Assembly (NCBI GenBank): GCA_014874455.1
Contig: JADBJL010000093.1
Coordinates: 1-36,925 of the forward strand
Origin: Thermomicrobiaceae bacterium
GTDB lineage: Bacteria > Chloroflexota > Chloroflexia > Thermomicrobiales > Thermomicrobiaceae
DNA: 36,925 nt
Direction: 5' to 3'
Numbering within the stretch: position 1 is the stretch's first letter; each line of letters starts with the position of its first letter. This document shows positions 1 to 36,925 of the stretch, one piece after another. The notes under the pieces were generated by a model. The model worked only from the letters and a program-made list of their open reading frames with translations, was not told the DNA's origin and searched no databases. The position numbers and the translations under genes were made by a program.

Positions 1-289
1 GGGCGGGTCGAGCGACACAGGTGGCGGCCACGGTGCGCGGCCCGCCGACGAACCACTTGGCCCAGGGTGCGGTCCACTCCAGCGCCTGCGCCCACGGGCG
101 GAACCAGTGCAGCTCCGCTGCGGCGTGCTTGGCCCAGAACCCCGCAAAGTCGCGCTCCGCCTCTTCCCAGGGGGTCCAATCCTTCACCCACGCCTTCTCG
201 CGGAACTCCGGCGGGGGTGGAAACCGCCGCTGCTCGACCAGCATCGTATCGATCGCCCCTGCTCGGACGACGTTGTCACCACTCGTCAT
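1..289 (-). CDS. acs: Acetyl-CoA synthetase, N-terminal part (runs off left edge)
   Basis: The minus strand reads open from an ATG at 289 to the window edge, giving 96 residues of an N-terminus. The translation contains 'FPPPPEFREKAWVKDW', 'EEAERDFAGFWAKHA' and 'PWAKWFVGG', which match the cap region that precedes the AMP-binding domain of acetyl-CoA synthetase (acetate + ATP + CoA to acetyl-CoA, cytosolic). A GGGAGG ribosome site lies 5-6 nt before the start. The catalytic AMP-binding and C-terminal domains lie outside the window, so propionyl-CoA synthetase or another acyl-CoA synthetase of the same family cannot be excluded. The gene is read away from a long gene-free stretch that should hold its promoter; a TAGAAT at 550-545 on the minus strand is a possible -10 but has no convincing -35. 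Confidence 0.8.
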   Translation of the reverse strand, partial: MTSGDNVVRAGAIDTMLVEQRRFPPPPEFREKAWVKDWTPWEEAERDFAGFWAKHAAAELHWFRPWAQALEWTAPWAKWFVGGPRTVAATCVARPA

Positions 290-1070
290 CGGCGCCTCCC
301 TTCACGGCTCCCCACTACCATAACCCTGACCCGCGACCACGCCACGCGCACCCGGTTCGCTCGCCTACCACGTCATCCGAGGAGCGCACACCCGTCTCGG
401 CCCAGGCCCGCGTGGCAACTGCACCGGGATGCCCGTTCTGTCAGAAGAGATATACCAGAGGTGTACACCGAAGCCACAATGCGCGAACCGCATCACCGTC
501 GCGTCGACCGTGTCAGCCCCGAGCACCGAACCAGCGTCCCTCTCATTCTAACTGATCACGCCGTGCAGAGCTCGGTCTGGGAACGACGAGCAGAGCGCGA
601 TCCACCCGGCGTGGCGTCGAAGCGTACCCCCTGCAGCACGCTGCGGCACCCGCGACGACACTGAACTGCACCTCAGCCATACACCCACCCCGCGCCATGT
701 CCTGGAGGGAGGCTCGCTCGGCTTGACGCGAGTGGCAGTTTCCCCGGGTTCGCCAGAGTCTCTGTCCAGCGCCCGACCTCTCGCCGACCACCGTGACCTT
801 TCCCGAGGAGTCTCGCCCACCCGCGGCCGTCCTTCAAGCCGTGACCTGTACGGGCCTCGGCTTCAGTGTCGTCGAACCGTGGCCGCGCCGCAAGGTGGAT
901 CGGCCGTCTTCCTCGAGAGCAGCGTCTCCTAGACGTGTCTGTGAGGCAGGAGGCACCAGCTCGCGCCCGGGTGGAACGTGCCTTTGCGCCCATCTACCTC
1001 CCGGCGGATCGCGCTCTCCTGTAGTATGCTGGCGTACAGGAAGAATCTCGGCCCTCGAAGGCAAGGAGCT
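290..1070. other. Gene-free intergenic region between divergent acs and DUF3090 genes
   Basis: About 780 bp separate two divergently read genes. Several short open frames cross it on both strands, but their translations are low-complexity Arg/Pro/Ser/Ala text typical of chance frames in GC-rich DNA, and none has a convincing ribosome site or family motif. I found no tRNA, strong terminator or repeat. A TAGTAT at 1022-1027 could be the -10 of the downstream gene, but no good -35 lies 16-18 nt before it. The length is unusual for such a compact window. Confidence 0.6.
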
Positions 1071-1598
1071 ATGCCTGCACGTCGCCATGAGTACGACCAG
1101 TTGACCGTGCTCGAGGCCGAGGCGATCGGCGAGCCGGGGCAACGCCGCTTCCGGCTGATCGCTGGCTCTGGCACCGACGTGATCTCCCTCTGGATGGAGA
1201 AGGAGCAGCTCCAGGCGCTCGGATTAGCCATAGAGCAACTGATCGAGCAGCTCCGCACGGCTGGCCTCGTCCGCAGCCGGATACCGGAGCAACTGGCTCG
1301 CCTCGGCCAGCCAGTGCCTCCGTCCGCACCGGAGTACCTGGTGAGCAAGATGGCCATCGGCTACGACGAGGAACGGCGCCAGATCGCCATCTTCGCCCAC
1401 GATATCGAGCAAGCGGAGGAGGATGACCCGGTCTTTGCGGGGCGGGCGACCCTCCCGGCGGCCAAGGCGCTCGCGCGCCAGATTGCTGCCATTGTCGCGG
1501 CCGGCCGCCCCCGGTGCCCACGCTGCGGAGCCGTCATCGGCCCCGAGGGGCACGTCTGTCCTCACGACAACGGTCACCTCCCCTGGATCGAGGGCTAA
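1071..1598 (+). CDS. DUF3090 / TIGR03847 family protein with C-terminal zinc ribbon
   Basis: This 175-residue protein matches the conserved uncharacterised DUF3090 family known from Actinobacteria and Chloroflexota. Typical features are the N-terminal 'GEPGQRRFRL' stretch (about residues 20-29), a central region predicted as mixed alpha/beta, and a C-terminal CPRC (149-152) with further Cys163 and His161/His165 that looks like a small zinc ribbon. No enzymatic function is established. The ATG at 1071 was chosen over an upstream in-frame start at 978 because an AAGGAG site precedes it by 5-6 nt and the family begins here. The gene ends 9 bp from the convergently read gamma-glutamyltransferase gene. 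In other genomes the family often sits beside a histidine-phosphatase-type gene; that partner is not seen here. Confidence 0.85.
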   Translation: MPARRHEYDQLTVLEAEAIGEPGQRRFRLIAGSGTDVISLWMEKEQLQALGLAIEQLIEQLRTAGLVRSRIPEQLARLGQPVPPSAPEYLVSKMAIGYDEERRQIAIFAHDIEQAEEDDPVFAGRATLPAAKALARQIAAIVAAGRPRCPRCGAVIGPEGHVCPHDNGHLPWIEG

Positions 1599-1607
1599 CG
1601 CCGCCTC

Positions 1608-3221
1608 TTACCAGCCGAGCGCGTACCCCTCTGCACGCGGGTCGGCTGCTCCCTCCAGCACGCCTCGCTCGGGGTCGATCCGGATCATTTGCGCATGGCC
1701 CATCAGCGAGTCCCATTGGTCGACCCACCGGACGCGGTGGCCGCGCCGCTCGAGCTTCTCAGCCTCAACGGCGTCGAAGCCGGGCTCGAGGTAGAGCGTC
1801 TCTGCCGTTTCTCCTGGTTCGAGACGGCTGAGCCAACGGGGCGCCTCAATCGCGGCCTGCGGCTCCATCCCGAAGTCGACCAGGTTCGTGACGATCTGAA
1901 TCTGGATCTGCGGCTGGCCGTGACCACCCATGCTGCCGAAGACGACCCAGGGTCGGCCATCACGCAGCAACATCGCAGGGATCAGCGTGTGCATCGGCCG
2001 CTTACCTGGAGCCAGGCAGTTGGGCGAAGACGGGTCGAGCGTGAAGGAAGCGCCCCGGTTCTGCAGGACAATTCCGGTGGTCTCGGCCACGAGACCGCTG
2101 CCGAATGACTGGAAAATACTCTGGATGAGCGAGACCACCCGCCCCTCTCGGTCGACGGCGCACAGGTACACCGTATCGTTGTCCCAGGTCACGGTGCCAG
2201 GCGCCATGGCACGCCCGGGATCGATCTGCCGTCGCAGCTCCTCGGCATACCGCTTGTCGAGCAGCCGCGCGAGCGGCACGCTGACAAAGGCCGGATCGCC
2301 GACATAGCGGTCGCGATCGGCGAAGGCCAGTTTCTTCGCTTCCACCATCAGATGGAGCAGATCGGCACTGCCCCATCCGAGGTCGGCCACGGCGTACCCC
2401 TCGACGATGTTGGCCATCTGCAAGGCAGTCACCCCCTGGGTATTGGGGGGCAGCTCCAGGAGTTCCACCCCGCGATACGTGGTCGAGATCGGTTCCACCC
2501 AGGTTGAGTGGTGCTGCGCGAGGTCGTCGAGTTCCATTACTCCGCCCGCAGCACGAACCGTCTGGACGATTGCCTCGGCGATCGGGCCACGGTAGAACGC
2601 GTCTGGGCCGTATTCCGCCAGCAAGCGTAGCGAGCGGGCCAGGTCTGGCTGCACCAGCCGCTCGCCCGGCCGGGGCGGGCGGCCATCCGGCAAGAACTGG
2701 CGGGATGCCGCTGGCTGGGAGCGCAGCAGGCCCTCCATCTCCTCGATCGCAGCGCTCAGCAGCGGGGTAACCGGAAAGCCGCGTTCGGCGTACTCGATGG
2801 CCGGCGTAAGGAGCTCTGCCAGCGGCCGGCTGCCGCAGCGCGCGAGCGCCGTTGCCCAGGCGTCCACGACTCCCGGGACCGTGACTGCCCAAGGTCCACG
2901 CTGTGGCATCGCCGAGTAACCGGCCGCTCTCAGCGCGTCAAGGCTTGCCTGCGCTGGCGCTCGGCCGCTGCCGTTCAGCGCCAGCAGTCTCTCCGCGCGC
3001 GGCTCCCAGATCAGAAAGAACGCATCGCCTCCCAGTGAACACTGGTTCGGGTACGCCACCGTGAGCACCGCATTCGCCGCCACGGCAGCGTCGACCGCAT
3101 TGCCCCCTTCTTGCAGCACCCGCAAGCCAGCGACGCTCGCCAGGTAATGCGGCGTGGCAACCAGTCCACTAGTTGCCAGAGTGGTTGGACGCCCTGTCCG
3201 CCCCATGCCGATCGCACCCAT
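1608..3221 (-). CDS. ggt: Gamma-glutamyltransferase family protein
   Basis: This 537-residue member of the Ntn-hydrolase gamma-glutamyltranspeptidase superfamily would cleave or transfer gamma-glutamyl or related acyl groups. The N-terminal 'VLQEGGNAVDAAVAAN' (large-subunit start) is typical. The likely self-processing point and nucleophile is Thr350 in 'DNDTVYL', followed by 'GIVLQNRG' and 'GKRPMHTLIP' of the small subunit. Unlike classic exported GGT, there is no signal peptide, so it is probably cytoplasmic; substrate is uncertain (glutathione, cephalosporin-type or other amides). The open frame continues upstream to 4076, but that part is antisense to the aldolase gene; the ATG at 3221 has a GGAG 8 nt upstream and begins just before the conserved sequence. 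It is divergent from the aldolase gene across 123 bp. Confidence 0.88.
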   Translation of the reverse strand: MGAIGMGRTGRPTTLATSGLVATPHYLASVAGLRVLQEGGNAVDAAVAANAVLTVAYPNQCSLGGDAFFLIWEPRAERLLALNGSGRAPAQASLDALRAAGYSAMPQRGPWAVTVPGVVDAWATALARCGSRPLAELLTPAIEYAERGFPVTPLLSAAIEEMEGLLRSQPAASRQFLPDGRPPRPGERLVQPDLARSLRLLAEYGPDAFYRGPIAEAIVQTVRAAGGVMELDDLAQHHSTWVEPISTTYRGVELLELPPNTQGVTALQMANIVEGYAVADLGWGSADLLHLMVEAKKLAFADRDRYVGDPAFVSVPLARLLDKRYAEELRRQIDPGRAMAPGTVTWDNDTVYLCAVDREGRVVSLIQSIFQSFGSGLVAETTGIVLQNRGASFTLDPSSPNCLAPGKRPMHTLIPAMLLRDGRPWVVFGSMGGHGQPQIQIQIVTNLVDFGMEPQAAIEAPRWLSRLEPGETAETLYLEPGFDAVEAEKLERRGHRVRWVDQWDSLMGHAQMIRIDPERGVLEGAADPRAEGYALGW

Positions 3222-3344
3222 CGTCCCTACTCCAGAAGAACCCGCGCTTCGGCCAACCTCTGCGCATCCTACCATCCGTAAACGTTGGACGCCTCGTGGT
3301 AGCATGAGCGAAGACATCGGAAGACCACACCAGAGGAGGCAACC

Positions 3345-4052
3345 ATGACCCAGCGCTCCCGCTTCGATTCCGGCCCGACGCACGAGATAGCCGTCCAGCT
3401 TATCGGCGCAGCCGAGCAACTCGTCGCACGGGACGTTCTCTCGCCCTCGCTCCACGGCAACCTCTCGGCGCGCGTGCCGGAGACCGGCCACGTCTTGCTC
3501 ACCGCCCACAGCTCGCTCGACCGTGTCACACTGCGCGATCTGGCTCTTCTCGACCTGCAAGGCAGGCTCGTCGAGGGCTTCCTCGACCCGGCGACGCACG
3601 AGATCGTGGAGATGCACACTGCGATCTACCGCCAGCGTCCCGAGGTCGGAGCGATCATCCACACGCACTCCCCGCACGCGACGGCCTTCGCGCTGGCCGG
3701 CCGCCCGATCGAGCCCTGCTACGAGGCGCTGGTTCGCGTGGGGGTCACAACCGCCGTCCCTGTCGCTGGCTATGCGCCTCGAGGGTCGGAGGCCAGTGTC
3801 AGCAATATCCTGGCGCAGTCGGAGAAAGGCGTTTGGGCGGTCCTGCTCGCGAACCACGGGCTGCTCGCCTTCGGTCGCGATCTGAGCCATGCCCTCCGCG
3901 TAACCATCGCGGTCGAGGAAGCTGCTCGCATTGTCCTGCTGGCGGAGGCGATCGGCGGGGCACGGCCCATTCCATCCGAGATGATCGCGCAGGCCGAGGC
4001 CCGCGCGAGCCTCTTTGCCCGGGCGGGGACGGTCTCTCCGCCACGAACCTGA
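3345..4052 (+). CDS. Class II aldolase/adducin family protein
   Basis: This 235-residue protein has the fold and metal site of the class II aldolase/epimerase family (fuculose-phosphate aldolase, ribulose-5-phosphate epimerase, decarboxylases). The zinc ligands are visible as His106-Thr-His108 in 'IIHTHSPHA' and His171 in 'LLANHGLLAF'; 'HGNLSARV' near residue 38 is the usual phosphate-binding Gly-Asn motif. It acts in the cytoplasm, probably on a sugar phosphate or short hydroxy acid, but the sequence does not identify the substrate. The start has a strong GAGGAGG site 6 nt upstream. It is read divergently from the gamma-glutamyltransferase gene and is followed 61 bp downstream by ribonuclease Z on the same strand; nothing links these three in one pathway. 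Confidence 0.87.
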   Translation: MTQRSRFDSGPTHEIAVQLIGAAEQLVARDVLSPSLHGNLSARVPETGHVLLTAHSSLDRVTLRDLALLDLQGRLVEGFLDPATHEIVEMHTAIYRQRPEVGAIIHTHSPHATAFALAGRPIEPCYEALVRVGVTTAVPVAGYAPRGSEASVSNILAQSEKGVWAVLLANHGLLAFGRDLSHALRVTIAVEEAARIVLLAEAIGGARPIPSEMIAQAEARASLFARAGTVSPPRT

Positions 4053-4113
4053 GCTAACGACGCGCGACGAGTCCACATCGGGCCGTGACGCTCATCGCTG
4101 GTGGAGATAGGCG

Positions 4114-5025
4114 ATGATCGACGTTTGCCTTCTCGGTACCGGCGGCATGATGCCACTGCCGGGTCGGTGGCTTTCCACTTTGCTCCTGCGCTGTGAAGGA
4201 CACACGGTGCTGTGCGATTGCGGCGAGGGGACCCAGATAAGCTGGCGCTACACGAACTGGGGCTTCCGCGACCTCGACACCATTGTCCTTACCCACCTCC
4301 ACGCCGACCATGTCGCTGGCCTGCCCGGCATCCTATTCTCCCTCGCCTACGCCGACCGTACCGAGCCGGTCACCATCTTCGGCCCGGCCGGCACGCGCGC
4401 CACCGTGGCCGGGCTGTGCATCGTCGTTCCGCTCCTGCCCTTCCCAGTCGAGGTGGTCGAAATCGACGGTGAGGCAGAACACCGGTTACCAGGCGAGATC
4501 GTGTTGCGCGCGCTGCCGGTGGCGCACCGCGTACCGTGCCTGGCCTACACCTTCGAGCGCCCCCGCACTCCGCGTTTCGACGTCGAGCGGGCCCGGGAAC
4601 TCGGCGTGCCGGTAGAACTCTGGAGCCGGCTCCAGCGCGGCGAGACAGTCGAGGCCGGTGGGCGTCTGGTGCGGCCCGAGGCCGTGCTCGGCCCGCCGCG
4701 GCGGGGGCTCAAGGTGGCCTTCGTGACCGATACCCGGCCGACCCCGGAGTTAGCAGGCTTCGTCCGCGACGCCGACCTCCTCGTCTGCGAGGGCATGTAC
4801 GGTGACCCGGCGGAACTACCGCGAGCGATCGAGCGAGGACACCTGCTCTTCCATGAGGCCGCGCGGCTCGCGGCCGAAGCCGGCGCCCGCCGGCTCTGGT
4901 TGACGCACTTCAGCCCGGCGCTGCAGGAACCCGAGGCCTGGCTGCCGCTGGCGCGCGAGATCTTTCCAGCGGCCGAGCTCGGCCAGCCGCACCGGACGGT
5001 GACGCTGCGCTATCGGGAGGACTAA
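4114..5025 (+). CDS. rnz: Ribonuclease Z (tRNA 3'-end processing endonuclease)
   Basis: This 303-residue metallo-beta-lactamase-fold protein matches bacterial ribonuclease Z, which cuts pre-tRNA 3' of the discriminator base to allow CCA addition. The N-terminal '[14 protein letters not shown]' is the family start. The zinc site is HLHADH with His61, His63, Asp65 and His66; Asp206 in 'VTDTRPT' and His265 in 'LTHFSP' complete it. Length matches the short RNase Z form (about 300 residues). A GGAGAT lies 6-7 nt before the ATG. Some members of this subfamily are annotated only as MBL-fold hydrolases, so substrate assignment is inferred from the family. The stop is 9 bp from the convergent small gene. 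Confidence 0.88.
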
Positions 5026-5034
5026 CCGGTGGCG

Positions 5035-5415
5035 TCAGTTCGCCCGGCCGGTGATCAGGCTGTGCAAGAGCGGATCGGCCCGGAACTCCTCAGCCAGCTC
5101 TTCCAGCCGCGCGATCGCCAGGCCGATCCGGATCGGCTCGCCGCGCACCTCGTACAGCAGGAACTCCACGGCGGTGAAGATCTCGTTGGGCATCGGACTA
5201 ACGTGTGGTGGCAGCAGGGCCACGATCCGGCGCAAGCGGTCGGTGAAGCGCTCGGCCAGCGCGGCGCGCTGCTCGAGCGGCAGCTCGGCTTCGAGCAGGG
5301 CATCGAGCTGGTAGATGTCGGCAATGACCGGCGTCAGCCGCTCCAGCAGCGAGAGCGCCGTTGGCGAGATGACCGCCGAGAGGAATTCTCGGTAGGTACA
5401 GGTTAGGCCGGTCAC
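5035..5415 (-). CDS. Small hypothetical protein, mostly helical
   Basis: I do not recognise this 126-residue protein. It starts with GTG at 5415 behind a GGGGAG site and translates without low-complexity bias, rich in Leu, Ala, Glu and Arg with alternating hydrophobic positions, suggesting a compact helical cytoplasmic protein. There are no membrane segments and no recognisable metal or nucleotide motif; the single Cys is near the N-terminus. It is convergent with ribonuclease Z and divergent from the cobalamin-riboswitch locus. Its reading frame has the third-position GC bias expected of a real gene. Confidence 0.6.
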   Translation of the reverse strand: MTGLTCTYREFLSAVISPTALSLLERLTPVIADIYQLDALLEAELPLEQRAALAERFTDRLRRIVALLPPHVSPMPNEIFTAVEFLLYEVRGEPIRIGLAIARLEELAEEFRADPLLHSLITGRAN

Positions 5416-5519
5416 CGCGCTCCCCTTTCGCTGGTGCCACGCGTGTGCTGATCGCTCAGCACGGCCAGTCTACCGCCACCGCGCCCTCCTGTCCAAGCGA
5501 AGGTGGTATGGAGACGCCC

Positions 5520-5548
5520 TTGACAGCGGTAGTAAGCACGGGGAAGAT
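5520..5548 (+). promoter_or_regulatory. Candidate sigma-70 promoter of the cobalamin-riboswitch locus
   Basis: A perfect TTGACA (5520-5525) is followed after 17 nt by GAAGAT (5543-5548), a weak -10. Transcription would begin about 40-50 nt before the riboswitch, which fits a regulatory leader. The -35 is strong and the -10 is the uncertain part. Confidence 0.45.
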
Positions 5549-5599
5549 AGAGCTGCTAGGGCCGTCAGGCCAGTGTGTACGTTACCATTGCCGGTCAGC

Positions 5600-5765
5600 G
5601 AGACGGCGGCGGGTGTCGGCCCTTCACCTCGTTCACGCGAGCACGAGCGTGTGTGGGTCGGCTCACACGGGGGAACGCCGGTGAAAGTCCGGGGCTGTGC
5701 CGCAACTGTGACGCCACGCCGACAGCGTGGCGAAGCCAGGTCTACCATCGCCGCCGTGTCCGACC
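5600..5765 (+). promoter_or_regulatory. Cobalamin (B12) riboswitch
   Basis: The core of the AdoCbl-type riboswitch is readable in order: GGGGAA (5670-5675), GCCGGTGAAAGTCCGG (5678-5692), CTGTGCCGCAACTGTGA (5695-5711), a hairpin CGCCACG/CGTGGCG (5712-5718 with 5726-5732), then GAAGCCAGG and TCTACC (5732-5745). GACGGCGGC (5602-5610) can pair with GCCGCCGTGTC (5750-5760) to close the outer stem P1. This architecture is specific to cobalamin riboswitches, which bind coenzyme B12 or relatives and turn off expression. A clear intrinsic terminator follows at 5829, so control is probably by premature termination. It governs the four transport-related genes downstream. Confidence 0.92.
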
Positions 5766-5828
5766 TGCCTCGAGCTAAGGGGGGAGGACGCCAGTGACGC
5801 GCTGTGCCTCAACACAGTAAACCACCGG

Positions 5829-5858
5829 CAGCCCGCCCCGCGCGGGCTGTTTCTTTTT
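5829..5858 (+). terminator. Rho-independent terminator of the B12 riboswitch
   Basis: CAGCCCGC (5829-5836) pairs with GCGGGCTG (5842-5849) across a 5-nt loop and is followed directly by a T-rich tract (TTTCTTTTT, 5850-5858). It lies about 65 nt after the riboswitch and about 190 nt before the first coding sequence, as expected for a B12-dependent transcription attenuator. A competing antiterminator could use GC-rich leader sequence, but I could not assign one. Confidence 0.85.
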
Positions 5859-5997
5859 CGTCGCCGAGCTCGAATCGAGCACAACGACGGTCGTCGCTTC
5901 CGCTGTCCCCCGGCGGTCAGCACCGACGATACCTCGGATCGACCGGAAGGTGTCCGTCGGCTGGCCGGCATCGCGGAAGCGAGGATGCGTGCCCGAT

Positions 5998-6017
5998 GGC
6001 AACCGGGAACGGTTGCC
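5998..6017 (+). repeat. Hairpin GGCAACC-N6-GGTTGCC upstream of the toroid gene
   Basis: A perfect 7-bp inverted repeat (5998-6004 with 6011-6017) with a 6-nt loop lies 12-30 nt before the first possible start of the next gene. The same two arms occur in the opposite order in a second hairpin directly after that gene (7586-7605). There is no T-tract, so it is not a normal terminator. It could protect the mRNA end or influence translation. Confidence 0.5.
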
Positions 6018-6046
6018 AGAGGACGAACGTGAAACGGAGGAGAACC

Positions 6047-7561
6047 GTGCGGCGTTTGCTGATGGCGCTCATTGTCACTCTTTCACTGGCGCTCCTACCG
6101 GCGTCGCCGGCCTCGGCCAACCTGGCCCCGGCCGTCGCCCTCGCCGATGCGCTGGAATGGCTGCGTGGCCAGCAGCGTGCCGACGGCGGCTTCGTTGGGT
6201 TCACCGGCGAGAGTGACCCTTCCACGACAGCCGACGCGGTATACGCACTTGCCGCCACGAATACCCCCATCGAGAGCGTGACGACCGAGGGAAGGAGTCC
6301 GCTCGACTTCCTGCTCGCTCACGCCCAGTCATACAGTGCGACTACGGGCGGCGCCGCCAAGCTGGCGCTGGCTGCCATCGCCGCCGGGGCAGACCCGCGG
6401 CAGTTCGGCGGTGTGGATCTGATCGCACGCGTCGAGAGCGCCTACGACGAGCAGACCGGGCTCTACGACCCGCAGCTCTTCGTCAACGCCTACGCTCTGC
6501 TGGCCCAGGCCGCAGCCGGCGCCGAGGTATCGCCGGCAGCGATCCAGGCAGTCTTGACCCGCCAGGCGCGCGACGGGAGCTGGGCTTGGAACGGCAGCAC
6601 CGAGCCTGGCTCGGGAGACAGCAACACGACAGCGATCGTCATCCAGGCGCTGATCGCCGCCGGTCTCCCACGCGATCACCAGGCGATCGCGGCTGGCTTG
6701 GACTACCTGCGCTCGACGCAGGCCGCCGATGGCTCGTTCGCCTACCAGCCATCCACCGAGCCGCTGGTCGGCGACGCCAACTCGACCGCGCTGGCCGTCC
6801 AGGCGATCCTGGCGGCCGGCAACGACCCGAACAGCTCGGACTGGCACTATGCCCTCGACGCGCTGGCCCGTTTCCAGAATCCGAGTGGCGCGCTGCGCTG
6901 GCGCGACGACGCCCCGGACGACAACTTGCTCGCCACCCTTCAGGCCATCCCGGCTCTCGCCGGGCGAGTACTGCCCGTGCTGCATTCCGATGCCGCCCCG
7001 TTCGCTCGGGCGCAGGCCAACGAGTCTCCTGGAATCCCTGATCGGTGTGCTTACGAGCCAGTCACACGCCACAACACGTGCGACGCTTTCCGTCGCTTCT
7101 GGGAATCGCACGGTGGCCTGGCCAACTTCGGCTACCCGCTGACCAGACCGTACTACGACCCGGCCCTCAACCTGGCGGTGCAGTACTTCGAGCGCGCCCG
7201 CTTCGAACTGCACCGGAGTGCGGATGGCAGCGCTGTCGTGCTGCTCGGGCGCCTCGGCGCCGAGCGCGCGGCAGGGCGAGAGTCCGAGCCGCCTTTCCAG
7301 TCAGCCGATCCGATCGGCCGCACCGACTGCCGCTATTTCCCTGAGACCGGCCATAACCTGTGTGCCGGCTTCCGCGCGTATTGGGAGGGGTTCGGCGGGC
7401 TGGCCGTGTTCGGTTACCCGATCAGCGAGGAGTTCACCGAAGACGGCATGGTCGTGCAGTACTTCGAGCGCGCCCGCTTCGAGTGGCATCCGGGCGCGTG
7501 GCCTGAGCGCTACGACGTGCTGTTGAGCCGGCTGGGCGCCGAGGTCGTCGCAGCACGGTAA
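6047..7561 (+). CDS. Secreted alpha/alpha-toroid (prenyltransferase/squalene-oxidase repeat) protein under B12 control
   Basis: This 504-residue exported protein has a signal peptide at residues 1-24 (basic start, hydrophobic core, 'SPASA' cleavage site). Residues about 30-305 hold at least four repeats of the type 'QxxDGSFxW...TA..V.AL..A' found in terpenoid-cyclase/prenyltransferase alpha/alpha barrels and in eukaryotic cobalamin-binding proteins (intrinsic factor, transcobalamin). No cyclase DxDD or prenyltransferase zinc site is evident. Residues 334-427 and 428-504 are two copies of a Cys-x-Tyr...'FGYP'...'VQYFERARFE' repeat common in Chloroflexota surface proteins. The GTG at 6047 was chosen because GGAGGAG lies 4 nt upstream; GTG 6029 is an alternative. 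B12 riboswitch control and ECF genes downstream suggest corrinoid capture outside the cell; this role is inferred. Confidence 0.8.
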   Translation: MRRLLMALIVTLSLALLPASPASANLAPAVALADALEWLRGQQRADGGFVGFTGESDPSTTADAVYALAATNTPIESVTTEGRSPLDFLLAHAQSYSATTGGAAKLALAAIAAGADPRQFGGVDLIARVESAYDEQTGLYDPQLFVNAYALLAQAAAGAEVSPAAIQAVLTRQARDGSWAWNGSTEPGSGDSNTTAIVIQALIAAGLPRDHQAIAAGLDYLRSTQAADGSFAYQPSTEPLVGDANSTALAVQAILAAGNDPNSSDWHYALDALARFQNPSGALRWRDDAPDDNLLATLQAIPALAGRVLPVLHSDAAPFARAQANESPGIPDRCAYEPVTRHNTCDAFRRFWESHGGLANFGYPLTRPYYDPALNLAVQYFERARFELHRSADGSAVVLLGRLGAERAAGRESEPPFQSADPIGRTDCRYFPETGHNLCAGFRAYWEGFGGLAVFGYPISEEFTEDGMVVQYFERARFEWHPGAWPERYDVLLSRLGAEVVAAR

Positions 7562-7585
7562 TGAGCCAGTCACACGGCGTTAGCG

Positions 7586-7605
7586 GGTTGCCGACAGTGG
7601 CAACC
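7586..7605 (+). repeat. Hairpin GGTTGCC-N6-GGCAACC after the toroid gene
   Basis: A perfect 7-bp inverted repeat (7586-7592 with 7599-7605, loop GACAGT) sits 24 nt after the toroid stop and 30 nt before the next start. It has no T-tract. It may stabilise the upstream mRNA or reduce read-through so that the secreted protein is made in excess over the transporter. Its arms match those of the hairpin at 5998-6017. Confidence 0.5.
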
Positions 7606-7635
7606 TAAGACCCGTCGAGGCACAGAGGCACAGGA

Positions 7636-8604
7636 ATGAGCCAGCCGCCCACAGGCCGTCGTCTCGGCAACCGCCCACGGTTATCGCTTCGATACCTGCT
7701 GGCGCTCTTGCTGCTACTCGCGCTGGTGCTGTCAGCGGTCTCCCCCATCCCGCTGGCAGCCCAGCGCCCCAGCGGCGCCGGGCTGGTCATCCGCCACGGC
7801 GATGGCCGCGTGGTCGTCTACTATGTCGAGTTCCCCGAGCCTGAGATCACCGGGCTCGAGCTGCTGGTACGCTCGGGAGCGAGTGTCACCCTGGCGAACT
7901 TCGGCGGGCTGGGGGCCGCCGTGTGCGCGATCGACGGTGAGGGATGCCCCGCTGAGAACTGCTTCTGCCAGAGCTACACCTCGCCGGCGTTCTACTGGCA
8001 CTACTACCGCCTCGATGCCACTGGCTCGTGGGTGCTTCAGCAGGTCGGCCCGTCCACTCGTCGGATCCGGGACGGGGACGTCGATGGGTGGGCCTGGACG
8101 AGCGGCGAGAGCGGGCTTCCCCCGACCTCCATCGACGAGATCGCTGCCCAGTTCGGTGTGGATCGAATGGCCGCAGCGACGCCGCTGACGGCTCAACCAA
8201 CGCGCACGCCGCCACCGCTCGCCTCTCCGACCGCGGCTCCGATGGCAGCGTCTACCCCTTCTCCGGAACCACCAGGTGGGCAGGGCGCGACACCAACCCC
8301 TGCTCCAGTCTCGGAGATGCCCGCCCTGGCCACACCGTCGCCGCGCCCCACTCAAGCAGCGTCAGCCGCTCCGGCGGCGACTCCGACTGCTGAGGCGCGC
8401 CCGGCCACCCGCGTCGCGGTATCCTCGCCACCGCCAGTCGCGGGAGGGGTAGCGACACCCAGGAAGGTACCCACCCCCGCCAGCGCTGCTCCTGGTCTCG
8501 ACACCTATGCTCCCTTCGGGGCGATGCTGGTGCTGGCGCTCGGACTGGCCGGATGGCTGGCGTGGCGCCGCGGCACCGGCCCGCCAAAAGAGGACGGCTC
8601 ATGA
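7636..8604 (+). CDS. Membrane-anchored secreted protein with DUF4430/transcobalamin-C-like domain
   Basis: This 322-residue protein has an N-terminal signal or anchor segment (about residues 19-40), one small extracytoplasmic domain (about 48-158), a long Pro/Thr/Ala/Ser linker (about 185-288) and a C-terminal membrane helix (about 293-313) with a short basic tail. The domain carries Cys97, Cys104, Cys109 and Cys111, then 'FYWHYYR' (119-125) and 'DGDVDGWAW' (146-154). The order 'sinG...yW.Y...G.s...l.dGDv..W' resembles DUF4430, the family of the C-terminal beta domain of transcobalamin; the match is by eye and moderate. The linker would hold the domain away from the membrane. Its stop overlaps the next start (ATGA, 8601-8604), indicating coupling to the ECF genes. 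Confidence 0.7.
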   Translation: MSQPPTGRRLGNRPRLSLRYLLALLLLLALVLSAVSPIPLAAQRPSGAGLVIRHGDGRVVVYYVEFPEPEITGLELLVRSGASVTLANFGGLGAAVCAIDGEGCPAENCFCQSYTSPAFYWHYYRLDATGSWVLQQVGPSTRRIRDGDVDGWAWTSGESGLPPTSIDEIAAQFGVDRMAAATPLTAQPTRTPPPLASPTAAPMAASTPSPEPPGGQGATPTPAPVSEMPALATPSPRPTQAASAAPAATPTAEARPATRVAVSSPPPVAGGVATPRKVPTPASAAPGLDTYAPFGAMLVLALGLAGWLAWRRGTGPPKEDGS

Positions 8605-9593
8605 ACGCGTTCGTCTGGCTGGCGTGGGCGGCATGTGCGACGCTGGCCGTCGCGGTCACCCGTAACCCGTTGTACCTGAGCCTCGCGCTGGTCGCCGTGA
8701 CGAGCACGTACCTTGCGGTAGACCGCCTCCGGCCGCTGGGGCACGCTCCGTCGCGGTTACCGCTGCGAGCCGGGGTGGCGATCGCGTTCACCAGTGTCCT
8801 ATTCAACGCCCTGACCGCGCACGTCGGCGATCAGGTGCTCGGCCGCTTGCCTCCCAACTGGCCGATCATCGGCGGGCCGATCACCCTCAACGCTGTGCTC
8901 TACGGGTTGCTCACCGCTACCGTGCTGTTCACCCTGCTGCTCGTCGTCGCCGTGCTCGATGGCGGACTCGACCGCGCCCAGGCACTGCGCCTCCTCCCGT
9001 CAGCTTTCTCGAACGCCGCCGTCGCCGTGGCGATCGGGCTCACCGCCTTCCCCTTCGCTGTCCGGGCCATACGGGAGATCCGCGAGGCGCAACAGGTGCG
9101 AGGATTGTCCGGTTCTCCTCTGCTTCGGGCACGCTCGATCGTTGTGCCGGTGCTCCACCGTGCGCTGGAGCACGCGTTCGCGGTGGCCGAGACCCTCGAA
9201 TCCCGCGCCTATGGCACCGAGACGCCATCCCGGTCGCGTGGCCTGCTGGTGGCGACGCTCGGTGGGGTCTTCGCCTTGACACTCGGCGTTATCGGCGGCG
9301 ATCGGCGCGTGGCCGCCTCAGGGCTCCTCATCGCTATCGTCGCTCTCACCCCGGCCACGCGCGGCATCCTGAACGGTCTCAGGCGCCTGCGCTGGACACG
9401 GGCAGAGATAATCACCCTGGCTATGACACTCGCTGGAGCGACACTCTGGCTGAGCGCGCTCGCGTTCGCTCCAGCAGAACTCTCCTATAGCACGTACCCT
9501 CGCCTGGCCTGGCCACCGTTCGACACGCTCATTGGACTTGGGTACCTGTCACTCGTCGCGCCAGCCCTTCTCCTATCGGGGGTGCGCCAGTGA
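8601..9593 (+). CDS. ecfT: ECF transporter T component (EcfT/CbiQ family)
   Basis: This 330-residue polytopic protein is the energy-coupling-factor transmembrane subunit that links substrate-binding S components to the ATPases. I count roughly four N-terminal membrane helices (about 2-19, 24-40, 55-75, 94-118), a cytoplasmic coupling region with the two characteristic Ala-Arg-Gly-like motifs, 'REAQQVRGL' (about 159-167) and 'ESRAYGTE' (about 199-206), and then about four more helices (213-327). The C-terminal part is longer than in many EcfT proteins (about 260 residues). It starts by ATGA overlap with the upstream gene and ends by GTGA overlap with the ATPase, so the three are co-translated. 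No S component is nearby. Confidence 0.88.
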   Translation: MNAFVWLAWAACATLAVAVTRNPLYLSLALVAVTSTYLAVDRLRPLGHAPSRLPLRAGVAIAFTSVLFNALTAHVGDQVLGRLPPNWPIIGGPITLNAVLYGLLTATVLFTLLLVVAVLDGGLDRAQALRLLPSAFSNAAVAVAIGLTAFPFAVRAIREIREAQQVRGLSGSPLLRARSIVVPVLHRALEHAFAVAETLESRAYGTETPSRSRGLLVATLGGVFALTLGVIGGDRRVAASGLLIAIVALTPATRGILNGLRRLRWTRAEIITLAMTLAGATLWLSALAFAPAELSYSTYPRLAWPPFDTLIGLGYLSLVAPALLLSGVRQ

Positions 9594-11227
9594 TCCAGAT
9601 CGAAAGGCTCACCTATCGCTATCCACCCCAAGCTCGCGATGCCCTTCGCGAGATCGACTGGACCGTGCGGGAGGGAGAGTTCGTCTTGCTCGCTGGCGCG
9701 TCCGGTGCCGGCAAGACGACGCTGCTTCGAAGCCTGAACGGGCTGGTTCCACACTTCCATGGCGGCCACTTCGGTGGCCGCGTGCTCATAGCGGGACTCG
9801 ACACCCGAGGGCTGAGTACAGCCAGAGTCAGCCGCCTCGTCGGCTTCGTGGCGCAGGATCCCGAGTCACAAACACTGTTCGACACGGTGGCGGACGAGAT
9901 CGCCTTTGGGCTCGAGAACCTCGGCCTCGACGAGCGGGCTATCCGTGTCCGCCTCGAGGAAGTCCTGGATCTGCTCGGGATTGTCGCGCTGCGCGATCGC
10001 CGGCTGACGACGCTCTCCGGTGGCGAGCGACAGCGCGTCGCACTCGCCGCTGCGCTTGCCGCCCGGCCGCGTGTCCTCGCCCTGGACGAGCCGACCTCGC
10101 AGCTCGACCCCTGGGCGGCAGAGACGTTTCTCGACTCACTGCGGCGACTCGTCGACGAGCTCGGCTTAACGGTCGTGCTGGCCGAGCAGCGGCTCGAGCG
10201 GGTGCTGGGGCTGTGCAGCCGGGTGAGCCTGCTCGGCCCTGATGGGCGGCTGGCGCATGACGGGCCGCCTCAGGAAGTGGCACCGCGCCTACCCTGGCCA
10301 CCACCGCTGGTACGGCTCGGTCTCGCGCTGGGCTGGCGACCGGTGCCGCTGACCGTGCCGCAGGCCCGCGGTGCGGCGCGCCACCAGCAGGTAGCGCTCT
10401 CGCAGGCCGCTACAGTGCGCCACGCCCAGCATCCGTCCGGCCCACCGGTGGCGGAGCTGGAGCGTGTGAGCGTGCGGTTGGGAGATCGCTGGGTGTTGCG
10501 TGACGTCTCACTGGCCTTCTACCCCGGTACGGTCACGGTCCTGATGGGGCGCAACGGTGCCGGCAAGACGACGCTGTTGCGGCAGATTATCGGGCTCCAG
10601 AAGCCTGATCGAGGCCGAGTCCTGGTCTTCGGCCGCGAGGCAGCCCGGGTCTCCAGACTCGAGCTGGCGCGCATGGTCGGCTACGTGCCGCAGCACCCGT
10701 CGAGCATCCTCTTCAGCGATTCCGTGCGCGAGGAACTCGCCCTGACGCTGAGGGCGCGCGGTCAGAGAGATGACGGGCTGAATCGCATGCTTGCCCGCCT
10801 CGGGCTCGTTGAGCACGCGGCGCGCCACCCGTACGACCTGAGCGGCGGAGAGCGCCAGCGGGCCGCGCTGGCGGCGGTTCTGGTCGGACAGCCGCCCCTC
10901 TTGCTCCTCGATGAGCCGACCCGAGGCCTGGATGCTGGCTGGAAGGCAGACCTCGGCCGGTTGCTGCGCGATCTCGCCAGAGAGGGGACGTCCGTTATCG
11001 TTGCCACCCACGATGTCGAGTTCGCCGCTGCCTGGGCAGATCGGATCGTGCTGCTGGCCGACGGCCACGTCATCGCCGAAGGGACGCCAGCCGAGGCGCT
11101 GGCCGGGACGCTGGCCTATAGCACGCAGATCAACCGCGTCTTCGGCGGGCCGTACCTCACTGTTGAGGATGTCCTCGCGGCGGTAGGCCACGCTCCGGCC
11201 CCGCCCGCTTCGGCTGAGGTGGGCTAA
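9590..11227 (+). CDS. ecfA: Fused double ATPase of an ECF transporter (EcfA-EcfA')
   Basis: Two ABC ATPase domains lie in one 545-residue chain, as in fused EcfA proteins, powering import. Domain 1 has Walker A GASGAGKT (36-43), 'QDPESQ', signature LSGGERQR and Walker B 'LALDEPTSQLD'. Domain 2 has GRNGAGKT (320-327), 'QHPSSILF', LSGGERQR, 'LLLLDEPTRGLD' and a normal switch histidine in 'ATHD'. In domain 1 the position expected to carry the switch His reads 'AEQRLE' with Gln200, so that site may be catalytically weakened, giving an asymmetric ATPase. It starts at GTG 9590, overlapping ecfT by 4 nt. No terminator is visible just after it. Confidence 0.9.
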   Translation: MIQIERLTYRYPPQARDALREIDWTVREGEFVLLAGASGAGKTTLLRSLNGLVPHFHGGHFGGRVLIAGLDTRGLSTARVSRLVGFVAQDPESQTLFDTVADEIAFGLENLGLDERAIRVRLEEVLDLLGIVALRDRRLTTLSGGERQRVALAAALAARPRVLALDEPTSQLDPWAAETFLDSLRRLVDELGLTVVLAEQRLERVLGLCSRVSLLGPDGRLAHDGPPQEVAPRLPWPPPLVRLGLALGWRPVPLTVPQARGAARHQQVALSQAATVRHAQHPSGPPVAELERVSVRLGDRWVLRDVSLAFYPGTVTVLMGRNGAGKTTLLRQIIGLQKPDRGRVLVFGREAARVSRLELARMVGYVPQHPSSILFSDSVREELALTLRARGQRDDGLNRMLARLGLVEHAARHPYDLSGGERQRAALAAVLVGQPPLLLLDEPTRGLDAGWKADLGRLLRDLAREGTSVIVATHDVEFAAAWADRIVLLADGHVIAEGTPAEALAGTLAYSTQINRVFGGPYLTVEDVLAAVGHAPAPPASAEVG

Positions 11228-11364
11228 CCGCGGCGGAAACAGGTGGATACCGACCCAGCCTGCCGGAGTAGGAGTAGGCCGGCGCACCCAGCCGGCGCCG
11301 CGCGGAGTACAGTGGCGCGATCCTCCACGTTGCCCCCTCCTCTCCCCGACCGGTTCGGCCATCG

Positions 11365-11393
11365 TTGCCCGCACACCTGCGCCATCTTATACT
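11365..11393 (+). promoter_or_regulatory. Sigma-70 type promoter of the PII-like c-di-AMP receptor gene
   Basis: TTGCCC (11365-11370) and TATACT (11388-11393) are separated by exactly 17 nt. The GTG start lies 54 nt downstream of the -10. It separates this gene from the ECF operon that ends at 11227. Confidence 0.65.
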
Positions 11394-11446
11394 GGAGATT
11401 GCCGGACGGATCAGACCGCAGCCGCGGGCAGGCAAGGGGGCAGCGG

Positions 11447-11782
11447 GTGAAGTTGATGGTGGTCATCGTCCAGGACGAGGACGCCGACCAGCTCGTGAGC
11501 GAATTGGTCGCCGAGGGTTTCCGCGTGACCCGCATCGCCAGCACGGGAGCACTGCTCCGCCGGGAAAACACGAGCCTCTTACTGTGCGTCGAAGACCACG
11601 ACGTGAACCGCGCGACCGCGATCATCCGACGGATCTGTCGGCGCCGTAAGCAGGTCGTGGTGCCCTACGCGCCAGCCCTCGAGCCTGGCCTGCTATACCT
11701 TCCCGAGAACTTCGAAGTCGAGGTCGGCGGTGCGATCATCTTCGTGCTGCCAGTCGAGCGGGTCGAGCGGATTGGCGAGTGA
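11447..11782 (+). CDS. PII-like cyclic-di-AMP receptor (PstA/DarA family, DUF970)
   Basis: This 111-residue protein matches the PstA/DarA family of trimeric PII-like proteins that bind the second messenger c-di-AMP. Diagnostic features are 'VIVQDEDADQL' at the N-terminus, 'EGFRVTRIASTGALLRREN' (about 23-41; the Thr-Arg-Ile-x-Ser-Thr-Gly core binds the nucleotide) and 'LLCVEDHDV'. Length is typical (about 110). The start is GTG 11447 with AAGGGGG 6 nt upstream; the ATG four codons later is less well placed. It has its own promoter and is followed by recA with another promoter. Its downstream target is not known from sequence. Confidence 0.88.
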   Translation: MKLMVVIVQDEDADQLVSELVAEGFRVTRIASTGALLRRENTSLLLCVEDHDVNRATAIIRRICRRRKQVVVPYAPALEPGLLYLPENFEVEVGGAIIFVLPVERVERIGE

Positions 11783-11802
11783 GTACAGGACGGGCATTGC
11801 TG

Positions 11803-11831
11803 TTGACTTCCCGACATCTGCTGCGTATGAT
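11803..11831 (+). promoter_or_regulatory. recA promoter
   Basis: TTGACT (11803-11808) and TATGAT (11826-11831) are spaced by 17 nt and each matches consensus at five of six bases. The start site would be near 11838, just before the SOS box, so a bound repressor would block initiation or early elongation. Confidence 0.8.
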
Positions 11832-11843
11832 TGGCCGAGACTC

Positions 11844-11855
11844 GAACATGGGTTC
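11844..11855 (+). promoter_or_regulatory. LexA-type SOS box upstream of recA
   Basis: GAAC-ATGG-GTTC is a perfect dyad of the GAAC-N4-GTTC type, preceded by C, as bound by LexA/DinR of Gram-positive bacteria. It lies 12 nt after the recA -10 element and 34 nt before the start codon. The combination of position and symmetry makes an SOS operator very likely. No lexA gene is in the window. Confidence 0.75.
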
Positions 11856-11888
11856 TACCTGGTGGGCGATCTGCACGAAAGGCGGTAG

Positions 11889-12962
11889 GTGAACATGGAT
11901 CGTGAGCGCGCGCTGGAGCTCGCCATCTCCCAGATCGAGCGACAGTTCGGTAAAGGGGCGATCATGCGCATGGGCGAGGACGCCTCCCGCCTCCAGGTCG
12001 AGGTCATCCCGACCGGCTCGATCGCGCTCGATCTGGCGCTCGGTGTCGGCGGCATTCCCCGCGGCCGGATCACCGAGATCTACGGACCCGAAGCCAGTGG
12101 CAAGACGACGCTGGCTCTCCACGTCATCGCCCAGGCCCAGAAGATGGGTGGTGTGGCCGCCTATATCGACGCTGAGCACGCCTTCGACCCGGTCTACGCC
12201 GAGCGCCTGGGCGTCGACCTCGACGATCTCCTGATCGCCCAACCGGACACCGGTGAGCAGGCCCTGGAGATCACTGAGACCCTGGTGCGCAGCGGTGCCG
12301 TGGATGTCGTCGTGATCGACTCGGTCGCAGCGCTCGTACCGCGCGCCGAGATCGAGGGCGAGATGGGCGATGCTCACGTGGGCCTCCAGGCCCGGCTGAT
12401 GAGCCAGGCCCTGCGCAAACTGACCGGCGCTATCAGCCGATCCAAGACCGCCGTCATCTTCATCAACCAGCTCCGCATGAAGATCGGCGTCATGTACGGC
12501 AACCCGGAGACGACCACCGGTGGGAATGCCCTGAAGTTCTACGCCTCGGTGCGGCTCGATATCCGCAAGATCGACGCCATCAAGGAGGGGGCCGACACCG
12601 TCGGTATCCGCGCTCGCGTCAAGGTGGTCAAGAACAAGGTCGCACCGCCCTTCCGGCAGGCCGAGTTCGACATCATGTACAATGAGGGGATCTCGATCGC
12701 AGGGAACATTCTCGACGTCGCGACAGACCTCGGCATCATCCGGAAGAGCGGCGCCTGGTACTACCTCGGAGACGAGCGGCTCGGCCAGGGACGTGAGAAC
12801 GCCAAGGCATTCCTCAAGGCGAACCCCAATGTGATGGCTGAAATCGAGCAGCGTATCCGCCAGGCATCGCCCGAGTTGCGCCACCGGATCCAGTACGACG
12901 GTGCTGGCGAGGAGCCTGCCGAGCCGGAGCCGCTCCTCGGAAACCTCTTCGCCGAACCGTAG
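11889..12962 (+). CDS. recA: Recombinase RecA
   Basis: This 357-residue protein is a complete RecA, which forms filaments on single-stranded DNA, drives strand exchange and activates LexA cleavage. It has '[15 protein letters not shown]' at the N-terminus, Walker A GPEASGKT (66-73), the L2 region '[17 protein letters not shown]' and '[11 protein letters not shown]'. The C-terminus is acidic, as usual. No intein is present. GTG 11889 is taken as the start because AAAGG lies 6 nt upstream; ATG 11895, two codons later, is equally possible. Promoter and SOS box are directly upstream. The ABC transporter gene follows after 19 bp and may be co-transcribed. Confidence 0.97.
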
Positions 12963-12981
12963 CCCGACGCTGGGTAACGCG

Positions 12982-13911
12982 ATGGAAGCGGCGGTCGAAG
13001 TCCAGGGCTTGACCAAGCGATATGGCGAGAAGTTGGCCGTCGATACGGCCAGCTTCTCCCTCTACCCTGGTCAGATGGTAGGCCTCCTCGGCCCCAACGG
13101 TGCCGGCAAGACGACCACACTCGGCATGCTCTGTGGTCTCGTGCGGCCTACTGCTGGCACGATTCGCCTGTTCGGCCAGCCACTCCAGGAAGGCAGCCGA
13201 GACCTGTTGCGCCGCATCGGCCTCATGCCGGAAGTAGCCGCCTTCTATCCCTATCTCAGCGGTCGCGACAATCTCCGCGTCCTGGCTGCCACCTACGGCG
13301 TCGACCCGAGCCAGGTCGACGACTTGATCGACCAGGTCGGGCTGGCCGAGAACGCCCGGCGCCCCTTCAAGACCTACTCGCAGGGCATGCGACAGCTCCT
13401 CTCGCTGGCCAACGCCCTGCTCGGCGATCCGGACGTGCTGTTGCTCGACGAGCCGACGAACGGCCTCGACCCCTTCGGTCAGCAACGCGTTCACAGCCTG
13501 CTGCGCGAGCTCTCCGCCCGCGGCAAGACGATCCTTCTCTCCAGCCACCTGCTGCGTGATGTCGAGGAGACCTGTGAGCGGGTGATCATCATCAACCGCG
13601 GGCGGATCGTCGCCGATGGCCGGCTCAGCGAGCTGCTGCGCGCGAGCGCTCGGATCCTCCTGCGCACTACCGATGACGAGCGAGCGCTCGGCCTGCTGCG
13701 CGGGGCGGAGCGTCCAGGCTGGGTCGGTAGCGTCACCGTCGAGGACGGCCGACTCGTCCTGCAAGCGCCGCCGGAACAGGCGGGCGAGCTGAGCGCCTTC
13801 CTGGCCCGGCACGGGGTTTACCCGGTGGAGCTGATGCCCCAGCGTGATTCTCTCCGCTCGCTCTTCGTCGAAGTCACAGGTGAGCCGACGGAAGGGAGGG
13901 CGAGAGGGTGA
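12982..13911 (+). CDS. ABC transporter ATP-binding protein (CcmA/drug-export type)
   Basis: This 309-residue ATPase has Walker A GPNGAGKT (about 38-45), the signature YSQGMRQ, Walker B 'VLLLDEPTNGLD' and switch His in 'LLSSHLL', followed by a C-terminal extension of about 90 residues typical of ABC-2 type exporters. It pairs with the permease encoded immediately downstream (GTGA overlap at 13908). Substrate is unknown; such pairs export drugs, lipids or peptides or give self-resistance. It begins 19 bp after recA, so it may share recA transcription, but no functional link is implied. Confidence 0.9.
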   Translation: MEAAVEVQGLTKRYGEKLAVDTASFSLYPGQMVGLLGPNGAGKTTTLGMLCGLVRPTAGTIRLFGQPLQEGSRDLLRRIGLMPEVAAFYPYLSGRDNLRVLAATYGVDPSQVDDLIDQVGLAENARRPFKTYSQGMRQLLSLANALLGDPDVLLLDEPTNGLDPFGQQRVHSLLRELSARGKTILLSSHLLRDVEETCERVIIINRGRIVADGRLSELLRASARILLRTTDDERALGLLRGAERPGWVGSVTVEDGRLVLQAPPEQAGELSAFLARHGVYPVELMPQRDSLRSLFVEVTGEPTEGRARG

Positions 13912-14798
13912 GCGGTATCTTACGTGCCGAGCTCTTCAAGGTGCTGCACCGGCCGATGACCTGGATCGGGCTCGGCATCGTGCTCGCGATCCTCGTCACC
14001 GTCCAGACGCTGCTGGTAGTCTTGGCCTTTCTCCCTACGCCGGAGGGAACCGGAGCCGGTCAACCCAATCCTAGCCAGTTGCTCGTCGATATGACCGTCC
14101 TACCAGGAGGTCTTGCCAACGGGCTCAACTTTCTGCCCGGGCTGGGGATCTTCGCACTCGCAGTCGTCGCAGCGAGTGTCGCTGGCAGCGAGTTCGCCTG
14201 GGGAACCGTCGTGCCGCTCTTCGCCCGCGGTACCGACCGCCGGGCGGTCGTGCTCGCGAAGCTAATGAGCCTCGCGGTCGTCGCGGCGCTCTGGCTCGTC
14301 GCGACCTTCCTGCTCGCTTTCCTCGTCTCGACTGCGGCGTCGCTCATCCACCTGGGCCGGGTGCCACTCGACTGGCTCGACTGGGGGATGGCATGGGAGC
14401 TCGCCATCGGGCTCGTACGCTCGCTCTTGGCGGTGCTGCCATATATGGCTGCGGCTGTCGCGATGGCGTTCCTGTTCCGGTCTCCGGCCATCGCGATGGC
14501 TATCGTGCTTGGTTATGTCATTGTCGAGCGCGTCGGGCTCACTGCTCTCGCTGCTCTCCGACCGCTCGTCAGCGGGCCGCTCGGCCAGGTGTTCGCCATC
14601 ACCGATGCGGCTGCCATCGGCGCCAATGCTGACCGCATGACCGGCCTGAACACGCGGCTGCTTTCGCCTCTGGCGCAGGGTACCGCCATCGAGCACCCAT
14701 ATCGGGCTGCCCTGATCCTCGTCGCCTACACAGTCCTGTTCGCGGTCATCGGCATCCTCGCGCTGCGAGGCCGAGATTTTACCTTCCGGCCCAGTTAA
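13908..14798 (+). CDS. ABC-2 type transporter permease
   Basis: This 296-residue membrane protein has six likely helices (about 20-40, 77-97, 121-145, 166-190, 195-215 and 262-284) and the short cytoplasmic N-terminus 'ILRAELFKVLHRPMTW' seen in ABC-2 permeases. The stretch 'VAGSEFAWGTVVPLFARG' resembles the coupling motif of this family (E-x-x-x-G-T). It starts with GTG overlapping the ATPase stop by 4 nt, so the two form a co-translated export pair. The stop lies 60 bp from the convergent DUF2182 gene; no clear terminator is visible between them. Confidence 0.85.
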   Translation: MSGILRAELFKVLHRPMTWIGLGIVLAILVTVQTLLVVLAFLPTPEGTGAGQPNPSQLLVDMTVLPGGLANGLNFLPGLGIFALAVVAASVAGSEFAWGTVVPLFARGTDRRAVVLAKLMSLAVVAALWLVATFLLAFLVSTAASLIHLGRVPLDWLDWGMAWELAIGLVRSLLAVLPYMAAAVAMAFLFRSPAIAMAIVLGYVIVERVGLTALAALRPLVSGPLGQVFAITDAAAIGANADRMTGLNTRLLSPLAQGTAIEHPYRAALILVAYTVLFAVIGILALRGRDFTFRPS

Positions 14799-14858
14799 CT
14801 CCCGGCATGCGGCGACGCGTTCTCCTTCTGGCATGACACGCGCCAGCGGACACCCTCG

Positions 14859-15668
14859 CTACATCCCCATCGCCGTCGGCAGGGCGCTCGGATGGACGAG
14901 GACGAGGGCGCCGTAGGCGACCAGAGCCACCGCAGCCGCGACGCGCGCGTATGGGCTGAGCGGCAACGACTTCTCGGCGAAGATCAGCAGGGTGATCAGC
15001 GCCATCAGCCCGACGTTCATCAGCCCGAGGGGCAGGAGAATCGCGAACAGGAGCCAGCAGCAGCCGAGGCAGTAGATGCCGTGGCGAAAGCCCATCTCCA
15101 GCGCGCCCCGGTAGCCCTGCCGCCAGCGCGTCAGGACGAAGTGGAGCGGGGTACGGCAGTGTGCCAGGCAGGCCCGCTTGAGCGGCGATACCTGGTAGAG
15201 CCCCGCGAGCACGATGAGCGCGCCGCCGAGCCGCGCCGCGTTCGTACTGAGCCAGGCCGATCCCAAGATGGCGCGCTCAGCAGCGATGGCCACGCCGTAG
15301 ATCAACGTCCCGAACGCTGTCCAGACGATCAAGTAGCCAGCAACAAAGACCCAGGTGGGCACGAACGCCTGGCGCTGGGCGCGCTTGCCGGCTTGCACGC
15401 GCGCGAACATCAGGATCATCGGCGCGGCGGTCGGGAACATCATCGCGACCATCATGACGACCCAGACAGCGAGGAAGAGGAGAGGTCCCAGGCCCATGGT
15501 CGGGCCCATCATCTCCTCGCCTTGCATTCCCGGTTCCCACCGCAGGAGCGCGAGCCAGCTCACCGCGGCAAGCGCCAGGAGCAGCAGGAGGATCAGCGCG
15601 CGCTCGCGCCGCAGCGGAGCGGGCAGGGACGCTGCCGTAGCCAGCTTTTCCGGCGGCGTATCACCCAT
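14859..15668 (-). CDS. DUF2182 integral membrane protein
   Basis: This 269-residue protein matches DUF2182, a family of predicted metal-binding membrane proteins of unproven function. It has about seven helices and the typical Met-rich 'MVAMMFPTAAPMILMF', the 'CLAHCRTPL' loop and 'GIYCLGCCWLL', offering many Met, Cys and His ligands. The ATG at 15668 is chosen since GGAGG lies 7 nt upstream; the open frame extends 27 codons further but without family sequence. The DUF1326 gene lies 85 bp upstream on the same strand; these two families are often neighbours, which suggests a shared, probably metal-related, role. The function is not known. Confidence 0.85.
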   Translation of the reverse strand: MGDTPPEKLATAASLPAPLRRERALILLLLLALAAVSWLALLRWEPGMQGEEMMGPTMGLGPLLFLAVWVVMMVAMMFPTAAPMILMFARVQAGKRAQRQAFVPTWVFVAGYLIVWTAFGTLIYGVAIAAERAILGSAWLSTNAARLGGALIVLAGLYQVSPLKRACLAHCRTPLHFVLTRWRQGYRGALEMGFRHGIYCLGCCWLLFAILLPLGLMNVGLMALITLLIFAEKSLPLSPYARVAAAVALVAYGALVLVHPSALPTAMGM

Positions 15669-15753
15669 AGCTCTGCCTCCTCGATCCGCAGCGGCATCCT
15701 CGCGTCCAGCTCCGAGACCCGAGTTGCCCTGCCCGCCCGGCGTCCTCAACGGC

Positions 15754-16353
15754 TCATCCGCGCCAGGTGAACCGGCTGATCATCCCGGAGTCGCCTTCCC
15801 ACGGGCGCATCTCGGGATCAGACCACCGGCTGCCGGTCGTCTTGGCCGGTTGCCCCTCTTCGACCGCGAAGACGGCCATCGCCTCGGCGGCTTCCACCTT
15901 CGTCGCCCGGCCAGCCGAGTCCTTCCGCGGAGCCCACTGCAACCGGCCCGCCTGCCCGATCGTAGCGGTTATGACGTCGTTGCGCTGCAGATTGATCTCA
16001 GTCACGGCGGTCGGAAGGAGCTTCCCGACGGCTGGCCCGAGCGCGGACATCGGCCCGCCCTTCTGGCCCGAGAAGATCGCTTCCAGCTCGCGCCGCTGCT
16101 CTTCGCTGGCCCGGGCGTCGATGTAGAAGCGGATCGTGAAGTTACCGCCAGCGAACGGGCCGGGGATGTTGCCAGCCATCACGACGCGCCGGCCGGACAG
16201 GTCGACGCCGTCGGAGCTTCCTCGCTCGATATCGAAGAGGATCGCGGTCCCGCACCAGCCCTGATCCGGCTGGACGCTCAGATCGAGCCAGCATGGGCAC
16301 AGCAGCGTACAGTTGCACACCTCGAGCATCTGTCCCGAGACCTGCCACGCCAT
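15754..16353 (-). CDS. DUF1326 domain protein
   Basis: This 199-residue soluble protein matches DUF1326. The N-terminal 'EVCNCTLLCPCWL' supplies four cysteines in a CxC...CxC arrangement, the hallmark of the family and a plausible soft-metal site. The rest is predicted mostly beta, with 'GPFAGGNFTIRFYID' in the centre. There is no signal peptide. The ATG at 16353 has an excellent AAAGGAGG site 7 nt upstream. It is the first gene of a two-gene operon with DUF2182. Function is unproven; copper or other thiophilic metal handling is an inference from the cysteine motif and the membrane partner. Confidence 0.85.
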   Translation of the reverse strand: MAWQVSGQMLEVCNCTLLCPCWLDLSVQPDQGWCGTAILFDIERGSSDGVDLSGRRVVMAGNIPGPFAGGNFTIRFYIDARASEEQRRELEAIFSGQKGGPMSALGPAVGKLLPTAVTEINLQRNDVITATIGQAGRLQWAPRKDSAGRATKVEAAEAMAVFAVEEGQPAKTTGSRWSDPEMRPWEGDSGMISRFTWRG

Positions 16354-16386
16354 CGTCTTCCTCCTTTGAAGGCAGAGAAACGCCAC

Positions 16387-16635
16387 GAGGGAGATATAGA
16401 GCGTGGGCGATCGGCCGAACAGGTCAAACGCTGCTCAATACGTATTCACTTTGCGCTCACCGGCCTTCGCGCAATACGGGCTTACGCGCGTCGACCCGAG
16501 CCTGGCGAGCAGCGGTAAAGCAAATCCGGCGCGACTCCTCAGCGCCGCGCCGGATAGCGGAGTCCGGTTGTGGTCTGGGATGAAACTCCAACCTGTCGCG
16601 CGGCAAGGGCTATGGCCCTTCCACGCTCACCGCCG
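16387..16635. other. Intergenic region between DUF1326 and NlpC/P60 genes (terminator, no gene)
   Basis: This 249-bp stretch holds the hairpin of 16524-16555 and presumably the promoter of the DUF1326-DUF2182 pair. A minus-strand TTGACC (16427-16422) and TATATC (16397-16392) are present but 24 nt apart, too far for a normal promoter. No coding sequence is convincing. Confidence 0.5.
16515..16555 (-). terminator. Intrinsic terminator after the NlpC/P60 gene
   Basis: ATCCGGCGCG and CGCGCCGGAT (16524-16533 and 16546-16555) form a perfect 10-bp stem. Read on the minus strand the stem is followed by TTTGCTTT, a moderately T-rich tail. It lies about 80 nt past the stop of the wall hydrolase gene. 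Confidence 0.6.
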
Positions 16636-17937
16636 TCAGGTGCCCAACCGGCGTGCCGTGTAGAAACGGGGCCCCCAGTACCCGTCCCAGAGGTTACTGA
16701 TGATCACGCCCGTCGTCTCATTGGAGGAATGGATGAACTGGCCATTGCCGATGTAGATGCCATTGTGCGAGAGGCCCCAGGTATACGTGTTCTGGAAGAA
16801 CACCAGGTCGCCTGGCTGCAGGTTGCTGGGATCGACGTAGACCCCGCTCACGGCTTGCGCCTCGAGGCTGCGCGGGAACCCACCGCCGGTCACCTGGTTC
16901 ACCACGTAGTAGACGAAGCCCGAGCAGTCGAACCCCGCTGGAGTCGTGCCACCCCAGAGATAGGGATAACCGAGATACTGCATTGCGGTGGCAACGATCT
17001 GCTCGCCGATACCGCTGGCTGGAGCCGGGGTACCCTGCCCGCTGCTTTCCGGGTTCGCCGGTGCTGCCGTGCTCTGCGCCGTCGGCTGTGCTGGCTCCTT
17101 GTCCGTCGGCGCAAGGTAGCCACCGTGCGCCCATCCCTGGAGACCGGCATAGTCCACACCCCACCAGGTGATCCCCTGGTCGTCCGTGCGCGGGCCGGCG
17201 ATTACCCGCATGACGGCGCCCTCGGGCGCGATCGTCGCGATCGCGGCACCGTAACCGGCGTCGTACCGGATATTGAGACCCTGCCCGTCTGTGTTGGTAA
17301 CGACGACGTTGCCTCCGACGACGATGCCTGAGGACGTCGGCAGTTGAGTCGTCGCCTGCGCCTCCTGACTTCGAGCCGCGGACTCACCCAGCTTGACGGC
17401 CAGGAAAGCGCTGAAGGCATACCCGGCGACGCCGGCATAGCTCACCTGGGCCCAACTGTTGCCCTCACTGTCGCGGGTCGTCTCTCCCACGACGGTCACC
17501 TCAGCTCCCTCGGGGATGACCGTCAGTGTCGCTGCCGCAAAGCTCGCCCCGTCGCGCAGCCGCAGCCCATGCCCCTCGGTGCCCTGAATGATCGCCACGT
17601 CCCCCGGTGACGGCACAGCTCGAGCCAGGAAATCGCTGAGCACCCACCCGCTCACACCACCACGACTGACCTTGTACCACAACGTGCCGTCCGCAGCCGT
17701 CTCCGGCCCGGCTTCGACGAGCACGCGCGTCCCCTCTTCGAGCGCGGTTAGCACCGTCGCCTGGAGGCCCGGCTCCGCGCGAACGTTCACACCGTCTCCG
17801 TTGGTGTGGCTGACGACACCGGCACCGCCGATGACGAGATCAGTATCGGCGAGTGCGACAGGCGCAGTAAGGAGCGCCGCAACAATCGAGACCAGAACCG
17901 CGTACACCCACGTGGGGCGCTGTCGCCGCTTCCCCAA
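16636..17937 (-). CDS. Secreted cell-wall hydrolase: three SH3-like domains plus NlpC/P60
   Basis: This 433-residue protein has a signal peptide (about 1-30, 'APVALA'), three bacterial SH3-like repeats (about 35-110, 112-183, 199-276; each with 'G.GL.IR..' as in 'GDGVNVRAEPG'), a Pro/Ala/Gln linker and a C-terminal NlpC/P60 peptidase (about 310-433). Catalytic residues are Cys338 in 'FDCSGF', His391 in 'LSHNG' and His403 in 'QFIHSS'. It should cleave the peptide stems of peptidoglycan or another surface polymer outside the membrane. The start is TTG 17937 with GGGGAGG 4-5 nt upstream. A long leader and a promoter lie upstream; a stem-loop terminator follows. Confidence 0.88.
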   Translation of the reverse strand: MGKRRQRPTWVYAVLVSIVAALLTAPVALADTDLVIGGAGVVSHTNGDGVNVRAEPGLQATVLTALEEGTRVLVEAGPETAADGTLWYKVSRGGVSGWVLSDFLARAVPSPGDVAIIQGTEGHGLRLRDGASFAAATLTVIPEGAEVTVVGETTRDSEGNSWAQVSYAGVAGYAFSAFLAVKLGESAARSQEAQATTQLPTSSGIVVGGNVVVTNTDGQGLNIRYDAGYGAAIATIAPEGAVMRVIAGPRTDDQGITWWGVDYAGLQGWAHGGYLAPTDKEPAQPTAQSTAAPANPESSGQGTPAPASGIGEQIVATAMQYLGYPYLWGGTTPAGFDCSGFVYYVVNQVTGGGFPRSLEAQAVSGVYVDPSNLQPGDLVFFQNTYTWGLSHNGIYIGNGQFIHSSNETTGVIISNLWDGYWGPRFYTARRLGT

Positions 17938-18135
17938 TCGACCTCCCCTTCCCTAGGTCAACGAGTTCGCTGGCGCCTTGGGCACCTTGGTGGTACGCGT
18001 CACTTGTCTTGAGTCTCACCTCCCAGTTCGTCCGGGAAACGAACCACCTGCCGGCTTGCGTCGGGCCCTGTCCCCCTCTGTCTCGAACCAGCGGGCGATT
18101 CTCCGGCGTCCCCCAGGAGCAGCCTCATTGCTCGC
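17938..18135 (-). promoter_or_regulatory. Long structured 5' leader of the NlpC/P60 gene (possible riboswitch)
   Basis: About 200 nt separate the promoter from the TTG start. The leader is rich in G runs and contains a hairpin with arms GTTCGT/ACGAAC (18026-18031 with 18039-18044). On the minus strand the segments GGGGGAC, GAATC, GGGCCCGA and CCGGCAGGTGG occur in that order (about 18115 down to 18045), a weak echo of ydaO-type c-di-AMP riboswitches, which often precede genes of this kind. The match is too poor to call. No open frame of note is present. Confidence 0.3.
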
Positions 18136-18165
18136 AGGCTACCACGACCTGAACGCTCCTGTCAA
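18136..18165 (-). promoter_or_regulatory. Promoter of the NlpC/P60 gene
   Basis: On the minus strand a perfect TTGACA (18165-18160) is followed after 18 nt by TAGCCT (18141-18136). It would produce a leader of about 190 nt before the TTG start at 17937. Confidence 0.55.
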
Positions 18166-18235
18166 CTCTCGATCCAGTACCTGCGTCCTTCTGGCATGAA
18201 GGCTGGAGAGCGACACCTGTACCAGGACAAATCCA

Positions 18236-19000
18236 TTACCACGTTTGCCGAACCGGCAAACCCCGTTCGGCGAGGTACCGCTTCACCTCGGCAATGCGGT
18301 GCTGGCCGAAATGGAAGATCGATGCTGCCAGCACCGCGTGTGCCCCGCCGACAGCCAGCGCCTCGTACAGGTGCTCCAGCGTCCCGGCTCCCCCTGATGC
18401 GATCACGGGCACCGGCACGGCGTCGACCACGGCGCGCACGAGCTGCAGATCATAGCCGGCCTGGGTACCGTCAGCGTCCATGCTCGTCAGGAGGATCTCG
18501 CCAGCCCCGAGCTCGACCCCTCGACGCGCCCAGGCGACCGCGTCGAGGCCTGTTGGACGCCTTCCCCCGTGCGTGTAGACTTCCCAGCCTCCGTCTCCCC
18601 GGCGGCGCGCGTCGATTGCCAGCACCACGCACTGGCTCCCGAACCGACGCGCACACACCTCGATCAGGCGCGGATCCGCCACCGCAGCACTGTTCACGCT
18701 CACCTTGTCGGCCCCGGCACGCAGTAGCCGGTACATATCGTCCGGCGTACGCACGCCGCCACCGACGGTGAGGGGGATGAACACTTGCCGTGCGGTACGG
18801 CGCACGACCTCGACCATCGTGTCGCGTCCGTCGCTCGTCGCTGTGATGTCCAGGAAGACGAGTTCGTCCGCCCCTTCCTGATCGTAGCGGGCCGCGAGCT
18901 CCGCCGGGTCACCGGCATCGCGGAGCTGCACGAACTGGATCCCTTTGACGACACGGCCGCCGGTCACGTCGAGGCAAGGGATCACGCGCCGCTTCAGCAT
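18236..19000 (-). CDS. hisF: Imidazole glycerol phosphate synthase, cyclase subunit HisF
   Basis: This 254-residue TIM-barrel enzyme uses ammonia from HisH to convert PRFAR into imidazole glycerol phosphate and AICAR in histidine synthesis. The N-terminus 'RRVIPCLDV' with Asp11 and the second catalytic Asp130 in 'LAIDARR' are present, as are the phosphate loops '[11 protein letters not shown]' and '[15 protein letters not shown]'. Length is typical. It is the last gene of the thirteen-gene run; its ATG overlaps the stop of the coiled-coil gene by 1 nt (TGATG), with GGGAGAG about 8 nt upstream. Confidence 0.97.
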
Positions 19001-20124
19001 CAGTGCGACTCTCCCGCTCGGCTGTCACCGCGCTCGACCGCCTGCCGCGCCTCGATCACTCGCTCGAGCTCTTGCTGCGCCTGCTCAAGACGCCAACGCG
19101 CCCGCTGCTCATGGAGCCGCCACAGCTCGTTCCGCAGTTGGCGGTCGATCTCACGCAGTTCTTCGAGTTTGACCTCGATCAGGTCGACACGATAGGCCAA
19201 CTCGCGATCAACCGCAGTGAGTTGCTCGAGTTGTTCGCTGGTACGGCTGTGTCGCTGCTCTCCCAGTGCCATCAGGTCACGAAGCTGAATCTCTAACTGT
19301 TGCCGCAGTTCTTCCACCCGCTCCTCAGTCAACTCGTCGCGTTCGAGCGCGTGTGACCTCACCCGCTCGATCTCCGCAGCCAGCCGATCGATCTCGGCCG
19401 ATACCTCGCTGAAGCGAGGCTCGATAGTCTCTAAGTCTTCCCGCAGACCGTCGACCTGGGCTTGAACCATCTGCTGTCTGGCCTGACCATCCTTGATCTG
19501 CGGCTTCAGAGATTCGACCTCCTGGAACACCTCGGTGACACGCCGCCGCACGTCCTGTTCGACGATCCGCAGCCCGTCCTGGGTCTTGCCGAGCTCGCGA
19601 CCGAGCCGTTCCACCTCGAGCGTGACCGCGTCGATCGATGAGCGCAGCGACTGGCCAACGACCGAGAGCCGCTCGACGTGGGAGGCCAGGTGATCGATGA
19701 GGATGCGTAGCTCGTCGAACCGGCGCGTATCGTGGCCGGTGTCCTCCCTTTGCCTGCGCACAGCGTCGAGTAGCTCAGCGACGTGCGCCTGCAACGACCG
19801 GATCGGCCGTGTCGACTCATCGATGCGCTGTGCAAGTTCCGTGAGCTGCTGGCGGAACCGCGCCTCTTCGAGCTGGCGCGCCTGCGCAGCCTGAGCCACT
19901 TCATGCCGGTGCTGTTCGAGCGCCTGTCGCTGCTCGGCCCAGTCGGCCTCGCTCGCCTTAAGCTCTTCTTCGAGTCGAAGCTGACGACTGACCAGCTCCC
20001 GGATCAGATGGCGCAGCTCGTCGATCTGCGCCTGGAGTGCCTGCTGGCGTGCCTCCTCACGGCGGCGGCGCTCTTCCTCGCGTGCGAGATTGACCAGGTC
20101 GGCCCGCTCAGGCCGCGAATCCAT
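19000..20124 (-). CDS. Long coiled-coil protein inserted between hisA and hisF
   Basis: This 374-residue protein is almost entirely charged heptad sequence (Leu/Ile/Val with Glu, Arg, Gln), for example '[20 protein letters not shown]' near residue 16 and continuous Glu/Leu/Arg patterns to about residue 360. There is no signal peptide, membrane helix, ATP site or Cys. It should form a long rod-like dimer in the cytoplasm. It abuts hisA exactly (ATG directly after the TAG stop) and overlaps hisF by 1 nt, so it is co-translated with two histidine enzymes. I do not recognise a family beyond generic coiled coil, and any role in histidine synthesis would be speculation. Confidence 0.8.
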
Positions 20125-20871
20125 CTACCTGCGCCTTTCGTCAGCGTTAGGCTCGATCCACCAGTCCTCCGCGGTCGAGCACCGGACGCTGCCATCGTAC
20201 AGCCCGCGTCCGACGATCGCGGCTTCGACACCAGCGAGCTCGGCGAGCCGCTCCAAGTGCGCTCGCGACGCGATCCCGCCCGATGCGACGACAGCCACCC
20301 CGAGCCGAGCCACCGCCGCGACGGCGTCGAAGTTCGGCGCGCTCAAGGTGCCGTCACGCTCGATATCGGTATACACTACTCGGCGAATCCCGTGCTGCTG
20401 GGCTGCCCGGATCACCGCCTCGGCAGGGATACCCGTCGTCTCCAGCCAGCCGCGCACAGCGACTTTCCCACCCCGTGCATCGACGCCGAGCATGACCCGA
20501 TCTGCGCCGTAGCGCTTGACTGCCTGCGCCAGGAACTCGGGCGACTCCACCGCGGCAGTACCGATGACCACGCGTGTCACACCCGTCGCGAAGGCAGCCT
20601 CCAGGTGCTCGAGCGTCCTGAGACCACCACCGCACTGCACCGACATGCCGGGCACCGCGCGCACGATGCGGGCGATGAGATCGAGGTGCCTCGGGAACCC
20701 CTGCACCGCGCCATCGAGGTCGACCACGTGCAGCCAGGACGCACCGCGCTCCTGCCAGAGGCGCGCGACCGCCACCGGATCTTCGCCGTAGACGCGCTCT
20801 CGCCCGAAGTCGCCCTGGACGAGGCGCACGCAGCGTCCGGCTCGGAGATCGATCGCCGGAATCACGATCAC
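20125..20871 (-). CDS. hisA: ProFAR isomerase HisA
   Basis: This 248-residue TIM-barrel enzyme converts ProFAR to PRFAR in histidine synthesis. Asp8 in 'IPAIDLRAG' and Asp169 in 'YTDIERDG' are the catalytic pair; 'QCGGGLRTLEH' and 'VASGGIASRAHLE' are the phosphate-binding loops. In some Actinobacteria the homologue PriA also serves tryptophan synthesis; I cannot tell this apart by eye. The start is GTG 20871, overlapping the hisH stop by 4 nt. The C-terminal tail 'WWIEPNADERRR' is a little longer than usual. Confidence 0.95.
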   Translation of the reverse strand: MIVIPAIDLRAGRCVRLVQGDFGRERVYGEDPVAVARLWQERGASWLHVVDLDGAVQGFPRHLDLIARIVRAVPGMSVQCGGGLRTLEHLEAAFATGVTRVVIGTAAVESPEFLAQAVKRYGADRVMLGVDARGGKVAVRGWLETTGIPAEAVIRAAQQHGIRRVVYTDIERDGTLSAPNFDAVAAVARLGVAVVASGGIASRAHLERLAELAGVEAAIVGRGLYDGSVRCSTAEDWWIEPNADERRR

Positions 20872-21512
20872 GCGGGTGCCTCCGTTGGCTGGCGGTGTCC
20901 GGCCGCGCGGACGAGCTGCACGAAATTAGCGAGAAGCTGAAGCCCCCAACGACCGCTCTTCTCCGGATGAAATTGTGTGCCCATCACGTTTCCGCGCGCG
21001 ACGACGCTCGCGAAACGCACACCGTAGTCTGTCTCACCTGCAATCCAGTCGCGATCGCTGGGATCCGGGTAGTACGAGTGGACAAAGTAAAAGTCGGCGC
21101 CGTCAGGTATGCCGCGGAAGAGCGGGTGCTCGCGCACCTGGCGAACGGCATTCCACCCCATGTGGGGGATGGGCTGGCCACCAGGCAATCGGCGCACGAC
21201 GCCGGGAACGACGTCGAGGCACCGGTGCTCGCCACCCTCGTAGCTCAGGCTGAGCAAGACCTGCATGCCCATGCAGATTCCGAGGTAGGGCTTGCCAGAG
21301 CGAATGGCCTCGACCAAGGTAGGGATCAGGCCAAGCGAACCGAGATGCGCCATGGTGTCGGCAGCCGCGCCGACGCCTGGCACGATGACACCTTGCGAGC
21401 GGCGAATCACCTCTGGTTCCCGCGTGACCCTGGCGCCAGCGCCCACGCGCTCGAGCGCGTTGACGACGCTTGCGAGGTTACCAGCCCCATAGTCGACAAC
21501 CGCGATACTCAT
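20868..21512 (-). CDS. hisH: Imidazole glycerol phosphate synthase, glutaminase subunit HisH
   Basis: This 214-residue class I glutamine amidotransferase supplies ammonia to HisF. The nucleophile Cys80 lies in 'LGICMGMQ', and His182 and Glu184 in 'QFHPEKSG' complete the triad; the oxyanion strand 'VIVPGVGAA' is also present. The N-terminal 'IAVVDYGAGNL' is standard. The ATG at 21512 overlaps the stop of the deacetylase-family gene (ATGA), indicating translational coupling. HisH is separated from its partner HisF by hisA and the coiled-coil gene. Confidence 0.96.
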   Translation of the reverse strand: MSIAVVDYGAGNLASVVNALERVGAGARVTREPEVIRRSQGVIVPGVGAAADTMAHLGSLGLIPTLVEAIRSGKPYLGICMGMQVLLSLSYEGGEHRCLDVVPGVVRRLPGGQPIPHMGWNAVRQVREHPLFRGIPDGADFYFVHSYYPDPSDRDWIAGETDYGVRFASVVARGNVMGTQFHPEKSGRWGLQLLANFVQLVRAAGHRQPTEAPA

Positions 21513-22465
21513 CGGGCCATCCCATCGTCTGTGGAGTCATCGAGCGCGCGGAGCGTCGCCTCCACGCTCGCGGCCAGTGCAGAGAGATTGTAGCCCCCCT
21601 CGAGCACCAGAGCCAGCCGCCCGCCACACAGTGCCTCGGCCCATCGACGCGCCCGCGCCGCCATTCCGGCGAAGCCTTCTTCCGTCACCTCCATCATGGC
21701 CAAAGGGTCGTCGCGGTGCGCGTCGAAGCCGGCCGAGACCAGCAACAGCTCGGGGCGGTACTGGGCGAGGCGAGGCCCGATGACGCGGTCGAACACGTCG
21801 AGATAGCGGTCGTTGCCGGTACCCGGCGGGAGCGGCACATTCACGGTGTAGCCGAGCCCTCGCCCGCGCCCGGTCTCGTCGGCCCGCCCGGTTCCCGGGT
21901 ACAGTGGCCACTGGTGGATCGAGACGAACAGGACGCTGTCGGTCTCGTAGAAGGCGGCCTGGGTACCGTTACCGTGGTGGACGTCCCAGTCCAGGATGGC
22001 CACTCGGGCCAGGCCGCGGTGAGAAAGCGCGTGCTGGGCTGCCACCGCGATATTGTTGAAGAGACAGAAACCCATAGCCCGGTTCGGCTCGGCGTGGTGC
22101 CCGGGCGGCCGCACGAGAGCGAAAGCGCGCTCTGAGCGGCCGTCCAGCACCCGGTCGACCGCTGCGACCGCAGCGCCGACAGCGAGCAGGGCCACGTCGA
22201 ACGACGCGGGACACACGAACGTGTCCGGGTCGATCCACCCTCCGCCCGACCGCGCAAACGCCTCCACCGAGGCGATGTATGCCGGATCGTGAATCAGGGC
22301 CACCGTCTCGGCCGAAGCCGGCTCGGGTTCCAACACGGCACGATTGCCGAGCAATTCCGCCGCTCGCAGCCGCTGCAGGATCGCAACGAGCCTCGCAGGG
22401 CGTTCCGGATGGCTACCGGTCTCGTGCAACAGAAACCGCTCAGACGTGATCAGGTCGGTCGGCAT
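21509..22465 (-). CDS. Histone deacetylase family protein
   Basis: This 318-residue protein belongs to the zinc-dependent arginase/deacetylase superfamily (acetylpolyamine amidohydrolase, AcuC, class II HDAC-like). Active-site features are His123-His124 in 'RPPGHHAE', zinc ligands Asp161 and His163 in 'DWDVHHGNGT' and Asp248 in 'GFDAHRDDP', and Tyr292 in 'EGGYN'. It probably removes acetyl groups from a small amine or a lysine. It lies between an IMPase-family gene (26-nt overlap) and hisH (4-nt overlap), so it is embedded in the histidine section of the operon without a known role there. Its ATG lacks a strong ribosome site, consistent with coupling to the upstream gene. Confidence 0.9.
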   Translation of the reverse strand: MPTDLITSERFLLHETGSHPERPARLVAILQRLRAAELLGNRAVLEPEPASAETVALIHDPAYIASVEAFARSGGGWIDPDTFVCPASFDVALLAVGAAVAAVDRVLDGRSERAFALVRPPGHHAEPNRAMGFCLFNNIAVAAQHALSHRGLARVAILDWDVHHGNGTQAAFYETDSVLFVSIHQWPLYPGTGRADETGRGRGLGYTVNVPLPPGTGNDRYLDVFDRVIGPRLAQYRPELLLVSAGFDAHRDDPLAMMEVTEEGFAGMAARARRWAEALCGGRLALVLEGGYNLSALAASVEATLRALDDSTDDGMAR

Positions 22466-23234
22466 TCAGCACGTCCAGGATCTGCTGGTGGAGTTTGCCG
22501 TTCGAGGCGACACAACTCACTGACTCGAGCGTGAGCGGGCAGCCGCTGTAGTCGGTCACGACTCCCCCAGCTTCACGCACGATGAGCGCGCCAGCGGCCG
22601 TATCCCACGGGGCCAGCTCCGGTTCCCAAAAGCCGTCGAACCTCCCTGCCGCGACGTAGCACAGGTCGAGCGCGGCTGACCCATCTCTCCGAATCGCCCG
22701 GGTGAGCGTAGTGAAGCGCCCAAAGTGCGCCAGCGCCTGCTTGCGACGCTCCAGGTCGTACGGAAAGCCGGTAGCCAGCAGGGCCATGATCATCGAGTCC
22801 TGGTCTGAGACGCGAATACGCCGCCCATTCAGGAAGGCGCCGGCGCCCCGCTGCGCGACGAACAGCTCGTCCAGCACCGGCTGGTAGACGACACCGAGTT
22901 CTGGCTCACCATCGACCACAAAGGCGATGGAAACGGCGAACAGCGGATAGCCGTGCGCGAAGTTCGTGGTTCCGTCCAGGGGATCGACTACCCAGAGATA
23001 GCGCGAGTCCGATACTGAGAGGTCAGCGCCACGCTCCTCGCTCAGGATTGCATGCTCCGGGAAAGCCTCGCGAATACGCTCGAGGATAAGCTGCTCGCTC
23101 GCCTCGTCGACCTCGGTGACGAGGTTTACTGCGCCTTTGAACCGGATCTCTTGCACTCGCCCCAACCGCTCGCGGAGCAGCCGGCCAGCAGCTACTGCAG
23201 CTTCGACCGCAACGCTCCGCGGTGAATACGCCAT
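22440..23234 (-). CDS. Inositol monophosphatase family protein (possible histidinol-phosphatase)
   Basis: This 264-residue Mg-dependent phosphatase carries 'SEERG' (65-69), 'DPLDGTTNF' (84-92) and 'WDTAAG' (210-215), the three metal and phosphate motifs of the IMPase family, at normal spacing. Members hydrolyse inositol phosphate, fructose-1,6-bisphosphate or histidinol phosphate (HisN). Its place one gene upstream of hisH, in the same overlapping run, makes a histidinol-phosphatase role plausible; this is inference from context. The ATG at 23234 has GGGAGGG about 8 nt upstream. It begins 26 bp after tsaD. Confidence 0.88.
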   Translation of the reverse strand: MAYSPRSVAVEAAVAAGRLLRERLGRVQEIRFKGAVNLVTEVDEASEQLILERIREAFPEHAILSEERGADLSVSDSRYLWVVDPLDGTTNFAHGYPLFAVSIAFVVDGEPELGVVYQPVLDELFVAQRGAGAFLNGRRIRVSDQDSMIMALLATGFPYDLERRKQALAHFGRFTTLTRAIRRDGSAALDLCYVAAGRFDGFWEPELAPWDTAAGALIVREAGGVVTDYSGCPLTLESVSCVASNGKLHQQILDVLNADRPDHV

Positions 23235-23260
23235 GCTCGGTTCCCTCCCGATCTCCCGGG

Positions 23261-24355
23261 CTATGTCCGGATCAAGGTGCGCGTTACGAGGGGGAGCTGT
23301 GCTTGGACATCGAGTTCTAATCCTGCGGTGACTCCGCGTTGGTACAGGTAGTAGGCAGCTCCCGCGATCATCGCGGCGTTATCAGTGCACAGGATCGGCG
23401 GCGGGTAGCGCACCGGGACGTGTACCGCTTCCTGGAGTCGTCTGCGAAGAAGCGCATTTGCCGCCACTCCACCGGCCAGGAGCACCATCGCCGCCCTGAA
23501 GTCTCGCGCCGCCCGCGCCGTCTTCTCGACCAGCACTTCGACGATTGCCTCCTGGTACTCGGCAGCGAGGTCGGCTACCGGCATCGTGGGCGCGTAGACC
23601 GGCGGCTCGTACTCGGGGAAAGGCTTCCGGGAGGTCGAACGGCGGTTCGTCTGCGCTGGACGGCGATAGTGCTCCACCAAGCGGAGCAACGCTGTCTTCA
23701 GGCCACTGAAGCTGAAGTCGTAACTATCTCCCAGCCAGGCCCGCGGCAGCGCAAACCGGCCCGGCCGCCCATGCTCAGCCGCGCGCTGTATCGCCGGGCC
23801 ACCAGGAAAACCCAGCCCGAGCAGCCGCGCACCCTTGTCGAACGCCTCGCCGGCCGCGTCGTCCAGGGTGCGGCCGAGCAACCCGTAGTCCCCATGGTCA
23901 CGCATCAAGACCAGCTCGGTATGCCCGCCGGAGACGATCAAGCAGACCAGCGGAAAGATCGGTGGCTCGACCTCCGGCTCCCCTGGCAGCGTCAGCCAGT
24001 TGGCGTAGATGTGTCCCTCCAGGTGGTTCACCGGAATCAGCGGCTTCTCCCAAACGTACGCTAGCGTCTTCGCGATATTGACCCCGACGAGGAGCGAGCC
24101 GGCCAGCCCTGGCCCTTCGGTCACCGCGATCGCATCCAGAGCCGACGGACTGACTCCAGCCTGCTCGATGGCCAGGTCGATGGTGGGGATAATCGTCGTT
24201 ACGTGCCGCCGTGAGGCGAGCTCGGGGACGATCCCGCCGTAGCGCTCGTGCAGGTCGACCTGTGACCGGATCACGTTGGAGAGCACCCATCGACCGTCAC
24301 GCACGACAGCCGCCGAGGTCTCATCGCAGGAGGTCTCGATGCCCAGGATGATCAC
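23261..24355 (-). CDS. tsaD: tRNA t6A37 threonylcarbamoyltransferase TsaD
   Basis: This 364-residue ASKHA-fold protein transfers threonylcarbamoyl to A37 of tRNAs that read ANN codons. It contains 'GIETSCDETSAA' (5-16), metal ligands His111 and His115 in 'NHLEGHIYANW' and Asp325 in 'CTDNAAMIAG'. An extra basic, Pro-rich segment (about 231-260) is inserted before the second half of the catalytic domain; many TsaD proteins are shorter here. The start is GTG 24355, overlapping rimI by 4 nt (GTGA). Its partners TsaB and TsaE are encoded just upstream; the TC-AMP synthase TsaC is not in the window. Confidence 0.96.
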   Translation of the reverse strand: MIILGIETSCDETSAAVVRDGRWVLSNVIRSQVDLHERYGGIVPELASRRHVTTIIPTIDLAIEQAGVSPSALDAIAVTEGPGLAGSLLVGVNIAKTLAYVWEKPLIPVNHLEGHIYANWLTLPGEPEVEPPIFPLVCLIVSGGHTELVLMRDHGDYGLLGRTLDDAAGEAFDKGARLLGLGFPGGPAIQRAAEHGRPGRFALPRAWLGDSYDFSFSGLKTALLRLVEHYRRPAQTNRRSTSRKPFPEYEPPVYAPTMPVADLAAEYQEAIVEVLVEKTARAARDFRAAMVLLAGGVAANALLRRRLQEAVHVPVRYPPPILCTDNAAMIAGAAYYLYQRGVTAGLELDVQAQLPLVTRTLIRT

Positions 24356-25020
24356 GCCGTCCGCTCCACGATTTCGATGTGCTCACGCGCGAGCTTCTCG
24401 GTGAGCCGCCGCTTCAGCTCGAGGAGGTACTGCCGATATGCCGGGTCACGGAGCGAGGGCGAGGTCATGATGTACGCGTCCTCCGCGTTATCGCTGTAGT
24501 AGCGGGGCCGTACACCCTGCCGAGTCAGGCCATACTTCTCGTACAGCGCTTGAGCCGCCCGGTTCGAGACCCTCACCTCCAAGGTGAGGAATTCGGCACC
24601 GCGGCGAATCGCTTCGCTCACGAGGGCCAGGAAAAGCGCCTCACCGAGCCCGAGTCTCCGATGCTCAGGCGCGACGCCGATCGTCGTCACATGGGCCTCG
24701 CCGTAGACGATCCACATACCGGCAAAGCCGACCAGCGGCCGCGTCGTCGTCCGCAGCGGCCGCCGGAGACGCGGCAGGAGCACTAGCGGCCCACGCCCTT
24801 CCTCCCGCTCCGGTTCGGCTTCTCCCGTCTCCGGCAGCTCTTGACGCAGAACGAGATAGTAGTTGCGCTCAGGTTCGCGCAGCTCCCGGTAGTACGCGGA
24901 CTCCGGCCAGGGATTCGTAAAGCATCTCCGTTCGAGCTGCGACACCTCCGGCACGTCGTCGCTCTGCATCGGCGCGAGTACATAGATCCGCTTCGTGCCA
25001 TCACGCGCAGCCGCCGTCAC
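24352..25020 (-). CDS. rimI: Ribosomal protein S18 alanine N-acetyltransferase-like GNAT (RimI)
   Basis: This 222-residue GNAT protein lies between tsaB and tsaD, the usual place for rimI. The acetyl-CoA loop is 'RRLGLGEAL', the N-terminal strand has 'LERRCFTNPWPESAYYREL', and 'ALYEKYGLTRQGVRPRYY' with 'EDAY' is the RimI C-terminal signature. An acidic then basic insertion (about residues 62-93) makes it longer than the usual 150-160 residues. It acetylates a protein N-terminus, classically ribosomal S18, though the bacterial target can differ. The start GTG 25020 has only a weak ribosome site. Confidence 0.88.
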   Translation of the reverse strand: MTAAARDGTKRIYVLAPMQSDDVPEVSQLERRCFTNPWPESAYYRELREPERNYYLVLRQELPETGEAEPEREEGRGPLVLLPRLRRPLRTTTRPLVGFAGMWIVYGEAHVTTIGVAPEHRRLGLGEALFLALVSEAIRRGAEFLTLEVRVSNRAAQALYEKYGLTRQGVRPRYYSDNAEDAYIMTSPSLRDPAYRQYLLELKRRLTEKLAREHIEIVERTA

Positions 25021-25062
25021 TTTGGCACAGCCTAACCGTTCGTCGTTCCCGGAAACCGCCCT

Positions 25063-25770
25063 CTAGCGGCTCTCCGGCAATTCTACCGGAGCCACTACCT
25101 CCGTAGTTCCGAGGTGCACGTAGATCGGTTCCAGTGTTTCCAGTCGATCGACCGCGCCGCTCTGCCATCGCTGTAAGGCCAGCTCTGCCACCCAGCCAGG
25201 GCGGAGCAGTCGCCACGACGGGGGTGGCAGGAGCACCTTCGGTTGGCCTTTCAACCGCTCCGCGAGTTCGGCGCCGAGCACGCCAGCGAAGACCATCGTC
25301 TCGGTCAACCCGTCGGCGAGCTGCTCAGCGCGAACTGTCCGCAGCAAGCTGTCGCGCACCCATTGGCCGCTGCGGAGGTGGTAGTCTGCATAGACGACCC
25401 GCCCGCGGCCGGCCGGCACGAACGCGCGTATCGGGTGCCGGCGGGCGGTGTGTGGGTATGCCAGCGCGTCGAGCGTGACGATCCCCACCAAGGGTATCCC
25501 CAGCCCATAGCTCAGCCCCTTCCCGACACTCATGCCCACGCGCAGGCCGTTGAAACTCCCAGGGCCGAGAGTCACGGCGATCGCTCTGAGCTGCCGGGCG
25601 GTAACTCTGTTAATTCGAAGCAGGTGATCGAGCTGGCCGAGCAGGCTCGCCGTCTGACTCCGGCCGGCGCTCCAGCTCAGCTCGCTCAGCCAGGCCCCGT
25701 CGTACAGGGCTAACCCTGCCTGCTCGGTCGAGGTATCAATCGCCAGGAGCAGCCGGTCGACGTCGACCAC
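25063..25770 (-). CDS. tsaB: t6A pathway protein TsaB
   Basis: This 235-residue ASKHA-like scaffold protein binds TsaD and TsaE in the t6A complex. 'LAIDTSTEQAGLAL' near the N-terminus, 'TLGPGSFNGLRVGMSVGKGL' (about 68-87) and 'PAGRGRVVYADY' are its family hallmarks. I place the start at GTG 25770 because CGGAGG lies 6 nt upstream; a TTG two codons earlier would sit directly on the ribosome site. The gene overlaps the end of tsaE by 35 bp. The C-terminal part ends in 'LEPIYVHLG', typical of TsaB. Confidence 0.93.
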   Translation of the reverse strand: MVDVDRLLLAIDTSTEQAGLALYDGAWLSELSWSAGRSQTASLLGQLDHLLRINRVTARQLRAIAVTLGPGSFNGLRVGMSVGKGLSYGLGIPLVGIVTLDALAYPHTARRHPIRAFVPAGRGRVVYADYHLRSGQWVRDSLLRTVRAEQLADGLTETMVFAGVLGAELAERLKGQPKVLLPPPSWRLLRPGWVAELALQRWQSGAVDRLETLEPIYVHLGTTEVVAPVELPESR

Positions 25771-26272
25771 CGGCAACCTCCGCTTTCAGGCGACTAACCA
25801 ACCGCTGGTATCGCTCGCCCGATGGGTAGAAGGCCAGCCGCCGCTTGCTGTCGGCAACGAATTCCAGCTCGATCAGCAGGTACTGCTCGAACAGATCGGA
25901 GGTGAGACGCTCCGGCCATTCGATCACCACGATCCCGTCGGGATCGTCGAGGTAATCCATCAGGCCGAAAGTCGCGAGTTCCCCTGGCTCTTCCAGCCGG
26001 TACAAGTCGATATGGTAGAGCCGAACCGGGATCCCGTCCGGCAGATGCCCGCTGTGCTCGCTGGCCAGCACGAAAGTCGGACTCTGGACATAGTCTTCCA
26101 CTTCCAACCCCCGGGCGATCCCTTGCACCAGGGTCGTCTTCCCAGAGCCGAGCGGCCCGTGGAGCAGGTAAACATCGCCGGGACGCGCCAGCCGGCCGAG
26201 GTGCATGCCGATTCGGCGAGTCTGCTCGGGGCTGTGACTGATGATGTCCAACGCCGGGACAGGAGAGCGCAT
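25736..26272 (-). CDS. tsaE: t6A pathway ATPase TsaE
   Basis: This 178-residue P-loop ATPase helps reset the TsaB-TsaD complex. The P-loop is GPLGSGKT (39-46), followed by 'VQSPTFVL', 'HIDLYRLE' and 'VIEWPERL', all diagnostic. The open frame continues far upstream, antisense to the amidase gene; the ATG at 26272 is preferred because AAGGA lies 5-6 nt upstream and the family starts here. The C-terminus is a basic tail longer than usual and overlaps tsaB by 35 bp. Confidence 0.94.
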   Translation of the reverse strand: MRSPVPALDIISHSPEQTRRIGMHLGRLARPGDVYLLHGPLGSGKTTLVQGIARGLEVEDYVQSPTFVLASEHSGHLPDGIPVRLYHIDLYRLEEPGELATFGLMDYLDDPDGIVVIEWPERLTSDLFEQYLLIELEFVADSKRRLAFYPSGERYQRLVSRLKAEVAGGRRRPAAPGD

Positions 26273-26331
26273 CTCGATCCTTGCCCACACTTCTCGACAC
26301 TTTACCGGCTGTCCATCACCCCGTCGAGGTA

Positions 26332-27741
26332 TCAGTCGATCGGTGGCCGGTGCTGCGCCCAGGGCCGGTGCCGCTCGTAGGCTGCCGCAAGTCGCAGGAC
26401 AGTCACGTCTTCCCGCCAGCGCCCGACGATCTGGAGTCCGACCGGTAGGCCCTCGCTCGTGAAGCCACACGGTACCGTCGCTGCAGGCTGGCCCGTGAAA
26501 TTGAACGGATACGTGAACGGCGTCCAGGAGAGATACGTCGTCGGGCGACCGCCCACCTGCCCGGGATGGTCGGCTCCGGCGGCGAACGCGGCGACTGGCA
26601 ACGTCGGGCTCAGGAGAACGTCGTACCGTTCCATCAACCGTCGGATCCGCTCGGCATAGGCTGAGCGTTCGGCATAGGCCCATGCGAGGTCGACCCCGCT
26701 CCATCGCTGTCCAGCCTCGATGACGCTGAGCCGGCCGGGATCGATGAGATCGCGAACCTGCTCGAGATCGGAGCGGTGTACGGCCGCCATCGCGGTAGAC
26801 CAGATGATCTCGAGTACCGGATAGGGATCCTCCAACGGCTGTGGGATCGGCTCCACTTCGCACCCCAGCTCGGCAACAGCATGTGCGGCATCTTCAGCGA
26901 GTCGCCGCACTTCCGGGTCGACCGCCAGCTCACCCACGTTCGCGATCCAACCGGCACGCAGCCCGGCGACCCCGCTGTCCAGGCTGGCAAGGTAGTCGAC
27001 CCCGGTCGCGTTGAGCGAGTTGCGGTCTCGCGGATCGGGCCCGGCTATCACGTTCAACATCAGGGCGGCGTCGGCGACCGTGCGGGTCATCGGCCCCACG
27101 TGAGCCAACGTCTCGACGGCGCTCGGCGGATAGTAGGGCACGAGCCCGAACGACGGCTTGAAGCCGAAGATGCCGCAGAACGCGGCCGGGATGCGGATCG
27201 AGCCGGCGCCATCGGTACCCTGAGCGAGCGGCCCGAGACCAGCGGCGACAGCGGCGGCTGCCCCGCCACTCGACCCTCCAGCAGTACGCCCGAGTTTCCA
27301 GGGGTTGTGGGTCGGCCCGACCACGCGGTTACCCGAATCCCCCTTCCAGCCGAGCTCGGGCGTGTTGGTCTTGCCCAGCAGCACCGCGCCAGCGCTGTAC
27401 AGGCGCTCGACGACCGGCGCGTCTTCCTCAGGAACCCAATCCTTCCACAGGAGCGAGCCACGGGTCGTGCGGATCCCGCGCGTCGGCGTCACATCCTTGA
27501 TCGACACCGGTATGCCGAGGAGCGGTGGTCGATCATGGCCGGTGGCATAGGCCTGTTCTGCGTCGACCGCTTGCTTGCGGGCCAGGTCGGCGGTCACCGT
27601 GACGAAGGCGGTCAGCTTGGGATTGAGCCGCTCGATCCGTTGGAGAACTGCGTCGACGACTTCCACCGGTGAGAGCGCCCGCTTGCGATAGAGCTGCCGC
27701 AGCTCGATCGCTGACAAGTAACACAGTTCTTCCTGTGACAC
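26332..27741 (-). CDS. Amidase signature family hydrolase
   Basis: This 469-residue enzyme has the Ser-cisSer-Lys triad of the amidase signature family: Lys82 in 'VSIKDV', Ser157 in 'GRTAGGSSGG' and Ser181 in 'DGAGSIRIPA', followed by 'CGIFGFKPS'. It hydrolyses an amide; the substrate is not evident. GatA of the Glu-tRNA amidotransferase belongs to the family, but no gatB or gatC neighbour is present and the sequence reads as a general amidase. GTG 27741 has GGAGGG 6 nt upstream. It sits 18 bp after thiL and 59 bp before tsaE, probably in the same transcript. Confidence 0.9.
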   Translation of the reverse strand: MSQEELCYLSAIELRQLYRKRALSPVEVVDAVLQRIERLNPKLTAFVTVTADLARKQAVDAEQAYATGHDRPPLLGIPVSIKDVTPTRGIRTTRGSLLWKDWVPEEDAPVVERLYSAGAVLLGKTNTPELGWKGDSGNRVVGPTHNPWKLGRTAGGSSGGAAAAVAAGLGPLAQGTDGAGSIRIPAAFCGIFGFKPSFGLVPYYPPSAVETLAHVGPMTRTVADAALMLNVIAGPDPRDRNSLNATGVDYLASLDSGVAGLRAGWIANVGELAVDPEVRRLAEDAAHAVAELGCEVEPIPQPLEDPYPVLEIIWSTAMAAVHRSDLEQVRDLIDPGRLSVIEAGQRWSGVDLAWAYAERSAYAERIRRLMERYDVLLSPTLPVAAFAAGADHPGQVGGRPTTYLSWTPFTYPFNFTGQPAATVPCGFTSEGLPVGLQIVGRWREDVTVLRLAAAYERHRPWAQHRPPID

Positions 27742-27759
27742 GGTCTACCCTCCACTTCC

Positions 27760-28791
27760 CTACGTCTTGAAATGCGTATATCCGCCCGGCTCGACCACTT
27801 CCAGCTTGCCGAGCAGGTCGCGTAGCTTGACCTGCGGGCCCTCGGCTCCGGCCTCCACCACCTGGCCGATAGACACCGGCGGTCGTAGTCTGGCGCGGCG
27901 GAAGACATGACAGACGCGTTCGAAGACCTGAGGTGGCGCGGTAAAGAGGAGCTCGTAGTCTTCGCCGCCCCGGAGCGCGAGATCGCGCCAGTCCGGAAAG
28001 CCCCACTTGATGGCGTTCGGCACCGGCAGGCGGTACGTCTCGATGATGGCTGAAACACCGCTCCGCTCACAGATCTTGGGCAAATCGCCCAGTAACCCAT
28101 CGCTCAGATCCATCGCTGCCCGCACGCCGCATCGCCGGAGCAACAGGCCTTCCCACACCCTCGGCTGAGGCCGGTGGTAGGCGGCCTGCATCGCCGGGCT
28201 CCCGTCAAGGGTCTTCAATCCGCGCTCGAGGACGCGCAGCCCAGCCGCAGCCAGGCCCAGCGGCCCAGTCACCGCGATCACATCGCCGGGTCGCGCAGCA
28301 GCCCGGGTCAGGAGTGGGCGCCCATCGCGTGGCACGTCACCCACGACGGTGACCGCGATTACCACGCCGTTCGGCGCTCGGCTGGTGTCGCCTCCGGCGA
28401 TGACCAGGCCGAAGCGTTGGCCTAATCTGCGAGCGCTGCGGTAGAAGTCGAGCACTTCCTGGTCACGTTCCGAGCCTCGCAGCGCGAGATCGATGAGCGC
28501 CAGTCGAGGGCGCGCACCCATAGCCGCGATGTCGCTCAGGTTGACGGCCAGCGCCTTATAGCCCAGCGATGCCCAGTCTGTCCAGTCGAGCCTGAAGTGG
28601 ACACGCTCCATCAACACATCGGTCGTAATGACCACATCGTGGCCTGCCGGAGGGCGCCAGGCCGCTGCGTCGTCGCTGATCCCGATCTTCAGCCGGCGTG
28701 GCGCGGCACCGTTGGCGATTCTGGCGATCTGGTCGATAAGCGCAAACTCGCCCACCTCCCGCACGAGCCGACCACTAGCGGCCACCCGCAT
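27760..28791 (-). CDS. thiL: Thiamine-monophosphate kinase ThiL
   Basis: This 343-residue kinase phosphorylates thiamine monophosphate to thiamine diphosphate. It has 'GEFALIDQI' near the start, 'GISDDAAAW' (nucleotide/metal), 'TTDVLMERVHFRL', 'NLSDIAAMGARP', 'IAGGDTSRA' and 'AMDLSDGLLGDL' in the order of PurM-fold ThiL proteins. 'GGEDYELLF' near the C-terminus is also characteristic. Length is typical. The ATG at 28791 has GAGG a few nt upstream and follows the glycosyltransferase stop by 6 bp. Association of thiL with tsaE/tsaB/rimI/tsaD is common in bacteria. Confidence 0.95.
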   Translation of the reverse strand: MRVAASGRLVREVGEFALIDQIARIANGAAPRRLKIGISDDAAAWRPPAGHDVVITTDVLMERVHFRLDWTDWASLGYKALAVNLSDIAAMGARPRLALIDLALRGSERDQEVLDFYRSARRLGQRFGLVIAGGDTSRAPNGVVIAVTVVGDVPRDGRPLLTRAAARPGDVIAVTGPLGLAAAGLRVLERGLKTLDGSPAMQAAYHRPQPRVWEGLLLRRCGVRAAMDLSDGLLGDLPKICERSGVSAIIETYRLPVPNAIKWGFPDWRDLALRGGEDYELLFTAPPQVFERVCHVFRRARLRPPVSIGQVVEAGAEGPQVKLRDLLGKLEVVEPGGYTHFKT

Positions 28792-28797
28792 GACGCC

Positions 28798-29973
28798 TCA
28801 TCCCCTTCGCTCGAACGTGATCCGCTTCTCATCGGAGCACTCCCCCACGCACCGATACACGCGGATCGTCGCCTCCGCTGTCCGCTCCCAGGTGAAAGCC
28901 CGTGCGCGTTCCCGCCCCGCCCGCGAGAGCGCGGCTCGCAGTTCGGGCGATCCAACCAGCTCGCGCATCGCCCGTGCCAGGGCATCGGTGTCGCGCGGGT
29001 CGACCAGCACCGCTGCCCGCCCTGCTACTTCCGGCAATGACGACGTGGAGGAAGTGATCACCGGAGTGCCGCACGCCATCGCTTCCAAGACCGGAAGCCC
29101 GAACCCCTCGTAGAGCGAGGGGTAAACGAAGACGGTCGCTGCGCTGTACCAGAGGGGAAGTTCCTCTGGGCTGACATACCCGGTAAACCGCACCTGCTCG
29201 ACGAGCGCCAGCTCTCGCACCAGGCGGAAGATGCCCGACTCGCGCCAGCCGCGGGCGCCAGCGATGACGAGCGGCATCGAGAGATCGTCTTTCGCTCGGG
29301 CGTACGCGTGAAGCAATCCTTCCACATTCTTGCGCGGCTGTAGCGTGCCCAAATACAACAGAAACGCCTCCGGCAGGCCGTGCGCTACCCGGAACGCCTG
29401 CAGCGCATCGGGATCGCGTACCGGTTGGAGAGTTCCGTCCACACCGTTCGGCACCACCATGACCTTGTCCGGCCCTACCCCACAGAACTCGATAACGTCG
29501 TCGCGTGTCTGTGCGGACACGGCGATGACCCGATCGGCTCGCCGCACTGAGCGCCGCGTCAAGGCAGCCAGATAGCGCTGCTTGTACACCGGATAGTGCT
29601 GGGGATAGCGGAGAAATGCAAGGTCATGGACGGTCACCACCAGTGGCCTCGGCCCGGCCAGCGGCACCACGTTGACCGGCCCGTGGAGAAGGTCGACGTG
29701 ACGAGCTCGCGTGACGGCCGGGGCAACGAGCTGCTCCCACAAGATCCTCACCGGCGGTCGCCCCGTGGGCAGCCGGCTCACCGACCAGGTGACACGCTCC
29801 ATCGGGCGATCCGGGAAGGCTCGGTAGGCACCGAGGTTCGTGAAGACGACCAGATCCAGATCGGTCGCGGATCGGGGAAGATGGCGCACCAGCGCCTCGA
29901 TGTACCGGCTGACTCCAGCGCGCCGGTATCCAGGCGCGAACGAGAGGAGATGGCTCAAGAGTCCGACACGCAC
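28798..29973 (-). CDS. Glycosyltransferase family 4 (GT-B fold)
   Basis: This 391-residue retaining glycosyltransferase resembles mannosyltransferases of surface polysaccharide or glycolipid synthesis. The N-terminal half begins 'VGLLSHLLSFAPGYRRAGVS' (acceptor side, with the Gly-rich turn), and the C-terminal half has 'YLGTLQPRKN' and the donor-binding E-x7-E motif in 'EGFGLPVLEAMACG'. It is cytoplasmic or peripheral to the membrane. GTG 29973 was chosen since GAGGAG lies 7 nt upstream; an open frame extends much further but is antisense to the helicase gene. It is the first gene of the thirteen-gene minus-strand run. Confidence 0.9.
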   Translation of the reverse strand: MRVGLLSHLLSFAPGYRRAGVSRYIEALVRHLPRSATDLDLVVFTNLGAYRAFPDRPMERVTWSVSRLPTGRPPVRILWEQLVAPAVTRARHVDLLHGPVNVVPLAGPRPLVVTVHDLAFLRYPQHYPVYKQRYLAALTRRSVRRADRVIAVSAQTRDDVIEFCGVGPDKVMVVPNGVDGTLQPVRDPDALQAFRVAHGLPEAFLLYLGTLQPRKNVEGLLHAYARAKDDLSMPLVIAGARGWRESGIFRLVRELALVEQVRFTGYVSPEELPLWYSAATVFVYPSLYEGFGLPVLEAMACGTPVITSSTSSLPEVAGRAAVLVDPRDTDALARAMRELVGSPELRAALSRAGRERARAFTWERTAEATIRVYRCVGECSDEKRITFERRG

Positions 29974-29992
29974 ACCGCCGCTCCTCGGGCCG

Positions 29993-29998
29993 ATTCTA
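29993..29998 (-). promoter_or_regulatory. Candidate -10 element (TAGAAT) for the thirteen-gene run
   Basis: TAGAAT on the minus strand (29998-29993) lies 20 nt before the glycosyltransferase start and would give a leader of about 13 nt carrying the GAGGAG site. No good -35 is visible at 16-18 nt, so strength and identity are uncertain. Confidence 0.35.
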
Positions 29999-30023
29999 CC
30001 CGGCTCTCGGTCGTCTCTCCTAC

Positions 30024-30032
30024 TGCTATACT
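30024..30032 (+). promoter_or_regulatory. Extended -10 promoter of the helicase gene
   Basis: TGCTATACT (30024-30032) is an extended -10 (TGN plus TATACT). Transcription would begin near 30039-30040, exactly at the ATG, implying a leaderless message. It lies back to back with the divergent glycosyltransferase promoter. Confidence 0.5.
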
Positions 30033-30039
30033 GAGGCGG

Positions 30040-32922
30040 ATGGAGCGCCGCCACAACGGCAGTGAAGCCGGGCAGGCCACAACGAGGGTCATGACCGAGA
30101 CAACCAGCGTCCAGGACATCATCGAGCAGTTCGCGGTCTTCTACCCGTTCACGTTCGACCGCTTCCAGATCGAGGCCATCGAGACCTTCCTGGCTGGCGA
30201 GTCGGTCATGGTTGCCGCACCGACCGGCACTGGCAAGACCGTGGTCGCCGAGTTCGGGGTTTACGAGTCGTTCCGGCGCGGCAGCCGGGTCATGTACACG
30301 ACTCCGATCAAGGCGCTCAGCAACCAGAAGTTCCGCGACCTGCGCGCGATCTACGGCGACAACGTGGGTCTCCTCACCGGCGACGTGACTGAAAACCCCC
30401 GCGCGCTGATCCTGGTGATGACCACCGAAGTCTTGCGCAACATGCTCCTGCAGACACCCTGGGAACTGGACGACGTCGACTGCATCATCTTCGACGAGAT
30501 CCACTACCTGGCCGACCCCGAACGCGGCACCACCTGGGAAGAATCGATCATCCTCTGCCCGGAGCACGTGCAGCTCATCTGCCTCTCGGCGACGGTCTCG
30601 AACGCCCAGGAGATCGCCGACTGGATCAGCCGCACCCACCGGCCGATCCGGCTCATCACCCACTACGAACGGGCTGTCCCGCTGGCGCTCTACTACTTTT
30701 ATGACCATAAGCTGCGGCTCGTGATCGACCACCACGGCGTGCAGGTCGCCGACTTCTCGCGGGTCGGCGGCGAGATCCGCCGTCAGATAGCCCGCGGCGG
30801 ACTGACTGCCGAGCAACGCCGCCAGGCCGAGGAAGCCGAGCCGCCACCATGGGAGATCGTGCAGGCGCTCGCAGCCGAGGACATGCTCCCGGCGATCTAC
30901 TTCCTCTTCAGCCGACGCGACTGTGAGGACTATGCCCAGCGCCTCGCGATGATGCGCGTCAACCTCATCCGGGAGCGGGCCGTTCACCGCCGTATCGAGC
31001 AGGTCGTCGAGACGTTTCTCACCGGCCTGCGCCCCGAGGATCGCGAGCTCGCCCAAGTCCAGACTGTCGTAGGCCTCGCTCGGCAAGGCATCGGTTTTCA
31101 TCACGCCGGCCTGCTGCCGGTGCTGAAGCAACTGGTGGAGGTGCTTTTCAGTCGTGGACTCATGAAGGTCGTCTTCGCGACCGACACCCTGGCACTCGGG
31201 GTCAACATGCCGGCGCGCACTGTGGTGATCGGCCGGATGACCAAGTGGGACGGCCGGCGACGGCGGTTACTGACGACGAACGAATACCAGCAGATGGCCG
31301 GCCGGGCCGGGCGGCGGGGGATGGACGAGCGCGGCAACGTGGTCGTGCCGTACAGCCCCTGGATCTCCTTCCGCGAAGTCCTCGAGGTAGCCACCGGCGA
31401 GCTGGAACCGGTGCGCAGCGCGTTCACCATCCGCTACAACACCGTCCTCAACCTGTGGGATCCGCCGCGGGGGGAGCGCGTCCGCCACCTCTTGCTCGAG
31501 AGCCTGGCCCAATACCAGGCCGCCCAGCGAGTGCGACAGTTGGAGGACGATATCGTCGCGATCGGCGAGCAGATCGAGCAGATCCCTCGCGGCTGCCTGA
31601 TCGGTCTCGACGGCGACGAGCTGCTCTACGAGTACCGCAAGCTCGTCGCTTCGCTCAACGCCGCGCGAGGCCAAGAGCGCCGAGCACACCAGGAACTCAA
31701 GGCACTCGCGGCCGACCTCGACGAGCGGCCATGGGCTGTGCCGACTCGCCCGGTACTCCGCCGGGCCTTCAAAACACTGCCACCCGGCTATCCCCTCCAT
31801 ACCCGCGAGCGCGGCTGGGTCGTCTTCCTCGGCAGGAGTCTCCACGGCGGAGTCGGCCTCGTACTGACGCGCGAGCACGCGGTCGAGCTCCTCTCGGAGT
31901 ACCGCCAGGTCGACTACCTCCCTGTCGGTATCCAGCCGCTCGAGCTCCCGGAGCCGTTGCTCAGCGTCGAGCAGCCACTCTCGGACGCCCGGGAGCTTGT
32001 TCCAGAAGAGACGTTGACCGAGGTGTGGGCCGAGTTCGACCGGCTCGGCCTCCCTGACCTCGACGCGTCGCTCGCGGCCCACCGGGCCGCTCTGGAGGAG
32101 CGCTTCGCTCACCAGCGCGCGCGGATCGAGGAGCAAATCCAGCGCCTCAAGGAAGAAGTGCACGAGCTGGCCGCGGCCCGACACCGCCACCCGTGCCACG
32201 GCTGCCCGCGCCGTAAGGAGCATCAGGGGTACCTCGCCACCATTGCCGAGCTGGAACAGCGCCGTGCGGCCCTGGAGCAACAGCTCAGCCGCGAGGTGGC
32301 GAATGAGGAGCGGCGAGTCCGTGAGCTGATCCGAGGCATTCGTCAGGTGTTGGAGCACTTTGGATACCTGCACCGCGGTTACCCGACAGCTAAGGCCGAC
32401 ACCCTGGCTGAGGTGTTCGATACGAACGGCCTCGTGATCTGCGAGATGATCGACCGCGACTTCTTCAGGAACCTCGACCCCGCCGACACCGCAGAGGTCT
32501 TCTCCTGGTTCGCATTCGATCGGGACGCGCGCTTCGCCAATAGCTTCGTGCTCCCGACCAGGCTCGTGCTCCTGCGTCGCCGGATCGATAGCCTGGAGCA
32601 GGAGATCTTCGAGGTAGAGCGACGCAACGGGCTCTTCCTCTCCACTGGTTATAGCTCGGGCTTCTATGGCGCGATGCGCGCCTGGTGCCGTGGCGAAACC
32701 ATGGCGCGCATCCTCGAGCAGATCGGGCTCAGCGAGGGCGACATCGTGATGACCTTCAACAAGACGCTCGATCTGATGCGCCAGGTGCGCGAGATGCTCG
32801 AGCATGTCATGCCTGAACACCCATTGCGGGCGACTTTGGAGGCGGCCGACACGCTGGTACGGCGTGACATCATCGAGCAGTCGCTGATGATCGGTGTCCT
32901 GCCGGTGCCGACAGCCGAATGA
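30040..32922 (+). CDS. Ski2/Mtr4-like DEAD/DEAH-box RNA helicase (HelY-like)
   Basis: This 960-residue superfamily 2 helicase has Walker A APTGTGKT (60-67), DEIH box (152-155), 'LSATVSNAQEI', 'GFHHAGLLP', 'FATDTLALGVNMPART' and motif VI 'QMAGRAGRRGMD' (from residue 418). After the core comes a region with 'PCHGC' (Cys719, Cys722) and coiled coil, then a C-terminal DSHCT-type helical domain, as in bacterial HelY. These enzymes unwind RNA for processing or decay; the bacterial role is poorly defined. I use ATG 30040, possibly leaderless; ATG 30091 is an alternative with GAGGG close upstream and still includes all motifs. It converges on lipB with 1 bp between stops. Confidence 0.92.
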   Translation: MERRHNGSEAGQATTRVMTETTSVQDIIEQFAVFYPFTFDRFQIEAIETFLAGESVMVAAPTGTGKTVVAEFGVYESFRRGSRVMYTTPIKALSNQKFRDLRAIYGDNVGLLTGDVTENPRALILVMTTEVLRNMLLQTPWELDDVDCIIFDEIHYLADPERGTTWEESIILCPEHVQLICLSATVSNAQEIADWISRTHRPIRLITHYERAVPLALYYFYDHKLRLVIDHHGVQVADFSRVGGEIRRQIARGGLTAEQRRQAEEAEPPPWEIVQALAAEDMLPAIYFLFSRRDCEDYAQRLAMMRVNLIRERAVHRRIEQVVETFLTGLRPEDRELAQVQTVVGLARQGIGFHHAGLLPVLKQLVEVLFSRGLMKVVFATDTLALGVNMPARTVVIGRMTKWDGRRRRLLTTNEYQQMAGRAGRRGMDERGNVVVPYSPWISFREVLEVATGELEPVRSAFTIRYNTVLNLWDPPRGERVRHLLLESLAQYQAAQRVRQLEDDIVAIGEQIEQIPRGCLIGLDGDELLYEYRKLVASLNAARGQERRAHQELKALAADLDERPWAVPTRPVLRRAFKTLPPGYPLHTRERGWVVFLGRSLHGGVGLVLTREHAVELLSEYRQVDYLPVGIQPLELPEPLLSVEQPLSDARELVPEETLTEVWAEFDRLGLPDLDASLAAHRAALEERFAHQRARIEEQIQRLKEEVHELAAARHRHPCHGCPRRKEHQGYLATIAELEQRRAALEQQLSREVANEERRVRELIRGIRQVLEHFGYLHRGYPTAKADTLAEVFDTNGLVICEMIDRDFFRNLDPADTAEVFSWFAFDRDARFANSFVLPTRLVLLRRRIDSLEQEIFEVERRNGLFLSTGYSSGFYGAMRAWCRGETMARILEQIGLSEGDIVMTFNKTLDLMRQVREMLEHVMPEHPLRATLEAADTLVRRDIIEQSLMIGVLPVPTAE

Positions 32923-32923
32923 A

Positions 32924-33637
32924 TCAGCGCTCGTCGACGAGGGAACGCTGCGGTAGGAAGCCGCGCAACTCCTGGAGAGTCAGCTCTTCTCCGACCTCAC
33001 GGTGGAAGACACGGGAAAAGCTCTGGACAACGTGGCCTTCCACGTCAGCCACCGCTACCGGTCGGCCGAGGAGCTGGGCGAGCGACGTGACACCGCGGTC
33101 AGGGATACCGCAGGGAATCATGTAACTGAAGTACCTGAGATCGGGATCGACGTTGAGCGCGAACCCATGATAGGTGACGCCCCGGCTCACCGTAATGCCG
33201 ATCGCGGCAATCTTGTCGTTGCCCACCCAGACCCCCGGTCGAGCCGGATCGATCGTCGCCTCGACGCCGAAGCACCTCAGCGCCTCGATCACCGTCCCTT
33301 CCAGTCGCTCCACAAAGCGGCGGACGCTCCGCTGCTCTCTGCCGAGATCCATGATCACGTAGGCCACGAGCTGGCCTGGCCCGTGGAACGTGATATCGCC
33401 CCCGCGGTCAACCGGGTAACAGCGCGCTCCTATCCGGGCGAGGGTGGCATCGTCGATGAGCAGATTCGAGCGGTGACCGCCGCGACCGATCGTGTACGTA
33501 GGCGGGTGCTCCAACAGCAAGAGGAGGTCGGGCACACTCCCCTGACGGCGAGCGGCCGCGAGCGCCCGTTGGAGTTCCCAGCAGGCGAGGTAGTCGATCT
33601 GTCCAAGGCGCACGAGCCGGACGGCGTCTTCGCTCAT
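32924..33637 (-). CDS. lipB: Octanoyltransferase LipB
   Basis: This 237-residue enzyme moves octanoate from acyl carrier protein to lipoyl domains. It has 'EHPPTYTIGRGG', 'RGGDITFHGPGQLVAY' (78-93), catalytic Lys142 in 'DKIAAIG' and acyl-thioester Cys176 in 'IPCGI', all at normal positions. LipA, which inserts sulfur into the product, is encoded 37 bp upstream on the same strand, forming a lipA-lipB operon for lipoate synthesis. The gene converges with the helicase with virtually no intergenic space, and no terminator is apparent. Confidence 0.96.
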   Translation of the reverse strand: MSEDAVRLVRLGQIDYLACWELQRALAAARRQGSVPDLLLLLEHPPTYTIGRGGHRSNLLIDDATLARIGARCYPVDRGGDITFHGPGQLVAYVIMDLGREQRSVRRFVERLEGTVIEALRCFGVEATIDPARPGVWVGNDKIAAIGITVSRGVTYHGFALNVDPDLRYFSYMIPCGIPDRGVTSLAQLLGRPVAVADVEGHVVQSFSRVFHREVGEELTLQELRGFLPQRSLVDER

Positions 33638-33674
33638 CTGTCGTTTCGCCTACAGGAGCGAGTCGCTGTTTCCG

Positions 33675-34586
33675 CTACGGTCTCTCGCTCTGAGCGCGTC
33701 GGCGTTGCCTGAAGGCAGCCACTTGCTCGCCGGCCCGATAGGACGAGCGCACCAGCGGGCCGGCCTCGACATGCCCGAAGCCCAGTTCGTAACCGATGGC
33801 ACGCAGCTCGTCGAACTCCTCCAGCGAGTAGTAGCGATCCAAGGGGTAATGCCGCGGTGTTGGTGGCAGGTACTGGCCGATCGTCAAGATTCCGACGTCT
33901 CGTGCCCGCAGATCGCGCATAACCTGCACGAGTTCCTCTTTCGTCTCTCCCATCCCGACGATGATCCCGGACTTGGTGATGATGTCCGGATCCATCGCCT
34001 TGACCTGGCTGAACAGATCCAGGCTCCACTCGTACCGATCCCACGGCTGGATACGCCGGAAGAGCCGCGGCACGGTCTCGACGTTGTGCGCGATGACGTC
34101 CGGTCTCGCCTCGACGACGAGCCGCAACGCCTCCCAGTTGCCCTGAAAGTCAGGGATCAAGACCTCGATTCCGCACTCCGGCAACCGGCGGCGAACCTCA
34201 CGGATCGTCGCGGCGAACACGCTCGCGCCCCCATCTGGCAGGTCATCGCGGTTTACGGAGGTGATCACCGCGAAGTCGAGGCCCATCGCCGCGATCGCCT
34301 CGGCCACGCGGGCGGGTTCCTCCAGGTCGACGGTGTTCGGACGGCCCCAGCGCACGTTACAGAAGCGGCAGGCGCGGGTACAGAGATCGCCCAGGATCAT
34401 GACGGTTGCCGTACGCTCGTTCCAACACTCGTAGATGTTGGGGCAACGCGCCTCCTCGCAGACGGTGTGTAACGCGAGCCCGCGCATGATGCGTTTCAGG
34501 TCACGGTAGCTCTCGCCGTGCTCCCGGCGCACTTTGAACCATTCAGGCTTCTTCTGGAGGAGAATCGGCTGTATCGTCCTGGTCAC
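33675..34586 (-). CDS. lipA: Lipoyl synthase LipA
   Basis: This 303-residue radical-SAM enzyme inserts two sulfurs into octanoylated proteins. The auxiliary cluster is C-x4-C-x5-C (Cys43, Cys48, Cys54 in 'CEEARCPNIYEC') and the radical-SAM cluster C-x3-C-x2-C (Cys69, Cys73, Cys76 in 'CTRACRFC'). The C-terminal 'RSSYRAGE' supplies the serine that ligates the auxiliary cluster. The start is GTG 34586 with GAGGAG 7 nt upstream. It heads the lipA-lipB pair; the 91 bp before it hold no strong promoter that I can defend. Confidence 0.97.
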   Translation of the reverse strand: MTRTIQPILLQKKPEWFKVRREHGESYRDLKRIMRGLALHTVCEEARCPNIYECWNERTATVMILGDLCTRACRFCNVRWGRPNTVDLEEPARVAEAIAAMGLDFAVITSVNRDDLPDGGASVFAATIREVRRRLPECGIEVLIPDFQGNWEALRLVVEARPDVIAHNVETVPRLFRRIQPWDRYEWSLDLFSQVKAMDPDIITKSGIIVGMGETKEELVQVMRDLRARDVGILTIGQYLPPTPRHYPLDRYYSLEEFDELRAIGYELGFGHVEAGPLVRSSYRAGEQVAAFRQRRRAQSERP

Positions 34587-34677
34587 GTCCCTGCTCCTCG
34601 CTCAGGCCCGCCGCTGCGCCCGGCTGCGCCGATGCATCTGGAGGTACTCTAACACGGCAGACACGCGGCCGGGAGCC

Positions 34678-35097
34678 TCAGCCGAGCTCGCGGAGCGCGT
34701 CTTGCACGCTCTCGTCAACATCCTCACCCAGCGCGAGGCCGTTGATCATGACGCTGATGCCCGTAAAGTAATGGAGCACCGCAAGCGCCTCAACGAGCTG
34801 GGCGTTCGAGATGCCCAGTTTCTTCAGCCGGGCGGTGTGTACCTTGATGCCGAACTGGTTGTTTGTCAAAGTGACAGCCGCCCAGGCTAACCACTCTTTT
34901 ATCTCCGGCGCTATCTCACCGGTATCCATAACCCGCGCGCGGTGCTCGACGAGTGCCTCGAGCACCCCGGGGTTGTGGGCAAATGCCTTGTAGGCATTCG
35001 GAACCTTCCCAGCCCCGAACCCCTTCTTGATACGATCGTAGACCTGCCGGACGTTCTCGGGCGCATTTCGCTCTTCGATCAGACGTACGGTGGCCAT
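34678..35097 (-). CDS. Carboxymuconolactone decarboxylase-like protein lacking cysteines
   Basis: This 139-residue helical protein has the AhpD/carboxymuconolactone decarboxylase fold pattern: 'YDRIKKGFGAGKVPNAYKAF', 'LVEHRARV' and the core helix pair around 'AVTLTNNQFGIKVHTARLKK'. The core normally carries CxxCxxxH; here both cysteines are replaced while the His in 'KVHTARL' remains, and the protein has no Cys at all. An AhpD-type peroxidase role is therefore unlikely, and decarboxylase or unknown activity remains open. ATG 35097 starts the family sequence; in-frame starts at 35121 and 35187 are possible but have no better ribosome site. It follows the GNAT gene by 90 bp. Confidence 0.75.
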   Translation of the reverse strand: MATVRLIEERNAPENVRQVYDRIKKGFGAGKVPNAYKAFAHNPGVLEALVEHRARVMDTGEIAPEIKEWLAWAAVTLTNNQFGIKVHTARLKKLGISNAQLVEALAVLHYFTGISVMINGLALGEDVDESVQDALRELG

Positions 35098-35187
35098 CGT
35101 GTCGATACCCCCGTCTTCCATCTCGCATATTGTCTCGATACCACGCCGTCTCACGCCGATCAGACTGACAGCGGCCAGTAGCTGCAA

Positions 35188-35676
35188 TCACTTGCGCTCG
35201 GGCTGAGCTCGCAGATCCAAGACCATCACCTGGTGCTCGATGTGCCCCATGTAGAAGCGGCGACCAACCGGCTCGAAACCGAGTCGCCGGTAGAAGTCCA
35301 GCGCATGGGTCTGCGCGTTGAGCGTCACGTAGCGCGCTCCCTGAGCCTGGCTCCAGCGAATGAGGTAGTGCATGACGGCGCTGCCCACCCCGCGGCCGCG
35401 GTACGGCTTCAAGACTGCTACCCACGCGATCTGAGCCTCGTCACCGAAGAGCGTGACGCGGCCGGTGCCGACCGGCCGGTCATCGACAGTGGCAAGCACG
35501 GTCAGAGAGTAGGCGTCGTCCGGATCGTCGCGTACGTACGGGGTCAAGTGCTGTTCGTGATGGAATACCTCTTCACGGATCGCATAGACCGCTTCCTGAT
35601 CATCTCGGTCGCGTACGGGCCGCACCTGCACTGCCGGCCGTTGCTCGCTCGAGGGCGTGTCTTTCAGCACAGTCAC
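35188..35676 (-). CDS. GNAT family N-acetyltransferase
   Basis: This 162-residue GNAT protein has the acetyl-CoA pyrophosphate loop 'YRGRGVGSAVM' preceded by 'IAWVAVLKP', and C-terminal 'ALDFYRRLGFEPVGRRFYMG', which resembles the ElaA/YjcF-like group. Substrate unknown. GTG 35676 overlaps the argH stop by 4 nt (GTGA) and has GGAG 7 nt upstream. In some bacteria a GNAT protein is fused or linked to argH as N-acetylglutamate synthase, so a role in the first step of arginine synthesis is a tempting but unproven reading of this arrangement. Confidence 0.85.
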   Translation of the reverse strand: MTVLKDTPSSEQRPAVQVRPVRDRDDQEAVYAIREEVFHHEQHLTPYVRDDPDDAYSLTVLATVDDRPVGTGRVTLFGDEAQIAWVAVLKPYRGRGVGSAVMHYLIRWSQAQGARYVTLNAQTHALDFYRRLGFEPVGRRFYMGHIEHQVMVLDLRAQPERK

Positions 35677-36925
35677 AGCGACGCTCCGGACAACAAGCGC
35701 GATTCGGCCGTCGTGACCCGTTGCCGCTCGACCTCGAGCCACACGATCTCTTCCGCCAGCCGCGCTGCTGCCTGTTCCAACGCCTGGCTTACCTGACCCG
35801 GCCCGGTACCCCCAGGCACCTCCCGCGCGCGCACCGCGTCCCATACCGTCAGTGGCGGGCGAGTCTCGGCCAAGAGCGGATGAAAGCTTGCCCACTCAGC
35901 CGCCGTCAGTTCCGGAAAGTCCTTCTTGTTCGCCTCGCAGTACGCCACCACCCGGCCCACCAGCTCGTGCGCCTCGCGGAACGGCATACCCTGACGTACC
36001 AGATGGTCGGCCAGGTCGGTCGCCAAGCTGAAGCTCCCGGCTGCGGCCTCGGCCATCCGGTCGGTTCGGAACCGGAGTGTTCGCAGCATCGGCGGGAGCA
36101 CCCGCAAGATCAGGGAGACCGTGTCGAACGCGTCGAAGACTCCTTCTTTGTCCTCCTGGAGATCCTTGTTGTAGGCCAGGGGTAAGCCTTTGAGCACGGT
36201 GAGCAGGCCGGTCAAGTGCCCGACCACTCGCCCGGTCTTCGCGCGGATCAACTCCGCGACGTCCGGGTTCTTCTTCTGGGGCATGATGCTGCTGCCGGTA
36301 GCGTACGCGTCATCGATCTCGACGAAGCCGAACTCTCCACTCGACCACAGGATCAGCTCCTCGGCCAGGCGGGACAGGTGCATCATCAGCAGACTGAGGT
36401 CACCCAGGAACTCGACGACGAAGTCACGGTCGGAAACCGCGTCTAGGCTGTTCTCGCAGATTCCGTCCATCGCGAGCAGATCGGCGACGTACTGACGATC
36501 CACCGGATAGGTGACACCGGCCAGCGCGCCTGCCCCCAGTGGTGAGCGGTTGACCCGACGGTACAGCTCCCGTAGTCGTTCCAGATCACGGAACAGCATG
36601 GCGACGTACGCGTGGAGGTGGTGAGCCAGCAGCACCGGCTGCGCCCGTTGCAGGTGCGTGTAACCGGGCAGCACCGTTTCCCGGTGCTGGTCAGCCAGGT
36701 CGAGCAACGCCCGGACGACCTCGCTGATCCCTTGTCCAAGCGCGATGATCGCGTCGCGCGTCCACAGGCGGAGGTCGAGAGCGACCTGGTCATTGCGACT
36801 ACGAGCGGTGTGCAGGCGGCCTGCAGCAGGCCCGATCAGCTCGCGCAATCGGCGCTCGACGCTCAGGTGGATATCTTCGTCTTCGAGACGAAAAGCGAAC
36901 TCTCCTCGCTGCAGCTCACCCAGGA
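35673..36925 (-). CDS. argH: Argininosuccinate lyase ArgH (5' end outside window)
   Basis: The minus strand is open from the right edge to a TGA at 35673, giving 417 residues of an argininosuccinate lyase that splits argininosuccinate into arginine and fumarate. Conserved parts are 'HTARSRNDQVALDLRLW', 'GYTHLQRAQPVLLAHH' and the signature 'GSSIMPQKKNPD'. The edge sequence 'LEDEDIHLSVERRL' shows that only about 70 residues of the N-terminus are missing. It overlaps the GNAT gene by 4 nt. Upstream genes, commonly argG, lie beyond the window. Confidence 0.96.
   Translation of the reverse strand, partial: LGELQRGEFAFRLEDEDIHLSVERRLRELIGPAAGRLHTARSRNDQVALDLRLWTRDAIIALGQGISEVVRALLDLADQHRETVLPGYTHLQRAQPVLLAHHLHAYVAMLFRDLERLRELYRRVNRSPLGAGALAGVTYPVDRQYVADLLAMDGICENSLDAVSDRDFVVEFLGDLSLLMMHLSRLAEELILWSSGEFGFVEIDDAYATGSSIMPQKKNPDVAELIRAKTGRVVGHLTGLLTVLKGLPLAYNKDLQEDKEGVFDAFDTVSLILRVLPPMLRTLRFRTDRMAEAAAGSFSLATDLADHLVRQGMPFREAHELVGRVVAYCEANKKDFPELTAAEWASFHPLLAETRPPLTVWDAVRAREVPGGTGPGQVSQALEQAAARLAEEIVWLEVERQRVTTAESRLLSGASL

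Follow-up and report, generated by a model that had tools for sequence, protein, structure and literature searches.

Can the two domains of an animal vitamin B12 carrier exist in a bacterium as two separate surface proteins that serve an importer of the ECF type? The question is raised by an operon from a member of the Thermomicrobiaceae (Chloroflexota), carried by a window that corresponds to the whole stretch of DNA analysed here (36,925 nucleotides, contig JADBJL010000093.1). On the + strand, a riboswitch is followed by the genes of a secreted toroid protein (GTG start at 6047, stop at 7561; 504 aa), a membrane-anchored protein named P2 (ATG start at 7636, TGA stop at 8604; 322 aa), EcfT (ATG start at 8601, TGA stop at 9593; 330 aa) and a fused double ATPase, EcfA (GTG start at 9590, stop at 11227; 545 aa, two ABC cassettes). 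A gap of 74 bp separates the toroid gene from that of P2. The arrangement described in the first-pass annotation of this DNA is real, and the 4-nt overlaps that it reported among the last three genes were found as ATGA (P2/EcfT) and GTGA (EcfT/EcfA).

The riboswitch and control of expression

The Rfam AdoCbl model (RF01482) is matched along its full length at positions 5645-5793 of the + strand (43.3 bits, E 1.6e-6). As this score falls under the gathering score of RF01482, which is 50, an Rfam scan of the window at gathering thresholds gave no match and the aptamer appears only with an E-value search. A B12-box core of 30 nt at 5680-5709 matches the consensus without any mismatch, with 0 matches expected by chance, and the AdoCbl match is unique in the 3.37 Mb genome. 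A covariance-model match and a B12-box core are both present upstream of the operon, which identifies a cobalamin (AdoCbl) riboswitch. The B12 riboswitch previously read ahead of the toroid gene was thus recovered by the RF01482 match and the exact core, though below the gathering score. The aptamer lies upstream of the interval delimited by the first-pass annotation.

An intrinsic-terminator-like hairpin of 10 pairs followed by a T run (5827-5851, + strand, tail TCTTTTTC; 0.3 expected in shuffles) is placed between the aptamer and the toroid gene. It is probably the expression platform, and the succession of aptamer, hairpin and T run suggests a control by transcription attenuation. Single-strand folding of the riboswitch region gave a stability no greater than that of shuffles (z -0.43).

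P2, a membrane-anchored protein with the fold of a B12-carrier beta domain

P2 consists of an N-terminal signal or anchor, a transcobalamin/DUF4430-like domain, a Pro/Thr-rich spacer and a C-terminal transmembrane helix; its hydrophobic N-terminus, spacer and C-terminal transmembrane segment were recognized by reading the full protein. The outer domain was modelled from an alignment of 63 sequences (pLDDT 93.9), and residues 41-181 adopt in this model the fold of the transcobalamin/intrinsic-factor beta domain. In structural alignment, the beta domains of haptocorrin, intrinsic factor and transcobalamin, together with the structure 3u7z, occupy ranks 1-15 with Z scores of 11.1-12.5 (rmsd 2.1-3.1 across 96-101 residues), the next unrelated chain being at Z 5.6. 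Animal B12 carriers account for fourteen of these 15 rows, and the remaining one is the bacterial 3u7z, which has the same domain fold. Foldseek agrees with this assignment. The match of the predicted P2 fold to the beta domain is the strongest result of the analysis.

Searches based on sequence had a different outcome. Pfam gave no match on P2, DUF4430 included, and the DUF4430 profile matched only one of the 63 P2 orthologues (E 0.099). Searches of PDB sequences with P2 alone or with P2 profiles gave nothing useful, and no signal was obtained when profiles of P2 and of one remote DUF4430 protein, with a single sequence on one side, were compared. The membrane-anchored protein with a DUF4430-like domain proposed earlier is therefore upheld by the predicted fold, whose resemblance proved to be with the beta domains of the animal carriers, but not by sequence, as the profile is not matched. 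Judging from the model, P2 would be a diverged relative of DUF4430 by fold and is not filed here as a member of this family.

The toroid protein

The product of the first gene carries a signal peptide, a toroid at residues about 25-311 and two C-terminal FGYP..QYFERARFE repeats. Its model is an alpha/alpha barrel of high confidence (pLDDT 97.4), in agreement with the secreted alpha/alpha-toroid protein initially recognized. This fold is also common to cyclases and other proteins, so it is not specific. With Foldseek, the best match of residues 25-311 to transcobalamin has an E of 1.7e-5 and a TMq of 0.58. The closest solved folds in structural alignment are squalene-hopene and drimenyl diphosphate cyclases (Z 25-27). 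Cyclases are also nearer than transcobalamin by sequence, and Pfam SQHop_cyclase_C matches the toroid with 29.9 bits. Transcobalamin is absent among the best 50 VIA rows for the toroid model, from which its exclusion does not follow. The suggested likeness to the cobalamin-binding barrel thus holds for the alpha/alpha fold, transcobalamin included, but the cyclases are closer, so a cobalamin barrel cannot be recognized from the fold alone. The modelled toroid fits the alpha domain of intrinsic factor, a fit that is not in itself a proof.

The Cobalamin_bind profile (PF01122) does not match the toroid of the window. It matches four of the 53 toroid orthologues at E values up to 0.01, the best E being 1.9e-7. 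The two identified among these four are the toroids of L106 (21.5 bits, E 1.3e-4) and L070 (16.8 bits, E 0.0035), both below the cut-off of 25. A function as terpene cyclase was considered and rejected, the class II cyclase motif DxDD being found in none of the 53 orthologues.

The toroid motif DANSTALAVQ and the terminal ATLQAIPAL are presumably similar to parts of intrinsic factor. A profile of the C-terminal motifs ranked cyclases first and no B12 carrier appeared in this search, so this likeness is treated as a lead only.

The ECF importer and its S component

The EcfT of the window has no match in Pfam, and motifs QQVRG and ESRAYG were read from its sequence; its orthologue in L083 matches CbiQ (PF02361) with 33.0 bits for a cut-off of 25. 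The fused EcfA contains ABC_tran in two stretches and reaches 305.9 bits with TIGR04520, for a cut-off of 315.

The operon of the window encodes no S component, the membrane subunit that an ECF importer requires. Among relatives, the operon contains or adjoins a gene whose product has 6-7 helices, and two of the three tested members exceed the cut-off of PF12822 (ECF transporter substrate-specific component). A profile search found one such gene in the genome of the window, on the minus strand of another contig (G000:C45:7346-8200; E 4.8e-85; 45.8 bits with PF12822). Similar S genes lie near the operon genes in 22 related loci. The EcfT (through its orthologues), the two ATPase cassettes and the S component of an ECF transporter are thus all found. 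The ECF importer of the first-pass annotation stands as regards EcfT and the ATPase cassettes, but its S component, located on another contig, had been missed.

This S gene overlaps by 4 nt a BtuF-like gene of the Peripla_BP_2 family. Among solved structures, the best match of this BtuF-like gene bears the name Vitamin B12-binding protein (E 1e-10). All four genomes of the genus keep the pair, as does one further genome of the family. Each of the 24 genomes that carry P2 and are at least 90% complete also has the S component. Among all 61 genomes, that is, the genome of the window and 60 relatives, P2 is present in 43, and its co-occurrence with S gives a Fisher P of 0.0003, a value inflated by shared ancestry and incomplete bins. 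Compared with solved S components, the S component had no significant match, the weak ones being to folate S components alone. From the riboswitch and the neighbouring genes, we infer that the importer transports corrinoids specifically.

Conservation of the locus among relatives

A scan of public genomes led to 66 related loci, almost all from Chloroflexota, a few being labelled Actinomycetota, Gemmatimonadales or Berkelbacteria. Of the 56 testable loci, 43 have the riboswitch core upstream of the toroid, at a distance of at most 1 kb, and it occurs at no other place in these loci, for a chance rate of one match per 1.77 Mb of simulated sequence. Eleven of the 13 testable loci lacking the core were scanned with Rfam, and six of them contain Cobalamin (RF00174) above gathering, upstream and on the same strand. 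This brings the loci with an upstream cobalamin riboswitch to 49 of 56. The linkage of riboswitch and toroid exceeds chance; when homologues were inspected for a tie to another riboswitch class, cobalamin riboswitches were found and no other kind.

Gene order is also widely kept. In 48 of 56 loci, the toroid gene precedes that of P2. Where enough downstream DNA was available (38 loci), EcfT and EcfA lie at most 5 kb from P2 in 29 cases, and the complete order toroid-P2-EcfT-EcfA is seen in 26.

Some relatives link these proteins to the animal carriers and to true members of DUF4430. For example, L094 (965 aa) and L105 (682 aa) encode the toroid and the beta domain on a single chain, and the single-chain fusion of L112 matches Pfam DUF4430 with 26.6 bits (cut-off 23.8). 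In all three fusions the toroid precedes the beta domain, the same order as in intrinsic factor. Furthermore, L121 encodes successively a toroid, a DUF4430 lipoprotein (Pfam DUF4430, 44.7 bits), EcfT (CbiQ/EcfT, 110 bits), a fused EcfA and S, and L122 has the same gene set from DUF4430 to S. In both loci, true DUF4430 lipoproteins replace P2 upstream of EcfT-EcfA-S; no cobalamin riboswitch was found in either. The frequent position of the toroid before P2, joined to the fusions of toroids with P2 or DUF4430 domains, indicates a joint function.

Probable B12 requirement of the host and proposed mechanism

The search of the genome for cobQ gave partial matches alone, all below cut-off, and a B12-binding domain is present above cut-off. 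Judging from these sequences, and thus from one biosynthesis marker rather than a check of the full pathway, the host is probably a B12 auxotroph.

The operon very likely captures a corrinoid in some form, and it is likely to do so as a bipartite device, similar to intrinsic factor, that feeds a cobalamin-type ECF importer. By analogy with the animal carriers, it seems reasonably probable that the toroid and P2 form a two-protein clamp around the corrinoid. The interpretation offered in the first-pass annotation is supported, with the reservation that cyclases are the better match of the toroid.

When B12 is plentiful, the AdoCbl riboswitch would turn the operon off, as its class and the terminator-like hairpin lead one to expect. 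When B12 is scarce, the secreted toroid and the membrane-anchored P2 would be made, the former being the counterpart of the intrinsic factor alpha domain and the latter having the fold of the intrinsic factor and transcobalamin beta domain. By the same analogy, the corrinoid may be held between the mouth of the toroid barrel and P2, whose anchor would bring it to the membrane. It could then be passed to the dedicated 6-7-helix S component encoded elsewhere, beside the BtuF-like gene, and EcfT and the fused ATPase would power its import.

Alternative explanations

Corrinoids could also be taken up with the two surface proteins acting independently: either P2 or the toroid would bind alone, the other being a scaffold or a cell-wall tether, and no clamp would form. 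This is unlikely, even if some data point in its direction. The isolated beta domain of human transcobalamin was solved with cyanocobalamin (5np4), so a beta domain of this type can bind apart from the barrel, and five loci (L087, L088, L092, L093 and L104) have the riboswitch and two P2-like matches, the search having found no toroid in them. Independent action is nevertheless at odds with the toroid preceding P2 in most loci and being fused to P2 or DUF4430 in some relatives.

Two other explanations depart further from corrinoid capture. According to one of them, the operon would ensure cobalt uptake under B12 control by a Cbi-type importer, the surface proteins binding metal or something else. 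The relatives of EcfT do match CbiQ, annotated as 'Cobalt transport protein', P2 has four conserved cysteines (57, 64, 69 and 71 in model numbering) and 3u7z is titled putative metal binding protein. However, the CbiQ family spans EcfT subunits for many substrates, the S component belongs to PF12822 and not to CbiM, and the fold predicted for P2 is that of the beta domains of animal B12 carriers. Moreover, as no cobQ match reaches the cut-off, cobalt alone would probably not yield B12. Overall, cobalt uptake is very doubtful. Slightly less credible still is that the toroid is a secreted terpene cyclase, or an enzyme of a related toroid superfamily, unrelated to B12 and an accidental member of the operon. 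The proximity of squalene-hopene cyclases among solved folds and the SQHop_cyclase_C match would fit such an enzyme, but DxDD is missing from 53 of 53 orthologues, the toroid is linked to cobalamin riboswitches across loci, and its orthologues include fusions with a beta domain and matches to Cobalamin_bind.

Relationship to known systems

To our knowledge, ECF importers are regarded as a class that does without separate binding proteins. In their 2009 survey of this class, Rodionov et al. reportedly predicted ECF transporters for cobalamin, and the transporter half of the system may be named there. The first-pass annotation knew of no described system of such form, and none was found in a search of open-licence papers. 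A riboswitch-regulated B12 transporter in Chloroflexi is mentioned in passing (PMC3766115).

Capture of a corrinoid by the toroid and P2 would combine features of several systems. Like animal intrinsic factor, transcobalamin and haptocorrin, the proteins of the window comprise an alpha/alpha toroid and a beta domain, both extracytoplasmic. Unlike these carriers, they are two separate polypeptides, with a membrane anchor on the beta protein, and QW-repeat cyclases are closer to the toroid than the animal alpha domain is. The system of the window, with its putative corrinoid binding, is coupled to an ECF importer, whereas the animal carriers are coupled to a cell-surface receptor. ECF-CbrT, the cobalamin transporter of Lactobacillus delbrueckii (PMC5997447), is likewise an ECF importer tied to B12 by genomics, with an S component, EcfT and ATPases, but CbrT binds its ligand with no described extracellular partner.

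Surface capture of B12 ahead of a transporter, encoded by loci with corrinoid riboswitches, is also known for BtuG of Bacteroides. BtuG is however a seven-bladed beta-propeller lipoprotein that works with BtuB, and both fold and transporter are unrelated to those of the window (PMC6143338). In BtuCDF, as proposed here, an extracytoplasmic corrinoid-binding protein hands its ligand to an ATP-driven importer, but the folds of the binding protein and of the membrane part differ. In addition, the BtuF-like gene of the genome studied here has no obvious signal peptide, as judged by reading, and is coupled to S.

The toroid and P2 also match two uncharacterised Streptomyces families, SCO2321_fam (NF053823; 99.5 bits for the toroid, E 1.9e-28, cut-off 300) and SCO2322_fam (NF040672; 25.3 bits for P2, E 1.6e-5, cut-off 85) of NCBIfam. 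As these scores are below the curated cut-offs, both proteins appear to be related to the families and not members of them. The parts of the system have relatives in known families, the Streptomyces relatives being named but with no assigned function.

Significance

Overall, we lean, with some reserve, towards an ECF importer fed by a two-protein extracellular clamp that is made of the two domains of intrinsic factor, and towards an architecture of the animal B12 carriers that has both split and fused bacterial counterparts. If binding is confirmed, the system would be a bacterial counterpart to the animal B12 carriers, whose evolutionary origin would become testable. It would also be a case of an ECF transporter dependent on binding proteins outside the cell, and would point to a function for two unnamed families whose relatives range from Chloroflexota to Streptomyces. 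The presence of counterparts of the two halves of the protein that grabs B12 in the animal stomach, as separate proteins on the surface of a bacterium and encoded beside an ATP-driven vitamin importer, suggests that bacteria supply a transporter with B12 by means of a similar clamp.

Genes adjoining the operon and the S-component gene

The operon is immediately followed on its 3' side by a gene for a cyclic-di-AMP receptor (window 11450-11782; PF06153, 111 bits) and then by a RecA-like gene. Elsewhere in the same genome, the S-component gene shares a 4-nt overlap with the gene of a BtuF-like Peripla_BP_2 protein (G000:C45:8197-9132, minus strand, in L119), whose N-terminus, MRIVSLLPSLTE, displays no obvious signal peptide. 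This protein may play an intracellular role or be exported by some other route. In L121, a related locus where no cobalamin riboswitch was found, a helix-turn-helix regulator gene (L121:8110-8898, minus strand) is located upstream of the toroid gene; its product possibly regulates this system at the protein level.

Variation of P2 and toroid proteins

In several related loci, the gene of the membrane-anchored beta-domain protein P2 is adjoined by a second P2-like gene (L063:4246-4827, L074:8026-8592 and L080:4678-5241; likewise in L087, L088, L092, L093 and L104). In L063, L074 and L080 the product of this second gene terminates in an anchor resembling PEP-CTERM; that of L080, for instance, reads IPEPVTLILLGSGLAGLAGYARRRR.

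Two tandem toroids are found within single proteins in L081, L082, L083, L094, L096, L099 and L103, followed in some of them by an Ig-like region. The toroid protein of the window carries two C-terminal repeats (FGYPLT..QYFERARFELH; window 7040-7555), which possibly constitute a cell-surface-binding domain; a similar stretch occurs in another protein of the same genome (L119:178-1707). In L067, L069, L070, L075, L076, L100 and L102, the toroid C-termini harbour an LPxTG-like motif, a hydrophobic helix and a basic tail, which suggests that toroids of these lineages would be sorted to the cell surface.
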